DNA from: a virus
IMG/VR virus record: IMGVR_UViG_3300008459_000008
Span: 1 to 64,000 of that record
Length of the DNA stretch: 64,000 nt
Strand: one strand, 5' to 3'
Shown here: one piece after another, positions 1 to 64,000 of the stretch
Layout of the letters: each line of letters begins with the position of its first letter
Position numbering within the stretch: the first letter of the stretch is position 1
Translations under genes and position numbers: made by a program
Notes under the pieces: model-generated
The model's database searches: none
What the model saw: the letters and a program-made list of their open reading frames with translations, nothing else
Told to the model about the DNA's origin: nothing

Positions 1-1641
1 AGCGAAAGTAGCTTCGGAGATAAGGCTGATAGACTGAGCCATTAAGTAAGGTACGAAGATAAGACCTGGTTGGTCAGCATTGTTCTTTCTACCAAGAACG
101 ATTCTGTTATCGTTGTACTTCATATATGGATCAACATAAATCTGAATGTCACCGATTTGACCAACTGGATAAAGCTGACCAGAACCATTGATTTTGGATT
201 TAGTTGGGTTGATAGTATAACCAGCGATATCCATAAGAGCTGCTGCAAGACCCCCGTTAGTAACAGCGTACTGTGCAGGACCCACACGACCTTCAGTTGC
301 GATGTAGTTAGAAGCGTGTACCATTTTAGTGATAAGCTTTCTTTGTACAGCGTGTGTAGTTTCACCACCTGGGAACGAAGCGTAAGCAGTATCTAAATCG
401 AAGATAGTCGTAGCAGTAAGACCAGCAGTTCCGTAAGAAGTATAACCACTCTTAAGAGGAGCAGAAGATCTGTTATTATCTCCTAAATTGAAGATATTAG
501 CAACGATTTGCTTGGAGATAGTCTGAGAAAGTTCGTTTACGAGGATTGACTCCATCTTTTGAACGATATCCATACCAGTGTTAGCTTTGATATCTTCGAT
601 TTCAGTTCTTCTAAGAGCTGAAGATACTTCAATAGTACCAACTGCGATAGACTTAGAAGAAATCTTCGGTCCGATTACACCAGAGTATGTGTTATCATCG
701 GTATCACGGGACATTGGATAGAAACCAGAAGCTGAATTTGTTGGTCCGAACCAGTTAGCAGAGAAACCAGGAAGATGATCTTCAAGTGCAGACACTAGTT
801 CAATAGTGGTATCATTTGTTGTCAATGAATAAGTTCCGAGAAGCTTTAACTGATCTTTCATAGACTGTGTAGGACTTACGAATGTATTCTGAGAAGCATC
901 GAATGTGTAAGCATAGTTACCATCAACTCTTTCAGAATTTGCTTGTCTGTACGCTCTGAAGATAGGGTTTCCATCAATACGAGAGAAACCTAAGAATTCT
1001 ACAGCACCACCATAAACAGTTGGTTCAACTTGTGCGATAGCAGTTTCACCAGCAGCACCTTTCCAATAAATACCAGCAGCACCAGTAGCTACTGTCAACC
1101 AAACTCTACCACCTCTAAGACCATCTGCGGTAGGATATACACCAGATAGAGCTAATTGAGCCGGATAGTTTGCTTTGAAAGATGCAAGAGATGTAGCAGC
1201 AGTTACTTTGAATACTTGTGGACGACCAGTCGTTCCACCATTTTTAAGATCATCATATTGGAAATCAATATAAAGGAGATCTAATTTTGGACCTGGTGAA
1301 GGCTTTACAGCAACAAGGTCAAGACCAATTGTTTGAGCTGCAATCTTCATAGCTACAGGAAGGAGGTTTTGACCAAGGTCACCAGAACCTTGTACACCAA
1401 AGTTACTGGAACCACTTGCTACAGCGTTGATTGTGCTACCAGCGTAGATAGATGGTTGAGGAGAGGTTACAGAACCCATACCTGCTAATGTTGCGTTTAC
1501 ATACGCGTTTTCGTTGATTGAGTGAAACTCGGCATACTCAGACATCCAATCAAGTCTATCTTCGCCCGCAACACCCATGTTCTCAAGAACTGGAGCCCAC
1601 TTCTTAAGAGCTTTTGATTTGTCAATTCTAATGTGTGACAT
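1..1641 (-). CDS. 23: Major capsid protein gp23, C-terminus beyond the left edge
   Basis: The minus-strand frame opens at an ATG at 1641 and stays open for 547 codons to the window edge, so the gene is incomplete at its 3' end. The product begins MSHIRIDKSKALKKW and contains DLVAVKPSPGPKLDLLYIDF, the counterpart of the conserved N-terminal segment of T4-type capsid proteins. The last readable part, PGLIFVPYLMAQSISLI, matches the conserved near-C-terminal region. In this family it forms the hexamers of the head shell and is processed by the prohead protease. A candidate cleavage site is SINE followed by NA (E44), an I-x-E signal, which would remove a 44-residue N-terminal segment. The protease-scaffold gene lies just upstream in the same direction, as in T4 (21-22-23). 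The identity is firm; the exact cleavage site is inferred. Confidence 0.93.
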   Translation of the reverse strand, partial: MSHIRIDKSKALKKWAPVLENMGVAGEDRLDWMSEYAEFHSINENAYVNATLAGMGSVTSPQPSIYAGSTINAVASGSSNFGVQGSGDLGQNLLPVAMKIAAQTIGLDLVAVKPSPGPKLDLLYIDFQYDDLKNGGTTGRPQVFKVTAATSLASFKANYPAQLALSGVYPTADGLRGGRVWLTVATGAAGIYWKGAAGETAIAQVEPTVYGGAVEFLGFSRIDGNPIFRAYRQANSERVDGNYAYTFDASQNTFVSPTQSMKDQLKLLGTYSLTTNDTTIELVSALEDHLPGFSANWFGPTNSASGFYPMSRDTDDNTYSGVIGPKISSKSIAVGTIEVSSALRRTEIEDIKANTGMDIVQKMESILVNELSQTISKQIVANIFNLGDNNRSSAPLKSGYTSYGTAGLTATTIFDLDTAYASFPGGETTHAVQRKLITKMVHASNYIATEGRVGPAQYAVTNGGLAAALMDIAGYTINPTKSKINGSGQLYPVGQIGDIQIYVDPYMKYNDNRIVLGRKNNADQPGLIFVPYLMAQSISLISEATFA

Positions 1642-1669
1642 AGTGTTTTTTTATTTTTTTTTTATTATC

Positions 1670-1679
1670 TATATATAAA
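1670..1679 (-). promoter_or_regulatory. Probable late promoter of the capsid gene
   Basis: The coding strand reads TTTATATATA about 29 nt before the capsid ATG, followed by an A-rich leader. It is a variant of the AATATATA motif seen before most structural genes here. Its role as a promoter is inferred. Confidence 0.5.
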
Positions 1680-1714
1680 TCCCTTATTTTTACCTTTTTT
1701 TAGACGTGGATTTT

Positions 1715-3811
1715 TTATAGATTTTTGAATCTTTCTAAGATTGATTTCATTTCATTTTCTGCTAATCTATCTTCTTGGATTAATGGTTCAGATGTTAAAA
1801 GAGTTTTCGATGTTTGCTCTTTTTTCTTCATGTTCCTTGTCATCCAGAAGTGTTCGATATTAGCTTCAGTTGTCAGGTCAGGATAAAGTCTAGCCTGTGA
1901 AATTACGGATCTCTTAGTAGATTCGTTTAGTTGGGACCAGATTGGCTTAATGTTTTCGGGCATCAATCTAATCAATCTCTCTTCAAGAGATTCATTTTGA
2001 GCTGATAACGCTTCTTGAATAAGTCTTAAAACATCAGTGCCTGTAAAATAACTCTTTTCGTTTATGTAAAGTTTTACTTGCTCTTGTTCGTCTTGTGATA
2101 GATTATAGTAACTATCAACCTGACGTTTGTTCAAAAACCTCAAGAAATGTAACTCATTTGTTTCAGAAACTTTGCGTTTTGTAGCTTCTAATATAAGTTT
2201 GTCAATTTGTTTGGATAGGTCAGTATCCGAATTTTTTTCATATTTCATTTCAGAAGGTTCATCCATCATTTCTTCACCTTCTTCACCTTCTTCTTCATCA
2301 CCAGTTTCCATCATTTCCATACCCTCTTCATCAGACGACATTTCATCATCCTCCATATTCATAAGGTAAGATGTTTCTTCCTCATCATCCTCCTCGGAGT
2401 ACATATCTTCTTCTGGCATTTCATCCTCTTCTGGCATTTCTTCAAACCCGAATTCTTCTAATGTAGGTATGAATTTATTGTCCTTACTTTCATTAACTTT
2501 ATTGGAATTCAATTTTTCTGCAATCATACCAGCATAAGAAACGGTTTTGTCTAAATTCTCTGCTAAATATTCCGAATAAGAAATATTATCATCAAGATGC
2601 TCAGCGATATATTCAGAATATGCGATGTTGCCCTCAACGTGTTCAGCTAGGTATTCTGAATAAGCGATTGAATTGTCAAGGTGTTCAGCTAGGTATTCTG
2701 AATAAGAAATACCCTTATCAAGATTTTCTGCGATATACTCTGAATAAGCAATATTCTTATCGAGATTTTCTGCGATATACTCTGAATAAGCAATATTCTT
2801 ATCGAGGTTTTCTGCTAGGTACTCAGAGTAGGAAATATTCTTATCGAGGTTTTCTGCTAGGTACTCAGAGTAGGAAATATTCTTATCGAGATTTTCTGCT
2901 AGGTACTCAGAATAATTAATTGCTTTTTCTAAATTCTCAGCTAAATAATCATTATGTGAAATTAACTTCTCAGCAGTTGATTTTAGAGAAGTGTTTTCAT
3001 TTACAACAACCTGAACTCTCTCTGCTAAATAATCGAGATACTTAACAATTTGAGTATTTGTGTTATTCAACTCTTCATAATATTCTAAGAGTTGCTCTAA
3101 TTTTTTTGGTGCCATGTTACCTGTCTTCACAGCATTCTTAACTTCTTTTTTAGCAGAAGCAATCTCATTGATAAGATACTTCGAATAGTCAGTTAGTTGT
3201 TGTTTGGTAACGTATTCATTCTTGTTCATATTGAATAGATCGTTTATTTTTGACTCGTCGGACATTTCATATATCCTAAAGTTAGTTTCTTTTTTGAATC
3301 CAAGTGATTCGTTGATAGAACTCATTCTCGCAGAAGCAAATCCAGGATCAGCAACTATATCATAAGTAAAAAGTTTTTTAAGAGTGACTGTTCCGTCATT
3401 CTCAGTTACACCAGCGGCTCTTGAAGAAACAAAAACTGGACAACCATCTTCTACAAGAGATTGTGCTTCTTTTCCCCAATAGGTATTAAGTAATTTGATT
3501 TCACCCTCTACACGATTAGATTCTTTTATAAAGTTAGCTTTTCTGATAGTGTGTGAAGCTCTTGATAGAGATGTATCAAAAACATCGGGATGGTCAAATT
3601 CACCGTATACTACACCCATGGTGTTGATACGTTCATTCAGTTCTTTGAGACAAGGGATAAATTTCTCAGCCGTATAAATTCTCTCGTTACGATTTTTTAC
3701 ACCGAACTCGGTAAATATACCACCAAGGACATATTCCTTTTTGCCTCCAGAAACCTGTACATTCTCCTTCAAAGGAGTTGTATTGTTTTCAACAATTAGG
3801 ATTGGTTTCAT
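1715..3811 (-). CDS. 21: Prohead protease (gp21) fused to a repetitive, acidic scaffold (gp22-like)
   Basis: The 698-aa product joins two functions that are separate genes in T4 (gp21 about 212 aa, gp22 about 269 aa). Residues 1-170 are the prohead protease: GEFDHPD with His74 and VFVSSRAAG with Ser129/130 fit the catalytic His and Ser of this assemblin-like serine protease family. Residues 180-440 are helical and include eleven in-register 14-residue units of the type YLAENLDKNISYSE. Residues 450-520 are extremely acidic (Glu/Asp/Met-rich), and 530-698 form a second helical region. Such a protein should form the core of the prohead and then be destroyed. SINE at 165-168 could free the protease, every repeat carries LAE or IAE, and IVE at 6-8 could trim the N-terminus. 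The protease identity is strong. The scaffold role is inferred from position, composition and helical repeats. Confidence 0.9.
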   Translation of the reverse strand: MKPILIVENNTTPLKENVQVSGGKKEYVLGGIFTEFGVKNRNERIYTAEKFIPCLKELNERINTMGVVYGEFDHPDVFDTSLSRASHTIRKANFIKESNRVEGEIKLLNTYWGKEAQSLVEDGCPVFVSSRAAGVTENDGTVTLKKLFTYDIVADPGFASARMSSINESLGFKKETNFRIYEMSDESKINDLFNMNKNEYVTKQQLTDYSKYLINEIASAKKEVKNAVKTGNMAPKKLEQLLEYYEELNNTNTQIVKYLDYLAERVQVVVNENTSLKSTAEKLISHNDYLAENLEKAINYSEYLAENLDKNISYSEYLAENLDKNISYSEYLAENLDKNIAYSEYIAENLDKNIAYSEYIAENLDKGISYSEYLAEHLDNSIAYSEYLAEHVEGNIAYSEYIAEHLDDNISYSEYLAENLDKTVSYAGMIAEKLNSNKVNESKDNKFIPTLEEFGFEEMPEEDEMPEEDMYSEEDDEEETSYLMNMEDDEMSSDEEGMEMMETGDEEEGEEGEEMMDEPSEMKYEKNSDTDLSKQIDKLILEATKRKVSETNELHFLRFLNKRQVDSYYNLSQDEQEQVKLYINEKSYFTGTDVLRLIQEALSAQNESLEERLIRLMPENIKPIWSQLNESTKRSVISQARLYPDLTTEANIEHFWMTRNMKKKEQTSKTLLTSEPLIQEDRLAENEMKSILERFKNL
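2516..2947 (-). repeat. 42-bp in-frame tandem repeat, 14-residue coiled-coil units with LAE/IAE
   Basis: Eleven consecutive units put the first residue of the L/I-A-E tripeptide at 290, 304, 318, 332, 346, 360, 374, 388, 402, 416 and 430, an exact 14-residue spacing (two heptads). A related YLAE lies two units upstream at 261-264. Units differ by synonymous and conservative changes (Y-S-E-Y, N/H, L/I), so the array is under protein-level constraint. Confidence 0.92.
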
Positions 3812-3837
3812 GTATATGATTTTATTTTTATTTTTAT

Positions 3838-3845
3838 TATATATT
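3838..3845 (-). promoter_or_regulatory. AATATATA late-promoter motif for the protease-scaffold gene
   Basis: The exact 8-mer lies on the coding strand 26 nt before the ATG at 3811. Promoter function is inferred from its recurrence before structural genes. Confidence 0.55.
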
Positions 3846-3914
3846 AGGTCTTAAAAAACCTTATTTTTTTAAGGAGGATTTTTTATGGAGGAGTATAAAA
3901 CTTAATTTAAGTTC

Positions 3915-3922
3915 AATATATA
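3915..3922 (+). promoter_or_regulatory. AATATATA motif before the 3938 gene
   Basis: The exact 8-mer lies 15 nt before the ATG at 3938. Together with the motif at 3838-3845 on the other strand it makes this short intergenic region divergent. Confidence 0.55.
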
Positions 3923-3937
3923 AGGCTTAAACACACC

Positions 3938-4369
3938 ATGTATAAAGTTGAAATATTTCCAAAAAAAGAGACCTTTTTTGATGACCTTTTAATTTTTTTA
4001 TCCGAAAAATCTTCTCAATTCAGAAGAGATTTTTCTATTCATAATATATTAAACGATAGTCTATCCCTCGATAAAAAAAGAGAATATTTCACTATTAATA
4101 ATAAAATCAAATTAGAAAAAGTTTATGGGAGCACTTTTCAATCCTATCTCAGAGGAAATGATAATATTTATGCAATATCTCACACCATAACCTTTTTAGA
4201 ATTTGATACCGACAAAATTTATGGAATTTTGGAACCTTCAGATTACGGTGATGTCATAGATTTTTCCAAAGGTATATTGCAACCTGTTTACTATAGACCC
4301 GATAAAAATTCTAATTGGAAAATTGCAACTTTTGATATAGATTTTAATATAAGTAACATCGCGGCATGA
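3938..4369 (+). CDS. Unknown 143-aa protein
   Basis: I do not recognise this protein. It starts MYKVEIFPKKETFFDD, is lysine-, aspartate- and aromatic-rich, and has no signal peptide, membrane segment or cysteine motif. It is divergent from the protease-scaffold gene and has its own AATATATA motif. Its stop overlaps the next start (ATGA, 4366-4369), so the two plus-strand genes form a translationally coupled pair inserted among minus-strand head genes. No Shine-Dalgarno sequence precedes the start, which is usual in this window. Confidence 0.7.
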   Translation: MYKVEIFPKKETFFDDLLIFLSEKSSQFRRDFSIHNILNDSLSLDKKREYFTINNKIKLEKVYGSTFQSYLRGNDNIYAISHTITFLEFDTDKIYGILEPSDYGDVIDFSKGILQPVYYRPDKNSNWKIATFDIDFNISNIAA

Positions 4370-4770
4370 TCCTCACTAGAGAAATACTCATAAAAATAAA
4401 TGAGTCCAATTATTCCTACTATGAAGAATTGGGTTATGATGTAACGATTGGAGAAACTATAGAAATTCCTATAGAATTATTGTCTACTGGTAGTCACTAT
4501 AAAATTGAATGTAAATGTGATGGATGTGGTAAACATAAAGATGTAATTTTCAAAAATTACATAAAATATGGTAATCGTTGGGGAGAATATTATTGTCGTA
4601 AATGTTCCGAATCAAAAAGAAAAGCCACGTTAGTCCAAAATTTTGGTGTTGAGTATCCAATACAAAATAAGGATATCAGAAAAAAAATCGAAACAACTAT
4701 GATACAAAAGTTCGGAGTAGATAATCCATCAAAATCCAAAGAATTGATTAACAAAAAAATCAAATCTTAA
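4366..4770 (+). CDS. Zinc-ribbon protein with homing-endonuclease-type DNA-binding repeats
   Basis: The 134-aa product has a four-cysteine zinc-site candidate, CKCDGC followed about 35 residues later by CRKC. Its C-terminal tail carries two tandem motifs, QNFGVEYPIQNKDIRKKI and QKFGVDNPSKSKELINKKI. Repeats of the type KFGVxNPsqs-ke--kKi occur as DNA-binding modules in phage homing endonucleases and related proteins. No catalytic nuclease domain (HNH, GIY-YIG or PD-(D/E)xK) is visible. It may therefore be a free-standing DNA-binding protein or the remnant of a homing endonuclease. It overlaps the preceding gene by 4 nt and its stop overlaps the convergent portal stop by 3 nt. The DNA-binding call is from memory of the motif; the function is unknown. 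Confidence 0.65.
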   Translation: MILTREILIKINESNYSYYEELGYDVTIGETIEIPIELLSTGSHYKIECKCDGCGKHKDVIFKNYIKYGNRWGEYYCRKCSESKRKATLVQNFGVEYPIQNKDIRKKIETTMIQKFGVDNPSKSKELINKKIKS

Positions 4771-6506
4771 AACTCAAATTCTCCACCCCCACCAGCTTGG
4801 GCTCCTCCTTGAGCTGGAGCTGCCTGAGCCCCTCCTTGAGCTGGAGCTGCCTGAGCCCCTCCTTGAGCTGGAGCGGTTTCAGCAGAAGCTTCTGCTCCAC
4901 CACCGGCTTCAGCCCCACCTTCAGCACCAGCCCCACCTTCAGCTCCACCCCCTTCTGGAGCACTACCACCACCTTGAGCCGACTTAATCCAATAAGCCTT
5001 GTTCTCCTCTTTTTCCTCAGGTGTGAGTTTGAGTATTTTATCTACAAGGTAATCAATGTGAAAATAAGGTGTTCCATCAGCTTTGACAATTCCCAACAAA
5101 GTAGATAGGAGACCAGAACGTTTTTCCAAATTACCTAGTTTTTTCCACTCTTCGAATAGTTGATTAGAATGGAAAATTACATCAACCTGATTAAGAAAAA
5201 CCTCATCATCTTTGAGTTCTGGAAATTCAATACACATCTGTAATTTGATCGGCTTTACAATAATTTCTTTATAATTTGCTCTTATTCGACTTATGAAATT
5301 ATTGAATTTAACCTCGTCTCTTGTCATCGAGGCTGCATCATCAAATACTGTTCCTCCTCCATTTTCCTTATCAAATCTCTGGAATGGAATTTTAGAAGCT
5401 CTTTTCAACGCATTGAAAAACCAGGTCAACATATCATTCTCATTTAAATTGTGACCCTCCGGACTGACTAATTCCATAGCTGGTGTGCCAGCATCTCCCT
5501 CGGGAAACCAAATCTGTTTATTGTATGGTAAGTGTTTTTTTCCATTTATTGTAACAGTACCTAAAGTATCATCCCACTCAATCTCCTCTGAATAGTCAGC
5601 AATCAACTGACCTATTTGTTCTTCAGCACGTTGTCTTGGGAGACCCTTGATTGGTATGGTAAACTTCTGATAAATTGTAGCATTTATGATATTAAACATA
5701 ATTCTTGTTTGCTCAAGAATTTTTAGTTGATTATATGGTCTTATGAGGCCCTCTACATAAGATGTTTCTGAATAATCATTTTGAGTGGAATACGATACGA
5801 AAACAATTTGTGAATCTAAGAATATTCTCCTCAACTGAGGGTCTTCTGGAAATTGTATCCACAAATTACCTATTGCTGGCTCATAAGCAGGCACAAGTGT
5901 TTCTGGTCTCAATCTATTGAAATAGATAATATTCTTTTTTTTATCATCCCAAACAATTTCGAGTGCGACATATCCATCAATCATATAATCCCTCATCATG
6001 TTCCAAGCTGTTATACCATCTGAAAATCCGAACTTATTGTAAATCTTTTCAAAGAATTCTTGGTATTTGTCTTTTATCTCTTGAGAATAATCATTAGAGA
6101 TGGGACTTGGTGAACAGAAATCTTGCTCATCATCATAATCTATAGCTTCATCACAAACCGCTGATACAAAATCTCTGATTTCATCTTTTATAGAATATTC
6201 TCTGAGTATTCTTCTTTTGTCAGCGTATGACCTATCTAAATAAGGTATGGATTTTCTATTCAAAACGGAAGCCACAGCTTTTTGAGAAAAGAAATCATAC
6301 ATGGAGTTATTCTTCTGAGAATATGGATCCTCATTCATACCAACACCAATAGTATTTCTGATGATCATATCATCATACTTCATACCGAAATTCGATAGGC
6401 TTCTCAAAAGTCTATTAAATAAACCTTTGTTCTCAACAGAAGAGGATACTAGATTACTAGTACCTTGATTTTGTTGTTGATTTAGTGGGTTATAACTTCC
6501 AGCCAT
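4767..6506 (-). CDS. 20: Portal vertex protein gp20
   Basis: The 579-aa product matches the T4-type portal in length and internal sequence. It includes the DMLTWFFNALKRASKIPFQR segment and the FDDAASMTRDEVKFNNFISR segment typical of gp20. It forms the dodecameric ring through which DNA enters and to which terminase and neck bind. The C-terminal 70 residues are unusual: low-complexity Gly/Ala/Glu followed by three APAQGGAQA units and GGGGEFEF, a flexible tail absent from T4 gp20. The start at 6506 has an AATATATA motif 20 nt upstream. The position after the scaffold and capsid genes agrees with a T4-type head cluster. Confidence 0.92.
   Translation of the reverse strand: MAGSYNPLNQQQNQGTSNLVSSSVENKGLFNRLLRSLSNFGMKYDDMIIRNTIGVGMNEDPYSQKNNSMYDFFSQKAVASVLNRKSIPYLDRSYADKRRILREYSIKDEIRDFVSAVCDEAIDYDDEQDFCSPSPISNDYSQEIKDKYQEFFEKIYNKFGFSDGITAWNMMRDYMIDGYVALEIVWDDKKKNIIYFNRLRPETLVPAYEPAIGNLWIQFPEDPQLRRIFLDSQIVFVSYSTQNDYSETSYVEGLIRPYNQLKILEQTRIMFNIINATIYQKFTIPIKGLPRQRAEEQIGQLIADYSEEIEWDDTLGTVTINGKKHLPYNKQIWFPEGDAGTPAMELVSPEGHNLNENDMLTWFFNALKRASKIPFQRFDKENGGGTVFDDAASMTRDEVKFNNFISRIRANYKEIIVKPIKLQMCIEFPELKDDEVFLNQVDVIFHSNQLFEEWKKLGNLEKRSGLLSTLLGIVKADGTPYFHIDYLVDKILKLTPEEKEENKAYWIKSAQGGGSAPEGGGAEGGAGAEGGAEAGGGAEASAETAPAQGGAQAAPAQGGAQAAPAQGGAQAGGGGEFEF
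4794..4874 (-). repeat. 27-bp coding repeat (APAQGGAQA x3) in the portal C-terminus
   Basis: Three 9-residue units lie directly before the terminal GGGGEFEF, with a Gly/Ala/Glu-rich stretch upstream. The repeats are nearly identical at the DNA level, which suggests recent slippage expansion. Confidence 0.85.
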
Positions 6507-6526
6507 TAAGGGTCACAAATTTGTTT

Positions 6527-6534
6527 TATATATT
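6527..6534 (-). promoter_or_regulatory. AATATATA motif before the portal gene
   Basis: Exact 8-mer on the coding strand, 20 nt before the portal ATG. Confidence 0.55.
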
Positions 6535-6555
6535 AAATTTATGAATATTCATAAT

Positions 6556-7254
6556 TTAAGTTGGCCTTCCATATTTATTAAAGCTATTCTGTAATCTTTG
6601 GATGTGATTTTTCAAAACTGTATAATTTTCATTCACATCATCTGTCATTTTGTAAAAGTCTTTTATCAAAGCTTGTGACATTTCTTGGTCCCTTTGATAT
6701 TTTGTTTTAAGTTTTACTTTCCAAATGTCATAAAGTTTTTCAGGATCATATTTATTGATTGGATGGCCAGCATAAAGGAATGTTGGGACCTTCTCCATAT
6801 TAATTCTATGAACAAATACTAATTGAGAAATATTGTACTCTACTATAGAATACTCAAAACTATATCTGAACAATTCATCATACGTTCCCTTAAATTCAAC
6901 ATTTAGTGGTCTATCAAGGTCTATGTCCTTATCAGTAAAAAATTGGTCAAAAAAACTTGCTCTTATTTGAATTGGAATAAAATTTAAATTTATTGCTAGA
7001 ATAATAGTTAAATTTTCAAACTTTTTCTGAGCTACTGTAAAAACAGGTGAATATTTCATCCAATTAGAATCATCTTTATAATGAAAAAAATAAAAACGAC
7101 CCATTTGTATATCAGTTATTCTTGTACTTTGTACATTTTCATCTGATTTTTGATATTTGTCATAATAATAAAGTGAATTATTTTTATAATTATCCGCAAT
7201 TCCATTGCCATAAACTTTCAAAGATTCATTTACTTTTTCCAAAAGAACACCCAT
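6556..7254 (-). CDS. Conserved-type virion-cluster protein, function unknown
   Basis: The 232-aa product starts MGVLLEKVNESLKVYG and contains GRFYFFHYKDDSNWMKYSPV at about residues 52-71. From memory this resembles a G-x-(M/F)-Y-F-F-x-Y segment found in unassigned proteins of other T4-type phages, but I cannot name its function. The C-terminal part is helical and basic. It lies next to the portal and divergent from head completion gene 4, so a head or neck assembly role is possible. Its ATG is only 5 nt downstream of the AATATATATT palindrome, which predicts a leaderless message. Confidence 0.75.
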   Translation of the reverse strand: MGVLLEKVNESLKVYGNGIADNYKNNSLYYYDKYQKSDENVQSTRITDIQMGRFYFFHYKDDSNWMKYSPVFTVAQKKFENLTIILAINLNFIPIQIRASFFDQFFTDKDIDLDRPLNVEFKGTYDELFRYSFEYSIVEYNISQLVFVHRINMEKVPTFLYAGHPINKYDPEKLYDIWKVKLKTKYQRDQEMSQALIKDFYKMTDDVNENYTVLKNHIQRLQNSFNKYGRPT

Positions 7255-7257
7255 AAC

Positions 7258-7267
7258 AATATATATT
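7258..7267. promoter_or_regulatory. Palindromic AATATATATT, probable bidirectional late promoter
   Basis: The 10-mer is its own reverse complement, so it presents AATATATA to both strands. It lies 5 nt from the ATG at 7254 on the minus strand and 17-19 nt from the GTG at 7285 on the plus strand. One element could serve both divergent genes. Confidence 0.55.
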
Positions 7268-7284
7268 CAAAATCAAATAGAGTA

Positions 7285-7788
7285 GTGATCAACAGCGCAC
7301 CAAGACAACCCACCAAATATAAACAAGGGCTCTTTACTCCAAACAACAAAGATAAAGTGATAAAACTTAATTCACAAGGAGGTCTATACTATAGATCTGG
7401 ACTTGAACAAAAAATGATGATTTATTTAGATAATAATTCCAAAATAATCCATTGGGGAGCTGAACATTTGAGAATACCCTATGTAAAAACCGAATGGGTA
7501 AGTGAGACACAAGAATTCAAAACATCAGAACACAGTTACTATCCTGATTTTTATTATGAACTATTGAGAGAAGATGGTACTATTTCTAGGGTAGTAGCCG
7601 AAGTTAAACCTAATTCTGAAACAAAGGAACCTAGATTACAAGATAAACCAACTACAAAACAACTAAAAAATTTCGAATATGCTCTAAAAATGTATAATAA
7701 AAATTTGAGTAAGTGGAAATATATGATTGAATACTGTGATAGGAAAGATTTCCAATTTATAATAATAACAGAAGAACACCTTGGATAA
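7285..7788 (+). CDS. 4: Head completion protein gp4 (PD-(D/E)xK nuclease fold)
   Basis: The 167-aa product matches T4 gp4 in its diagnostic segments: YYRSGLEQKMMIYLD, a W-x-(A/S)-E-x-x-x-IPY block (HWGAEHLRIPY), YYPDF and VVAEVKP. These give a nuclease core of Glu41, Asp88 and Glu106-x-Lys108. T4 gp4 acts after packaging to complete the head before tail joining. The start used is GTG at 7285; no in-frame ATG lies upstream, and the next Met is inside the conserved core. The tail of the gene overlaps the convergent membrane-protein gene by about 32 nt. The assignment is confident; nuclease activity is inferred from retained residues. Confidence 0.85.
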   Translation: MINSAPRQPTKYKQGLFTPNNKDKVIKLNSQGGLYYRSGLEQKMMIYLDNNSKIIHWGAEHLRIPYVKTEWVSETQEFKTSEHSYYPDFYYELLREDGTISRVVAEVKPNSETKEPRLQDKPTTKQLKNFEYALKMYNKNLSKWKYMIEYCDRKDFQFIIITEEHLG

Positions 7789-8104
7789 AAATTGTTAAAT
7801 AAATAACAATGTTTGTAAATGTCGCAATAAGAGAATAAAAATTTATAATTTTGAAATTCTTGAGACTCAAAATGGGAAATTTTAAAAACTCGATAAAAAT
7901 TATACAAGCATAGTAAATCCAAAAAGGAGTTGATAAACCTAATAAAACACAGATAATATTCATCAATTTCGATAACGAAAAAATGAATAAATGTAAATGT
8001 TGTTTATCATCTATAATTTTTTTATAGACCACATTTTTTTTTGTTATTTGTGTCCATTCTACCCACACAAATAAAAGTGATATCGTATAGAGTATAATTT
8101 TCAT
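7757..8104 (-). CDS. Small multi-pass membrane protein, unknown
   Basis: From the ATG at 8104 the product is 115 aa, starts MKIILYTISLLFVWVEW, and is very hydrophobic with about three or four membrane segments, ending FIQGVLLLLL. I prefer this start to an upstream in-frame ATG at 8149, because the latter lies inside the sigma-factor gene and 8104 begins 4 nt after its stop. It overlaps the 3' end of gene 4 by 32 nt on the opposite strand, a reason for caution. A holin or other envelope role is conceivable but unsupported. The 320-nt interval would otherwise be empty. Confidence 0.5.
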   Translation of the reverse strand: MKIILYTISLLFVWVEWTQITKKNVVYKKIIDDKQHLHLFIFSLSKLMNIICVLLGLSTPFWIYYACIIFIEFLKFPILSLKNFKIINFYSLIATFTNIVIYLTIFIQGVLLLLL

Positions 8105-8108
8105 ATAA

Positions 8109-8474
8109 TCATAATGAATGTAGTCCCATACCATCATTAGATGATTCAATTGAGATTAACCTAATCTGATGGTCATTATCACCCTTTTTCTTATATAATT
8201 CGTTGAAACCCTTAGCTAGACCCCTTTTAAATATTTCGGTGAAGTATGCGAAAGCATTATCCGATTTTTCCTCGTTGAAATTATACCAATTTGAAAACAT
8301 ATCCAATAAACCAGACTGATAACAATCCATTCTATCATCATTGTTATAATAACGCATTTTTTTAATTGTTCTTTTTGCTAGGGTCTCTAACATTAATTTA
8401 GAGTTTCTTGTCAATTTTCCTTGTGCTTTTGATATAATTATTTCTACATATAGATCTTTATTCTGAAGGTACAT
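8109..8474 (-). CDS. 55: Late-transcription sigma factor gp55
   Basis: The 121-aa product aligns with the core of T4 gp55: DDRMDCYQSGLLDMFSNWYN, NFNEEKSDNAFAYFTEIFKR and the following F-N-E-L-Y-K-K-K. This is the sigma-region-2-like helix set that recognises the late -10 element. It is shorter than T4 gp55 (185 aa) and lacks most of the C-terminal part that contacts the sliding clamp in T4. No AATATATA motif precedes it, as expected if it is made before the late phase by host sigma. Its product is the likely reader of the AATATATA motifs in this window. Confidence 0.82.
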   Translation of the reverse strand: MYLQNKDLYVEIIISKAQGKLTRNSKLMLETLAKRTIKKMRYYNNDDRMDCYQSGLLDMFSNWYNFNEEKSDNAFAYFTEIFKRGLAKGFNELYKKKGDNDHQIRLISIESSNDGMGLHSL

Positions 8475-8555
8475 AAATGAAATTATTTTTTAAGAATTTA
8501 AATTCTTAATAATTTCTATAGTAAGTATACTATTGTTTTTAAATTTGTTTATAAT

Positions 8556-8583
8556 AAAAAAACCTCCAAAAGGAGGTTTTTTT
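8556..8583. terminator. Rho-independent terminator
   Basis: Perfect stem AAAAAACCTCC / GGAGGTTTTTT with an AAAA loop, U-rich on both strands. It lies immediately downstream of the minus-strand 8585-9877 gene and insulates gene 55. Confidence 0.9.
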
Positions 8584-8584
8584 A

Positions 8585-9877
8585 TTACATTAATCTTTCT
8601 TTTTCTCTTTCTCTATATTGTAATTCCCTAACAGATAAAAGGTCTTTTTCAAGTTGGTCCTTTCTCTTTGCTAAATTACCCAAAGCAACTTGTAAGGAAT
8701 TTGATTCACCAAGCATTTGTAGTGAATTTTGAATTTTTTCAATGTTTAATTGTACATCTTCTAATTTCAAAGTTATTTCTCTTTCTTTGTCTTCAAGTTT
8801 TCTTTTTGTAACAATTTCTTTTTCAAGATTATTTTCATAGAAATATGTTAAATCAAAATTTAATTCATTTTTAACTTCATTTACTAACTCGATAGCTGAT
8901 TCATATTTGAAGAACGAGTTACCATATCTCTGGTCACATCTATAAAGATAAATAGCATTTTTGTAGTTAAATGCATAAACTTCAAGGTGTGGATTAACAA
9001 GATTTGAAACTCTTTTGATAACATCCATTTCGACAAATTTATTCAGATTGTGGGATGTCTCTAAAAGAACAGGATAGAAGTTCTTATTTACGATAGGAAT
9101 GATTGGGGATGAGAATAAACTTTCTAAAGTTGTCTCCTTATTCATTTCATCATCATTAATATAAATTATACCTTTCTTGTTTACAGATAAACCAATTGTT
9201 AAATTTTCAGAAATTCTAAAATTAATTTTTTCATCGTTAAGACTTGCAAATCTCATACCGATTTCTAAATTTCTTAATGTTTTAAGTTTTTCAGAATCCA
9301 CCACGTGAGTTTCAAGAAGAGTTTTTTCGATATTGTCATCGGTAAGTAAAAACCAAGAATCTCTTATCATACAAAGATATCCATCTTCAACTTGTTCTAC
9401 AATTGTATATACTGACTCAGCATTACCACCGGATAGAAGGTTTGTTTTTTGTTCTGGATTTTTTGTCAAATTATGAACAAATAATTTAATCTCAGGAACC
9501 CAGTCATAGACAGCTAATTCATTGAGAATTTTTGACATCCGATCTTGATCTGAATCAAGATTGATTGTTTGTAAGAGCACATTGATTGGTTGTCTGTAAA
9601 GTTGTCCTTGGTTTTTGCTGTCCAAAACATTGTATAAATGTTTTAACTCATATACAAGTTGATATTGGTTCATATCATCAGTTAATGATTCTAAGAAACC
9701 TTTCACTTGTTTGTCGTAAGTGAATGGCTTAAGTTTTTCATTCAATGAATTAATTACAACCTTCTCCGATAATTCATTACAAGCATTCATATGTCCCTCA
9801 AGCACCGTAGAAATTTCCATTTGGTCCACAGTTAAGGATTTTCTAAAATTGAATAACTCCATTTTGAGATTCTTCAT
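8585..9877 (-). CDS. Unknown 430-aa protein with C-terminal coiled coil
   Basis: I do not recognise this family. The protein has an N-terminal helical region, a mixed alpha/beta centre (residues about 150-330) and a C-terminal coiled coil (about 365-430) rich in Lys, Glu and Leu, ending RELQYREREKERLM. There is no signal peptide or membrane segment. Two AATATATA motifs lie upstream (33 and 87 nt) and a terminator lies directly downstream, so it is probably a monocistronic late gene. Late expression and the neighbouring sheath-stabiliser gene suggest a virion or assembly role; this is inference. Confidence 0.78.
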   Translation of the reverse strand: MKNLKMELFNFRKSLTVDQMEISTVLEGHMNACNELSEKVVINSLNEKLKPFTYDKQVKGFLESLTDDMNQYQLVYELKHLYNVLDSKNQGQLYRQPINVLLQTINLDSDQDRMSKILNELAVYDWVPEIKLFVHNLTKNPEQKTNLLSGGNAESVYTIVEQVEDGYLCMIRDSWFLLTDDNIEKTLLETHVVDSEKLKTLRNLEIGMRFASLNDEKINFRISENLTIGLSVNKKGIIYINDDEMNKETTLESLFSSPIIPIVNKNFYPVLLETSHNLNKFVEMDVIKRVSNLVNPHLEVYAFNYKNAIYLYRCDQRYGNSFFKYESAIELVNEVKNELNFDLTYFYENNLEKEIVTKRKLEDKEREITLKLEDVQLNIEKIQNSLQMLGESNSLQVALGNLAKRKDQLEKDLLSVRELQYREREKERLM

Positions 9878-9910
9878 AATGACAAAAATTAATTTTTTAG
9901 TTTTCTAAAG

Positions 9911-9918
9911 TATATATT
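9911..9918 (-). promoter_or_regulatory. AATATATA motif, proximal, before the 9877 gene
   Basis: Exact 8-mer on the coding strand, 33 nt before the ATG at 9877. Confidence 0.5.
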
Positions 9919-9964
9919 ATATAAAAAATATGTGTTTTTTACAATTTTATATCTCTATGAGGTT

Positions 9965-9972
9965 TATATATT
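9965..9972 (-). promoter_or_regulatory. AATATATA motif, distal, before the 9877 gene
   Basis: Exact 8-mer on the coding strand between the stop of the gp15-like gene and the 9877 start. It is a possible second promoter with an 87-nt leader. Confidence 0.4.
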
Positions 9973-9985
9973 AAATTTATATTTT

Positions 9986-10735
9986 TTATTTTCTTTTGGA
10001 TAACTTTGTAGCATCTGTACGTGGTAAATTTGATTTATCACTCCTAGCATTACTCTTCATTTGTAGATACCACCTAGTGCCCTTTGGATAGATTATTGGA
10101 TCTGGATCTTTACGGTAAGCTGGGTAATATGTTTGTACCTCAAATGAAACAGTCAATTTTATTGTATTATCTGATGTTAGATTTTTTTCTCTTTGAATCT
10201 CTACTTGGTTGGTATCTGGTATTAACATGACCGCGTCTATATTCATAAAATTATGCTCAAAATACATAAATCTATAAACCCACAATGTGTCCATTATAGC
10301 TTGTGAACACTTAAAAACATCGATCTCACTAGATAAGAGTATTGATAAATCATACTTTACTGAAACTGGTACAGCTCTGACTTTAGTCAACATTTTTCTA
10401 ATTTCATCGTCTTTTTCTATGACCATCCTTAACCAAACATTAGGATTTGCAAATTCATCTGCTCTGATGTCATAAGAGGTGAGTGTCAGATGACCTCTAG
10501 GTATCTTATCTGTATTCAATTCAACAAATCTGTTATTAGATACAACATCATCTGAAAATGAATCCAATAAAAATCTGTCATCTCCCGCCATCGAATAGTA
10601 GAAGGGTACACTAACTTTTATATCTCCACTAGTGAATTTATTTGTCCAATTGATTTCACCCTCCAAAGTGTCTAAAACACAAATTGTGAGGTCCCTAAAA
10701 AAAACATCTTCGAAGTTAAATCTTTCACCTATCAT
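9986..10735 (-). CDS. 15: Tail sheath stabiliser and completion protein gp15-like
   Basis: The 249-aa product parallels T4 gp15 (272 aa). It opens with a short aromatic N-terminus, then SGDIKVSVPFYYSM (compare T4 gp15 GD-x-x-x-x-VPI-x-Y). The central KYDLSILLSSEIDVFKCSQA matches the T4 YELSI-x-x-x-x-x-D-x-F block. Further on come NIDAVMLIPDTNQ and the KLTVSFEVQTYYPAY strand that aligns with T4 SLTFEVNGWMYPP. gp15 caps the tail end so that tail can join head. The ATG is 5 nt from an AATATATA motif. The similarity was judged by eye. Confidence 0.75.
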   Translation of the reverse strand: MIGERFNFEDVFFRDLTICVLDTLEGEINWTNKFTSGDIKVSVPFYYSMAGDDRFLLDSFSDDVVSNNRFVELNTDKIPRGHLTLTSYDIRADEFANPNVWLRMVIEKDDEIRKMLTKVRAVPVSVKYDLSILLSSEIDVFKCSQAIMDTLWVYRFMYFEHNFMNIDAVMLIPDTNQVEIQREKNLTSDNTIKLTVSFEVQTYYPAYRKDPDPIIYPKGTRWYLQMKSNARSDKSNLPRTDATKLSKRK

Positions 10736-10740
10736 AAACT

Positions 10741-10748
10741 TATATATT
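10741..10748 (-). promoter_or_regulatory. AATATATA motif, leaderless type, before the gp15-like gene
   Basis: Exact 8-mer on the coding strand with 5 nt to the ATG at 10735. By analogy with T4 late promoters the transcript would begin at or beside the start codon. Confidence 0.6.
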
Positions 10749-10783
10749 GAAAACTTATCCTTTTACCGAACCTATAAAAAATC

Positions 10784-11767
10784 ATGAAAAATCTACTTTT
10801 ATCCGAAAGATGGAGGCCAAAAACTTTGGAAGATACCATTCTACTGCCTAGAATTCGTAAACTATTCGAAAATGGTGTTCAACAAAATGTTATCCTCTAT
10901 GGTAACTTTGGTACGGGTAAGACCACACTTGCGAGAATTTTGATCGGTAAGTATTCAAAAAATAAACCTTTTTTGGAATTAAATAGTTCTTTTTATACAT
11001 CAATTGATACACTTAGAAACAAGATCGATGAATTTTGTTCTAAAGTTTATATGGGTCTCGATTTAGTAGAAGATTTACCTAGGGATACAATCAAGTACGT
11101 ATTTCTAGATGAGTTTGATAGAACTTCAATACAATATCAAGATGCATTAAAAGCTTATATAGAAGAATTTTCAAGTAAAAATGTCAGATTTATATTGACT
11201 ACAAATCACATTAATAAAGTTAGTCCAGGTATAAGGTCAAGACTGGTTGAAATTAATTTCGATTGTCAAAATGCTGAAGAAGAAAAGTATTTAAAAACAG
11301 AAATTTTCAAAAAAATTACAAAACAAATTTGTCAAATTGAAAATTTTACAATACCAAAAGAAATATTGGTTAAAATTATAAATAAAAAATTTCCAGATTT
11401 TAGGTCTATATTGATTGAAGTGGACCAATTCAAATTAACTGGTCACTCTACCCAAAACAATACTGGATCAAATATCAAAATAAGACAAGATTTATATAAT
11501 CTGATTTTTGATAAAACAATTACATTTGAAGATACATTCACTTTTTTGATGGAAAATTTTGGACCTGAAAGGATTGATGTTTTATTCGAATTACTATCAA
11601 AGCCCTTCATCGAGTATTGTATGAATGAAAGAAAAGATTGTGATCAAAATTTATTTCATCATACTTACATAATATGTGAACATCAAAAATTATTAGAAAC
11701 CAACACAGATCCGATAATTTTAGGTATGACAGTAGTGGGTAAAACTAGAGACCTATTTCTGAACTAA
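10784..11767 (+). CDS. 44: Sliding clamp loader large subunit gp44
   Basis: The 327-aa product is an AAA+ clamp loader ATPase of the T4 gp44/RFC type. It has an N-terminal SERWRPKTLEDTILL box, Walker A GNFGTGKTT (residues 40-48), Walker B VFLDEFD (106-112), a sensor-1 LTTNHINKV and the RSR arginine finger of the small-RFC motif. It loads the clamp, which in T4 serves both replication and late transcription with gp55. No small subunit (gp62) or clamp (gp45) gene is visible in this window. No AATATATA motif precedes it, consistent with early expression. The next gene's promoter motif overlaps its stop codon. Confidence 0.92.
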   Translation: MKNLLLSERWRPKTLEDTILLPRIRKLFENGVQQNVILYGNFGTGKTTLARILIGKYSKNKPFLELNSSFYTSIDTLRNKIDEFCSKVYMGLDLVEDLPRDTIKYVFLDEFDRTSIQYQDALKAYIEEFSSKNVRFILTTNHINKVSPGIRSRLVEINFDCQNAEEEKYLKTEIFKKITKQICQIENFTIPKEILVKIINKKFPDFRSILIEVDQFKLTGHSTQNNTGSNIKIRQDLYNLIFDKTITFEDTFTFLMENFGPERIDVLFELLSKPFIEYCMNERKDCDQNLFHHTYIICEHQKLLETNTDPIILGMTVVGKTRDLFLN

Positions 11768-11773
11768 TATATA
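11766..11773 (+). promoter_or_regulatory. AATATATA motif, leaderless type, before gene 25
   Basis: Exact 8-mer overlapping the stop of gene 44, with 4 nt to the ATG of gene 25. It gives gene 25 late expression separate from the replication gene before it. Confidence 0.6.
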
Positions 11774-11777
11774 GGTT

Positions 11778-12164
11778 ATGGCTGCTTTTGATTATACCGA
11801 CTTTTATATTTTGGATCCGTCTTTCAATAAGTTCAACGACACCGAACTTATTGAAGATGATTTAATTAGATTGATTATACAGAAATATCAAGTTTTGGTT
11901 TATACGAACAAAGGTGATGTATTAGGTGATGTTAATATTGGAACAAATTTATTGGAACTACTATATCAGACAAAGTTATCCTCTGGTCCAACCCAAGAAA
12001 AAATAAATCAACAAATAGTTTCATACATACCAGAAATATCACAAACACCATATGAATTACAGGTTGTATTCGAGCAAGATCCTGAAAATTTTCAGGAAAT
12101 AATGTTAATAAGTTTTAAATTAGATGAATTTGAAATAGTGAATCAAATTGGAACTTATCTATAA
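11778..12164 (+). CDS. 25: Baseplate wedge protein gp25
   Basis: The 128-aa product has the length and the key segments of the gp25-like family: an N-terminal Y-T-D-F region, GDVLGDVNIGTNLLELLYQT (the conserved G-E/D-x-x-x-x-P/N-x-G-x-x-L-x-x-L-L motif) and a C-terminal ISFKLDEFEI strand. gp25 joins the baseplate wedge and starts the sheath, its fold matching that of the sheath C-terminus. The start is fixed by a late-type motif 4 nt upstream. Confidence 0.85.
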   Translation: MAAFDYTDFYILDPSFNKFNDTELIEDDLIRLIIQKYQVLVYTNKGDVLGDVNIGTNLLELLYQTKLSSGPTQEKINQQIVSYIPEISQTPYELQVVFEQDPENFQEIMLISFKLDEFEIVNQIGTYL

Positions 12165-12170
12165 TATATA
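12163..12170 (+). promoter_or_regulatory. AATATATA motif before the hydrolase gene
   Basis: Exact 8-mer overlapping the gene 25 stop, with 6 nt to the ATG at 12177. Confidence 0.6.
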
Positions 12171-12176
12171 CATTAT

Positions 12177-12806
12177 ATGAGATATATTTATCAATTTGAA
12201 AAATTCAATTCTACAAAATCAGTATTGATAATAGTAGATGTGCAAAAATCCTTCAAAAAATATTTTACTGATAATTATATAAAATCGATTAAAGATTTAT
12301 CGACAAAATATGGCAGTGTCTATCAAATTTTTGATAATCATCACGAAGGTAAAAATGTTGACAAAGACTATTTATATGATAATAAGCCAACTTTAGACAA
12401 TAAATCGGACTTGTACACATTTCCAAATCAAAGAGACCTGATTGAAAAAAGGTATAATTATGATGTAGACGCTAATTTTTATAAAAAAATTCTTGATGAT
12501 GAGATTTATCAGAAAATAAAAGATAACGAAAAAAATCTATCCAAAGGTCAATACTTTCCAACAACTGAGGGAACCATAATTGTTTATATAGGAAATAATC
12601 ATAAGTGGTTCCACGTCCCCAAAAAATTGTATGATCTTTTAAATGAATTAAAACAAGCACAATCAGAAAACACAACTATACATATAGTTGGTGGGGCTAA
12701 GGGTGAATGTTTGGATGACATTATAACGACTTGTGAATCTCTAGGACTGGATATATCAAAAATTGATGAATATATTTATTCCGCGACACACTGTCCAATA
12801 AAATAA
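12177..12806 (+). CDS. Isochorismatase/nicotinamidase-like cysteine hydrolase
   Basis: The 209-aa product has the family's catalytic triad in order: Asp21 in VLIIVDVQKSF, Lys91 in IEKRYNYDVDANF (the K-x-x-x-(S/D)-A-F position) and Cys178 in GGAKGECLDD followed by a helix. The family cleaves C-N or C-O bonds in small molecules, for example nicotinamide to nicotinate. The substrate here cannot be told. The metal-binding Asp-x-His pair of true nicotinamidases is not obvious, although DNHHEG at about 53-58 is a candidate. The N-terminus MRYIYQFEKF resembles a tag shared with other proteins here, so the enzyme could be packaged. Late promoter in front, terminator behind. Confidence 0.68.
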   Translation: MRYIYQFEKFNSTKSVLIIVDVQKSFKKYFTDNYIKSIKDLSTKYGSVYQIFDNHHEGKNVDKDYLYDNKPTLDNKSDLYTFPNQRDLIEKRYNYDVDANFYKKILDDEIYQKIKDNEKNLSKGQYFPTTEGTIIVYIGNNHKWFHVPKKLYDLLNELKQAQSENTTIHIVGGAKGECLDDIITTCESLGLDISKIDEYIYSATHCPIK

Positions 12807-12832
12807 AAACCCATCCGAAGATGGGTTTTTTT
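12805..12832. terminator. Bidirectional rho-independent terminator
   Basis: Stem AAAAACCCATC / GATGGGTTTTT with a CGAA loop between the convergent hydrolase gene and the 12838-13386 gene. Confidence 0.92.
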
Positions 12833-12837
12833 ATGAT

Positions 12838-13386
12838 TTATGCTGTAGGTAGTTCTTCTTCTTCACCCTCTTCCTCTTCCTCCTCTTCTTCACCTTGAGC
12901 CTGTCCTTGTCCCTGTGGTTGAGCTTGAATTTGTCCTTGTCCCTGTGGTTGAGCTTGAATTTGTCCTTGTCCCTGTGGTTGAGCTTGAACCTCTTCGAAA
13001 TCCTGAGCGGGTTCGGTTTGAACTTGAGCTTGTTGTGATTGTCCTTGCATTTGTGCCTGTGGTTGAGCTTGAGCCTGTCCTTGTCCTTGAGCCTGTCCTT
13101 GAGCACCACCAACTAAGATTGTTGCTGGTATATTATCAACGTTCATACCAGTTTCAACTACGTGTTTAACAAGTTCCTCGACAATATCCATATCACTATA
13201 AAAATCTCTTAGATTTTTTTGTGTATTATCGGATACCTTCTTTATATAGGAATTAACCATCGTTTTTTTAACATCTACAATAACACGTACTTTGTAATTG
13301 TCATCAACTTGAAGAACCGATTCTTTAACAACTTGGGTTGGGTTCTTTTTAGATTTATAGGATAAAAATTTTCTGATATGATTCAT
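12838..13386 (-). CDS. Unknown protein with Gln/Pro repeat linker and acidic tail
   Basis: Residues 1-90 of the 182-aa product look folded (MNHIRKFLSYKSKKNP, then alternating strands and helices). Residues 91-165 are a low-complexity Ala/Gln/Gly/Pro linker with three GQGQIQAQPQ-type units, and the C-terminus is a run of Glu residues ending LPTA. I do not recognise the folded part. The linker recalls the portal C-terminus and may be a flexible tether. An AATATATA motif lies 26 nt upstream and a terminator directly downstream. Confidence 0.72.
   Translation of the reverse strand: MNHIRKFLSYKSKKNPTQVVKESVLQVDDNYKVRVIVDVKKTMVNSYIKKVSDNTQKNLRDFYSDMDIVEELVKHVVETGMNVDNIPATILVGGAQGQAQGQGQAQAQPQAQMQGQSQQAQVQTEPAQDFEEVQAQPQGQGQIQAQPQGQGQIQAQPQGQGQAQGEEEEEEEEGEEEELPTA
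12903..12992 (-). repeat. 30-bp coding repeat, three units
   Basis: Three near-identical 30-nt units encode the QAQPQGQGQI repeat of the preceding entry. Shorter degenerate copies extend to about 13110. Confidence 0.88.
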
Positions 13387-13412
13387 TATCTTAATAATAT
13401 TTTTTATTGACT

Positions 13413-13420
13413 TATATATT
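13413..13420 (-). promoter_or_regulatory. AATATATA motif before the 13386 gene
   Basis: Exact 8-mer on the coding strand, 26 nt before the ATG. Confidence 0.55.
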
Positions 13421-13441
13421 CTATTTTTAAAACGATTTTTA

Positions 13442-13948
13442 TTAATTCACCAAAGTTCCAAGGAGAAATAGTGATAGTGCTCCAAATCCAACAGTTCCTC
13501 CAATCAACCACCTCCTTTCAGATTGTAATTGTTCCACAATCTTATTAAAATTTTCGATTTGACCAGATTGTAATTTTCCTTGATCATCACATTTTTTCAA
13601 ATCAGCTTCCAAATTCAATATTTTTTTATCTTGGGTTTGAATGCTTAATTCATTATCTTTGATGCTCTTTTCATATTGATCAATCAATAGTTTATCAACT
13701 AGTTGTTTTTGTTCATATTTATTGACAACTACAAAAAATCTTTTGAGTAAACTATCACATCCTAGTCTAACATCTTTAAAAAGTGATAGAAGAACTTCAT
13801 GATTATAAATCTTTTGTACCTGTTCTATTGTGTAAATAACACCTATTGTATCACCATTTTGAATATAGTATTTAGGAAATTCTTCTTGTTGCGCTTTTAA
13901 TGAAAAGTGACAAAATAAGATTACTATTAAGCAAAGTATTTTTCTCAT
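13442..13948 (-). CDS. Exported coiled-coil protein with C-terminal membrane anchor, spanin-like
   Basis: The 168-aa product has a signal peptide (MRKILCLIVILF, then a small-residue site near LKAQ), an exported region with a long coiled coil (about residues 75-140) and one C-terminal membrane segment, GGTVGFGALSLFLLGTL. No lipobox cysteine is present at the signal cleavage site. The gene directly follows, with a 3-nt gap, another membrane-anchored coiled-coil protein. Two adjacent membrane coiled-coil proteins suggest a spanin-type pair that disrupts the outer membrane at lysis. No endolysin or recognised holin is beside them, so the call is tentative. Confidence 0.7.
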   Translation of the reverse strand: MRKILCLIVILFCHFSLKAQQEEFPKYYIQNGDTIGVIYTIEQVQKIYNHEVLLSLFKDVRLGCDSLLKRFFVVVNKYEQKQLVDKLLIDQYEKSIKDNELSIQTQDKKILNLEADLKKCDDQGKLQSGQIENFNKIVEQLQSERRWLIGGTVGFGALSLFLLGTLVN

Positions 13949-13951
13949 CTA

Positions 13952-14383
13952 TTATTTTAATTTTTCTGCAGTTTTTTCTACCAATTTTGATTTTGGTAGA
14001 ACAATAGGTTTATCTATAAGATCATCTATTTCTTTTTTTCTCCTAGCCAACATTTCATTATACAACTTGAGATCTTCTCTCAGGTTTATAATTTCCGAAT
14101 CTTTTGATTTTGCAATTTTTTTATAAAAATTTATTGTATCAGATCTTAAATATGATAGTTGTCTCAATCTATTTAACTCGATGTCCAATATTTTTCTTTC
14201 TACAAGTAGAGAGTCTCTCTCTTTTTGAATTTTCGATATGTCTTGTTGTTTGGTCGAATTGTCATCTTGAAGATTATCTATTTTTTTACTATCAAATGGT
14301 TTGAAATATATCCAAATACAAACACACAATAGTACTATAATAAATAAATCTTTCCATTCGACAACAATTTTTTTAGGAACCAT
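13952..14383 (-). CDS. N-anchored coiled-coil protein, inner-spanin-like
   Basis: The 143-aa product has a short cytoplasmic N-terminus, one membrane helix (DLFIIVLLCVCIWIYF, about residues 12-27) and a periplasmic coiled coil (about 40-125) ending in a Pro/Lys-rich tail (KPIVLPKSKLVEK). This is the layout of an inner-membrane spanin (T4 PseT.3, lambda Rz). It is followed 3 nt later by an exported coiled-coil protein. No sequence motif proves spanin function, so it could also be another envelope protein. Confidence 0.7.
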   Translation of the reverse strand: MVPKKIVVEWKDLFIIVLLCVCIWIYFKPFDSKKIDNLQDDNSTKQQDISKIQKERDSLLVERKILDIELNRLRQLSYLRSDTINFYKKIAKSKDSEIINLREDLKLYNEMLARRKKEIDDLIDKPIVLPKSKLVEKTAEKLK

Positions 14384-14414
14384 TTGTAATTATAATAATT
14401 TTTTCTTACCTTTG

Positions 14415-14436
14415 TATATATAATAAAATATAAATT
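14415..14436. promoter_or_regulatory. TATATATAATA / TATAAATT divergent promoter region
   Basis: The intergenic region between the divergent spanin-like and ClpS genes holds TATATATAATA (14415-14425). A TATAAATT (14429-14436), close to the T4 late consensus TATAAATA, lies 3 nt before the ClpS ATG. Function is inferred. Confidence 0.45.
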
Positions 14437-14439
14437 TCT

Positions 14440-14721
14440 ATGGCTACAATTACAAAATCAAAGACAGATAAACAACTTGAAAAAGTTTTGAGTGAACCAT
14501 TTATACTCATACTGCATAATGATGATTATAATACCTTTGAATGGGTCATTGAATGTCTAATCAAAATTTGTAAACATGAGCCAAATCAAGCTTCTCAATG
14601 TGCTCATATAGTTCATTTTACAGGAAAATGTGACGTAAAAAGAGGAGATCATGACACAATTATGCCAATGTATAACAAGTTGAAATCTTGTGGTCTTAAC
14701 GTAACTATGGAAATGTCTTAA
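14440..14721 (+). CDS. clpS: ClpS-like N-degron adaptor
   Basis: The 93-aa product matches ClpS in length and pocket residues: FILILHNDDYNTFEWVIECL holds the Asn27-Asp28-Asp29 set that binds an N-terminal amino group. AHIVHFTGKCDV holds the conserved His59, and the protein ends with the family's C-terminal strand (GLNVTMEM). ClpS delivers proteins with destabilising N-terminal residues to ClpAP/ClpCP. A phage copy could redirect host proteolysis or replace host ClpS during infection. It is divergent from the spanin-like pair and overlaps the convergent terminase stop by 4 nt. The family is clear; the purpose is unknown. Confidence 0.85.
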   Translation: MATITKSKTDKQLEKVLSEPFILILHNDDYNTFEWVIECLIKICKHEPNQASQCAHIVHFTGKCDVKRGDHDTIMPMYNKLKSCGLNVTMEMS

Positions 14722-16856
14722 TTCCACAAATTTCTCGTATTGGACTCCTGATATTGTTGGTACATTCTTCGTTGCCTTCTAACATTCAATAGAGCTCGAT
14801 AATCTGTAGCTTCTTGGTAGTCAACATTTTTCAAAATATCCCTATAGTGACTCAATAGATATGTGTCCAAAATATTAGGAGCGTAATCTTCAACCATTTC
14901 CTTCCAAGAATGTTTTGAAAATACACTACTTGTATTGACCAATGTCATTACACAATCATCATTTCCGATATCCGCAGCATATCTGACGTTACCAGATGGT
15001 GTTATGTGTTTCACAAATGTCGTGATTTCTTTAATTGTATCCTCATTGTTTATCAGAAAATTCCTTTTGTCCATACATTCTTGATAGTCTTTGACCAATA
15101 TGTTTTTATTCTCACCAACTTTTAGACCAATTTTTTCATCTACAGCATCAACACGATGTTTGTATCTAAAAAATACACTTGAACCATAATTATTTTTACC
15201 ATCAAATATATTTGGTAAATGTGCTAAAAATTCATTACCGTAATTATTTAATTCTAGAACCACCTTGAAATTTTCATAGTCAAAATACTCAAATAGTAAA
15301 CAATAAAAAACCTCAGATAATTGTTTGACTGATACTAAATTTGATCGGAATATTCCTATTTGTTCCAAACAGAAAAAATCTGATAAATGTGTATATTTAA
15401 ATTTATTCTGCTCAACATACTCTTGATTTTTTGGTGAAATTTTAAAAATATTAATTATGGAATAATCTTGACCTAAACCCTCTGATATATCTACAGAAAT
15501 TACACCCCTTATTGATTTTCTCATAATTGGTGAAAATATATCATCATCATCAATCCACTTCAAACCTTCATATGAGAACTTCAATCTATCATCCAATTCT
15601 TGAATTTTTTCATAAACATAATTTTTCTTATTGTTCATCAGGTTTTCGATTACGCTCTCATCGAGCAAAGACCTAGTAGCATTTACAAACCTCAGACCAT
15701 ACTCTTGGTTGAAAGCATCTTCACCACCAATATCCTTTATTGCTTCTTCTTTCCAAGTAGTTAACTCACAAAATGATTGTATCGGTATTTCTCTACCATC
15801 ATCATCTTTATATTGAAAAGTTCTAACTAACTTATCAGAACAATTATCATTATTGAATACATGAATTACATCCTTCATTAAGTCGGTATTAAATCTTAAT
15901 TCAACTTTAGTAATATCGGAAAATTCTTCGTTGACTTGTTTTAACAGGTTATCCTTACTAACTCCATGTTCATGCATTTTGTGTGGATTTAATCTCAGAT
16001 AAGTTACAAATCTACCTGGAACTTGATACCAATAAACTCTTTTAGCCTTGTAGTTATTTTTGAGTGGGTCACCATCTGGCCTCTCAGCATCGGTTAATAA
16101 TTTGTAAAATAAGTTCATACCATTTGGGGTGGAGGTGATTACAATTTTAGAGTTTTCAACTGCTGATACCACAGGAAAAACCGCGGTGTAGTATGGTTCT
16201 ATTATATTTGAGGGAATGTGTGCAAATTCATCTAGATACAAGAAGTCAATTGTAAAACCAATTGCTGGTGTCTTACTTCTTGCGGATGATTTTATTCTAC
16301 ATCCATTTTCAAAAATAATAGTTCTTTGATTCCAGTTTTTTAAACCGACTTTTAGAAAAAACGGTAATTGTTGGTAAATTGATTTTATCTTATCAATGAT
16401 TTCTATTGTAGTTCCGGCTATGTTAGCAACAATCATAATGTTTTTATCATTATTAAATGTCACATAGTGTAACATGGTTATGGCAGCATTAATAGTTTTT
16501 CCTATTTGTCTCGACCCCATAAGAATGCTAAACCTATTATTGTTATATAGATTGAGGATTTCTTTTTGATAATCTCTTAATTTTATATTTTGAATTGAAC
16601 CATCCTCTGTTTTAATTCTACAATACTTTTCAGCAAAATAATGAATATCCAATTTGCATTTGATGTATTCTTGAATTTCATCTTCGGCCATCATGAAGGT
16701 GATGCCCGATTTACGTAAACCTATTTCACTGGAAAACCAAGGATTTTGAAACCTTTTTATTACAACCCCGTCGTTGATTTTTTCAGTAACCTCATCGACA
16801 AGTTTGGTTGTAAAAATGAATTTCCTCTCCTCTTCTTTTTGTTTTTGTTGAGCCAT
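14718..16856 (-). CDS. 17: Terminase large subunit gp17
   Basis: The 712-aa packaging motor has an N-terminal ATPase with Walker A GSRQIGKT (114-121), Walker B FLYLDEF (205-211) and the TSTP coupling motif (241-244). Its C-terminal RNase-H-type nuclease contains ISVDISEGLGQDYS with Asp455 as first metal ligand, VVLELNNYGNEF, and a later DDCVMTL acidic site. Its length exceeds T4 gp17 (610 aa), mainly because the segment between ATPase and nuclease is longer. It pumps DNA through the portal and makes the packaging cuts. The start MAQQKQKEEE lies 28 nt from the divergent GATATATA element. The likely partner is the divergent 205-aa protein. Confidence 0.95.
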   Translation of the reverse strand: MAQQKQKEEERKFIFTTKLVDEVTEKINDGVVIKRFQNPWFSSEIGLRKSGITFMMAEDEIQEYIKCKLDIHYFAEKYCRIKTEDGSIQNIKLRDYQKEILNLYNNNRFSILMGSRQIGKTINAAITMLHYVTFNNDKNIMIVANIAGTTIEIIDKIKSIYQQLPFFLKVGLKNWNQRTIIFENGCRIKSSARSKTPAIGFTIDFLYLDEFAHIPSNIIEPYYTAVFPVVSAVENSKIVITSTPNGMNLFYKLLTDAERPDGDPLKNNYKAKRVYWYQVPGRFVTYLRLNPHKMHEHGVSKDNLLKQVNEEFSDITKVELRFNTDLMKDVIHVFNNDNCSDKLVRTFQYKDDDGREIPIQSFCELTTWKEEAIKDIGGEDAFNQEYGLRFVNATRSLLDESVIENLMNNKKNYVYEKIQELDDRLKFSYEGLKWIDDDDIFSPIMRKSIRGVISVDISEGLGQDYSIINIFKISPKNQEYVEQNKFKYTHLSDFFCLEQIGIFRSNLVSVKQLSEVFYCLLFEYFDYENFKVVLELNNYGNEFLAHLPNIFDGKNNYGSSVFFRYKHRVDAVDEKIGLKVGENKNILVKDYQECMDKRNFLINNEDTIKEITTFVKHITPSGNVRYAADIGNDDCVMTLVNTSSVFSKHSWKEMVEDYAPNILDTYLLSHYRDILKNVDYQEATDYRALLNVRRQRRMYQQYQESNTRNLWN

Positions 16857-16874
16857 GAGGAATTAGTAATTTAG

Positions 16875-16884
16875 GATATATATA
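16875..16884. promoter_or_regulatory. GATATATATA divergent promoter element
   Basis: It lies between divergent gene 17 and the 16903 gene. The plus strand reads GATATATA, 20 nt before the ATG at 16903; the minus strand reads GTATATATATC. It is a one-base variant of the late motif. Confidence 0.45.
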
Positions 16885-16902
16885 CCAAATTCTTTGACCC
16901 GA

Positions 16903-17520
16903 ATGTCTAAAAAAGAGGAAAAAATACAGAATCTACAAGATGAGTTCTCCAGAATTCAAGAGGATAACAAAGATTTGGATGTATCAAAATATCTAGCAAA
17001 AAGAGAAGACCATTTACCAGACTTGGGCACAATCCAAATATATGACTATGATAAGGACATCGATGAAACAAAAGAGCAAGCGGATGAAGTTTTGGAATCG
17101 ATGGTCGATTTATATCTAGGTGATTATCCTGATTTGATACATCACAAATACGTTCAGCAAAAAATGAAGGAAGACGCTAAAGTTTATGCAGACACTTTAT
17201 TTTTACAAAAAATGACAAGACGCAATTTTTTGACACAATTAAAACAAGTTGATAACGGAGATAATTCAGCGAGGATGCACGAAGTTGTAAACCAATCTGT
17301 ATCACAGATAAGAGACAATATAAAATTTTCCCAAACTCAAAGAACAGAGTTTGAAAAATTTTGGAAAGATATGAGGAAGGATTTGGGTCTCAACGAGCTT
17401 TCTGAAATGATGGAACAGAAAAATCAACCAATTGTGGATGAAGAAAATGAGACTGGTAAAATAGTAGACTCTAGGAGTTTGAATGAGATGATTGACAAAG
17501 TAATCAAAGGTAAGATTTAA
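16903..17520 (+). CDS. Helical 205-aa protein, possible small terminase (gp16)
   Basis: I start at the ATG (16903), giving MSKKEEKIQNLQDEFSR, rather than at the in-frame TTG nine bases upstream. The product is charged and helical with an N-terminal coiled coil, and has no recognised catalytic motif. It is divergently paired with gene 17 across a shared promoter region, is of similar size to gp16-type small terminases (164 aa in T4), and has coiled-coil character. A small-terminase role is therefore plausible but rests on context only. Its last 17 nt overlap the convergent 17504-18367 gene. Confidence 0.72.
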   Translation: MSKKEEKIQNLQDEFSRIQEDNKDLDVSKYLAKREDHLPDLGTIQIYDYDKDIDETKEQADEVLESMVDLYLGDYPDLIHHKYVQQKMKEDAKVYADTLFLQKMTRRNFLTQLKQVDNGDNSARMHEVVNQSVSQIRDNIKFSQTQRTEFEKFWKDMRKDLGLNELSEMMEQKNQPIVDEENETGKIVDSRSLNEMIDKVIKGKI

Positions 17521-18367
17521 AATTATCAAAAGCTTCAAATCTTTTGATGAGGTGGGGTAGAGACAAATCAATTTTGTCAATGTGTGTTGGGTTATATTCA
17601 TTATCTTCAATCCTATGGATATAGATTGAGGGGTTTGAAATGGTGAAATCATCTTTTATAACATCAGATAAGCCCTTCTCTGTATTCCTCATCATAGATG
17701 TAAAGATATGTTTTATCGAAGATGATAAATTTAGTTTTGGTAAAGATTTATCATATAAATGTATGAAGTCATATTTAGTTATTTCAAAATCCGTAAATTT
17801 ATCTGTATCGCTTTTATATCCAACACTGTGTTGAAGGAGTAGTTTTATTTTTTTGAAATAGAGTTCATCAGAATTTTGATTTAGAAAATTTTCATTCAAA
17901 TAGTAAAAATTTTTGATTTTGATCCCATTTATTCTCAATTCTTCAACAATTTCTTCGATCAATTTCTGATACAAATTTCTTGTTTGTTTGGAACAAATTA
18001 TATAAATATCATCCATTTCATTTTTCAAATCTAAAATCTGTTTTAATTTCAATTCATAATCCATTTCTTCTATGAGTTCTTTATTCAAAAACTCTTGTAG
18101 GCTTATTACAAAATCAGATAAATTAATCCGATTTTTTGATGATAAAACTTTAAGTTTATTCCAAAGATTATCAGGCAGGTAGTAATTTGTTCCGTTAAAT
18201 TCTATTTTATTACCTTGTTTTTGATAAATACCATTTTTAATAAGTCTGAATTCTGACGGTGATAATTTGTATAGTGGTTGGTTTGGATTTTTTTTATTAA
18301 CAATCCATGCCTTTTGGTTTGTATCCAATAAACAATTTAGATCAAAAAAATGAGCCTTATTTGACAT
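17504..18367 (-). CDS. Conserved-type phage protein, HAD-like region possible
   Basis: The 287-aa product begins MSNKAHFFDLNCLLDTNQKA and contains MDDIYIICSKQTRNLYQKLI (about residues 118-137) and KKIKLLLQHSVGYKSD. The D-x-N-x-x-x-D start plus a later IYIICSKQT strand recall a HAD-type layout, with motif I altered. The likeness is weak and no phosphatase function can be claimed. I recall similar proteins in other large phages as unknowns. The ATG is 5 nt from an AATATATA motif, so late leaderless expression is predicted. Confidence 0.75.
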   Translation of the reverse strand: MSNKAHFFDLNCLLDTNQKAWIVNKKNPNQPLYKLSPSEFRLIKNGIYQKQGNKIEFNGTNYYLPDNLWNKLKVLSSKNRINLSDFVISLQEFLNKELIEEMDYELKLKQILDLKNEMDDIYIICSKQTRNLYQKLIEEIVEELRINGIKIKNFYYLNENFLNQNSDELYFKKIKLLLQHSVGYKSDTDKFTDFEITKYDFIHLYDKSLPKLNLSSSIKHIFTSMMRNTEKGLSDVIKDDFTISNPSIYIHRIEDNEYNPTHIDKIDLSLPHLIKRFEAFDNFKSYL

Positions 18368-18372
18368 AAGTG

Positions 18373-18380
18373 TATATATT
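18373..18380 (-). promoter_or_regulatory. AATATATA motif, leaderless type, before the 18367 gene
   Basis: Exact 8-mer on the coding strand with 5 nt to the ATG at 18367. Confidence 0.6.
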
Positions 18381-18405
18381 AAATAATCTTAGTGAAAGAT
18401 CGTAA

Positions 18406-18861
18406 TCAAATTATATCTCTACTTAAAGAAAATTCATAGAAAACTGGCAAATTCAAAAATTTATTAAAACCATTTTTTAAATCCCCTAGAGTTCTAGACT
18501 TTTTGTAAATTACCAAAACTGTCACACCAAATTCCTCTTGAAAAAGCAGGTCACATTCATTCCAAGGTCTTTTATAGAAAGTTCTCTTATCCCACTCATC
18601 ATCTCCACCAGAAAGCCAATATAAACATTTTTTAGTATCAACGTGATCAATGTCCAAAAATTTTGTTATATCTCTGTTCCAAATATTGGGATCTGTGATT
18701 TTATTTCTCATCATGAGTGCGACACCTTCACATATATCTGTGGTACAAAAATCACCTATTTCAAAAAATAAGCAATTACCAGCACCCTCACTTACCTCAA
18801 CGGACTGACTATTCATTAAAAAGTCAATTTCGTTTGTTTTGGTGAACTTTCTTTTTCCCAT
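18406..18861 (-). CDS. Unknown 151-aa protein
   Basis: I start at the ATG at 18861 (MGKRKFTKTNEIDFLMN), preceded by an A-rich stretch, rather than an in-frame GTG at 18903 inside the upstream gene. The product contains several cysteines (NCLFFEIGDFCTTDICEGV) and a Trp-rich centre (YWLSGGDDEWDKRTFYKRPW). I do not recognise the family. It is probably cotranscribed with the small gene just upstream. Confidence 0.65.
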   Translation of the reverse strand: MGKRKFTKTNEIDFLMNSQSVEVSEGAGNCLFFEIGDFCTTDICEGVALMMRNKITDPNIWNRDITKFLDIDHVDTKKCLYWLSGGDDEWDKRTFYKRPWNECDLLFQEEFGVTVLVIYKKSRTLGDLKNGFNKFLNLPVFYEFSLSRDII

Positions 18862-18886
18862 AACAAAAAAATTATTTTTTTTACTT

Positions 18887-19171
18887 TTACATTTTGATAC
18901 CACTCAAAAATTTACCTTCAAAATTTCCATTTTCGAAAATTCCATTTTCGAAAATTCCGTAAAAGTTACCTGATTTAAAAATACCATAATGCCAAGATCC
19001 TGAATAAAAATCTCCACCATTCCATATCAATGTGTTGTTTTTTAGTTCTAAGTCCGCATCTTCTATCTCGGAGTCTATCAACCAATCAAAACCATTTTGT
19101 TCTAGAAGTTCTAGTATGGATTTTTGATTTGTGATTTTTTTATCACCTACTACAATTTGTTTAAATCTCAT
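18887..19171 (-). CDS. Small protein with MORN-like G-x-F-x-x-G repeats
   Basis: The 94-aa product has an N-terminal helical part. Its second half is a run of short units: WNGGDFYSGSWHYGIFKSG, NFYGIFENG, IFENGNFEG, KFLSG. This G-x-(W/F)-x-x-G spacing resembles MORN-type or short beta-repeat proteins seen in phages. The nucleotide sequence has a duplicated 15-mer around 18925-18960. An AATATATA motif lies 17 nt upstream. Function unknown. Confidence 0.65.
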   Translation of the reverse strand: MRFKQIVVGDKKITNQKSILELLEQNGFDWLIDSEIEDADLELKNNTLIWNGGDFYSGSWHYGIFKSGNFYGIFENGIFENGNFEGKFLSGIKM

Positions 19172-19188
19172 AATTATTATTACAAAAT

Positions 19189-19196
19189 TATATATT
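19189..19196 (-). promoter_or_regulatory. AATATATA motif before the 19171 gene
   Basis: Exact 8-mer on the coding strand, 17 nt before the ATG. Confidence 0.55.
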
Positions 19197-19280
19197 CAAC
19201 CAATATTATACTTAATTCCTATATCACTGATATTTTCAAAAAAATAATACATCATTTTATTTTTATCTTGAAGACGTTTT

Positions 19281-19288
19281 AATATATA
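19281..19288 (+). promoter_or_regulatory. AATATATA motif before the 974-aa gene
   Basis: Exact 8-mer, 18 nt before the ATG at 19307; the leader is almost pure A/T. Confidence 0.55.
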
Positions 19289-19306
19289 AAAAAAATTAAA
19301 ATAATA

Positions 19307-22231
19307 ATGAAATTTCTTAAATACAGAAATGATTTTATTCATAATCAAACAGATTTCAAATCACAGATCGAAAATTCGAATTTAGTTAATGAATTTTTAC
19401 AAAATGATTATAAATTTGGAGATACCTATTTTGGTAGATTGGTAAATTCCACTATCCAAATGTTTAAAAGAGCTTATAAGAGAGCAGAAATATCTTTATT
19501 ATTGGGAGATTTGGAAGACAGTCTACAAATAATGGTAGACAGACTCAAATTTGAACAAATAACAAGGGAATATCCAACTTTATATCTGAAGTCTACTTTG
19601 GAGGAAATTAAAAATGTATGTATAAGTACCCTCAATGATGATGAAAAGTTGAAGATTTTGATAGGATGGGATGGTGTGAAAACAACATATAATCCAAAAG
19701 ATCCAAAAGCTGATATACCTGGTTATTACAGAAAAAGAAAAATAATTGTACCTTGCTTAGTACAAAAATGTTATGATAAAATTGCTCGTAATAAAATGAG
19801 GGAAAGATTAGAGGGATCATTTAATCCAACCATAATCAAGAACTATCTTGATACACTTTCTGATTTTATGGATGAGTTGAGGAGATTAGCTTATGAGATA
19901 CAACACCCAAACACTCCTCTATCAACTAGTACAGCAAAACCATTTAACCTAGAATTACTACCAGTATTGAAAAAATTGACACAATTGAATTTACAAAATG
20001 AAAGTTCCAAACAATCAAAGTTTTTATCATACTACGATTTTATTAAAGAAAACCAAGAGGGTGAGATTGAAATGGTAAATCTTAAAAAGTTAAAAGATTT
20101 ATCGGACAAACTAATTCTTTTATTAGATGAGAACCCAGATCAAAAATTAGAAGATAGTGGCGAGTATATTGAATTTGTTAAAACTTTAAAAAATTTAAAT
20201 ACTGATGAATTAAACTATTTGGAAGAAAATGGTCTTATAGATGATTTAAAACAGGTCACAAAAATAGAATTCCAAAATAATACAGAAAAGTCATCACAGA
20301 TAAAAACACCGGAAACCATCAAAGAAAAGCCAATTTTCAAAGATGATTCGGAAGACGTTCCTCAAGAAAAAATAGAAAATCCAACTCAAACAAAACCTGT
20401 TATAGAACCAACTGAACAAGTACAGATGTCAAAAAAAGAAGATAAACCTGGTGATTTGGATACTCAAACACAAACCTCATCAAAACCAACTACCGAACCA
20501 TCTATAATTGATGACTCAGAGGAGGAAGTTAAAGCTGAAAATGATGAAGAAATTATTAAAAGTGTACAATCTGAGGAGGATAAAAAATTTGAAAGATATA
20601 ATACAAGATATAGTACTTATATCAAAATGATTCTTGAAGATACGGTTGGTAGGACCGAAGAAATATTAACAGAAGAAGTTAAGAGAAAAGCTAAATTAGC
20701 TAAGAGAGTCAGAGGGGGAGCACCAGCTCCACCTGCTCCGGTACCCACTCCAACTCCGTCTCCTGTACCGTCACCACCTGCTCCAAGTCCAACACCTGCT
20801 CCTGCTCCACCTGCTCCGTCTCCTGTACCGGCACCACCTGCTCCAAGTCCAACACCTACTCCAAGTCCATCGACTGTGAATGTCCCAAGAGTTGAGGAAT
20901 TATGGAACAACTTTTTTGAGACGGTTAATGAAATCTTACCAGCTAAAATGACGTTGGATGATGTGAAAAAATTAAAAAGTTTCAAACCAAAAGATTTGGA
21001 TTTAGCTTATTCTATCCAAAAAGAGCCAGAACCTTTAATAAAAATTATCAGGCTTTTTGAGTTAGCTAATTCAATATACACAACACCAGTTATTCCATCA
21101 GGAAGATCTGGTGGTGAGGTTTGGCCAGTGACCTACAGAAAGTATGCATTTGTTGGGTCTGGTACACCCGGTGGACCTACTAGACCGGGAGCGGCTCCTG
21201 GTGGATCTATATGGGTTTATAAACCATTTTTCAATGCTTGGAAAGAGGGTGTTTATGAGATGATGGCAAACCCTAAATTCAAAGACATATTCAAGAATGT
21301 AAAAAACATGATTGAAAATATAAAGGTTGATATTGAATACTTTGATAAAATCAATGAACAAGATACCAATAAAGTTTCTGATATGAATAAATCGGTTATA
21401 CCATCCAATGAAATACTGAAAGAATTTGTAATAGATATGCTTAGGTTGAAAAATCAAGCTGACTTTGATGAGTATGTTTCCAAATCTTTAAGAAGATTTT
21501 TTGGTCTAAATGTTGAATCTTCCAATTTGAGAGCATCTGGTGTAAAAGAACGTCAAGAAATACCAATGAGTAAAAATGATATAGAACCAAATACTTGTGT
21601 ATGGGAACCTTTCAAACAAAATTCATTTCAGAAATCCGATGAGAATAAACTGTTTGCGGTACCAGTAAAGGATTTACGGAAGTCACAGACACCAAATACT
21701 CATACCGTCCTATTCGTGAGACCAATCTCAGTTACAACTAGAAAAGTTGAAATTAAATTCACGGTTAATTATCAAGATGAAGTTAATGACAATGTAGAAA
21801 AAATGATCAATTACAAAAAAACTGATTGGTCTTCGGATGGAGGGTCTAAAGGTCAAAATGTTTATTATGGCATTATGAAAAATGATTTTACATCTGGATT
21901 TGAAATAACCTTTGCGAATGTATCTGGTAGTTTGAGTGCAGGTTTTGAAGCGGATCCATCCATAGGAGAACCAAAAACAAAAAATAGTTCGAATTATCAA
22001 ATCAACCGAGATAAAATAAAATTAAACTCCGGTGAGAGTTCAAATTTATTCTTTGCTAAATTAATTTCTTATGACAAAGATAAGAAAAAGCAAGATGTTA
22101 CTTCAAACAAAGATATAGAAGTTAACAAAGAAAAATATGATAGAGATTTAGGTAAACTAAATACTAAATCAAAAACCAAACTTTATGACGAACTTTTGAA
22201 GAGGGGTAAGGACGATTTTGGTTGGACCTAA
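19307..22231 (+). CDS. Large unknown protein with Pro-rich linker and N-terminal tag
   Basis: The 974-aa product begins MKFLKYRNDFIHNQ, similar to the tag shared by several proteins here. Residues 1-220 are helical and basic. Residues 330-430 are a charged, disordered region. Residues 472-525 are a Pro/Ala/Ser/Thr linker (APAPPAPVPTPTPSP type, repeated). The C-terminal 450 residues look folded, with RKYAFVGSGTPGGPTRPG and a strand-rich end. There is no signal peptide or catalytic motif I recognise. Size, late promoter and tag suggest a virion protein, perhaps internal to the head. A terminator follows. Confidence 0.8.
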   Translation: MKFLKYRNDFIHNQTDFKSQIENSNLVNEFLQNDYKFGDTYFGRLVNSTIQMFKRAYKRAEISLLLGDLEDSLQIMVDRLKFEQITREYPTLYLKSTLEEIKNVCISTLNDDEKLKILIGWDGVKTTYNPKDPKADIPGYYRKRKIIVPCLVQKCYDKIARNKMRERLEGSFNPTIIKNYLDTLSDFMDELRRLAYEIQHPNTPLSTSTAKPFNLELLPVLKKLTQLNLQNESSKQSKFLSYYDFIKENQEGEIEMVNLKKLKDLSDKLILLLDENPDQKLEDSGEYIEFVKTLKNLNTDELNYLEENGLIDDLKQVTKIEFQNNTEKSSQIKTPETIKEKPIFKDDSEDVPQEKIENPTQTKPVIEPTEQVQMSKKEDKPGDLDTQTQTSSKPTTEPSIIDDSEEEVKAENDEEIIKSVQSEEDKKFERYNTRYSTYIKMILEDTVGRTEEILTEEVKRKAKLAKRVRGGAPAPPAPVPTPTPSPVPSPPAPSPTPAPAPPAPSPVPAPPAPSPTPTPSPSTVNVPRVEELWNNFFETVNEILPAKMTLDDVKKLKSFKPKDLDLAYSIQKEPEPLIKIIRLFELANSIYTTPVIPSGRSGGEVWPVTYRKYAFVGSGTPGGPTRPGAAPGGSIWVYKPFFNAWKEGVYEMMANPKFKDIFKNVKNMIENIKVDIEYFDKINEQDTNKVSDMNKSVIPSNEILKEFVIDMLRLKNQADFDEYVSKSLRRFFGLNVESSNLRASGVKERQEIPMSKNDIEPNTCVWEPFKQNSFQKSDENKLFAVPVKDLRKSQTPNTHTVLFVRPISVTTRKVEIKFTVNYQDEVNDNVEKMINYKKTDWSSDGGSKGQNVYYGIMKNDFTSGFEITFANVSGSLSAGFEADPSIGEPKTKNSSNYQINRDKIKLNSGESSNLFFAKLISYDKDKKKQDVTSNKDIEVNKEKYDRDLGKLNTKSKTKLYDELLKRGKDDFGWT

Positions 22232-22235
22232 TGTC

Positions 22236-22270
22236 AATTTAAACCCGATTAAGTCGGGTTTAAATTTTTT
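22236..22270 (+). terminator. Rho-independent terminator
   Basis: Thirteen-base-pair stem AATTTAAACCCGA / TCGGGTTTAAATT with a 5-nt loop and a T run, four bases after the 974-aa gene's stop. Confidence 0.92.
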
Positions 22271-22286
22271 ATAAAATCACCAAATC

Positions 22287-22294
22287 AATATATA
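22287..22294 (+). promoter_or_regulatory. AATATATA motif, leaderless type, before the 22300 gene
   Basis: Exact 8-mer with 5 nt to the ATG, placed directly after the upstream terminator, so this gene has its own transcription unit. Confidence 0.62.
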
Positions 22295-22299
22295 CATTT

Positions 22300-22854
22300 A
22301 TGAAATTTATTAGTCTGTATAGAGATTTTATTTTAGAACAAACTTCCAATGAAGTCGACCCAATGGTTGCTAGTAGGTCATTTAACAAGAAAGACTTACA
22401 AGATAAGATCAAAGAATACCAAAATCAAATAACTAAAGTCAGAACTGTTTTCTCAAATGATAAGTTATCGGATGTTGATATTCCAAATCAATTAAAAGAT
22501 TTTTTAAAAGATAAAGATACTAAGAAATTTGTGTTTGATAATGAACTCACTCAATTAGAAGTCGATGTCTGCAATATTTCAAGACAACTGAGAAAAAAAG
22601 AACTCGAACTTAATAAATTGAAACAAGATGTTAAAACACAACGGACTAATATATCTCCATTAGAACCACAGTCAAAAGAGAATAGTGAAGAAAATATTAC
22701 CAAAATACAAACAGATCAATCTAATATTCAAAAAGAATTACAGAGACTTCGTGAATTACTACTTAAAAAAGAAAAAAATAAAAATGATGTAGTCAGGGAT
22801 TATGAAGAAAAACTCAAAAATATTGAAAAGGAGATCAGATCTGATAATTTGTAA
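22300..22854 (+). CDS. Tagged coiled-coil protein, unknown
   Basis: The 184-aa product starts MKFISLYRDFILEQTSNE. The DFILE segment resembles the FIAE of T4 capsid-targeting peptides, with I-L-E as a possible protease site at residue 13. The rest is largely charged coiled coil (about residues 30-60 and 85-180). A role as an internal head protein is inferred from the tag only. It has its own late-type motif and lies directly before the sheath gene. Confidence 0.72.
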   Translation: MKFISLYRDFILEQTSNEVDPMVASRSFNKKDLQDKIKEYQNQITKVRTVFSNDKLSDVDIPNQLKDFLKDKDTKKFVFDNELTQLEVDVCNISRQLRKKELELNKLKQDVKTQRTNISPLEPQSKENSEENITKIQTDQSNIQKELQRLRELLLKKEKNKNDVVRDYEEKLKNIEKEIRSDNL

Positions 22855-22882
22855 AATTTAGAAAAATATAATTTTTTCTTTT

Positions 22883-22890
22883 AATATATA
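22883..22890 (+). promoter_or_regulatory. AATATATA motif before the sheath gene
   Basis: Exact 8-mer, 27 nt before the ATG at 22918, with an A-rich leader. Confidence 0.6.
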
Positions 22891-22917
22891 CTTTTAAATA
22901 AAAAATATCGAACTAAT

Positions 22918-25900
22918 ATGGCAATTCAAATCGGTAAATACAAAAGACCAGGTATCTTTGTAGAAGAATTCGATGCATCTATAATCACCTCACCAGCAAT
23001 AACAGGTGGTATAGTATCCTTAGTTTTAGGATTCTCGAAAAAGGGACCTGTAAATACCCCTGTATTACTACAAAATACAAGGGATTTAGAAAATATATTC
23101 GGCGCACTTGACAGAAATCTTGAAAGAAAGGGTTCTTTCTTTCACAGAACAATATCTAAAATGTTAGAATCAAGTCCAGTTTATGCAATAAATCTTATGC
23201 TAACTTCTGATACGTTAGACCAGATTGAATATCAGTCTGTATCAACTCGTACAGATGCTTACAATGATGTAAAAAGACTAGGACCGTATAGAAGGTTTTT
23301 CAACACCACAGGGTTTTGGAAACGTGATACTGAGACTTTCAATAATCTTGTGAAGGATGATCCTGGAGCTGCTGGTAGGTTACTTTCATTCACAAATCTT
23401 TCTGATAGATATGTAACATTGTTTATCTTCAAGGCCGCTAATACATTTGGTTTCGATAGGAGTTTATTGGAGGCTTATGGTACGGCAGAAAAAGTTCCTT
23501 TATATCTTAATCCGATGGATTATGCTTCTGATTACTTAGTCGATGTTTTAATTGTTACTGGAGACTGGACAAATTACGCTGAATTATCTGTCGATACAAA
23601 ATGGTCACAATATTTTACACCTGATGGACTTAGGAAAACTAGAGTTCGTGACTTTGCTAATGATAGAAATATAACTTTATTAAATTTTTATGAAGGTATA
23701 TCAATGATACCATACTTTAAAGATAATAATGGTAGAAACATTTTTATTGAGAATGTCATCAATGATGACACTGATTCAACTGGTGTGTTCTGCACATTTG
23801 ACGTTGATAAATTGGAAGGAGACTTCCCTAATGGCATGGTTGATTTGGTTGGCAACAACCTTGTGGTAAATAATTCATTAGTTGATACTGAACAAGATAC
23901 CGTTTCTTTTCTCTCATACAATGAGACAATTGCTGAAACCTTAACATATGAACATACACCTTTGGATGTAGCTGGTGGTGCTAATGGACAGAGTGTCATA
24001 GCATTTGGACCAACAATATCATTTTTCAACGGTGGTGTTTGGGGTGGTCAAGGTGGTGTACAAAGAACTGCATTATTAAGAGAAGGTTTCATAAATGGAG
24101 TTGGTTATCATGAACCATCTGCATTTTTTAGTAGTACATCTTCATTCACAATTGGATTTGAAACAATTATGCCCGATGCTTACAGCGGTGCTCCAACATC
24201 TTGGGGTCCATATGCGGTGATTGGGGGAGAACAAATCTTCATCAACTCAGGTTCAGCTGCTGTGTTTACTTATTCTATTCCGAGAACAAATTATACTGGA
24301 ATTACAGGAACTTCGTCATTTATTTCAGTAGCTTACGTAGATTCTAATAGTGGTAATATTACAATTAAAAATTCAGCTGCTTCAGCACCTAGTGTCCAAC
24401 CTTCGGTTGGAATCAACGATTTAGTATTAGGTTACTTAAGTTTTACTGTAAGTAATGGATATTTCTTAGCTAGTCAGGTTTCTTGGACCAACGTTGGTAT
24501 AAACGGCACTTATGGAACTCCAAAAGAGTTTACAGTTGGAACATTTAGTACCAACGACTACACGATTACAGATTTGGGTAGTGGATCCTTCAGATTACAA
24601 TTTACAGACACAGATGGTGCAAATCTAAACGGTGGTAGTCTCGGAAATTATGAAAGACATAGAAAGATTGATATATTCAATAAAATCGTTGATATTTTGG
24701 ACTCAACTGATTCTGAAAAAGCAACAATGATTATTGATTTTGCGACTGGTAGAAAGTATTCAGCTCAATCAGTTTCAGTATCTTCGGTAAATTCTAGCAC
24801 TTTAGCTGACAGAAGTCTAGTAATCAATCTTGGAACTTCTTCAGTTCCATCAGATATAAGGGATGGTAATTTTGTTCTATACAGAGAGGATAGTGAATTT
24901 ACACTTGGTGAGATTGGTGTAAAGACCCAAGACATCCAAGGTATTGGAACAGCATCTGGGACTATCGGTAAATATTCTGATTTTTACTTAGCTTTCCAAA
25001 ATGGTCAAATTAATACTGGTGACTGGTTCTATCAAAATCTTCTAGAGGCAGAGATACCACAAATTACATTTACAAGAAATAATGGATTTGATGTAATTGT
25101 TTTTTCTGATACAAACGGATTTATGACATTCAATGGTAATGAATCATTAAGGATACCAAGCTCAATTTATAATTCGGGCATTTTCACTTTAACTGGTGAG
25201 ACAGCTTCACAAGGAATTGAAAATCCTATCACCGGTACATATTTTGCCTCTGGTCTTGATGCTTACACAATTACTAGTGATTTAGTAACTGATGAAACAT
25301 TGTACAATGTTTCTAGAATAGAGGATACATCTGAAAAAGTTTACTTAGATATGCAGTTTGATACTTTTGGGAATATGGACTTGAGATTTACAGATTACAC
25401 TCTCGATTCATCAAATAATATAGAACCTTCAACTGATGGTATTCAATATAAAGATGGTAGATTGAGGATTAGAACTGATAAAACAAACTACAAACAGACA
25501 GTCGAAATCGAAATGCCTGCTGGATATACACCAGTAGCAAATAAAATTTTAATTAACGCATCAAGATATACTGAATTGAAAGTTGGTGATTTCTTAGAGG
25601 CTGCGGTTGATGAAACAATGTTAGAGAACGGTGAGGTACCAAAGAAATTAGCTAGAATTCAGAGAAAAAGATCGTACACACCTGATCCAACTCTGACTGA
25701 AATAAGCACAGATATTGCAATCAATAAAGTGAGCAGGAGAGGTGACCTACAAACTCTAAGATATGTCCCTATTACTGACTATGCGTCTACTTACAAAGGA
25801 ATTACCCTTAAAGGATTTAGAGTTAGAGAAGACTCAATACCAGATGGTACTGAGGAAAGACAAAGCGCTATCTTGAACCTTGTGTCACGTGGTACATCTC

Positions 25901-26838
25901 TATTTGGAGCACTTATCAATAAGGAAGCATTCGATTTCAGATATCTTGTAGATGCATTTGGTCTTGGTTTGACAGAAAGATCAAAACAACAATTAGTGGA
26001 TATTTGTGGTGAAAGATTAGATGCTATGGGTATATTGAACATGCCAAGTAACAAGATGTTTAGAGACTCAACAGCTGTAAATTTCACAGATAGTGAGGGA
26101 GTGGTTCAAACATCATTCATAGCTGTAGGTGGAGATCCAGAATCAAATCCAGCTTTCCTTTACTCATTTGGTGATGGAAGAGGAGCTAGTTGTGTTGGAT
26201 ATTTTTATCCATATGTAACAGTGAACGATAATGGAAGACCTGTTAACGTCCCACCATCAGCTTACGTGGCAACAACTTACATGAGAAAACAAACATCTGC
26301 TCTTACAACAATTACTCCTTGGACAATTGCTGCGGGTGTTACTAATGGTAGAGTTACTAATATCGCTGGTGTTGAAGTCAACTTTAGTCCAACTGATATC
26401 GAAAACTTGAACGGTGCACAAGTCAATCCGATTGTGTTCAAGAGAAATAGAGGATTTGTAATTGAGACCGAAAATACTGGTCAAACACTTTACAAATCTG
26501 CACTTTCTTACCTACACGTTAGAGAGGTACTCATTGAACTTGAAAGAGAGCTATCAGCGATGTTACTAGAATTCCAATGGAGATTTAATACTGCTGATGT
26601 CAGAGCTGAAATCAAGTTGAGAGCTGATAGTATTTGTGAAAAGTATGTAAATAGAAATGGTCTCTATAACTACTTCAATAAGTGTGATGAGGAGAACAAC
26701 ACACCAGAAATAATAGATAATCAAATTGGTGTACTTGATACATATGTAGAACCAATTAAGGGTATGGGTATTATTGTAAATAATATCACAATTCTTAGAA
26801 CTGGAGCAATCCAAGCTGGTGGTTTCATACAATCATAA
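22918..26838 (+). CDS. 18: Tail sheath protein gp18, about twice the T4 length
   Basis: The 1306-aa product (T4 gp18 is 659 aa) keeps the sheath ends. Near the N-terminus are KYKRPGIFVEEFDASI and GGIVSLVLGFSKKGPVNTPV. The C-terminal part has SYLHVREVLIELERELSAML, FQWRFNTADVRAEIK and MGIIVNNITILRTGAIQAGG. The extra length is a Gly/Ser/Thr-rich beta region roughly between residues 330 and 880 (for example INSGSAAVFTYSIPRTNYTG), probably one or more domains displayed outside the contractile core. The sheath contracts to drive the tube into the cell. A terminator follows and a late motif precedes. Confidence 0.93.
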   Translation: MAIQIGKYKRPGIFVEEFDASIITSPAITGGIVSLVLGFSKKGPVNTPVLLQNTRDLENIFGALDRNLERKGSFFHRTISKMLESSPVYAINLMLTSDTLDQIEYQSVSTRTDAYNDVKRLGPYRRFFNTTGFWKRDTETFNNLVKDDPGAAGRLLSFTNLSDRYVTLFIFKAANTFGFDRSLLEAYGTAEKVPLYLNPMDYASDYLVDVLIVTGDWTNYAELSVDTKWSQYFTPDGLRKTRVRDFANDRNITLLNFYEGISMIPYFKDNNGRNIFIENVINDDTDSTGVFCTFDVDKLEGDFPNGMVDLVGNNLVVNNSLVDTEQDTVSFLSYNETIAETLTYEHTPLDVAGGANGQSVIAFGPTISFFNGGVWGGQGGVQRTALLREGFINGVGYHEPSAFFSSTSSFTIGFETIMPDAYSGAPTSWGPYAVIGGEQIFINSGSAAVFTYSIPRTNYTGITGTSSFISVAYVDSNSGNITIKNSAASAPSVQPSVGINDLVLGYLSFTVSNGYFLASQVSWTNVGINGTYGTPKEFTVGTFSTNDYTITDLGSGSFRLQFTDTDGANLNGGSLGNYERHRKIDIFNKIVDILDSTDSEKATMIIDFATGRKYSAQSVSVSSVNSSTLADRSLVINLGTSSVPSDIRDGNFVLYREDSEFTLGEIGVKTQDIQGIGTASGTIGKYSDFYLAFQNGQINTGDWFYQNLLEAEIPQITFTRNNGFDVIVFSDTNGFMTFNGNESLRIPSSIYNSGIFTLTGETASQGIENPITGTYFASGLDAYTITSDLVTDETLYNVSRIEDTSEKVYLDMQFDTFGNMDLRFTDYTLDSSNNIEPSTDGIQYKDGRLRIRTDKTNYKQTVEIEMPAGYTPVANKILINASRYTELKVGDFLEAAVDETMLENGEVPKKLARIQRKRSYTPDPTLTEISTDIAINKVSRRGDLQTLRYVPITDYASTYKGITLKGFRVREDSIPDGTEERQSAILNLVSRGTSLFGALINKEAFDFRYLVDAFGLGLTERSKQQLVDICGERLDAMGILNMPSNKMFRDSTAVNFTDSEGVVQTSFIAVGGDPESNPAFLYSFGDGRGASCVGYFYPYVTVNDNGRPVNVPPSAYVATTYMRKQTSALTTITPWTIAAGVTNGRVTNIAGVEVNFSPTDIENLNGAQVNPIVFKRNRGFVIETENTGQTLYKSALSYLHVREVLIELERELSAMLLEFQWRFNTADVRAEIKLRADSICEKYVNRNGLYNYFNKCDEENNTPEIIDNQIGVLDTYVEPIKGMGIIVNNITILRTGAIQAGGFIQS

Positions 26839-26857
26839 TCAACATGAACAAAAAATT

Positions 26858-26887
26858 AAAACCCCTCAAATTTGAGGGGTTTTTTTA
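26858..26887. terminator. Bidirectional rho-independent terminator
   Basis: Perfect 13-bp palindromic stem AAAACCCCTCAAA / TTTGAGGGGTTTT between the convergent sheath gene and the 26885-27157 gene; the stop of the latter lies at its edge. Confidence 0.92.
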
Positions 26888-27157
26888 TTTATTTTTAATT
26901 TGTAAGAGTAATTCAAGATTGTCCTTGTTGAAATCTCGTAGATTAGGATCTATAGGTCCCCTCTTTGATGTTTCATTATACAATTCCAAAAAATCCGACA
27001 TAGAATAAAATAAACCATCCGAACCCTCTATTAAAGTAGTTTGATCCTTCGTAATGGTTTGTGGTGATTTTTGTTGTGGATAATTTGGTCCCATATCTTT
27101 ACCAACTAATTCCCAACCACTTATAGATTCTATAAATTTAGTCCAATTTTTAATCAT
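26885..27157 (-). CDS. Small protein with N-terminal tag, unknown
   Basis: The 90-aa product starts MIKNWTKFIESISGWELVG, a form of the shared M-x-x-x-x-x-x-F-I/x-E tag. The remainder is polar with GSDGLFYSMSDFLELYNE and no recognised domain. Its start overlaps the end of the 27150 gene by 8 nt, so the two are translationally coupled. Confidence 0.62.
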   Translation of the reverse strand: MIKNWTKFIESISGWELVGKDMGPNYPQQKSPQTITKDQTTLIEGSDGLFYSMSDFLELYNETSKRGPIDPNLRDFNKDNLELLLQIKNK

Positions 27158-27599
27158 TATCTAGAGTTATTTTTTCATAATATTCGCTTTCTATATCTAA
27201 TGAATAATTATCATGTTTGAATTCATAAATCAATTTATAAAGATAATTATCTGTTAGTACCAAATTTCCATGTTTCAAACCAAGTTCTATTTTACAATCA
27301 TCGTGGTTATATTCAATTGAGACAATTTGATCATTAATTTTACCGTTTTTATCTTTTATATCACAGTAAATAATTTTGTCAATTTGAGTTACTAAGTAAA
27401 ATAAATCAAGTAAACTTAGATAATTGTAGTCCTTTAAATCTTTATCGTCTATAGAATTGAACTTATCCAAGAATTCAATTTCTCTATCGGATAAATTATT
27501 CCGCATGGATATTTTGTCCAAAATTTGATTGAGTTCATTAATTTTTGGATTATCTTTGGATTTGAAACTAATTCCAAGTTTACGAGCCATAGTTATCAT
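27150..27599 (-). CDS. Unknown 149-aa protein
   Basis: The product could begin at the ATG at 27599 (MITMARKLG) or at the ATG at 27590 (MARKLGISFKSKD). The first is closer to the AATATATA motif (13 nt). The sequence is acidic with LSLLDLFYLVTQIDKIIYCD in the middle and no motif I recognise. It is the first gene of a two-gene minus-strand unit ending at the sheath terminator. Confidence 0.65.
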   Translation of the reverse strand: MITMARKLGISFKSKDNPKINELNQILDKISMRNNLSDREIEFLDKFNSIDDKDLKDYNYLSLLDLFYLVTQIDKIIYCDIKDKNGKINDQIVSIEYNHDDCKIELGLKHGNLVLTDNYLYKLIYEFKHDNYSLDIESEYYEKITLDND

Positions 27600-27612
27600 A
27601 AAGTTATATTGT

Positions 27613-27620
27613 ATATATTC
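27613..27620 (-). promoter_or_regulatory. AATATATA motif before the 27599 gene
   Basis: Exact 8-mer on the coding strand, 13 nt before the first ATG. Confidence 0.55.
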
Positions 27621-27673
27621 TAGGGTTTTGACCGAAATTTATATATATCTCACAAATTAAGTTTTTATCAATA

Positions 27674-29530
27674 GTGTTGGATATAACAATAGGATTAAAT
27701 AATTTTTCCAAAAGTCTTGAGGAAATTATTAATAGTTATGAAGATCATCTTTATGATATACCAAAAGAGTTGAATTTCATAGATTTATTGTCAATAGACG
27801 ATAATTCTGACTTAAATAAAGAAGATTCAGATGAAATTGTAGAAAAAAATGATTTAAATAAAATTTTCTCTATAGAGGATTTAAGTAAACAAATTTTGAA
27901 ATTACAAAATGCGATTACAGAAAGATTGGATATAAATAATGGTTTTTTGAAAGATCAGAAACAAAATACAAGTATATTTGGTTATCAAAATACTATATTG
28001 GTAACACCAATAACACAAAATTTTGATCCAATAACAAAAGATTTTACAAAAGATGAAAAAAATTTAACTGATAGTGAAACCCCTATAATATTTAATAATC
28101 CTCCTCAGACATCAATAATACCAACTAATTTGGAATTACAAAAATTAAAAATTGACTTTAGCAATCTTGATATTTTAAAATCACTAGATAGTTCTATTGA
28201 TATTTCAACTAATTTTGGAAATTTGGAATTATATAAAGATGTATTGAAAAATGATGTAATCCAAAAAAGTATATTAACAAAATTTGAATATGAAAATCAA
28301 CCGAATATTAGTAAAAATTTGAGTTCAGAAATTTCTGTTATTTATAGTATAAATGATAATTTTCCAAACTTAGACACAAAAAAAATAATTATACCTGTAA
28401 TATATGATGAAATTTCAGAATTTAAAAAATCTGCATTTGAATCTATAAAATTACCAATAGAGTATGACTATTTGTCAAATCCAAAAATTCTTAACTTGAA
28501 TCCGATAATACAACCAGTTTTTAACTATATTGATGAATTAAGAAAAATAACTACTAAAAGTTTTTACGAGGGTATTTATACACAAAATATAAAAACACAA
28601 AATGATTATGTTGATAAATACAATCAAATTAAAACAATTGACAATGTTTTTGAAAATCTAATCACCCCCCAATTTGGTACAATTCAAATTCCCATAGAGT
28701 ATAAGTACGACGATATTAATAACCCACCTAAATTACCAAGTAAAAATAGTGATTTACAAAATTTTGAAAATATATCGGACAAAATTAAGAGCAACATCAT
28801 ATATGACTACTTAATCGACAAATCCGAATCAAAAATTATTAATTATAATAATCAGACTTTTCCATCCTTACTCATTGAAAAAAACTTAGAGTTTTTGGAA
28901 ATAAAAAAAGAAAATGGATACAAAAAGAGTGAATTTGAAAATATAGATTTTTCAAAACTATACAACGTCAATAGTCTTGAATTTGATATTAATACTTCAA
29001 ATTTTGAAGATGGTTTTATTGGATTAATTGACAATATGTCTTCATTTTTAAACACATTTGTTGAAAAAGTAGATAATTTTGAATCTTATAGTTTAATAGA
29101 TCCTTTGGATCGAATGACTTTATCCACTAATAATATAAATAATATAAATCAACAAATTACATCGAGTGTTGACTTCGATAAATTAAATAAATTGGGAAAA
29201 AAATCTATTTCACAATCTATGATTTCAACCATGGACAACAAACAATTTAGTTTATTGATGAATAATTTAGAAAAAAATTCTAATTTGATATCTGAGAGTT
29301 TGAAAAAATCAAAAAGTGAGACTAATAATAGTTCAACAACAAATGTTGTGACAATTCAACCTACGAATAAAAATGAAAAGAGTAAAGACAATACTGATAA
29401 GTTGATAAAAATTATGTCTAGTTTAGACGATAAAATGAGCATCATGATTTTATCACTGAATTCGATCTCATCAAAATTTGATGTAAACCGAAATGTCTCT
29501 ACCAGTCTTAGACCATATAAACATTTTTAA
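27674..29530 (+). CDS. Unknown 618-aa Asn/Ile/Lys-rich protein
   Basis: The frame opens with GTG at 27674 (next codon TTG); no ATG is nearby, and a TATATATA run lies about 25 nt upstream (27641-27648). The product is exceptionally rich in Asn, Ile, Lys, Ser and Asp. It carries repeated phrases of the type I-P-(I/V)-(E/I)-Y-(D/K)-(Y/D)-x-S (such as KLPIEYDYLSNPKIL and QIPIEYKYDDINNP) and C-terminal helices with VVTIQPTNKNEKSKD. There is no signal peptide or catalytic motif. It heads a plus-strand run of four genes that ends at a terminator near 31150. Structural role possible, function unknown. Confidence 0.75.
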   Translation: MLDITIGLNNFSKSLEEIINSYEDHLYDIPKELNFIDLLSIDDNSDLNKEDSDEIVEKNDLNKIFSIEDLSKQILKLQNAITERLDINNGFLKDQKQNTSIFGYQNTILVTPITQNFDPITKDFTKDEKNLTDSETPIIFNNPPQTSIIPTNLELQKLKIDFSNLDILKSLDSSIDISTNFGNLELYKDVLKNDVIQKSILTKFEYENQPNISKNLSSEISVIYSINDNFPNLDTKKIIIPVIYDEISEFKKSAFESIKLPIEYDYLSNPKILNLNPIIQPVFNYIDELRKITTKSFYEGIYTQNIKTQNDYVDKYNQIKTIDNVFENLITPQFGTIQIPIEYKYDDINNPPKLPSKNSDLQNFENISDKIKSNIIYDYLIDKSESKIINYNNQTFPSLLIEKNLEFLEIKKENGYKKSEFENIDFSKLYNVNSLEFDINTSNFEDGFIGLIDNMSSFLNTFVEKVDNFESYSLIDPLDRMTLSTNNINNINQQITSSVDFDKLNKLGKKSISQSMISTMDNKQFSLLMNNLEKNSNLISESLKKSKSETNNSSTTNVVTIQPTNKNEKSKDNTDKLIKIMSSLDDKMSIMILSLNSISSKFDVNRNVSTSLRPYKHF

Positions 29531-29550
29531 AATTAAAAAATATAATTATA

Positions 29551-29985
29551 ATGGGGTTTTTTCGTAAAATAAATTTATTTATGACTTATAGATCTATTTT
29601 AAAATCTATTGGTAAAGAATTGGAGTTGGAATATGGTACGAGAATTGATAATATTTACAGGATGTATACTGTTCTCAATTTGCCTGAAAATTTATTTGAA
29701 GAGCCTTACAACTTGAGAAAGGCTGATATTGATAATATTTCAAGGAACTATATATTAGAGTTCAGAAAAAATATGTCTTCATTCTTAGTCAGTAAGGGAC
29801 TTTTGGAACTTTTCGATACTTATGAAGTTAGAAAAGTTGATAAATTTAGTTATTTGATTATCATGGGATATTCTTTATTTGACACAAAAAAAGTAGCCAA
29901 TAATTTGATATCTTTTGGTATAATTTTATTATTTTTAATAATTATTATGGGTACTGGTATTTTATTATACAAAACTTTAGGATAA
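29551..29985 (+). CDS. C-terminally anchored small protein, unknown
   Basis: The 144-aa product begins MGFFRKINLFMTYRSILKS, has a soluble helical body (YGTRIDNIYRMYTVLNLPEN, EVRKVDKFSYLIIMGYS) and one C-terminal membrane helix (about residues 119-140) before YKTLG. From memory, similar proteins occur in other large T4-type phages without assigned function. It is the second gene of the 27674-31127 run, with a 20-nt gap upstream. Confidence 0.72.
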   Translation: MGFFRKINLFMTYRSILKSIGKELELEYGTRIDNIYRMYTVLNLPENLFEEPYNLRKADIDNISRNYILEFRKNMSSFLVSKGLLELFDTYEVRKVDKFSYLIIMGYSLFDTKKVANNLISFGIILLFLIIIMGTGILLYKTLG

Positions 29986-30016
29986 AATAAAATTATAACT
30001 TAAAATCGAATATAAT

Positions 30017-30445
30017 ATGAGTAAATTTTATAAATTATCAGACGAAACCATAGGAACTTTTAAACAAATTTATAACAGGAAATCCTTTCCATTCAATATA
30101 GGTTTTGAGTTTATTGGCTCAGAGTCTCAAAAAAACTTGATCAAAATTACAAAGTTATCAGATCCAATCGCCTTCACTTTGGAAAAGGAGATGTTGGTTA
30201 TGTTCAACGAAAGTTTGATGAATGTTTTCGATGAAGAATCTATCAACATCTTAATTGAACAAGAATTGGATAAAATTTCCATCAATATGGACACAGGAAA
30301 AGTTAAATTGATAAAACCTGATCTAACAACTTTTTCTAGTCTAATTAATAAATATGGTATTGAAAAAATTGCTAAGGCTAACAAAGTAGAAGAATTGTAC
30401 CAACAACAACAAAAAGATAATCAAGAAATTGATTTCTTAAATTAA
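30017..30445 (+). CDS. Unknown protein, degenerate phage-metallopeptidase-like
   Basis: The 142-aa product starts MSKFYKLSDETIGTFKQI. Residues 65-115 (MVMFNESLMNVFDEE-type region, then IEQELDKISINMDTGKVKLI) follow the layout of the putative phage metallopeptidase family. In that family a helix bearing H-E-x-x-H precedes a D-x-x-x-G-x-x-x strand. Here the zinc-binding histidines are replaced (E-Q-E-L-D), so no protease activity is expected. It is cotranscribed with its neighbours. Family likeness is by eye and uncertain. Confidence 0.7.
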   Translation: MSKFYKLSDETIGTFKQIYNRKSFPFNIGFEFIGSESQKNLIKITKLSDPIAFTLEKEMLVMFNESLMNVFDEESINILIEQELDKISINMDTGKVKLIKPDLTTFSSLINKYGIEKIAKANKVEELYQQQQKDNQEIDFLN

Positions 30446-30461
30446 AAATTAAAAATTAAAT

Positions 30462-31127
30462 ATGTACAAAAAACCAGAAATTGAAACTCAGGTTGTAAAA
30501 CCAAAAATGACAACCAAATTCGATGATAAGGATTATCGATTTATGTCAGAGGAAAGTGAAAACGAATTGGACACTGCTGTAAAAAATTTAGAAAATTTTA
30601 TGGCTTTCAATCACGGACTTGGTAAATCCGAAACAGAAAAAGATAAATTGTATTCACAAGCTAAAGAACTTTGGGAAGTTTATGTCGGACATTTCAGAAA
30701 GACATCTTTGAAATTTTATTTAGATAAAAAACAATTTGATTACTTTACAGAAATTCTTAGAGATAAAATTGAATATGATGTTAATACTATATTCTTCGCA
30801 ATCGAACTCACAGATACCTTGGGTAAATGGATTACAGATAAATCATCAAAAGGTTCTAAAGAAGTTAAAAGCTATGATATCGATCCCGTGAGCGCTAACT
30901 ATCTTTATCACCTTGTATCTACTGTAAAAGTAAAAGGTCTTACTGAGGAGGCTTATTTATTTTCTCAAGTATTGAAGAAAATTCATGAGGTCATCAAAGT
31001 TGTGAATTTTTATGACAGTCATGCAAAAACACTCTCAAAAGATATTCAAGATTGGGTTGCTTCATTCGAGCCACAACAACCAAACTATAACCAATTCAAT
31101 AACAGTGGATTCCCACAGTTCATGTAA
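30462..31127 (+). CDS. Unknown 221-aa helical protein
   Basis: The product starts MYKKPEIETQVVKPKMTTKF, is mainly helical and charged, contains ELWEVYVGHFRKTSLKFYLD and KKIHEVIKVVNFYDSH, and ends with a Gln/Asn/Pro-rich tail (EPQQPNYNQFNNSGFPQFM). No domain is recognised. It is the last gene of its run, 16 nt after the previous stop, with a terminator downstream. It sits between the sheath gene and a giant tail protein, so an assembly role is conceivable. Confidence 0.72.
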   Translation: MYKKPEIETQVVKPKMTTKFDDKDYRFMSEESENELDTAVKNLENFMAFNHGLGKSETEKDKLYSQAKELWEVYVGHFRKTSLKFYLDKKQFDYFTEILRDKIEYDVNTIFFAIELTDTLGKWITDKSSKGSKEVKSYDIDPVSANYLYHLVSTVKVKGLTEEAYLFSQVLKKIHEVIKVVNFYDSHAKTLSKDIQDWVASFEPQQPNYNQFNNSGFPQFM

Positions 31128-31141
31128 TTTTTATAAAAATT

Positions 31142-31172
31142 AAAAAAACCCTCCTAATTGGAGGGTTTTTTT
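31142..31172. terminator. Bidirectional rho-independent terminator
   Basis: Stem AAACCCTCC / GGAGGGTTT with flanking A and T runs, between convergent 30462-31127 and 31171-37881. Confidence 0.92.
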
Positions 31173-34100
31173 ATAGAAATATAATTTCAATATCGAATTG
31201 ACATGGTGGGGGTTGTATAGGGGATCCATTTTGATTCCAAGATAATTTGTACTTTGATATTTGTATATTGAATCCAGCATTATCTATGATACCCTCAAAT
31301 TCACCATCAGTTGTTGAATTATAGTTTGTTATTTGAACTGAATAAATATCATCAGTAAGTGTAGTCGAAACATATAAGTCATATTGGTTTGTCGTAAAAT
31401 AAAGTGCTAAGAAAGTTACAGTTTTGTTTGATGGATTGAACACATTTGTAGTAGTGAATGTATAATTATTTGTGGTTAGATTTACATCTGTGCTATATGG
31501 ATTTGAATTAACCGTCACTCTAGCCTTATATGAATTCTGATTTATAATCATTGCGGAAACAGTACCGGAAGTTGCAACACAACTTGGATAAAGTTGTGAA
31601 GTTGATTGCAATTTGAATGCAACTTCACCCGAGGCATATTGGTTTGCCTGTATTTGTACTACACTATTTGCAGGTCCGTCTATTGAAAATACCACATCAA
31701 CATCTGCGGGTGGGACTGTCAAGTTGATTATTTCCCAGTAAACCAAATCATTTGCAATCGCTGCAATATTTGTATTACTATTTGCATTAATATTACCAAG
31801 TGGCAATAAGTTTACAAATGGTTGACCTTGTAGTGTAATAATTGGACAAACTATTTCATTGACTAATCCAACCAACGGAGATGATGTTGTGGAGAAACCT
31901 CCCTTGACAACTGCTTTTACGACTACCGCGTAGTATCCTGTCTTTGATGTTGCATCAGCAGTGACAACAACACCAACTGTAAATCTATCTTTAGCTATAA
32001 GTTTGACATCAATCAAACAAACTGATTCAGCAATTTCTACAATCTCCCAATCTAATATCTTCTGATCCGCAGTGAGGACATATTCATAGCTCTCACCGCC
32101 ATTTATTGTTGCAAATGTACTAGACGAACTAAAAGTTGGATAGGAGACACTAGTATTTTCTACAAACACTATTGGGTTAAATGGCCCCATCGGATCTCCT
32201 TTGCCTGGATCGTCAATCAGATCTTTTGTTCCTCTAATTTCGTAAGATTTTTTATTTGTATAGACTTGTCCATACCCATTATCACTTGTCACTTCGATAA
32301 GTACAAAGGGATCAAGATTGGAGTCAACTGTAAAGCTGTAGGAGTGAGTTGCTGTTCTAAATTCGGTTAGTGTCTGAACTGGTAAATAATCAACTTTTTT
32401 CCATTCGGTCATGATAATCCATCGAGCAAACGACTGATTGGTTAAAATATCAGTTACTGGTGATATTGAAAACGTACCATATATTGAGTAAGAAGATTGG
32501 GTTCCTATATATTGGTAGATATCTCTGTAATAACTAGCATAATCACCTAGATTGTAATTATTTGTTGATGACCAATCTTGAACTTTATCGTATTTTCTTG
32601 GATTTTTCAATCTATTATTATCTAAAACAGATTCATAAATCTGTTGAAAATATTGTACTTTGTCACCTTGGTTATAAAATTTAAATGGTTGCCACTCTTT
32701 ATGAGTTTGATAAGTACGGATTTTTAATCTGAAACATTCAGATGCTAAACTTAAATCGGCGACCGAAAAATCTATGACACAGTTATATACTGTTGAACCA
32801 CTGTTTATTGGCATTAAATAAGCCTCATTCAAATGAAAATCATACGGACTAAAATCTTGTTTGATCTTAATAATTCTAGTGTCATAATTTCTGTGTACTA
32901 TTGTAGTATTACCAACAAAATCAGCTCTACCTGTGATATCCAAAATCCTATGGGTAAGTGGAATAACATTTTTTTGTAACCAAATTTTCAGACCTTGTAG
33001 TTTAATCAACACTTCATTTAAAGAATAAAAAAGTAAATTAGTACCTTCTTTATCTGTAATTCTAAATGTCAAATTGAATAAATTTGTATCCTCAAAATTT
33101 GGATTCGGAAGTGTGTGTTTTATAAAATCATTTGGTGTCCATCCTGGTACGGTGTTATCGAATATATCCGGAATTTCAACTTTGAATAGTTTCTTATAAT
33201 CTTTAGATTCAACATTAATATTTCTATAATATTCATATAATTCCAAATCATTATATCCAAAGTAATTTATTGCGTTTATTATAGCTTTGTAAGAACCTAT
33301 ATAAGAATAAATTACATCGCGAACCATTAGAAGTTCCTTTCTCTTCTTATTCAAAAATGTCCAATCAATTCCTTGTTCATTAATATCATATGTTTTGAAA
33401 ATGTAGGTGTCCTCTGGTGCGATTAGTTGTCCACTGTTACCCAATTCGACTTTAAATCTTATGTCTTCGATTTCTGTTTGTCCATAGACATCAAAACTTC
33501 CTATCTCTTTATCCAATATTTGGAATATCACACTTAGATAAGTATTTTTTCCCGATTTTGGATAATTTTCAATTACTGTAAATTCATTTACAAAATTTTG
33601 ATCAATAAATTGGCCTATGATAGTTTTGTTAAATACATATTTCAACTTCATAGTAATACCGTTATTCAGTGAGATATACTTGTTTCTAGTATTTGTAATA
33701 TCAGTGATGAAGACTTTAAGTATCTGACCAGGTTTTAAACCTCGATTCATTCCTTCATCATCACTTACAAAATTCAAATCCGAATTCAAATTGAGATTTA
33801 TAACTAGAAATCCATCTTGTCTCGTATAAAATTGTAGAATATCAAAATTTGATGGAGTTGTTGTTATTGTAAAAGATATACTTTGTCTCTGATATAACTT
33901 CAATACGGAATTATTTGTACCCTCGTTTGATGAATTATATCCTATAAAAACTTCCATAGGAGATGGATCTTGCTTGATATTAGTTTCTGAGTCAATATAG
34001 TCAATCCTCTTTACTATCTCTTCAAAAATAGTTTGTTGTACTATTGAATCGTATCTTTTTGTAATATCCTTGTTTGGAGAATTATTTAACCTAATATCTT

Positions 34101-37100
34101 TCAATGGTTTAATACCCAAATAAGAATATGAACCAGAGGTTGTTAGTTGGTCACCAGAAAAATCATATAAAAATATTTCTGGTGTTTGGTCATCCACCCA
34201 TCTCCAAACCAAGTCCATCGGTACATCACCCTCGAAATTATATCTTGGTCCCCTAATATATTCTCTTACCTTTAGCCAAGTATCTTTTCTTCTCTGATGA
34301 TTTGGATCAAGAGTTCCATATAAATTATCTTCGACTGGCACGGAATCAGTGGGACCCGGTGTCAAAAACGACCCCAACGTAACTTTCAATTCAATGACTG
34401 AACTTTGTTCGAAAACACCCGATATACTCGGCACAATTCCAAAAACACTATTCCTTGATGGGTTGTAAACTATTTTTTTAATATTACCTTGAAATCTCTC
34501 ACTCCATTTGAATTTTCCTTCTAGCGTATCAAGTACCTTTAATTCTGGACCGGATGCTTGGTATACATCACCGTCATATTGATTAACAATCATGGGTCCG
34601 GGTGTTAATGTACCAACACTAGTAATAAGTCCACCATTAACATTAATTGCAGCAAACTGACTAGTTTGGGAAACTACTATTTGTTCGAGTACATTATTAT
34701 AAACATAGTAATTGTCTGTCTGAGCTGTTAAAACTCCGAATGAATAAGAAAGACCGTTATTGATTTTCCTAATCCCATATGCGTCAAATATGTAGATTGA
34801 AGATTCAGATGGTTCATAGAAAAGAGGACCAACCAAACCTTCAAACGGGTAGGATATAACCACATTCCTAGTTGAACCTTCTACACGTTGAATACTATTA
34901 TCAACTAGAGAAAAATACATATCATTCTCACTCGGGTTGAAAGATATATCAGTGATTACGGATGAAAAATTCAATGTGTAATCCGAAGTTGATGTGAAAT
35001 TATTTTGTTTCCAAATATCAGATACGGTGTCATTGTTGTAAATCAAATAAAAATCTCCATTGATTGTATTGAAGTCAAACTTTTTCGGTATACTTGTGGA
35101 TGAGAACGTAAATGAGTTTTCAATCAAATTTAACCTTGGATCTACGATGTGTAGTCCATATTCTGATAAACAATAAATATACTCATTGACTGGGTTTATA
35201 CCTATTTGTACAGGACCTGTCAACCCTGGTAAATCTATTGTGCTGGTTACTATAGCAGTATTACCATCCATGACTGTTAATTTTTCACCCAAAATATATA
35301 AATTTTCGGTTATTGGTGTATAAATTATATCTTGCAGTTTGGTATTCCCATTGATTGTATATTCTTCACCGGTATAACTGTTTGTAGTTCCAAAATTGAT
35401 CAAAAATGAATTCTGATATTCTTCCCTAGTGAATTCTCCACCTAGATCAACAGATTGTGTAATAACAATACATCCTGTAGCACCAAATCCGTCACTAAAT
35501 CCAATTATTACATAAGGCGAAACATCGCATTTTGGGTCTATTGTAGACCAGAATGGTCCACGATAGTCAAGAATCATACTTTGTGGTTCAAGTGTAATCA
35601 GATTATATTCTTGATTATTCCAAGGATAAACTGTATTATTTATGCCCAAAACTTGGCCAGTAGCAAATTGTTCTGCTTCAAAAGACCAAGTTGCTAATTG
35701 AATAATTAATTGATCTGAAGATAAACTCAAACCAGCTGGATCATTATCTATAATTGATGAGTTTTCATTTCCTTCGGGTAAGAGTATCTCATTTGAAGTA
35801 ATCAATGCACCAAATTTTCCAAAGAATTTCGGTATTATGGTGTATAATTCTTCTTGTGGTAAACTTGATTTACCTACTTGTATTTTATATTCCAGTCTTT
35901 GAGATTGAGATCTAGTCCTAAATATAAGAATATTGTTTTTATTTAATACGATTATTCCATAATCAAGTAGTTCTTCTTGATATTCCTCTACCCAATTAGC
36001 AAGTGTTGTGTCGATATCAAAGGTAAATGGTTGTGATTGGATTGGTGTTGAAGAGATACCATAACTCCTATTATTGATAGTCAATGAAATATAGTTACTA
36101 ATATCTTTGAAAATAATCTCTGAGTGTTCGATATAAAAGTCAGCTGTTATACCAACCTCAACATCAAAATCAATTGGAACATTTGGATAGACTGTAGTCA
36201 AATTGATACTATTATAATAGATCGAATTTAAACCACCAGTGAAACCGACTTTAGCTTTATATCCTATAACAAATAACCTAAGATACCATTTTTCGTACCA
36301 TTTTCTGAGTGTCTTGTCAATAGTTCTTTCAAAATTTACAGTCGAAGATTCATAAACCCATTGAATTTCTTGTTGATAAACTTGTTTGTTGATTGTAATT
36401 TTTATTCCAAAATCATCTAGATCAGTAAAAACTATGTTATATTTGAAATTTTCACAAATATCAACATTCATCTCGGTCTTCAGTGGTTCTAAAATTTCAG
36501 TATTTCTTTCATAGATAGTCCTTCTGCTCGCGTAACTTTGAGTACCTGTCGATGATAGTTGGAAATCAACCTCACAATAGTTTGTCGGATAGATTAGATC
36601 TACGTTCAGAGCACTATTTTTATAATATAAGTCTAAGTCAAATAATTTGACTTCTTCTTTATACTTTTCTATTAATGATCCCAATGTCACTGCGGAACTT
36701 TGAGTAAATGATTGTGTGTAAGAAATTACATTACTCGATAAATGAACCTCAGCGTAAAAAAGTTCCTCACTTATTAATTGGCTTGTTAAAGGTAAATAAT
36801 TTGGCTTACCCCAATACTCGATATCATCTGGAGTTACTGATGATGTGGCACTCCAAGTATGTGATTGTACACACTCATAGATTAAATTATTCCAAATGAC
36901 TTGACTTTGAGTTGCATAGTAAATTAGATTACTATTACCAAGGAAATTTGGGATGTAGTCTACGGTTAGATAATTATAATTTACGGTAGATGTAGGTATG
37001 GTGAAAACACCACCTGGTCTAAGAACCCTTGGTATTGGACCCGTAAAATATAATTTATTACCATCTGCTTTCAGACCCCCACTATAAACATTTGGTGGTT

Positions 37101-37881
37101 CTGTTTTCAAGGTAATTTTTAAAGTGAATTCGTCACTTTGGGTGAATGAACTTCTTGGAAATTCGTATTTATAATAAACTCTGTCAAAAAGGTCTTTATT
37201 TTTGATTGTTACAATCCCATCATTTTTTTCAGTATTGACTAGGTTTAATTTCCTTTTGTTGTAAAATCGATCATAAAAATCCGGTTCTGACCATTCGGAA
37301 AAGTTTTCTTTGAAATCCTCGGTGATGTAATTGTAAATACCTATTGTATTTAAACCTGATATCGTTTGGTTTTCATATGTTGCTGTCAATCCAAGAATAA
37401 GTCCATAATCTTGTTCAAATGATAGATTATCAACATTTGACAAAATCATTATCGCATTTTTCTTGGTTTCGACAACTGTGTAAGTTTGTAGAGGATTTGT
37501 GAATTCAAATAATAGTTTATCAAATTTAATTTGGGAACCTTTTGGAAACTTAGATTCAAAGTTTACTCCAAAGATCCATTTAGAATAAAAGTTTGGATCT
37601 GTGTTTGTAGTTTCTATTTTGACTATCGATTGGGTAAAACTTGTACTACCTATGAATTGAAATCTATATTCATTAAAAAGTTGGAATTTTCTTAATTTTA
37701 GATTACCGGGATTCTCATATTCAAATGGTCTTATTCTTTCGAAAGTATATAATCCAATTGTTTTATAGGTATCATCACTATTTTCATCAAACAATAAATC
37801 ACCTTCCCACCTTTCTTTATCTAAATTATAAGTAAAATTGAGATTGTCTCCTTCTTTATTAAAAAATATGAGAGATTGCAT
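31171..37881 (-). CDS. Giant tail/baseplate protein with beta-propeller and carbohydrate-binding-type modules
   Basis: The 2236-aa product starts MQSLIFFNKEGDNLNFTYN. Residues about 840-1160 are a series of 45-residue units of the type INPVNEYIYCLSEYGLHIVD, a beta-propeller signature. Near residue 1510, LLMVRDVIYSYIGSYKAIIN opens a helical region that may be the attachment core. Residues about 1727-1795 hold two W-x-x-x-x-x-Y-x-x-G-D-x-V/A-x-Y-x-x-x-x-Y units (EWQPFKFYNQGDKVQYFQQI and WSSTNNYNLGDYASYYRDIY) resembling chitin/cellulose-binding CBM5/12 modules. A third related unit lies near residue 325. The C-terminal 350 residues look like Ig-type domains. No signal peptide. It is probably a large baseplate or host-contact protein; which T4 protein it replaces is unclear. 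Confidence 0.8.
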   Translation of the reverse strand: MQSLIFFNKEGDNLNFTYNLDKERWEGDLLFDENSDDTYKTIGLYTFERIRPFEYENPGNLKLRKFQLFNEYRFQFIGSTSFTQSIVKIETTNTDPNFYSKWIFGVNFESKFPKGSQIKFDKLLFEFTNPLQTYTVVETKKNAIMILSNVDNLSFEQDYGLILGLTATYENQTISGLNTIGIYNYITEDFKENFSEWSEPDFYDRFYNKRKLNLVNTEKNDGIVTIKNKDLFDRVYYKYEFPRSSFTQSDEFTLKITLKTEPPNVYSGGLKADGNKLYFTGPIPRVLRPGGVFTIPTSTVNYNYLTVDYIPNFLGNSNLIYYATQSQVIWNNLIYECVQSHTWSATSSVTPDDIEYWGKPNYLPLTSQLISEELFYAEVHLSSNVISYTQSFTQSSAVTLGSLIEKYKEEVKLFDLDLYYKNSALNVDLIYPTNYCEVDFQLSSTGTQSYASRRTIYERNTEILEPLKTEMNVDICENFKYNIVFTDLDDFGIKITINKQVYQQEIQWVYESSTVNFERTIDKTLRKWYEKWYLRLFVIGYKAKVGFTGGLNSIYYNSINLTTVYPNVPIDFDVEVGITADFYIEHSEIIFKDISNYISLTINNRSYGISSTPIQSQPFTFDIDTTLANWVEEYQEELLDYGIIVLNKNNILIFRTRSQSQRLEYKIQVGKSSLPQEELYTIIPKFFGKFGALITSNEILLPEGNENSSIIDNDPAGLSLSSDQLIIQLATWSFEAEQFATGQVLGINNTVYPWNNQEYNLITLEPQSMILDYRGPFWSTIDPKCDVSPYVIIGFSDGFGATGCIVITQSVDLGGEFTREEYQNSFLINFGTTNSYTGEEYTINGNTKLQDIIYTPITENLYILGEKLTVMDGNTAIVTSTIDLPGLTGPVQIGINPVNEYIYCLSEYGLHIVDPRLNLIENSFTFSSTSIPKKFDFNTINGDFYLIYNNDTVSDIWKQNNFTSTSDYTLNFSSVITDISFNPSENDMYFSLVDNSIQRVEGSTRNVVISYPFEGLVGPLFYEPSESSIYIFDAYGIRKINNGLSYSFGVLTAQTDNYYVYNNVLEQIVVSQTSQFAAINVNGGLITSVGTLTPGPMIVNQYDGDVYQASGPELKVLDTLEGKFKWSERFQGNIKKIVYNPSRNSVFGIVPSISGVFEQSSVIELKVTLGSFLTPGPTDSVPVEDNLYGTLDPNHQRRKDTWLKVREYIRGPRYNFEGDVPMDLVWRWVDDQTPEIFLYDFSGDQLTTSGSYSYLGIKPLKDIRLNNSPNKDITKRYDSIVQQTIFEEIVKRIDYIDSETNIKQDPSPMEVFIGYNSSNEGTNNSVLKLYQRQSISFTITTTPSNFDILQFYTRQDGFLVINLNLNSDLNFVSDDEGMNRGLKPGQILKVFITDITNTRNKYISLNNGITMKLKYVFNKTIIGQFIDQNFVNEFTVIENYPKSGKNTYLSVIFQILDKEIGSFDVYGQTEIEDIRFKVELGNSGQLIAPEDTYIFKTYDINEQGIDWTFLNKKRKELLMVRDVIYSYIGSYKAIINAINYFGYNDLELYEYYRNINVESKDYKKLFKVEIPDIFDNTVPGWTPNDFIKHTLPNPNFEDTNLFNLTFRITDKEGTNLLFYSLNEVLIKLQGLKIWLQKNVIPLTHRILDITGRADFVGNTTIVHRNYDTRIIKIKQDFSPYDFHLNEAYLMPINSGSTVYNCVIDFSVADLSLASECFRLKIRTYQTHKEWQPFKFYNQGDKVQYFQQIYESVLDNNRLKNPRKYDKVQDWSSTNNYNLGDYASYYRDIYQYIGTQSSYSIYGTFSISPVTDILTNQSFARWIIMTEWKKVDYLPVQTLTEFRTATHSYSFTVDSNLDPFVLIEVTSDNGYGQVYTNKKSYEIRGTKDLIDDPGKGDPMGPFNPIVFVENTSVSYPTFSSSSTFATINGGESYEYVLTADQKILDWEIVEIAESVCLIDVKLIAKDRFTVGVVVTADATSKTGYYAVVVKAVVKGGFSTTSSPLVGLVNEIVCPIITLQGQPFVNLLPLGNINANSNTNIAAIANDLVYWEIINLTVPPADVDVVFSIDGPANSVVQIQANQYASGEVAFKLQSTSQLYPSCVATSGTVSAMIINQNSYKARVTVNSNPYSTDVNLTTNNYTFTTTNVFNPSNKTVTFLALYFTTNQYDLYVSTTLTDDIYSVQITNYNSTTDGEFEGIIDNAGFNIQISKYKLSWNQNGSPIQPPPCQFDIEIIFL

Positions 37882-37903
37882 TAAAAATTTTCAACAGTTT
37901 TTT

Positions 37904-37911
37904 TATATATT
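37904..37911 (-). promoter_or_regulatory. AATATATA motif before the giant tail gene
   Basis: Exact 8-mer on the coding strand, 22 nt before the ATG at 37881. Confidence 0.58.
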
Positions 37912-37941
37912 AAAATAGATACTTTTAATCAAATAGTTTTG

Positions 37942-37949
37942 AATATATA
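37942..37949 (+). promoter_or_regulatory. AATATATA motif before the 37972 gene
   Basis: Exact 8-mer, 22 nt before the ATG at 37972; it is divergent from the motif at 37904-37911. Confidence 0.58.
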
Positions 37950-37971
37950 AATCAACAAATAATCTGTGAAT

Positions 37972-38550
37972 ATGAAATACATCAAGTTATTCGACAATTA
38001 CAAACCAATAAGTGAAAATTTAAAATATCACATTGATAACAATTTACCCGTATTGGAAAATATTTTTAGACCTGGTTCTGATTCTTTCTTTAACTTAATT
38101 AAGGAAGCTAGAGAATTATATGATAATGGTAATATAGAACTAATAGGAATCGATAAACAATTATTCGAAACCACAGATTTGGGAAAATTTGGAGAATTTG
38201 ATGGAGTGATTGTTCCACTTGATCTACCTTTAGAGGTAATTGATGAGGTTAATGAAGCTGAATATCATGGGAAAAAAGTACCAATTGGTAAACCTATGAG
38301 AAGCTCAGGTCCAAAGAAATATAAAGTTTATGTTATTAACCCTAAGACAAAAAAAGTAAAAGTAGTAAATTTTGGAGACGCTAAAGGTGGTTTGAGTGCT
38401 AAAGTATCTGATTCTAAAGCTAGAAAAGCTTTTGCTGCTAGACATCAGTGTCATTTGAAGAAGGACCGCACAAAACCGGGTTACTGGGCTTGTAGGGCTA
38501 ATAGATATGCTAATCTTTGGGGCGGAAAAACCTATCCTGGATACTGGTAA
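37972..38550 (+). CDS. Tagged basic protein with conserved Cys/Trp C-terminal domain
   Basis: I start at the ATG at 37972 (MKYIKLFDNYKPISEN) rather than the GTG six bases upstream, because the ATG gives the shared tag exactly. PISE would be an I-x-E protease site at about residue 14. The C-terminal 80 residues, GKPMRSSGPKKYKVYVINPK, VVNFGDAKGGLSAK, ARKAFAARHQCHLKKDRTKP and GYWACRANRYANLWGG, form a basic domain I recall from many phage proteins of unknown role. The layout (tag, then a basic domain) suits a head-packaged DNA-associated protein, as inference. Confidence 0.76.
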   Translation: MKYIKLFDNYKPISENLKYHIDNNLPVLENIFRPGSDSFFNLIKEARELYDNGNIELIGIDKQLFETTDLGKFGEFDGVIVPLDLPLEVIDEVNEAEYHGKKVPIGKPMRSSGPKKYKVYVINPKTKKVKVVNFGDAKGGLSAKVSDSKARKAFAARHQCHLKKDRTKPGYWACRANRYANLWGGKTYPGYW

Positions 38551-38559
38551 TATATTCTT

Positions 38560-38829
38560 ATGTACTTACCCTTTGAAGAAGAAAATATGGGTGAAAATAC
38601 TTTCATCAGAGAATTTAAACAAAATACGGATTCCGGAGATTTTACTTGGCACCGTGACAGAGAAGATAGAATTGTCGAATCACTACACCCAACGGATTGG
38701 GAAATTCAAATTGACAATGAATTACCAAAATCTTTAAATGAAAAAGTTATTATACCAATCGGTGTTTGGCATAGAATTATAAAAGGAAATGGGGATTTAA
38801 AGATTAAATTGATAAAATTAAAAAAATAA
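38560..38829 (+). CDS. Small cupin-like protein
   Basis: The 89-aa product (start MYLPFEEENMGENTF; MGENTF at 38587 is an alternative) contains FTWHRDREDRIVESL, WEIQIDNELPKSL, IIPIGVWHRIIKGNGDLKIK. The spacing of the His residues and the G-x-W-H-R-x-x-x-G-x-G-D-L-x-x-K ending fits a minimal cupin barrel found in phages and bacteria. The conserved H-R-D-R-E-D could bind metal. It follows the basic protein by 9 nt, so the two are cotranscribed. Function unknown. Confidence 0.68.
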   Translation: MYLPFEEENMGENTFIREFKQNTDSGDFTWHRDREDRIVESLHPTDWEIQIDNELPKSLNEKVIIPIGVWHRIIKGNGDLKIKLIKLKK

Positions 38830-38878
38830 ATTCTTATATATAGATATAGTAATAAATCTATAAAAAAGAATTTAAATT

Positions 38879-40618
38879 ATGAGAATAGATAATCCCCTAA
38901 TAGAGAAAATCAATGATGTGCCATTTACTTTGACCTCAAGCATAATTTCAGTAGGTCAAGGATCAACAAATTTTAATACTGGAATTGAAATAAATGCTTT
39001 TGGAACAAATGCGGCTAGTGGAAATACCGCTTCATATATTAACGCATTTGGTAATAATGCTGCATGTGGAAACACAGGAGATTATGTTGATGGGATAGGA
39101 TATCAAAGTGCATATGGTAACAGTGGTAGTAATGTAAGTGCTTTGGGTTACCAATCGGCAAAAAATAATATCGGTGATAACGTAATTGCAATAGGTGTAG
39201 GATCCTCTACAAACAATACTGGTAATTGTGTTAACTCAATAGGTCTTTGCTCAACAGTTAATAACACTGGTGATGGAGTAGTTGGGATTGGATTTGAATC
39301 AGCGTGTGAAAATACCGGCACCGGTGTAGTAGGGGTGGGGGATCGTTCATCAGTTTGTAATACCGGAAATTTAGTAGTAGGTATTGGTAATTTAGCGTCA
39401 ATGTGTAATAGTGGATATTACGTTGTTGGTGTGGGATATAGAGCAGCATGTGGTAATAGTGCAAGTTATGTTAGTGCTGTGGGTTTTGACGCAGCTTGTA
39501 ATAACCTTGGTGATAATGTTGTAGCTGTTGGATATCTTGCAGCTGCAGATAATATAGGAAGTTGTGTTGTTGGTGTGGGTATTGGAGCTGCCTGTTCTAA
39601 CTATGGTTGTAATATAGTCAGTATAGGTTATCAAGCTGGCATAACTCAATCTGGTAATTGTAACAATTTTATTGGTATGGACGCTGGTAACATCAATACA
39701 GGATCTTATGTGAATGCAATTGGATATAGAACTGGTTTAGGTAATACCGGAAGTATTGTAAATGCAATTGGATTTTGTTCAGCGTGGGGAAATTTAGGTG
39801 ATTGTGTGAATGCGTTTGGTTTATGCTCAACATCACTAAATTCTGGTAATTATGTCGATGCAATTGGGGTGTGTGCGGCTTATCAAAATACAGGAAATTG
39901 TGTTATTTCAATTGGATTGAATTCTGGATTTTGTAATTTAGGAAATTGTACAACTTTTGTTGGTCCAAACTCGGGATATTGTAACCTATGTGACAATGTT
40001 ATAGGGATTGGTGATAGCTCAGCCTATGGAAATAGTGGTAGCACTGTGACCTCGATCGGACTACAGGCTGCTTGGTATAACGAGGGTGATGGTGTGGTCG
40101 CTATGGGTGATCAAGCTGCTTATTGCAATACAGGAAGTTATATAGTTGGTGTTGGTTCTCAAGCTGGGTTTTGTAATAGTGGTTCTTTAGTCGGAGTCGG
40201 TCAAGGTGCGGGTGCTTGTAACAAGGGAAATCTGGTAGTTGCTCTTGGTATAAATGCTGCTGCTAATAATAATGGTGCCAATGTCCACTCTATGGGATAT
40301 CAAGCTGGTCTTGGAAACACAGGTAGTCATGTTACATCTATAGGATACAGATCAGGTTATCTAAACACAGGATCACATTCCATTTTCTTTGGATATTGTG
40401 CTGGCGGCACGAATTCAGGTAATCATATCATAGCAATGGGAGCAAGTGCTGGTATCGGCAACACACAAAGTAATAGATTTATTATTTCAAATTGTAACTT
40501 ACCTTCCTTTGTTGATTATGACACAGCATCTGCTTCTATTTATAGTTCAATGCCATCAGGCAATACATACTTATTCTTCAACGAATCTACTTGTGTAGTA
40601 CAAGCTGTTAGAAAATAA
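38879..40618 (+). CDS. Repeat fibre with 31 units of 16 residues, YadA-head-like
   Basis: The 579-aa product has a 36-residue N-terminal segment (MRIDNPLIEKINDVPFTLTS onward). Thirty-one units follow (residues 37-531) of consensus (Y/N/C)-V-V-x-I-G-x-x-A-A-x-x-N-T-G-(S/D), then a 48-residue C-terminal domain (NRFIISNCNLPSFVDYD to QAVRK). All units are 16 residues except one of 15. The V-x-A-I-G core matches the left-handed beta-roll repeat of trimeric adhesin heads, so a trimeric tail or head fibre is the likely structure. Many units carry Cys at the same position (A-A-C-x-N), unusual for an extracellular protein. No signal peptide, as expected for a virion fibre. Confidence 0.85.
   Translation: MRIDNPLIEKINDVPFTLTSSIISVGQGSTNFNTGIEINAFGTNAASGNTASYINAFGNNAACGNTGDYVDGIGYQSAYGNSGSNVSALGYQSAKNNIGDNVIAIGVGSSTNNTGNCVNSIGLCSTVNNTGDGVVGIGFESACENTGTGVVGVGDRSSVCNTGNLVVGIGNLASMCNSGYYVVGVGYRAACGNSASYVSAVGFDAACNNLGDNVVAVGYLAAADNIGSCVVGVGIGAACSNYGCNIVSIGYQAGITQSGNCNNFIGMDAGNINTGSYVNAIGYRTGLGNTGSIVNAIGFCSAWGNLGDCVNAFGLCSTSLNSGNYVDAIGVCAAYQNTGNCVISIGLNSGFCNLGNCTTFVGPNSGYCNLCDNVIGIGDSSAYGNSGSTVTSIGLQAAWYNEGDGVVAMGDQAAYCNTGSYIVGVGSQAGFCNSGSLVGVGQGAGACNKGNLVVALGINAAANNNGANVHSMGYQAGLGNTGSHVTSIGYRSGYLNTGSHSIFFGYCAGGTNSGNHIIAMGASAGIGNTQSNRFIISNCNLPSFVDYDTASASIYSSMPSGNTYLFFNESTCVVQAVRK
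38987..40471 (+). repeat. 48-bp in-frame repeat array, 31 units
   Basis: Counted by eye: two opening units plus 29 more give 495 residues, leaving exactly 48 to the stop. Unit identity is moderate, so the array is old and diverged rather than freshly slipped. Confidence 0.9.
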
Positions 40619-40627
40619 TAATTAAAT

Positions 40628-40837
40628 ATGAACCATTTACTAATTTTTGAAGATTTCCAAGAAGTTCTTATAGTGGAAAAAAATACTCCAACTAATTCCA
40701 AACTTTGGAATGCTTGTAAGGCTTGGGCTAAATCTAGATATGATGTTTGGCCTTCAGCTTATGCATGTGGGGCTGCTGCTAAAAGATATAAATCTAAGGG
40801 TGGTGGTTGGAAAAAGAAAAAATCCAAGAAGAAGTAA
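40628..40837 (+). CDS. Small basic tagged protein (LWNACKAWAK motif)
   Basis: The 69-aa product starts MNHLLIFEDFQEVLIVEK, the shared tag with I-V-E as a possible protease site at residues 15-17. It continues KLWNACKAWAKSRYDVWPSA, YACGAAAKRYKSKGGGWKKK. The W-x-A-x-K/C-x-x-A-K-x-(K/R)-(F/Y)-x-V-(Y/W)-P-S-A-Y-A motif is common in small phage proteins of unknown function. Very high lysine content suggests DNA contact. Ten nt after the fibre gene; its stop overlaps the next start (TAATG). Confidence 0.76.
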   Translation: MNHLLIFEDFQEVLIVEKNTPTNSKLWNACKAWAKSRYDVWPSAYACGAAAKRYKSKGGGWKKKKSKKK

Positions 40838-41139
40838 TGGATCATTTACTTTTATTTGAGGATTTTATCAACGAAGAGAAATCTTATAAAGGTTCTCACG
40901 GAGGACTAGACAAGTGGTTTAAAGAAAAGTGGGTTGATATTTCCAAAACAAATAAAGATGGTTCACACCCACCTTGTGGTAGATCCGATACTAATAAAGG
41001 TGGATATCCTAAATGTAGAAAAGTAAGAGTAGCTGCTAAAATGTCAAAGAAACAGAAAAAAGCATCAGTAGCTAGAAAAAGAAAAGCTGAGAGTGAAGGA
41101 TCAAAAGGTAGTAGTAGAAAACCAAACTATTCTAAATAA
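40837..41139 (+). CDS. Small basic tagged protein, DUF5872-like
   Basis: I use the ATG at 40837, which overlaps the previous stop, giving MDHLLLFEDFINEEKSYKG and the same tag as the neighbour, with F-I-N-E as a likely protease site. A TTG further upstream would lie inside the preceding gene. The rest, GGLDKWFKEKWVDISKTNKD, PCGRSDTNKGGYPKCRK and a Lys/Arg-rich tail, matches what I recall of the DUF5872 family of phages and giant viruses. Its 3' end overlaps the convergent gene 47 by 13 nt. Head packaging is inferred. Confidence 0.78.
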   Translation: MDHLLLFEDFINEEKSYKGSHGGLDKWFKEKWVDISKTNKDGSHPPCGRSDTNKGGYPKCRKVRVAAKMSKKQKKASVARKRKAESEGSKGSSRKPNYSK

Positions 41140-42254
41140 CCCTCGTCATATACTCTAGCAATCTCATTAAACTCTTGTAAAACACCATTTTTAATCTTCT
41201 CACTTTCATATTTCTGATTATTAATGTATTGTCTGATCAAATCAGTATATTCAAGTTGAATTGATGGCACAACACCATTATTTAATTCATCATCAGTGAT
41301 GTCATCTATGATAGATTTTACTTCTTCATCATTTTTTTCCAAAACTAAATCATCTATGTAGTCGACGGAAGCAAAGTTTCCAGATTCCAACATCAATTCA
41401 AGTTTCCTCCTTAATTTCCTATTGTTAATTAAAAGGGAATTAGAAATAAAAAGATCTATGTAGTCTTTTGTTGAAACATTTTCAAGTGTTTCAATATCTT
41501 CTTGTGTTCTGATGTATATTTTTTTATACCTTGGGGAAACATTATTTGGTATAAAATTTTCTTCATCTGTCAATGTATCGAGAATAAATATTCCCTTTTG
41601 ATTATTTGTATCATTTCTGTCCATTTCAAAATTATTACCCACAAAAGTAAAGTTTTTAGAAACTTGTAGGATATGTATATGTCCAGAATAAACATTTTTG
41701 TATCCTGAAAATTCCTCAACATCAATTTTATCATTGTTCTTATGTGCAACAGATGTTAAGTGCATCTTAGCACCATTCAAATCAGAGTGACAAAATAGAT
41801 AATCAGCACTTTTGAATTTTTTCAAGACATTAATCTGTTCTTGTTTTTTTTCTACCCACGGTAACATCAAAATTGATTTTCCACAGAAGTCAATCTTTGT
41901 GGGTTCTTCATAAACAGTAATATTTGGAATATATTTGTATAGTTTAACAGTATTTACATCATTAGATGCTTTAGTATATAAATCATGATTTCCTATTAAA
42001 ATATGTATAGGACAAATCTTTGACAATTTTTCAAGTAAATCTTGAGCGTAGTTTAAAATGTTAATAGGCACAACAGAACGATTATCAAATAAATCACCAC
42101 AATGAACGATGATATCATTTTCACTCAGTTCTTTTTGGACAAGAGGTAGTAGAAACTTCTCGAAATATTCTTGATGGACTTTAAACCATTTATCCACTGA
42201 ATTTGGATAACCTAAACCAAGATGTGTATCACCTATAATTAAAATTTTAGACAT
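41127..42254 (-). CDS. 47: Recombination endonuclease subunit gp47 (SbcD/Mre11-like)
   Basis: The 375-aa product carries the calcineurin-type phosphoesterase motifs in order: GDTHLG (Asp9, His11), HCGDLFDNR (Asp54), GNHDLY (Asn89, His90), LFCHSDLNG and YSGHIHIL. T4 gp47 pairs with gp46 to process DNA ends for recombination-dependent replication; no gene 46 is visible in the window. No AATATATA motif lies before the start, consistent with early expression. It is the only recombination gene seen here and stands beside late accessory genes. Confidence 0.93.
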   Translation of the reverse strand: MSKILIIGDTHLGLGYPNSVDKWFKVHQEYFEKFLLPLVQKELSENDIIVHCGDLFDNRSVVPINILNYAQDLLEKLSKICPIHILIGNHDLYTKASNDVNTVKLYKYIPNITVYEEPTKIDFCGKSILMLPWVEKKQEQINVLKKFKSADYLFCHSDLNGAKMHLTSVAHKNNDKIDVEEFSGYKNVYSGHIHILQVSKNFTFVGNNFEMDRNDTNNQKGIFILDTLTDEENFIPNNVSPRYKKIYIRTQEDIETLENVSTKDYIDLFISNSLLINNRKLRRKLELMLESGNFASVDYIDDLVLEKNDEEVKSIIDDITDDELNNGVVPSIQLEYTDLIRQYINNQKYESEKIKNGVLQEFNEIARVYDEGYLE

Positions 42255-42325
42255 ATAACAATTATATGTTGATATGATTAATTGTTATAAAAAACTAATT
42301 TTTACATTTTGTTTTTTGTGAAAAC

Positions 42326-42333
42326 GATATATA
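42326..42333 (+). promoter_or_regulatory. GATATATA late-type motif before the first metalloprotease
   Basis: One-base variant of the motif, 22 nt before the ATG at 42356, with a nearly pure A leader. Confidence 0.5.
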
Positions 42334-42355
42334 AAAAAAAAGAAAAAATTAAGTA

Positions 42356-45300
42356 ATGAAAAACATTTTATTATACCTTAGTTGTTTGTTAATTACATCC
42401 AACTTATTTTCTCAAGTAAAGATGGATGTTTGGAATAAAAATCCAAACACATCTCGTACTATAGCAAAAATAAATCCATCCAAATTACCAGTGTCATTCG
42501 AATCGACTTTACCAGATGGTTCAACAGAAATTTATGATAAATGGAACGTCTCTGACATTGAAGTAGAAACATCAACAAAGAAAAAATATACTTTCAAACC
42601 AAATGCTTATAAAGCAAGAAAAAATTTAAGTATTTTGACATATACTGAAAATGGTTGGGAAGGTATGTATCAATCACCTGATGGTTCATCTTATTCAATG
42701 AATCCCACCAGTGTTACTAAAGATGATACAAGACCACAAGGAACTCTAGGTGGTTGTGAAACGATGATTCCGGCAAATATTACGATAAACAAAATACCAG
42801 AGAGAACTCCACAAACATCAAATTTATTAACAAATACTCAATATTATGACCCTGCTATAACAATAAATAAAAATTTAACAGTGTATGCAGAGGTGACAAA
42901 TGACTTACACGTTTCACTAGGAAATAATTTAACAACAACACAAAACTGGGTCACTAATTTGTTTCTTGCAGTTTCCAATATTTACGCTCAGGAAGGTCTG
43001 ACAGTCACATTGAATAAAATTTATGTCTGGCAGTCTGTTGATCCGTATGGTTATCAAACCACAACAACTTCGTCATGTATCCTAGGGGGTGGGTCCCTTT
43101 ATGGATCAGCATTCTGTACCGGTTTTACTGATAATATTAAAAATAATCTACCAGTCAATCCAAATAACACCACGACTAATGTGACATCTCATTTCAAACA
43201 TCTATTACATGGTAGAGGTTCTTTAGGTGGTATAGCTTGGTTAGGAGGCAACTCTGATGGATACAATCCTGATACTTGGAATGTAGTCGGAACGAATTTA
43301 TCAACCGCAGTGTCAGGTTTCACGAGCACGACAATCCCTTCACAAGCTACCACAGGTTATAACTGGCCAGTATATGTCACCGCACATGAGATGGGACACA
43401 ATTGTGGTTCCTCACACACACAGTTTTGTAGGTGGAGAAATGATCAAGGTGCCTATTTAGGTAGATTAGATAGCTGTTATAAAGGAGAAAATTACAATTC
43501 TACGGGATATTGTACTCAAGAAACTGTAGAACCTTGTCCTGCCAACTGTACTCAAACCACATATCTAACCACTAAACCAAATAATAATGGTACAATAATG
43601 AGTTACTGTCATTTGAATGGTTCTGTAAACTTGTCATCAAGATTTGGTAAATATCCAAGATTTGCTATGAGAAGTTCTGTGGATAGGACCCCATACATAC
43701 TCAATCCAATCTCAACTTTACCAGAAGTCGCGTCCGCAAATGTCACTTCTATAACATCTTTTACAGCTACTTGTGGAGGGAATGTGACATTTGGTGGTGG
43801 TTCAGGTGTAACCGCAAGAGGAGTATGTTGGGCCCCTTACCCAACAGAGCCTACAACCGCCAACTCTAAAACCCTCGATGGTACAGGAACTGGATCATTC
43901 ACTAGTGTTATGACTAATTTGACACCAGCGGTGACTCTTTATGTAAGAGCGTATGCAACTAATTCTGCCGGAACTTCATACGGAGGATTAAGACTTTTCA
44001 CACCAGGTCCGCCAGTACCACCAGTTTTGACAACAGTGCCTATCAATACCGTAGGACAAACAACAGCAAAATCAGGTGGTACAATTTCAAGCGGTGGTGG
44101 GGGAACTATTACTAGAAAAGGTGTTGTTTGGAGTATATTCCCCATACCTGATAATACTACTATAAACTCGGAGATTGGTAATACGAATGATGGTACTGGA
44201 ACTGCGAACTTTACAAGTTCAATAACAGGCCTTACTCTTGGTGTAACTTATTACGTGAGAGCATATGCAGAAAATGAGTATGGTGTCGGTTGGGGTAGTG
44301 AATTAACATTCACAACTAGTACTGCTACTACACCATCATTAACAACCAATTCAGTTACTACATTCACAAATACAACAGCAACTATGGGTGGTAATGTAAC
44401 TGCGTCCGGTGGAGCCTCAGTTTCAAGACGAGGTGTTTGTTATGCGACTACTCAAAATCCCACAATCGCTAATACTGTAGTAAATATAGGTACTGGTACT
44501 GGCACTTTTTCACAAAGTGTGACTGGATTGAGTCAAGGTGTAACCTATTATGTGAGAGCCTTTGCAGAAAACCAAGCTGGTCTTAATTATGGCACTCAAG
44601 TTAGTTTCAAAACATTGACTATCCCATCTGTGTCAACCACCGCAGCTACTAATTTAGCAACAACATCATTTACTACAGGTGGTAATGTAACATCTGCCGG
44701 TGGTGGCAGTCTTACTGTTACTGCTAGAGGTGTTTGTTATTCTACCTCAACTAGTCCGTCTCTGACTAATGGTACTGTGTTATCAATTGGAACCGGAACT
44801 GGCACATTCACAACAAACATCACTGCATTGACACAAGGCGTCACATACTATGTGAGAGCTTATGCAACTAATACTTATGGTACTGCTTATGGAAGTCAAA
44901 TCACTGTCAAGACACTGACTGTACCAACAGTCACTACTACGGCTTCAACAGCTCTGTCTAAGACAGGTTTCACAACTGGTGGTAATGTAACTTCAGCAGG
45001 AGGTGGTACCTTATCAGTCACTGAAAGGGGTATTGTTTATTCAACAACGGTACAAGATCCAACTACATCCAATACAAAGGTTTTAGCAGCAACACCAACA
45101 GGTACGGGATCTTATACAATAAGTTTGACGGGTTTAACACCTGGTACAATTTATTATGTTAGAGCTTATGCAATAAATTCAGTAGGTACTGGTTACGGTT
45201 CTCGTATAACAGTGACCACTCCAAGTGAACCAGTATTATCAACAACTTCGATAACATCTATATCAACTACAACAGCATCATCTGGTGGAACAATTACATC

Positions 45301-47092
45301 AAGTTCGGGATCAACAGTTACTGCTAGGGGGGTTTGTTATTCCACATCTCCAAATCCTACGACCGCAAACACAACCACAAGTAATGGGACTGGAACAGGT
45401 ACATTTACAAGTAGTCTAACTGGACTATCTCCTTCTACTACATATTATGTAAAGGCATACGCAATTAACACCACTGGTACGGGTTATGGTAATGAATTAT
45501 CATTTACTACGACATCTTCTGGATCTTTTCCATCACTAACAACTACTGCAGCAAGTGGTATATCTCAAACTACTGCATCTTCTGGTGGAAATGTGACTGC
45601 TGATGGTGGTTCAACGGTCACCGCAAGAGGAATTTGTTACGCAACCACACAAAATCCAACCCTATCAAATACGGTAGTAAATAGTGGTTCGGGTACTGGT
45701 GTTTTTACAAGTTCATTATCTGGATTGACACCAAACACTACTTATTATATCAGAGCCTTTGCTACAAATTCAAATGGAACAAATTTCGGAACACAAGTTT
45801 CTTTTACGACTTTATCCTCAATTACATTTCCCATTTTAACAACAAATACAGTGACATCCATAACTTCAACATCAGCAACTTCTGGTGGTAATATTACAAG
45901 TGATGGTGGTGCTACTGTCACTGCAAGGGGGGTTTGTTATGCCACAACACAAAATCCAACGACCTCAAATACAGTGATTACAAGTGGTTCAGGTACTGGA
46001 ACATTTTCAGTGTCGATCACTGGTCTTACAAGTGGTGTAACCTATTATGTTAGATCTTATGCTACTAATTCAGCGGGCACAAATTATGGAACCCAACAAT
46101 CTTTTACAACTTTGGTCTTTCCTTCATTATCTACTACTTCCGCGACTAGTGTCACTTCTACAACTGCGACAACCGGAGGTAATGTAACTTCAGATGGTGG
46201 GGCTACAGTAACCGCTAGAGGTGTGTGTTATGCAACAACACAAACCCCAACCCTTTCAAATTCATTCACATCAAATGGTACCGGTGTGGGATCATTTACC
46301 AGTAGTTTAACTGGTCTAACTCAGAATACTACTTACTATGTAAGAGCTTATGCGACTAATTCAGTTGGTACAAATTATGGTAGTCAAATCAGTTTTACGA
46401 CTACTACTGGTGAGACTTTACCTACTGTAACGACTACCGCAGTGACTTCTGTGACTTCGAACAGTGCCTCTTCAGGTGGAAATGTTACAAGTTCTGGTTC
46501 ACAATCTGTAACATCTAGAGGAGTAGTCTGGTCGACCTCAATAGATCCTACAGTGTCATTGACTACAAAAACTGTCAATGGTAGTGGAACAGGTACTTTC
46601 ACTAGTTCAATAACATCACTATCAGCTTCTACTACTTATTATGTAAGAGCTTATGCTACGAGTTCTGTTGGTACTGGTTATGGTAATAATGTTCAATTCA
46701 CAACATCATCATCACCTACAGCATCTTGCACAGTGACTACTTTTGCACCATACCAATTAAATGGTTTTTGGAGATTTAAATGGAATTTGAATTCGAATTG
46801 TAACAGCTACACTGTCACTGTAAGTAGATATAATTATACGAGTTCTTCTGTCCAACCTCCAGTTGGAGCAACACCTGTTGCTACAGGTGCTAGATTGACC
46901 AACTATGTTCCCACGACCAATGAAATTTCTCAAGGATTTATTGACCAACAAATGAATCCCCAACCTGCTACCACTGGATATTGGTACAGTTTTGATGTAA
47001 AATGTAATGCAACTTCTTGTAGTGGTTCAAACACTACTAGATCACCTTACTTCTATGTAGGTACTACTCCAGCATCGACAATCGGTAAATAA
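42356..47092 (+). CDS. Exported metzincin metalloprotease with 10 Bacteroidota-type repeat modules (paralogue 1)
   Basis: The 1578-aa product has a signal peptide (MKNILLYLSCLLITSNLFSQ) and a propeptide-like region that starts VKMDVWNKNP. The metzincin catalytic domain has H-E-M-G-H-N-C-G-S-S-H (His344, Glu345, His348, His354) and a Met-turn IMSYCH (Met415), with paired cysteines. Ten modules of about 90 residues follow, each with T-x-x-A-T-S-G-G-N-V-T-S-x-G-G, RGVCYST, TYYVRAYATN and FTT. A C-terminal domain of about 115 residues (FWRFKWNLNSNCNSYTVTV onward) ends the protein. Predicted role: zinc endopeptidase exported by Sec, with the modules as a stalk or binding array. I see no standard T9SS sorting tail. 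The target is unknown. Confidence 0.88.
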   Translation: MKNILLYLSCLLITSNLFSQVKMDVWNKNPNTSRTIAKINPSKLPVSFESTLPDGSTEIYDKWNVSDIEVETSTKKKYTFKPNAYKARKNLSILTYTENGWEGMYQSPDGSSYSMNPTSVTKDDTRPQGTLGGCETMIPANITINKIPERTPQTSNLLTNTQYYDPAITINKNLTVYAEVTNDLHVSLGNNLTTTQNWVTNLFLAVSNIYAQEGLTVTLNKIYVWQSVDPYGYQTTTTSSCILGGGSLYGSAFCTGFTDNIKNNLPVNPNNTTTNVTSHFKHLLHGRGSLGGIAWLGGNSDGYNPDTWNVVGTNLSTAVSGFTSTTIPSQATTGYNWPVYVTAHEMGHNCGSSHTQFCRWRNDQGAYLGRLDSCYKGENYNSTGYCTQETVEPCPANCTQTTYLTTKPNNNGTIMSYCHLNGSVNLSSRFGKYPRFAMRSSVDRTPYILNPISTLPEVASANVTSITSFTATCGGNVTFGGGSGVTARGVCWAPYPTEPTTANSKTLDGTGTGSFTSVMTNLTPAVTLYVRAYATNSAGTSYGGLRLFTPGPPVPPVLTTVPINTVGQTTAKSGGTISSGGGGTITRKGVVWSIFPIPDNTTINSEIGNTNDGTGTANFTSSITGLTLGVTYYVRAYAENEYGVGWGSELTFTTSTATTPSLTTNSVTTFTNTTATMGGNVTASGGASVSRRGVCYATTQNPTIANTVVNIGTGTGTFSQSVTGLSQGVTYYVRAFAENQAGLNYGTQVSFKTLTIPSVSTTAATNLATTSFTTGGNVTSAGGGSLTVTARGVCYSTSTSPSLTNGTVLSIGTGTGTFTTNITALTQGVTYYVRAYATNTYGTAYGSQITVKTLTVPTVTTTASTALSKTGFTTGGNVTSAGGGTLSVTERGIVYSTTVQDPTTSNTKVLAATPTGTGSYTISLTGLTPGTIYYVRAYAINSVGTGYGSRITVTTPSEPVLSTTSITSISTTTASSGGTITSSSGSTVTARGVCYSTSPNPTTANTTTSNGTGTGTFTSSLTGLSPSTTYYVKAYAINTTGTGYGNELSFTTTSSGSFPSLTTTAASGISQTTASSGGNVTADGGSTVTARGICYATTQNPTLSNTVVNSGSGTGVFTSSLSGLTPNTTYYIRAFATNSNGTNFGTQVSFTTLSSITFPILTTNTVTSITSTSATSGGNITSDGGATVTARGVCYATTQNPTTSNTVITSGSGTGTFSVSITGLTSGVTYYVRSYATNSAGTNYGTQQSFTTLVFPSLSTTSATSVTSTTATTGGNVTSDGGATVTARGVCYATTQTPTLSNSFTSNGTGVGSFTSSLTGLTQNTTYYVRAYATNSVGTNYGSQISFTTTTGETLPTVTTTAVTSVTSNSASSGGNVTSSGSQSVTSRGVVWSTSIDPTVSLTTKTVNGSGTGTFTSSITSLSASTTYYVRAYATSSVGTGYGNNVQFTTSSSPTASCTVTTFAPYQLNGFWRFKWNLNSNCNSYTVTVSRYNYTSSSVQPPVGATPVATGARLTNYVPTTNEISQGFIDQQMNPQPATTGYWYSFDVKCNATSCSGSNTTRSPYFYVGTTPASTIGK
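43714..46725 (+). repeat. Ten beta-sandwich modules, paralogue 1
   Basis: Module starts are marked by S/T-G-G-N-V-T-S-x-G-G followed by RGV(C/V)(Y/W). The DNA copies are diverged, but the TYYVRAYATN segment is nearly constant. Confidence 0.85.
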
Positions 47093-47116
47093 GGAATTAT
47101 CCTCAAATAAAATTTG

Positions 47117-47124
47117 AATATATA
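47117..47124 (+). promoter_or_regulatory. AATATATA motif before the second metalloprotease
   Basis: Exact 8-mer between the first and second protease genes, 24 nt before the ATG at 47149. Confidence 0.6.
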
Positions 47125-47148
47125 CAAAAAAAACATATCAAATACAAA

Positions 47149-50100
47149 ATGAAAAAGTTTCTGTTCTTTCTAACAAGTTTGATTTTAACGTTGAATTCGT
47201 TTGGTCAAGTGAAATTGAACGTTTGGGACAAAAATCCAAATGTATCTAAAACAATCAATAATATAAAACCGAATAATTTACCAAAAACATTCGAGTCGTT
47301 GACACCGGATGGTGAAAAAACCATCTATGATAGATGGGAAGTTCCAGCTATAACAGTTGTGTCATCTAAAGGTAAGTCATACACAACAAAACCAGTGGCT
47401 TACAAATCAAGAAATGGATTTGGTGTCTTAACCTATTCCAAAAATGGGTGGCAGGGTTTACATTCTGGTAGGAGTGGTAAATTTTACTCAATGACACCTT
47501 CAAAGGTTAATGAGGACACATCGTCATTGAGATCAGTCGAAGAATATTGTGGAGGTGCAGGTTTACAACCAAGTAGCCAAAATATTGATCAAAAAAAAGA
47601 CACAAAAAAGACTCCGTCGGTCGGTAGATTAACTAATAGTGATTTTTATAATCCATTAGTACCAATCAATAAAACTTGTAGTGTTTATGCAGAAATTGCT
47701 TTTGATCTACATACTGCGTTGGGTGGAAATCTAGCTACAACTGAAGATTGGGTTACGAGACTTTTTCTAGGTATATCACAAATCTATTTGAATGAGGGTA
47801 TAACAATATACTTGAATAAAGTTTATGTTTGGGAAGCGTTAGACCCATATGGATATACCACACAAACAGGTACACAGGATGTAGTTAGAAGTAATGTACT
47901 CAATCTATTCGGTGGAAAAATTTTAAATAATCTTCCAACCAATCCAAATTCAAACTTTAAACATTTACTTACTAATGCTACTTATGGGGGAGTTGCTTAC
48001 TACGGACCATTCACACCATCAGATGGATACACTCCCGCAAGCGATTTATTCGGTCCGACCAGTAGAGTAGGTCTATCTAGTATGAGTAACAAACTAGAGA
48101 TAGCATCAACACCAACAGATTTAAGTGTTTACAACGATAGAAGATGGTGTTTACTTGTAGTTGCTCATGAGTTAGGTCATAATTTTGGTTCAAGACACAC
48201 ACAGTGGTGTGGTTGGAAAAGTGATGTTGGTACACTAATTGGTAGACTAGACTCTTGTACAAATGGTGAAACTTCAAATCCACTAGGACCTAATTGTGGA
48301 GCAACTAGCTACCCATCATATAAACCGACCATAATGAGTTATTGTCAGTTCCATCAGAATGCTCCTGCTTTTTCACAATTTTTATCCAATGGTTTTGGAA
48401 AGTATCCTAGATTTAGTATAAGGACTGGATTAGCCAATTCATCAGACATACCTTATACAAATGCTTCGATACCAACACTTACCACAACCCCAATAGTTAC
48501 CTATACCGCTACAACTGCTACATCGGGTGGTAACATCACAAGTGATGGTGGTGCTAATGTAACCTCGAGAGGGGTGTGTTGGTCAACATCACCAAACCCG
48601 ACAATATCGGGATCAAGAACTCTTGATGGTTCCTTTTCAGGGAGTTTTACTAGTAACATCACAGGTCTTTTAGGTGGAATAACTTATTACGTCAGAGCTT
48701 ATGCAACCAATCAAGCCGGAACTGCTTATGGTAATGAAGTTAGTTTCACTACATCAGTACCCCTTGTACCAACACTATCGTCAACAACCGCCGCAACATC
48801 TATCACCAATAACAGCGCAACATCAGGTGGTAATGTGAGTGCAAATGGTGGTGGTTCAATTACCGCTAGGGGTGTTTGTTGGTCAACTTCAACAACCCCA
48901 ACAATATCAAATTCGAGAACTAATGATGCTGTAGGTACAGGTACAGGCTCTTTCACAAGTAGTTTGACGGGTCTATCAGCTGGTACAACATACTATGTAA
49001 GATCTTACGCAACAAACAGTGCAGGAACGGGTTATGGACCACAGATAACATTCTCAACATTTTCCGCATCTTCAATACTTATAAACACTACTGCTCTTAC
49101 GGGATTAGCTCCCAAAAACGTGACGACGGGTGGAACAATTACTTCAGACGGAGGTTCTGCAGTGACAGCAAGAGGGGTGTGTTGGTCAACAACAAGCCCA
49201 CCAACTATATCGAATAGTAAGGTCAATACTGGAACAGGTACAGGAACGTATACAAGTACGGTTAGTGGATTATCTCCATCTACGACATATTATTTGAGGT
49301 CATTTGCTACAAACTCTAGTGGTACAACATATGGTAATGAACTCTCCTTTACAACCACATCTGTTCCAACATTCATTAATGGTACTCCTAGTTATGTCTC
49401 ACAAACATCTATAAAAACCAATTACACTATAAGTTTTCCAAATCAATCGTTTTCCAGCCATGCTTTGGGTGCTTCAACGACAAACCCACCGGATTCCTAT
49501 AATCTGAATTCATCATCTTATACTTTTAATTCTGTATCAGGAACATACCAATCACTTCTCGGTAGAAAATCGACTTCACAAGGTCTTCAACCTTCAACGA
49601 CATATTTTATTAGACCTATAGCAACAGACATATATGATAATTTCTATTACGGACCAATAACACAAGCTACTACGCTTGCTCCTTCTCTACCTGTCTGTAC
49701 TACGTATGTTGCAACTGAAGTTAGTACCCCGACTACAAATGCATCGACCGCTAAATTGAGTGGTAAAGTTACATCAATAGGTGGGGCTATCACAGAAAGA
49801 GGTTTTTGTTATTCTACAACACAAAATCCAACCACATCAAATAGTAAAGTTACTACAACAACTTGTTCATCGGATGATGATTGTTTATTATCATTTACAA
49901 ACACAGTGGCTAATTTTACTCCTGGTACTACCTACTATGTAAGATCCTACGCGATAAATCCAAGTGGTGTTGGTTATGGGAATCAAGTATCATTCACAAC
50001 ACCGATTTATGTCTATCAAGGACCACCAATAGTCGTTATTGACTCAATCAGAAACATCTCAACTGTTGGTGCTAAACTTTATGGTCGAGTGACAAACAGA

Positions 50101-53100
50101 GGGGGTTCTGATTGTGTATTGAGTAGTGGATGTAGAGGTGTAGTTATAAGTGCAGTCACAAATAGTCCATCGAGTGGATGTGGAGTAGATGCAAACTTTG
50201 ATCCTATATGTTGGTCATTTGTTGAAACTCCAAATGTTCAAAGTATAACAGGTGCTTTTGAAGTGGATTTCCAGGCAGGCAATCAATTGATGAAAGCAAA
50301 TACAACTTATTATGTTAGGGCATACGCCACTAATTTTTTCGCAAATAACCAAAACAATTACGGATACTCCGCAACAAGTACATTTAAAACATTATTAACT
50401 GGAACAACACCCCTACTTTATACCAACACTACTGTGAGTATCACAACCACGAGCGCAACAAGTGGTGGATTTATAACTTCACAGGGTGGTGCAAGTGTCA
50501 CTCAAAAGGGAGTAGTGTGGTCTACATCTCCAAATCCAACCACATCACTTTCTACAAAAACTTCTAATGGAACAGGCACTGCAGCTTATTCAAGTAATAT
50601 GACAGGTCTCACACCTAATACTTTATACTATGTAAGAGCATACGCTGTAAATAGTTTTGGAACATCTTATGGTCCTCAAGTACAATTCACTACAAATGCG
50701 AGTGCCGGACTAGCCACATTAACAACTACATCAGTCACAAATTTATCTACAACATCGGTGACATCAGGTGGTAACATTACAAACAGTGGTGGTACAAATG
50801 TTACTGCAAGAGGCGTATGTTACTCCACATCAACTAACCCAACAATAACTAACGGCACAGTTGTCGCGAGTGGTTCTGGTACAGGATCGTTCACAACAAA
50901 TATCACTGGATTGATTCAAGGTAATACTTATTTTTTAAGGGCTTTTGCTACAAATACTTCCGGTACAAGTTATGGTAATCAAGTACAAATCACTACACTA
51001 ACACTACCATCAATAACCACTACCGTCGCAAGTAATGTAACCAGCACAACAGTAATTACTGGTGGTAATGTAACATCGGATGGTGGTTCGACTATTACGG
51101 AAAGAGGTGTCTGTTATGAAACAACACAGAACCCAACTACAGGAAATTTTAAACTAGTATCAACTGGCACGACAGGTACGTTTACATCAAACATAACTGA
51201 CTTGACACCAGGCACAACTTACTATGTAAGGGCATACGCTATAAATTCTGTAGGAACTCAATACGGAACTCAAATAAGTTTTACTACCACCGCAGCACAA
51301 ACAGTACCCACTGTGACAACAACTAATCCAACATCTATCACAACTAACACGGTAAGTAGTGGTGGTACTGTTAGTTCGGATGGTAATTCCACGGTTTCAT
51401 CAAGAGGTGTTGTTTGGTCAACATCTTCGGGTCCAACAATCAATCTTACAACTAAAACGGTTAATGGTAGTGGAACTGGTAGTTTCACAAGTTCAGTTGG
51501 AGGTCTTTTACCGGGTGTACTTTACTACATAAGAGCTTATGCTACAAATTCAATTGGTACATCTTATGGTTCAGAATTCACATTCACCACTTTAACAACT
51601 ACACCCACATTATCTTCTACCATTACAGCATCAAATATAACTCAGACCTCAGCAATCTCAGGAGGAAACGTTACAAGTGATGGTGGGATAACAATTACTG
51701 AAAGGGGGGTATGTTGGTCAACATCAAGTAATCCGACTGTTAGTCTAAGTACAAAAACAATAGATGGATCTGGTGTTGGTAGTTTTGTTAGCGATCTCAC
51801 AGGATTATCTGCGAGTACTACTTATTATGTTAGAGCTTACGCTACTAATTCAAATGGTACTAGTTATGGAACACAAATATCATTTACTACTTTATCATCA
51901 ACTACGGTTCCTACTGTCACAACCACAACCGCCTCATCAATTACATTAACATCGGCCGTATCAGGTGGTAATGTGACTTCGGACGGAGGTACTGTTGTGA
52001 CTGTGAGGGGGGTAGTTTGGTCTACATCTCCTTCACCGACAGTATCTTTAACAACTAAAACTCAAGATGGTACAGGAATTGGTACGTTTACAAGCTCTAT
52101 GACCGGTTTAACCGCGTCAACAATTTACTATTATAGAGCATATGCGACTAACTCTCAAGGGACATCATATGGTAATCAACTATCATTTACCACCACTGCA
52201 AACTTACCTGTTGTGACAACAACAAACGTAAGTTCCGTCACACTCACAGGTGCTGTTTCTGGTGGTAACGTAACATCAACTGGTGGAGCAACAGTCACAG
52301 CAAGAGGGGTATGTTGGTCAACATCACCTAATCCTACAATATTGAACTCAAAGACAACTGATGGAAGTGGGACTGGTACATTTACAAGTACTATCTCTAA
52401 TTTATCACAAAATACAACCTATTATGTCAGAGCATACGCAACTAACTCATCTGGTACCGCATATGGGACAGAATTACAATTCATCACATCAAACACATCT
52501 TTACCAACTGTTAATACAACATCTGTCACATCTATAGATTTCACAAGTGCTATATCTGGAGGTAATGTGGTATCAGACGGTAATTCAACAGTGACATCGA
52601 GAGGTGTGGTGTGGTCTGAAACACAAAATCCAACCCTTAGTAATTCATTTACAGTAGATGATAATGGTACTGGTACATTTACAAGTAATCTCACAAATTT
52701 GACTGCCGGCGTCACATATTATGTAAGAGCGTATGCAACAAATTCCTTAGGTACATCATATGGAAACCAAGTATCATTCGCAACAATACCTGGTCAAGCA
52801 CCAGAGGTATCAACAAACATTATAAATAACGTCACATCCACTAATGCTGAAGTTGTTTATAGTATAAACTCAATAGGTGGTGGAACATTATCATTAAAAG
52901 GTATTTGTTATTCTACATCTCCGAACCCCACAACATCTAATCAGAAGGTAGAAGAAGTCTGTGCAATTGAGACCCCATGTGAGATCGGTCAATATACAAT
53001 TACTTTCATAAATCCATTGTCTCCAAATGTGACTTATTATGTAAGAGCCTACGCAACAAGTGAATTTGGAACCTCATATGGAGAAGAACTTTCCTTCACA

Positions 53101-54360
53101 ACATTGATTAATTTCCCAACACTCACAACCACATCTATATCTGAAATAACATCAACTACAGCTAGTAGTGGTGGTACTATAGTAGACGTGGGTGGTGGGT
53201 CTATAAGTGCGAAGGGAGTTTGTTGGTCAACTTCATCAAATCCTACACTTAATAATTCATTCACAACTGATGGAAGTGGTCCGAATTTCTTCTCTAGTCA
53301 AATTACAGGATTATTACCTGGTGTGTTATACTATGTAAGATCATACGCCACTAATCAAACTGGTACAAATTATGGAAATCAAGTTACGTTCACTACAATA
53401 TCAGTGTCTGTACCTACACTAACAACAAATAGCGTCACTTCAATTACTAACTCATCTGCTATATCCGGTGGAAATATCACATCAGATGGGGGGTCTACTA
53501 TAACAGCAAGGGGAGTTGTTTATTCCACATCACAAAATCCAACCTTATCAAATAATAGAACGTTTGACGGTTCGGGAATTGGTTCGTTTAGTTCTTCTAT
53601 AACTGGTTTATCACCTGGTGTTACCTATTATGTTAGATCATATGCGACCACATCGGGTGGTACAGGATACGGACAACAAAATATTTTTACAACTTCTGGT
53701 TCAATTCCAACTGTATCTACCACCACAATTACAAACATTAGCTCGTCAGGTGCGACGTCTGGTGGTAATGTAACATCGTCTGGCGGATCTTCAATCACTT
53801 CTAGAGGGGTTGTTTGGTCAACATCTCCAAATCCAACTGTATCTTTATCAACCAAGACATCAAATGGAACAGGAACAGGAATATTTACAAGTACAATAAT
53901 CGGATTATCCCCATCAACACTTTATTATGTTAGATCTTACGCTACAAACAGTACAGGTACTGCATATGGTACAGAGTTAACATTTACAACTTCATTGAGT
54001 GGTGGTGGAAGTTGTGCGATTGGTGGTCTAACAGTTACAAGAGTTAATAATGCTTGGAACTTTACATTTAACATAAATCCAAATTGTACAAGTTATACGG
54101 TGAACGTGTGTAGATATTCAAATACTAACCCAGCAATACCACCAACTGCAGGTCAAACACCAGTAGCATGTGCGGTTAGAAATAACATGACTAGTTATGT
54201 ACCAACTTCTTCGGAAATAAGCGCTGGTGTTATAACAAGAGTGATGAGTCCACCACCAGCCAATACCGGTGTGTGGTACAGTGTTGACGTAACTTGTAAT
54301 GGTACTTGTACAGGTACCAAAACTACTAGGTCTGCATATTTCTATAATCCAATCCCATAA
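47149..54360 (+). CDS. Exported metzincin metalloprotease with about 18 repeat modules (paralogue 2)
   Basis: The 2403-aa product is the largest protein in the window. It has a signal peptide (MKKFLFFLTSLILTLNSFGQ), a VKLNVWDKNPN propeptide start like paralogue 1, and the active site H-E-L-G-H-N-F-G-S-R-H (His340, His344, His350) with Met-turn IMSYCQ (Met396). About 18 modules follow, of which some in the first half are divergent (modules 4-6), and then a C-terminal domain (AWNFTFNINPNCTSYTVNVC) shared with its neighbours. The repeats are intact in frame over 5.5 kb, which argues for selection. Expression is likely late, from its own motif, and it is probably cotranscribed with paralogue 3 (15-nt gap). 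Confidence 0.88.
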   Translation: MKKFLFFLTSLILTLNSFGQVKLNVWDKNPNVSKTINNIKPNNLPKTFESLTPDGEKTIYDRWEVPAITVVSSKGKSYTTKPVAYKSRNGFGVLTYSKNGWQGLHSGRSGKFYSMTPSKVNEDTSSLRSVEEYCGGAGLQPSSQNIDQKKDTKKTPSVGRLTNSDFYNPLVPINKTCSVYAEIAFDLHTALGGNLATTEDWVTRLFLGISQIYLNEGITIYLNKVYVWEALDPYGYTTQTGTQDVVRSNVLNLFGGKILNNLPTNPNSNFKHLLTNATYGGVAYYGPFTPSDGYTPASDLFGPTSRVGLSSMSNKLEIASTPTDLSVYNDRRWCLLVVAHELGHNFGSRHTQWCGWKSDVGTLIGRLDSCTNGETSNPLGPNCGATSYPSYKPTIMSYCQFHQNAPAFSQFLSNGFGKYPRFSIRTGLANSSDIPYTNASIPTLTTTPIVTYTATTATSGGNITSDGGANVTSRGVCWSTSPNPTISGSRTLDGSFSGSFTSNITGLLGGITYYVRAYATNQAGTAYGNEVSFTTSVPLVPTLSSTTAATSITNNSATSGGNVSANGGGSITARGVCWSTSTTPTISNSRTNDAVGTGTGSFTSSLTGLSAGTTYYVRSYATNSAGTGYGPQITFSTFSASSILINTTALTGLAPKNVTTGGTITSDGGSAVTARGVCWSTTSPPTISNSKVNTGTGTGTYTSTVSGLSPSTTYYLRSFATNSSGTTYGNELSFTTTSVPTFINGTPSYVSQTSIKTNYTISFPNQSFSSHALGASTTNPPDSYNLNSSSYTFNSVSGTYQSLLGRKSTSQGLQPSTTYFIRPIATDIYDNFYYGPITQATTLAPSLPVCTTYVATEVSTPTTNASTAKLSGKVTSIGGAITERGFCYSTTQNPTTSNSKVTTTTCSSDDDCLLSFTNTVANFTPGTTYYVRSYAINPSGVGYGNQVSFTTPIYVYQGPPIVVIDSIRNISTVGAKLYGRVTNRGGSDCVLSSGCRGVVISAVTNSPSSGCGVDANFDPICWSFVETPNVQSITGAFEVDFQAGNQLMKANTTYYVRAYATNFFANNQNNYGYSATSTFKTLLTGTTPLLYTNTTVSITTTSATSGGFITSQGGASVTQKGVVWSTSPNPTTSLSTKTSNGTGTAAYSSNMTGLTPNTLYYVRAYAVNSFGTSYGPQVQFTTNASAGLATLTTTSVTNLSTTSVTSGGNITNSGGTNVTARGVCYSTSTNPTITNGTVVASGSGTGSFTTNITGLIQGNTYFLRAFATNTSGTSYGNQVQITTLTLPSITTTVASNVTSTTVITGGNVTSDGGSTITERGVCYETTQNPTTGNFKLVSTGTTGTFTSNITDLTPGTTYYVRAYAINSVGTQYGTQISFTTTAAQTVPTVTTTNPTSITTNTVSSGGTVSSDGNSTVSSRGVVWSTSSGPTINLTTKTVNGSGTGSFTSSVGGLLPGVLYYIRAYATNSIGTSYGSEFTFTTLTTTPTLSSTITASNITQTSAISGGNVTSDGGITITERGVCWSTSSNPTVSLSTKTIDGSGVGSFVSDLTGLSASTTYYVRAYATNSNGTSYGTQISFTTLSSTTVPTVTTTTASSITLTSAVSGGNVTSDGGTVVTVRGVVWSTSPSPTVSLTTKTQDGTGIGTFTSSMTGLTASTIYYYRAYATNSQGTSYGNQLSFTTTANLPVVTTTNVSSVTLTGAVSGGNVTSTGGATVTARGVCWSTSPNPTILNSKTTDGSGTGTFTSTISNLSQNTTYYVRAYATNSSGTAYGTELQFITSNTSLPTVNTTSVTSIDFTSAISGGNVVSDGNSTVTSRGVVWSETQNPTLSNSFTVDDNGTGTFTSNLTNLTAGVTYYVRAYATNSLGTSYGNQVSFATIPGQAPEVSTNIINNVTSTNAEVVYSINSIGGGTLSLKGICYSTSPNPTTSNQKVEEVCAIETPCEIGQYTITFINPLSPNVTYYVRAYATSEFGTSYGEELSFTTLINFPTLTTTSISEITSTTASSGGTIVDVGGGSISAKGVCWSTSSNPTLNNSFTTDGSGPNFFSSQITGLLPGVLYYVRSYATNQTGTNYGNQVTFTTISVSVPTLTTNSVTSITNSSAISGGNITSDGGSTITARGVVYSTSQNPTLSNNRTFDGSGIGSFSSSITGLSPGVTYYVRSYATTSGGTGYGQQNIFTTSGSIPTVSTTTITNISSSGATSGGNVTSSGGSSITSRGVVWSTSPNPTVSLSTKTSNGTGTGIFTSTIIGLSPSTLYYVRSYATNSTGTAYGTELTFTTSLSGGGSCAIGGLTVTRVNNAWNFTFNINPNCTSYTVNVCRYSNTNPAIPPTAGQTPVACAVRNNMTSYVPTSSEISAGVITRVMSPPPANTGVWYSVDVTCNGTCTGTKTTRSAYFYNPIP
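48466..53995 (+). repeat. About 18 beta-sandwich modules, paralogue 2
   Basis: Counted from S-G-G-N-(V/I)-T landmarks. Modules 4 and 6 lack the standard landmark, and module 15 has a Cys-pair insertion (EEVCAIETPCE). Confidence 0.82.
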
Positions 54361-54375
54361 AAAAACTAAAATTGA

Positions 54376-57300
54376 ATGAAAAAGTTTCTTCTACTAATTC
54401 TATTGACACTAACTTCCGTTCTGTCCTTTGGGCAGACGGAAGTTGATATTTGGAAAAAATCCAACAAAAAAATATTTTCTCAAAGAAAATTTACATTTCC
54501 AAAAACATTTGTTTCCAAATCACCATCAGGTAAACAATTGACTTACCAACGTGTGGAACATCCATATATCAAGATAGAAACATCTAGTGGTAAGAAATGG
54601 ACAAAGAAACCAATTATTTATCAATCTACTTCAGATTTTGGTGTAATAACATATGACGGTAAAAATTGGAGTGGTATACATACAGAGGATGGATACAATG
54701 TAAGTAACTTGACGAAAGAAAAGGTTACTAATGTCAAAATGGATGCTGAAAAATTCAGTTTTGGTGAAGGAGATGTTTTACTCGCGCCCACAAAATCAAA
54801 TAAAAAGATAGGAAGGTCAATCCAAAACAATCCAAATTTTTATGATCCTTACATCAGAATTAATAAAACTTGTGGAGTTTATGTGGAAGTAACAAATGAT
54901 TTATATAAATTTTGGGGTTCAGATACTGGTAGAGTAACACAGTATGTTACAACTATACTAACAAATGTTATAGCTCTATATGACAGAGAGGGTATAAATG
55001 TCACATTGAATAAAATTTTTGTTTGGGACACACCTGATCCTTATGGAAACCCATTCGATAATACACAGTATCTAAATCAATTTACAGATAACATCAACAA
55101 AAATATACCAACTACACCAGAATCTCATTTTAAACACTTATTACACAATAAGAATTTGGGTGGTATAGCTTGGATAAATGGTGAATCAGATGGATACATC
55201 ACATCTGCAAATCTTGATCCATACTATACCTGTGCGGTCACAGGAATTGGTTCAAATATAGTAGTTAATTCTAATGTCACTTATTCTTGGCCAGTAATGT
55301 GTTTCACACATGAAATGGGACACAATCTTGGTTCAAAACATACTCATTGGTGTGGATGGAAAAATGAATCCAATCAAGCCATAGGTAGAATTGACAGTTG
55401 TTACAGAGGAGAAAGCACAGATGGGCCAGATAATTGCACGTCATCTACTTATACAGTAGTTAAATCAAACAACAGAGGCTCTGTAATGAGTTATTGTCAT
55501 CTGAATGGTGCCATAAGTTTCACAACTGGATTTGGTAGATTACCAAGATATTCAATAAGATCTAATCTAAATGATGCACCAGAGGTGCCATTTGACACAC
55601 CACAAGTTCCAACAGTAACTATTGATACTGGTACTCAAAAAACAGCTACTTCTGTTTTAATGACTGGAAATATTGTAATGACTGGAGAAACTATAATTCA
55701 AGAAAGAGGTTTCGTGTGGACAAATTCACAAATCATAATGCCTACATTGAATTTGACAACTAAAATTGCGGTCGGCTCAGGTAGTGGAACATTTCAATCA
55801 CAAATTACAACATTAACTGCAGGAGGACGTTTTTGGTTTAGGGCATATGCGAAAAATGCTACTGGAGTTTACTATAGTGATACAGTAAGGGTACAATTGG
55901 TCTCAACGTCTGTACCAAGTCTGACGACAAATCCTGTAACTCTAATTACAAATATATCGGCTCAAACTGGTGGCACATACATATCGATTGGTAATATTTC
56001 AATTCAAGAAAGAGGTATAGTGTACAGCACTTCCAATCAACTTCCTACCGTAGATGACACTAAAGTGATCACACCATCACCAAATAACACAAACTTCGTT
56101 CAGAATTTGACGGGTCTAACTCCCAACACCACTTATTACATAAGGGCTTTTGCTAGAAATAGTCCGTCAATTTTTTCTTACGGAAATGTACAAACTTTTC
56201 AAACTTTACCAAATGAGTCGGTATCTTTTGGAGTACCTTTAGCTACCGTCAATAGTAGTACACAAATAACCCCTAGTGTTTTTATCACATCTACTGGTAA
56301 TGGTGGGGTCATATCTGAAAGAGGTTTCTACATAGGAACTACACCAAATCCTGAAAATAACATACTTAATAAAAGAGTTGCGGTTTTGGGACAAGCCACT
56401 ACTATGGCATTAGCTATAATAAATCTAACACCCAATACACTTTATTATATCAAAGGTTTTGCGACCACTCAATTTGGTACTTTTTATACACCCGAATTCA
56501 CATCCACTACACTTAGGAGTATACTAGTGATGGATGAAGTTAGTGGAATAGAAGCTACTAAAGCTACGTTCAAATATACTATTGGTCCAACTACATCTAT
56601 CATACCATCATCAGGTGTTTTGTTATCAACCAACATAACACCAACTAGAGCAAACAGTCAGTTCTTTTTTCAATCGACATATGTTGGACAAGGACAAGGC
56701 ACAATTGTTGGACAAGACCTACTTCCAAATACGACTTACTATGCTAGAGGGGTAATACCATTTACTTCTGGTGATTTCTTTTCAACTAATATACTACAGT
56801 TTCAAACTACGGGAGTTGTTGGTACTCCATCGGTTAGTACTTTGGGATCACCCACAAAAACAAAAAATTCGATTGTAGTTAGAGGTGAAGTTGTGTCAAC
56901 TGGATCATCACCTGTATTTAACAGGGGAATTTGTTATTCAACCGCACCAAATCCTACTATAAATAATTCAGTTATTGTATCAGGTCAGGGGATTGGTCAA
57001 TATATTGTAACTATAAACAATTTAGTACCTAGTACAATATATTATATTAGAGCGTATGCTACCAACAAGTCCGGCACTTCTTATGGTTCAGAAATTAATA
57101 TTTCAACCAGTGGTGATATCCCAACAATCATAACAAACTCAATCAACAACATTTCATTAACCACTGCTAATGGAGGTGGTGAAATAACTCTTTCGGGTGG
57201 ACGTGTTGTTACATCTAGGGGTGTAATTTGGTCAACCAATCCCAATCCAACAATAAATTTGTCTACAAAAACAGTAGATGGTAGCGGAATTGGCATATTC

Positions 57301-58392
57301 ACAAGTGCAATCACTGGATTGGTACAGAATACGAAATATTATGTCAGAGCTTATGCCATAAATGATAATGGGGTTGGATATGGTAATGAAATTAATTTCA
57401 CTACTTTGCCTAGTCCAACTACAGCAAATGTAATAACAAATATTGTCACAAATATTTTACCAACATCAGCGACATCCGGTGGTAATGTTACTTATGATGG
57501 TGGAACACCTGTGGTATCCAAGGGGATTTGTTGGTCGACTTCTCAGAACCCAACAATCGACCTTACCACAAAAACTATGGACGGTAGTGGATTGGGTCCC
57601 TTCGTTAGTCAGATATCCAACTTGACCCTCGGCAACACTTACTATGTAAGGGCTTACGCTGTTAATTCTACTGGAACTAGTTATGGTGTACAGTATTCAT
57701 TTACAACTTCGTTAGGCATCCCAATCGTTTTGACTAATCCGGTAAGTGGGATTACAATAACATCAGCGAGTGTTGGAGGGAATGTAACTTCTTCTGGAAA
57801 TGCACCTGTAACTCAGAGAGGAATTTGTTGGTCAATAAATCAGAACCCAACAACAAGTGATAATATAGTACCAAGTGGAAACGGAACTGGAGTTTTTTCC
57901 GGAAATATATTAGGACTATCCTCCTCCACAACATATTTTATCAGAGCTTATGCTACAAACTCTTTGGGAACTTCCTATGGATCACAGATTTCATTTACCA
58001 CTTCACCACAATCTGGAGGTACTTGTCAAATATCTGGACTAACATCCTATCTAAATCAAACGAACAAATGGGAATTTAATTACAATATAAATTTAAAATG
58101 TGCTACATATTCTGTAAATGTGTGTAGGTATAATTACACAGATCCTAATAGTCAACCACCTTCAAATTTACAACCAACAAGTTGTGGAGTAAGAAATAGC
58201 ATGAATGCTTATGTACCAACAATCCAAGAAACAAATAATGGGTACATCCAAAAAGAAATGATACCTCAACCGACGGCTTCGACAAAATCTGGTTTTGGTG
58301 GATATTGGTACAGCATAGATGTCAGATGTTCATCACAAAATTGTTTGGGATCAAATTTGACTAAATACTATTTTTATGTACCAGGTATGTAA
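54376..58392 (+). CDS. Exported metzincin metalloprotease with about 8 repeat modules (paralogue 3)
   Basis: The 1338-aa product has a signal peptide (MKKFLLLILLTLTSVLSFGQ), a shortened TEVDIWKKSNKK propeptide start and the active site H-E-M-G-H-N-L-G-S-K-H (His312, His316, His322) with Met-turn VMSYCH (Met371). About eight modules follow, the first four strongly diverged. The shared C-terminal domain (NKWEFNYNINLKCATYSVNV) ends YYFYVPGM. It is the most diverged of the three in its stalk, while the protease domain keeps every expected residue. It follows paralogue 2 by 15 nt with no promoter motif in between, so the two probably share a message. Confidence 0.87.
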   Translation: MKKFLLLILLTLTSVLSFGQTEVDIWKKSNKKIFSQRKFTFPKTFVSKSPSGKQLTYQRVEHPYIKIETSSGKKWTKKPIIYQSTSDFGVITYDGKNWSGIHTEDGYNVSNLTKEKVTNVKMDAEKFSFGEGDVLLAPTKSNKKIGRSIQNNPNFYDPYIRINKTCGVYVEVTNDLYKFWGSDTGRVTQYVTTILTNVIALYDREGINVTLNKIFVWDTPDPYGNPFDNTQYLNQFTDNINKNIPTTPESHFKHLLHNKNLGGIAWINGESDGYITSANLDPYYTCAVTGIGSNIVVNSNVTYSWPVMCFTHEMGHNLGSKHTHWCGWKNESNQAIGRIDSCYRGESTDGPDNCTSSTYTVVKSNNRGSVMSYCHLNGAISFTTGFGRLPRYSIRSNLNDAPEVPFDTPQVPTVTIDTGTQKTATSVLMTGNIVMTGETIIQERGFVWTNSQIIMPTLNLTTKIAVGSGSGTFQSQITTLTAGGRFWFRAYAKNATGVYYSDTVRVQLVSTSVPSLTTNPVTLITNISAQTGGTYISIGNISIQERGIVYSTSNQLPTVDDTKVITPSPNNTNFVQNLTGLTPNTTYYIRAFARNSPSIFSYGNVQTFQTLPNESVSFGVPLATVNSSTQITPSVFITSTGNGGVISERGFYIGTTPNPENNILNKRVAVLGQATTMALAIINLTPNTLYYIKGFATTQFGTFYTPEFTSTTLRSILVMDEVSGIEATKATFKYTIGPTTSIIPSSGVLLSTNITPTRANSQFFFQSTYVGQGQGTIVGQDLLPNTTYYARGVIPFTSGDFFSTNILQFQTTGVVGTPSVSTLGSPTKTKNSIVVRGEVVSTGSSPVFNRGICYSTAPNPTINNSVIVSGQGIGQYIVTINNLVPSTIYYIRAYATNKSGTSYGSEINISTSGDIPTIITNSINNISLTTANGGGEITLSGGRVVTSRGVIWSTNPNPTINLSTKTVDGSGIGIFTSAITGLVQNTKYYVRAYAINDNGVGYGNEINFTTLPSPTTANVITNIVTNILPTSATSGGNVTYDGGTPVVSKGICWSTSQNPTIDLTTKTMDGSGLGPFVSQISNLTLGNTYYVRAYAVNSTGTSYGVQYSFTTSLGIPIVLTNPVSGITITSASVGGNVTSSGNAPVTQRGICWSINQNPTTSDNIVPSGNGTGVFSGNILGLSSSTTYFIRAYATNSLGTSYGSQISFTTSPQSGGTCQISGLTSYLNQTNKWEFNYNINLKCATYSVNVCRYNYTDPNSQPPSNLQPTSCGVRNSMNAYVPTIQETNNGYIQKEMIPQPTASTKSGFGGYWYSIDVRCSSQNCLGSNLTKYYFYVPGM
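55600..58010 (+). repeat. About eight beta-sandwich modules, paralogue 3
   Basis: Modules 1-4 keep only the overall strand pattern; modules 5-8 carry the usual RG(I/V)(C/I)(Y/W)S and Y-(Y/F)-(V/I)-R-A-Y-A landmarks. Confidence 0.75.
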
Positions 58393-58413
58393 TAAAAGTT
58401 ATTTTATCAAAAG

Positions 58414-58421
58414 AATATATA
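58414..58421 (+). promoter_or_regulatory. AATATATA motif, distal, before the tail tube gene
   Basis: Exact 8-mer, 73 nt before the ATG at 58495, directly after the third protease gene. Confidence 0.5.
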
Positions 58422-58450
58422 AATAGATTAATAGGAATAAAAACCGAAAT

Positions 58451-58458
58451 AATATATA
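58451..58458 (+). promoter_or_regulatory. AATATATA motif, proximal, before the tail tube gene
   Basis: Second exact 8-mer, 36 nt before the ATG. A doubled motif may suit the high demand for tube protein. Confidence 0.55.
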
Positions 58459-58494
58459 ATTAAACAAAAAGATTTAAAAAAATATAAATAAGTT

Positions 58495-59118
58495 ATGGCA
58501 CTTCCACATTTTACCCAACTTCAAATGACCGGTTCACCTGGTGGACCTGGGTCTAGACCACAAGAACCAGTATATTTGAACCTGTTTGAGTGTACATTTG
58601 TCCTTCCAACAATTGTTGCAGCTCGTTATGGAACAGATGCTGGACCGGGTCTACTTTTACAACAAGCTACAAAAATAACTTTTGACGTAACTCCATCATT
58701 GGAATCAGTTGAACAGAAATTCAAATATTCTGGTAGAGCTTTTATGAAAACCCCAACAAAAACCACTACAGACTTAACTCTTGGATTCAATGTTAACGTT
58801 AATGATACTGGTAGTATGGAGACTTGGAACATTCTTAAATCATGGTATGATTTAGTCTGGAACTCTCAAAACGGATATTTGCACTACAAAGCAGATATTG
58901 TTGGAACTATCATCGTTAACCAACATGATAAAAAGGGGGTTGTTTTAAGGAGATTAACCTTTCAGAACTGTCAAATCAAATCAATTGGTAATCCAGCCTT
59001 AACTTGGGATGGTGGTGAAATTTGGAATTTTGAATCAGCATTTATAGCTGATTACTGGATTGATGAATACATCGATCAGAACTTCACAATTGTGCCGCCA
59101 CTTGTATCAGGATATTAA
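58495..59118 (+). CDS. 19: Tail tube protein gp19
   Basis: The 207-aa product matches T4-type tube protein: NLFECTFVLPTIV near the N-terminus, QATKITFDVTPSLESVEQKF, TWNILKSWYDLVWNSQNGYL (T4 gp19 has a similar W-Y-x-x-I/V-x-x-x-x-x-G block), LRRLTFQNCQIKSIGNPALT and a C-terminal ADYWIDEYID. It stacks as hexamers inside the sheath. In T4 it lies beside gene 18; here gene 18 is about 32 kb away and the protease cluster sits immediately upstream. A terminator follows 2 nt after the stop. Confidence 0.9.
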   Translation: MALPHFTQLQMTGSPGGPGSRPQEPVYLNLFECTFVLPTIVAARYGTDAGPGLLLQQATKITFDVTPSLESVEQKFKYSGRAFMKTPTKTTTDLTLGFNVNVNDTGSMETWNILKSWYDLVWNSQNGYLHYKADIVGTIIVNQHDKKGVVLRRLTFQNCQIKSIGNPALTWDGGEIWNFESAFIADYWIDEYIDQNFTIVPPLVSGY

Positions 59119-59120
59119 TG

Positions 59121-59150
59121 AAAAAAGGACCTTAAAAAGGTCCTTTTTTA
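59121..59150. terminator. Rho-independent terminator overlapping a minus-strand stop
   Basis: Stem AAAAAAGGACCTT / AAGGTCCTTTTTT between gene 19 and the convergent minus-strand genes. The last codons and stop of the 59132-59278 reading frame lie inside the hairpin. Confidence 0.9.
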
Positions 59151-59278
59151 TTTAAATTGATTTCTTTTTTTCCCAATCTTTCCTCTTCTAATTGTTTTCT
59201 AGATTTTTCCTCCTCTTCAAATATTTCATTTACTATCTTAATATTTTCTTCAAACATCCAAAATGGCCACTCATCCAT
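59132..59278 (-). CDS. Small acidic coiled-coil ORF after the gp26-like gene, possibly frameshift-expressed
   Basis: From the ATG at 59278 the product is 48 aa: MDEWPFWMFEENIKIVNEIF, then an E-E-E-E-K-S-R-K-Q-L-E-E-E coiled coil and KKGPF. The same frame is open upstream into the end of the gp26-like gene. From memory, a short W-(P)-(F/Y)-W-x-F-E-x-x-x-x-(I/V)-V-N segment followed by an acidic coil occurs downstream of, or fused to, gp26-type genes in other T4-type phages. It could be translated from its own ATG or joined to the upstream protein by a +1 shift at the AAAAAA-TAA stop context. Confidence 0.6.
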   Translation of the reverse strand: MDEWPFWMFEENIKIVNEIFEEEEKSRKQLEEERLGKKEINLNKKGPF

Positions 59279-59318
59279 CGAGGGTTCATGTGTATTGAAA
59301 TTTTTTTGTAAAAGTAAT

Positions 59319-60263
59319 TTATTTTTTAATAAATTGGTCAAATGCGTTGTGAACAACGAAAATAGCTGACGGTCCGTTGGGAAATGACATAGGAGTGTGG
59401 ATCTCAAGACCACACTGACAATATTTTATTAATTTTTCGATACCGAAAGTCATCATTTCTACTGCTGAATTCAAAAACTGAAAAGATACATCATCTATCT
59501 TTTGAAACTTCTCCAACTCAGACTTAATTTCTTCTTGAGTTATTGATGTTTTTCCAATCAATGTAAAAGGGATAATTTTGAGAAAAGAAAGATTAGGTTT
59601 TCTTTTTTGAATATTTTCACGAATGACATATTCGGTAAAAGCTTTTTGAATACCTATACTTGGAGGTATCAAGTAAAATATCCTATCATTTGTTAACTCG
59701 AACCTAAATGAAGATGTACGTGTGTCGAAATATTGTATCAACTTTTCATTGATGTCATATTTTTTGAAGTGATTACGTACTAATTCTATAGAATTTTCTT
59801 CACCACAAGAACACTTCGCATTAGTAGATAATATTGTCCCCTTCTGGAAAGTTAATTCTCTTATTAAAAAAATTAAGTAATACCTATCTGGATCCTTGAT
59901 TTCAAGATATGAACTGATTGTACCATCAATATGTTTCATTCGAACACAAGATGAAAGCATGTCATTCATTTTTTCTATAATATCATAATAATTATTATCA
60001 TCAACCATAGAATATGATTGAATTTCTTTTACTTGAGCAGATCTGACTTGAATTATTGTTCCTTTCGGGTAAAAATAACCACACGGAAATTCTTGTACAT
60101 CAAATGAAAAATAGTGTAAATCACTTGTTTTATTTGTGTTGAAATTATTTGTATATTGTGGGGATGGTGGGATATCTAGTTTTTCAACTTTTATATTGTT
60201 GTCAAGATTTTCTAAATGAATTCTAAGATAATCCTCTTCAGTCAAAACTTTTGAGTCAGACAT
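59319..60263 (-). CDS. 26: Baseplate hub protein, gp26-like (T4_baseplate family)
   Basis: The 314-aa product has an N-terminal extension of about 50 residues, then the family body with IRELTFQKGTIL and a zinc-site candidate made of C-S-C-G (Cys151, Cys153) and C-Q-C-G (Cys282, Cys284). It also has MTFGIEKLIKYCQCGLEIHT and FPNGPSAIFVVHNAFDQFIK at the C-terminus. T4 gp26 helps assemble the baseplate hub. It is longer than T4 gp26 (208 aa). Two late-type motif variants lie upstream. It ends at an A-run stop followed by a further open frame. Confidence 0.78.
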   Translation of the reverse strand: MSDSKVLTEEDYLRIHLENLDNNIKVEKLDIPPSPQYTNNFNTNKTSDLHYFSFDVQEFPCGYFYPKGTIIQVRSAQVKEIQSYSMVDDNNYYDIIEKMNDMLSSCVRMKHIDGTISSYLEIKDPDRYYLIFLIRELTFQKGTILSTNAKCSCGEENSIELVRNHFKKYDINEKLIQYFDTRTSSFRFELTNDRIFYLIPPSIGIQKAFTEYVIRENIQKRKPNLSFLKIIPFTLIGKTSITQEEIKSELEKFQKIDDVSFQFLNSAVEMMTFGIEKLIKYCQCGLEIHTPMSFPNGPSAIFVVHNAFDQFIKK

Positions 60264-60294
60264 ATGATATATTTACTTTTTTTTTATAGTAAAT

Positions 60295-60302
60295 TATATA
60301 TC
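60295..60302 (-). promoter_or_regulatory. GATATATA late-type motif before the gp26-like gene
   Basis: Variant motif on the coding strand, 31 nt before the ATG. A second variant, AATATATC (60266-60273), lies only 2 nt from the ATG and is probably too close to act. Confidence 0.45.
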
Positions 60303-60325
60303 AATAGTTCATGGGCTTCGTGAAA

Positions 60326-61018
60326 TTAACCAATGACTGTTATCCTAGCGTCGGTAAAAGTAGTATGTGATGAAACCAGTATTTGATTTGAATTTAAGAT
60401 TTCAACATTCACAGTCACAAAATTATTAATTTGTCTTACGGAATATACTATATCTTGTGTGTTCAAATTATGTGAGACGGTATAACCAGTCGGTGTGCAA
60501 ACAAAAGTTTCTTTATACTTGGTGGGTACTGTAACATAATTATATTCACCAGTTCCCGAGTAAGTACCATCAGATACAGTAGAAATTGTACCATTTATAA
60601 AATAAGCCTTACCGTCATTAACAAATGAACCAGAAGCACCTACTGTCATATTACCCCATATCAAATATTCATAGTTTACAGGCACAGATATTGTTTCACC
60701 AGTGATGTTATATTTGACAGGTATGGCATTTGAACCGGTAAAAGATGTGAAAAATCCATACCAATTTGAAGTCATGCCAACAGACCAAGTCACACCATTA
60801 CCTTCAGGTTTCAAAGCATAATATACAGCTGTATTACTTGAGGTATTTGGTATAGATACAACCATACCAGCTCTTCTTTTTTCCAGTGGTAAATCATACA
60901 TCTCTTGTGTGTTTTCCAACCCACGCATTCCATCTATCCCCAACCTCGGGTCAATTACTGGATATTTATCCGTTTCATATACAGGAGTTATCAGTCCGGT
61001 TACAGGTATTTTATTCAT
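60326..61018 (-). CDS. Virion surface protein, probable fibre or baseplate appendage
   Basis: The 230-aa product starts MNKIPVTGLITPVYETDKYP and is rich in Gly, Ser, Thr and Val. It ends with a beta domain, GYTVSHNLNTQDIVYSVRQI then NVEILNSNQILVSSHTTF and ARITVIG. That V-x-H-N-L-x-T-x-D-(V/I) ending is common at the C-terminus of phage tail-associated proteins. There is no signal peptide. Its start is 1 nt after the previous stop, so it is the last gene of a minus-strand unit of three virion genes. Confidence 0.76.
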   Translation of the reverse strand: MNKIPVTGLITPVYETDKYPVIDPRLGIDGMRGLENTQEMYDLPLEKRRAGMVVSIPNTSSNTAVYYALKPEGNGVTWSVGMTSNWYGFFTSFTGSNAIPVKYNITGETISVPVNYEYLIWGNMTVGASGSFVNDGKAYFINGTISTVSDGTYSGTGEYNYVTVPTKYKETFVCTPTGYTVSHNLNTQDIVYSVRQINNFVTVNVEILNSNQILVSSHTTFTDARITVIG

Positions 61019-61019
61019 C

Positions 61020-62789
61020 TTAATTTGTAATATTTACACTTAATGTACCAGAAATTTGGTTCAATGTTCTATATATTTTATACGTAGTATTTTGACTGTA
61101 AGAGTTTGTAATACTCAACGTACCAAAATTGTTACCAAAACTATCCATAGATGTATAACTGTTTGTAGCTAAAACAACCGGTAATCCAAAATAACTAATT
61201 GACTTGAAATTATAATTAGAACTTTCCGGAAAAGCGATATATTTATATCCTTGAGAACCACCTATATTATAAGAACCAAGTGAGTATGTTACCAATTGAC
61301 TTGTCAAATTTGTCACACCACCAGCAGTCATAGTTGAATATGTAGATGATCCATAGTAAGATCTCCAAGTCCATTGGATCTCACCATACTTTCTTATAGT
61401 AGTATTATTTTTACGAAGTCCAGAGATTGAAAAAATTCTTTTATCTGGAACAATAGATGTTACTGACTGTGTATAAGAAAAAGTTCCCCCTAAATCAGTA
61501 TAATTATAAGTCAAATTTGCTGTCATCGGAGCAGGCCAAACATTAGTTGGACTAGATACTGGTGTCACGTCAGCTATAGTAACAGATGTGGCTCCAAAAT
61601 CAGTTCCTTTATCGTAAGTCCAAGAAAATGTTAGGGTACCAATCAATGTTCTACCCACATCAATAAATTTGTATTGATTGTCATTTGTTGAAGATATATT
61701 AGGATGAACAAAATTTAAAGAGGTAAAGTTTGCTAGTTTTTCCGGATAAAGTAAATCGGAAAACATATCCTGAAGACTAACATCATTAAATGATGAACCA
61801 CGATCAATTCCACCGACAGTGTTTATTGTTGGAGTTTCATCTTTGAAAAGTCCCGGTGTTTGATTTGGATTAGATTCAAAAAATAAAAAATATCCAGGAT
61901 TTATATCCACCGCCGGATTCCAAGTCAAATAGTATAAGGGACCCGCAGTCGAACCAGTACCACCTCTAATATCACCTGAGGACAATTCGTTAAGACCGGT
62001 CAGCCCATATTTGTATATACTATTTGTACCTAAATAATCTATATTCAACTTCACTGATGATGTATTACCAAAAGCAAAATCAATCAAATATAAATGATTT
62101 ACTGAATATGTAGATATAAATGGTGTAGAATTTGTTGCATAATAAGAAAGACTTGTATCTGGACCCGTAGCCGAAACTCTAATAATTTCCGGTCCTGTTG
62201 AATCCAAGGATGATAGTCTATTTCCAATATAATAATACCCAACTACTTTTGTAGGAGCTTGGTAACCACCAACTGTTACGTTATCTTGATAAAGAATTCC
62301 CGAATTATATTGGAACACCCATTCTCTAAGATCCCCTGGTGATATTTGAGTTGTGGGATAGGTTGTATAAACTTTGACTGCGTAATCTAGACCATAACTA
62401 TCTGGAACCAAATCCACAATATTATTACCCGCTGTAATATCTTTAAGAGTTCCCTCACCATATTTGAATGGTTGGTTTGTCTTTGGGTCCTTCAAATCAC
62501 CTTGTACAGACGGTGTGGATCCCCAAACTGTCTGATATGAAAGAAATTGTCCACTAGCAGCACTATCTTGTATACCAACTAAATCTGCAACTATCTGAAC
62601 AGCTACTTGGTTTTGTACTGCTAGAGCAGGATCATTGGTTGGAATCTTACTACTCCAAACATTCGTTGAAGGTACGTTGAATAAATATCCATAGAATTCG
62701 TTACCAACACCAAAATTCTTTTGTACCTGAGATTTTCCAAGTAGGTTTTTAAATGCTATTTGCGATTGTCTATCAGAACTTAAAGGCAT
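61020..62789 (-). CDS. Virion structural protein, probable fibre
   Basis: The 589-aa product starts MPLSSDRQSQIAFKNLLGKS. This R-x-x-Q-(I/L)-A-F-K-x-L-L-G-K-(S/A) opening is one I recall from tail-attached proteins of other T4-type phages, and it is followed by FGVGNEFYGYLFNVPSTNVW. The rest is Ser/Thr/Tyr-rich beta sequence with SFNDVSLQDMFSDLLYPEKL in the middle, a short helical insert. No catalytic motif. An AATATATA motif lies 26 nt upstream. Position with two other Ser/Thr-rich proteins supports an appendage role. Confidence 0.78.
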   Translation of the reverse strand: MPLSSDRQSQIAFKNLLGKSQVQKNFGVGNEFYGYLFNVPSTNVWSSKIPTNDPALAVQNQVAVQIVADLVGIQDSAASGQFLSYQTVWGSTPSVQGDLKDPKTNQPFKYGEGTLKDITAGNNIVDLVPDSYGLDYAVKVYTTYPTTQISPGDLREWVFQYNSGILYQDNVTVGGYQAPTKVVGYYYIGNRLSSLDSTGPEIIRVSATGPDTSLSYYATNSTPFISTYSVNHLYLIDFAFGNTSSVKLNIDYLGTNSIYKYGLTGLNELSSGDIRGGTGSTAGPLYYLTWNPAVDINPGYFLFFESNPNQTPGLFKDETPTINTVGGIDRGSSFNDVSLQDMFSDLLYPEKLANFTSLNFVHPNISSTNDNQYKFIDVGRTLIGTLTFSWTYDKGTDFGATSVTIADVTPVSSPTNVWPAPMTANLTYNYTDLGGTFSYTQSVTSIVPDKRIFSISGLRKNNTTIRKYGEIQWTWRSYYGSSTYSTMTAGGVTNLTSQLVTYSLGSYNIGGSQGYKYIAFPESSNYNFKSISYFGLPVVLATNSYTSMDSFGNNFGTLSITNSYSQNTTYKIYRTLNQISGTLSVNITN

Positions 62790-62815
62790 CGTGTTTTATT
62801 TTGTTTGACTTAGTA

Positions 62816-62823
62816 TATATATT
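62816..62823 (-). promoter_or_regulatory. AATATATA motif before the 62789 gene
   Basis: Exact 8-mer on the coding strand, 26 nt before the ATG, just after the stop of the upstream gene. Confidence 0.57.
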
Positions 62824-62826
62824 TTT

Positions 62827-64000
62827 TTACACTGTCAGTCCAGTGCAAGTTATGTTCTGAATGTGTCCAGTCCAAGACGATGGAGCTGTAATTCTAAATA
62901 AAATATAACCTTCGGAATAACGTGTGCTCCTACCGGATCTGAAATCCACCTCAATTACTGATGGATTGACCAAACTCGGACTACCTCTGAATGCTCCACC
63001 ACCATTGAATTGTTGATTATCAAAGGCTGGTTTTGATAAATCTAACCATCCTGTAACAGCACCACCTATAAGTCCAGCTGGAGGATTAGCTCTGTTATTA
63101 CTTTTTGGTAATTTTACTTCACACCAACACTCATTACCCTCCAATGTTGTATTTACCGGTACAAAAGTAGTATCTGTAAGTGTAAAACTAAATCTCAAAA
63201 TAGCAAAAGTTGATGAAGCATCGACTTGAAAATATCTTGTAAATGTTCTATAATTTCCAAAAGATGTATCAGTTGTTCCAAATCCAACAGTTGTTGTATT
63301 ACAAAAATCATATCTTACCGCAAGGCCAACACCTTTGTTTGGATTTGTTTCTGTAGTACCAGGATCACTATAATTAAACTTAGGGTAAACCAATTGACCA
63401 TTCAATATTTGTAAAGCATTTGTATAGCCAGATGTTTGGTTCAAACTCGAAGCACTATTCCAAGCTAAGTTAGCTAATACACTTTGTATATTATCGGTAG
63501 AGAGATCATATTTACTTGATCCATTTCTTAATCTATAATTTTCAGAAAGAAAACTCTCTGTCAATAATGATGAGGTTTCTGGATAATTATCTACAAAAAC
63601 ATTTGTTATTGTAGTAGATCCACTTGGATCCACACCCTGGACAGTCCTTAATACAGAAGTGGAAAATGAAACTGACTCATTTAGTCTTCTTACATTGGCA
63701 TTCAGTGCATAATTCCAAGTGATTAAATGTGACGTACTAGGTGATGTAACACTTGGTATAACTTTATCATCAGGTGGTCCCATTACAGGGAGTGTAGTTG
63801 TAGTGGGTTTTGAATTTATACCATTGTTTCCACCAGGAACCACGCTGGAAGAACTCAATGCGCTAGAAGAAGAATTATATGTGTTTCTTACATGGTTTTG
63901 TAGAGTAATTACATAATTTAAACCAAAGTTTTTCCAATATTTAATACCTGATAAGGTTTTTGGATTACTTCCGACAACTGTATTGATTATTGGTAATGTA
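62827..64000 (-). CDS. Virion structural protein, 5' end beyond the right edge
   Basis: The minus-strand frame is open from the right edge to the stop at 62827, giving at least 390 codons. There is no ATG in this stretch near the edge; a TTG at 63858 is internal to the open frame, so the true start lies outside the window. The product (TLPIINTVVGSNPKTLSGIK at the edge) is Ser/Thr/Asn-rich. It has a low-complexity S-S-S-S segment, a WNYALNANVRRLNESVSFST region and a beta-rich C-terminal domain (TRYSEGYILFRITAPSSW) that resembles a receptor-binding or appendage fold. It is upstream of two other virion genes. Confidence 0.75.
   Translation of the reverse strand, partial: TLPIINTVVGSNPKTLSGIKYWKNFGLNYVITLQNHVRNTYNSSSSALSSSSVVPGGNNGINSKPTTTTLPVMGPPDDKVIPSVTSPSTSHLITWNYALNANVRRLNESVSFSTSVLRTVQGVDPSGSTTITNVFVDNYPETSSLLTESFLSENYRLRNGSSKYDLSTDNIQSVLANLAWNSASSLNQTSGYTNALQILNGQLVYPKFNYSDPGTTETNPNKGVGLAVRYDFCNTTTVGFGTTDTSFGNYRTFTRYFQVDASSTFAILRFSFTLTDTTFVPVNTTLEGNECWCEVKLPKSNNRANPPAGLIGGAVTGWLDLSKPAFDNQQFNGGGAFRGSPSLVNPSVIEVDFRSGRSTRYSEGYILFRITAPSSWTGHIQNITCTGLTV

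Follow-up and report, generated by a model that had tools for sequence, protein, structure and literature searches.

We found that a virus related to uncultured huge phages encodes a T4-type prohead protease fused to a probable head scaffold, a rod of 14-residue units; most likely its own protease cuts it at many of these units, as happens in T4. That many or most units are cut, which would make the T4 mechanism a regular one, we regard as moderately probable. Directly seen are the fusion, the protease fold, the gene order, the repeat, and the conservation of a glutamate on the exposed face of the unit. The window analyzed here is a stretch of 64,000 nucleotides, positions 1–64,000 of a 106-kb virus record (IMG/VR IMGVR_UViG_3300008459_000008), and its features are collected in Table 1.

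A protease fused to a scaffold-like protein at the head locus

An earlier note, made from the DNA letters of the window, had claimed that a protease is fused to a scaffold-like part and that the latter acts as a scaffold. The first claim is supported by the match of the protease domain to the T4 gp21 structure 5jbl in Foldseek (E 9.4e-8, probability 1.00). The fusion protein also matches the head maturation protease family PHROG 207 (E 1.7e-31), and its match to Pfam Peptidase_S77 (1.4e-5) missed the gathering score, with 25.1 bits against a cut-off of 27, a shortfall that is a matter of score threshold rather than a biological feature. H74 (in GEFDHP), S129/S130 (in VSSR), and D151/D155 are invariant in the aligned relatives and are candidates for the catalytic His, Ser, and Asp.

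The second claim is supported by position. The gene order is portal, fusion, major capsid protein, with the capsid gene running from 1641 down to the window edge, and the distance from the fusion to the start of the capsid gene is 24–101 bases in 105 of the 106 related loci in which that gene was located. There is therefore no room at this locus for a separate gp22 gene, and the fusion occupies the gp22-type place between protease and major capsid gene. Two opposite-strand ORFs lie between portal and fusion (window 3938–4770, + strand), the second of which, judged by eye, resembles phage homing endonuclease-type proteins at its start. The portal protein has a C-terminal tail (window 4767–4970, − strand) built as a Gly/Ala/Gln-rich repeat of 27-bp and 18-bp tandem units, and a Gly/Ala/Gln-rich tail is present in the portal of a 735-kb phage too.

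Table 1. Features of the fusion gene and its neighbors, in window coordinates. Residues are those of the encoded protein; arrows mark predicted cuts.
Feature	Position	Strand	Evidence
Portal protein gp20, upstream neighbor of the fusion	4767..6506	−	Portal_T4 E 2.7e-56
Fused prohead protease-scaffold gene, 698 aa	1715..3811	−	PHROG 207 and Pfam Peptidase_S77
Protease domain, residues 1–168, T4 gp21 fold	3308..3811	−	Foldseek 5jbl and invariant columns
Predicted N-terminal self-cleavage site, I6-V7-E8↓N (LIVE↓N)	3788..3796	−	E8 invariant, 42 relatives
Predicted protease/scaffold junction site, I166-N167-E168↓S	3308..3316	−	N167 and E168 invariant, 42 relatives
Met195 codon, candidate internal start for free scaffold; start of scaffold part	3227..3229	−	Conserved Met
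Continuous predicted helix, residues 274–435	2507..2992	−	AlphaFold2 pLDDT ~57–75; hydrophobic moment
Array of eleven 14-residue units, consensus YSEY(L/I)AENLDKNI(A/S), residues ~286–439	2495..2956	−	
Acidic linker, probably disordered, residues 440–530	2222..2494	−	Sequence; pLDDT ~27–48
C-terminal helical domain, residues 531–661	1829..2221	−	Predicted structure; common to fused Lak phage protein
Predicted major capsid protein maturation site, I42-N43-E44↓N	1510..1518	−	INE↓N in near relatives

Scans returned about 130 related fusions, which we grouped as lineages A (that of the window), B, C, and D; in a tree of the protease, A and D are supported as groups, and B and C do not resolve as single clades. 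The named relatives are uncultured huge phages of 642 and 634 kb (73 and 71% identity), followed by phages of 735, 636, and 462 kb, and the search of bacterial genomes returned one short MAG contig only.

The earlier note had relied on the T4 rule of cleavage after L/I-x-E, and the sites predicted in the same genome fit it, namely INE↓N in the capsid protein and LIVE↓N and INE↓S in the protease. The N-terminal site has a counterpart in the LIE-9 site of T4 gp21 (PMC9026906, PMC9958956), and variants of it occur among the relatives. Just past the protease core, T4-type gp21 proteins read ITE↓S, IME↓S, and similar; at the junction site here, P3 is V in most members of lineages C and D (VNE, VYE). 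The capsid site is INE↓N in all 79 near relatives examined, and in distant relatives, where found, it is MNE↓N, LNE↓N, IHE↓N, LYE↓N, or LNE↓S; in lineage C, every member where it was found has LYE↓N or LNE↓N. V at P3 was absent from all capsid sites found among the relatives. Should cleavage occur at the VNE and VYE junctions, the protease would accept V at that place, and V-A-E units of the array may be cut too.

The 14-residue array and its exposed glutamate

The translated ORF confirmed the count given in the earlier note, with eleven L/I-A-E triads at residues 290, 304 … 430 in exact 14-residue steps (window 2516–2944), and TRF independently reported a 42-bp period. Another LAE lies in register upstream of the array, at residue 262, and the intervening unit reads LKS. 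The view of the repeat as a two-heptad helix unit gained support from the AlphaFold2 helix, predicted with moderate confidence, and from the hydrophobic moment, which gave a hydrophobic period of 3.5 residues per turn and hence two heptads in each unit. Searches of known families returned only low-complexity or unknown-function matches for the repeat, and a sequence search of solved structures returned no meaningful match.

In composition shuffles of the repeat region, the mean number of L/I-x-E was 4.3 compared with the 11 seen (P 0.0008), a test in which the array copies are not independent of one another. Random permutation of a single unit produced at least one L/I-x-E in 42% of cases, and the array of the window has more mirror motifs E-x-L/I than L/I-x-E (19 versus 11), so the triad on its own is weak evidence. 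The repeat itself far exceeds what chance would give, whereas an L/I-x-E inside it, taken alone, does not. Over the whole of residues 195–698, 23 L/I-x-E were seen where 13.3 were expected (P 0.002), a site richness of the gp22 type. The 42% rate and the commoner mirror motif both speak for an alternative in which the rod is structural, a spacer or ruler, with L/I-A-E as a by-product of an amphipathic two-heptad unit and with cuts mainly at the junctions, so that the rod leaves in large pieces. We consider this reading possible though rather improbable, and the conservation of individual positions bears on it directly.

For this comparison, a unit was taken as core if positions 1 and 4 were both aromatic or His; these two positions are therefore not independent evidence. 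Arrays mostly hold 11–14 core units in lineage A, 10–14 in B, 4–9 in C, and 10–14 in D. Position 7 is glutamate (E7) in 690/693 core units of A, 124/130 of B, 11/11 of the branch of the 636-kb phage, and 88/90 of D, and pooled outside lineage C in 913/924. Lineage C keeps the register, with E7 in 51/72 units and L/I-x-E in 34/72, and its units often read VGL, IAN, LAV, IVK, and the like. Of the 996 core units in total, 964 have E7, in the form L/I-x-E in 862 and V-x-E in 102 (~10% of all units). The expectation that unit number would vary while the glutamate stayed fixed thus held in three of the four lineages and failed in C, where the finding that the note had named as contrary to its proposal, relatives in which L/I-x-E is not conserved, was in part obtained. 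Lineage C demonstrates that a rod may be retained although some of its units lack a site; it is no demonstration that site-bearing units go uncut. When folded, the repeats of lineage C were helical with very low confidence.

A structural rod would be compatible with lineage C, which holds register and helix yet loses many sites, and with the units that have V at P3. It leaves the behavior of E7 to be accounted for. A helical wheel places E7 176 degrees away from the hydrophobic direction, so packing does not need it, and it is nevertheless the best conserved polar position of the unit. Position 14 points to the same side and ranks with the most variable positions in lineages A, B, C, and D. 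E3, which is polar too, is less conserved than E7 in all four. In lineage C too, E7 ranks near the top for conservation, roughly equal to position 5 and exceeded only by the two aromatic positions by which units were selected. A fixed, exposed E7 beside a variable position 14 and a weaker E3 favors a function for E7 beyond packing.

That the repeat is neutral, a slippage-prone stretch without a function of its own, we judge very improbable, even though unit number varies and tandem units are alike in sequence. Among the nine inner units of the window (36 pairwise comparisons), synonymous codon differences outnumber amino-acid-changing ones, 187 to 122, and the 14-residue unit is present in 80 of the 80 nearest relatives, which together indicate that the array is not a recent product of slippage. 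Moreover, the array has been kept in four lineages, and the window and lineage D have a common unit consensus although their fusions are only 42% identical over the aligned part.

Comparison with T4 and other phage heads

T4 gp21 cleaves after L/I-X-E and cuts gp22 into multiple fragments, most of which leave the head (PMC9026906, PMC9958956). In nine T4-type gp22 scaffolds, we counted 13–24 L/I-x-E each, 1.8–3.5 times the expectation from composition (each P < 0.02), with a median spacing of 12–19 residues and an excess over the mirror E-x-L/I (148 versus 96, p 0.001). T4 gp22 itself has 16 in 269 aa, with a median spacing of 15 and irregular spacings of 5–29. Since a site every 12–19 residues is usual in T4-type gp22, the new thing here is the exact period, and the 14-residue array looks like a regularized form of the T4 strategy. 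The two systems are alike in protease fold, in the order portal, protease, scaffold, capsid, in dense L/I-x-E in the scaffold, and in a predicted N-terminal self-cleavage site; they differ in that protease and scaffold are one gene here and two in T4, and in that the gp22 sites are irregular. Comparisons of the repeat and of the C-terminal domain with T4-type gp22 led us to reject homology (hhalign probability 0.5–1.4%, E 0.04–0.12), and the scaffold part is therefore likened to gp22 in its working and not classed as a member of that family. Just ahead of the array (residues 256–273, ~window 2993–3046, − strand), YLDYLAE resembles a conserved gp22 stretch that reads FIDHLAKEW in T4 and YLEYVADEW in S-CAM7 (hhalign P ~0.04, a single comparison), a suggestive likeness that points to origin only.

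In T4, gp22 exceeds gp21 about tenfold (580 versus 55 copies, PMC9958956), and a fusion, which fixes the ratio at 1:1, leaves the source of free scaffold to be explained. Hypothetically, an internal start at Met195 could be one source. This residue is Met in 68/68 members of lineage A, and a Met lies near there in the B and C members checked; the dip in synonymous variation at codons 175–187 is no deeper than elsewhere, and no clear constraint at the RNA level was seen near Met195. Lambda C/Nu3 likewise holds protease and scaffold in one reading frame and makes free scaffold from an internal start. The lambda C protease is unrelated to the gp21 type, and for the window fusion such a start is a hypothesis only.

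Another fused protease is that of the Lak (Prevotella) megaphages, which combines a protease, an acidic linker, and the same C-terminal domain (hhalign E 1.4e-4 over 110 columns) in one protein; unlike the window fusion, it has no 14-residue repeat. In one lineage D phage (L174, 1529–2803), the fusion stops just past the repeats, and a second ORF, from 2807 onward, encodes the C-terminal domain; the two may be truly split, or a frameshift or an error of assembly may have parted them. The head proteases of phiKZ and SPN3US cut after glutamate at a short motif, A-x-E or S-x-E, and the multiply cut propeptide was proposed to yield fragments that clear the capsid easily; a counterpart of gp22 in giant phages was unconfirmed as of 2017 (PMC5694885). 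The window protein resembles these in its predicted cutting after glutamate at several sites and differs in its periodic array, which is not described for them. In the literature on prohead proteases, scaffolds, and huge phages, of which few subscription journals were covered, we found no description of a periodic scaffold.

The unit also occurs outside the fusion. In the 735-kb phage LR756501 (record 620141–620269, L154, and 716337–716429, L155), it recurs in further proteins: one of 210 aa has three units adjoining collagen-like SGS repeats, and those of 80 and 237 aa each have a C-terminal hydrophobic segment resembling a membrane anchor. Small proteins that are mostly three or four units are encoded in LR745206 (87 aa; record 460483–460629, L162) and in a 507-kb contig (65 aa; G002, 271177–271308, L163). 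Units in a few unrelated proteins suggest an additional role in binding. The unit might be a helix-docking module: carrying between one and four copies of it, other phage proteins would attach to the scaffold rod and so be recruited into the head or to where it is assembled, much as targeting sequences recruit T4 internal proteins. We hold this to be unlikely: such proteins are sporadic, being absent from the window's 106-kb record and from two large relatives (464 and 642 kb), their location in the head is an assumption, and docking leaves the fixed E7 unexplained. A version that joins docking to cutting seems to us similarly doubtful; in it, unit-bearing proteins, some seemingly membrane-anchored, would bind the multivalent scaffold rod through the same unit, and the protease would later cut the units at the fixed glutamate, dismantling scaffold and docking sites together.

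Proposed mechanism and significance

In the reading that we prefer, a scaffold cut by its own protease, the fusion protein would build the prohead core; in its scaffold part, two-heptad helix units in tandem would form a long rod, with the acidic linker and the helical C-terminal domain after it. The protease would free itself at its two predicted sites, trim the capsid protein, and cut the rod behind the glutamate in many or most of its units, and the small rod peptides would leave the head so that DNA can enter. If every unit were cut, as we infer might happen, the products would be uniform 14-mers. The regular cutting sites would have arisen by repeat expansion. We counted against this reading the site losses in lineage C, the V-x-E units, the 42% chance rate, the mirror motif, the repeat-less Lak fusion, the units elsewhere, and the absence of homology to gp22 in HH comparison; in addition, sites within a coiled coil may be hard to reach.

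Head assembly has been little studied in the largest known phages, and the relatives described here reach 735 kb. For this group of huge phages, gene order identifies the likely scaffold, fused to its protease. With its regular array, the T4 rule of scaffold removal by cleavage after L/I-x-E could be tested with an easily read outcome, and the enrichment of L/I-x-E in nine T4-type gp22 proteins provides a general sequence signature of a degradable scaffold.
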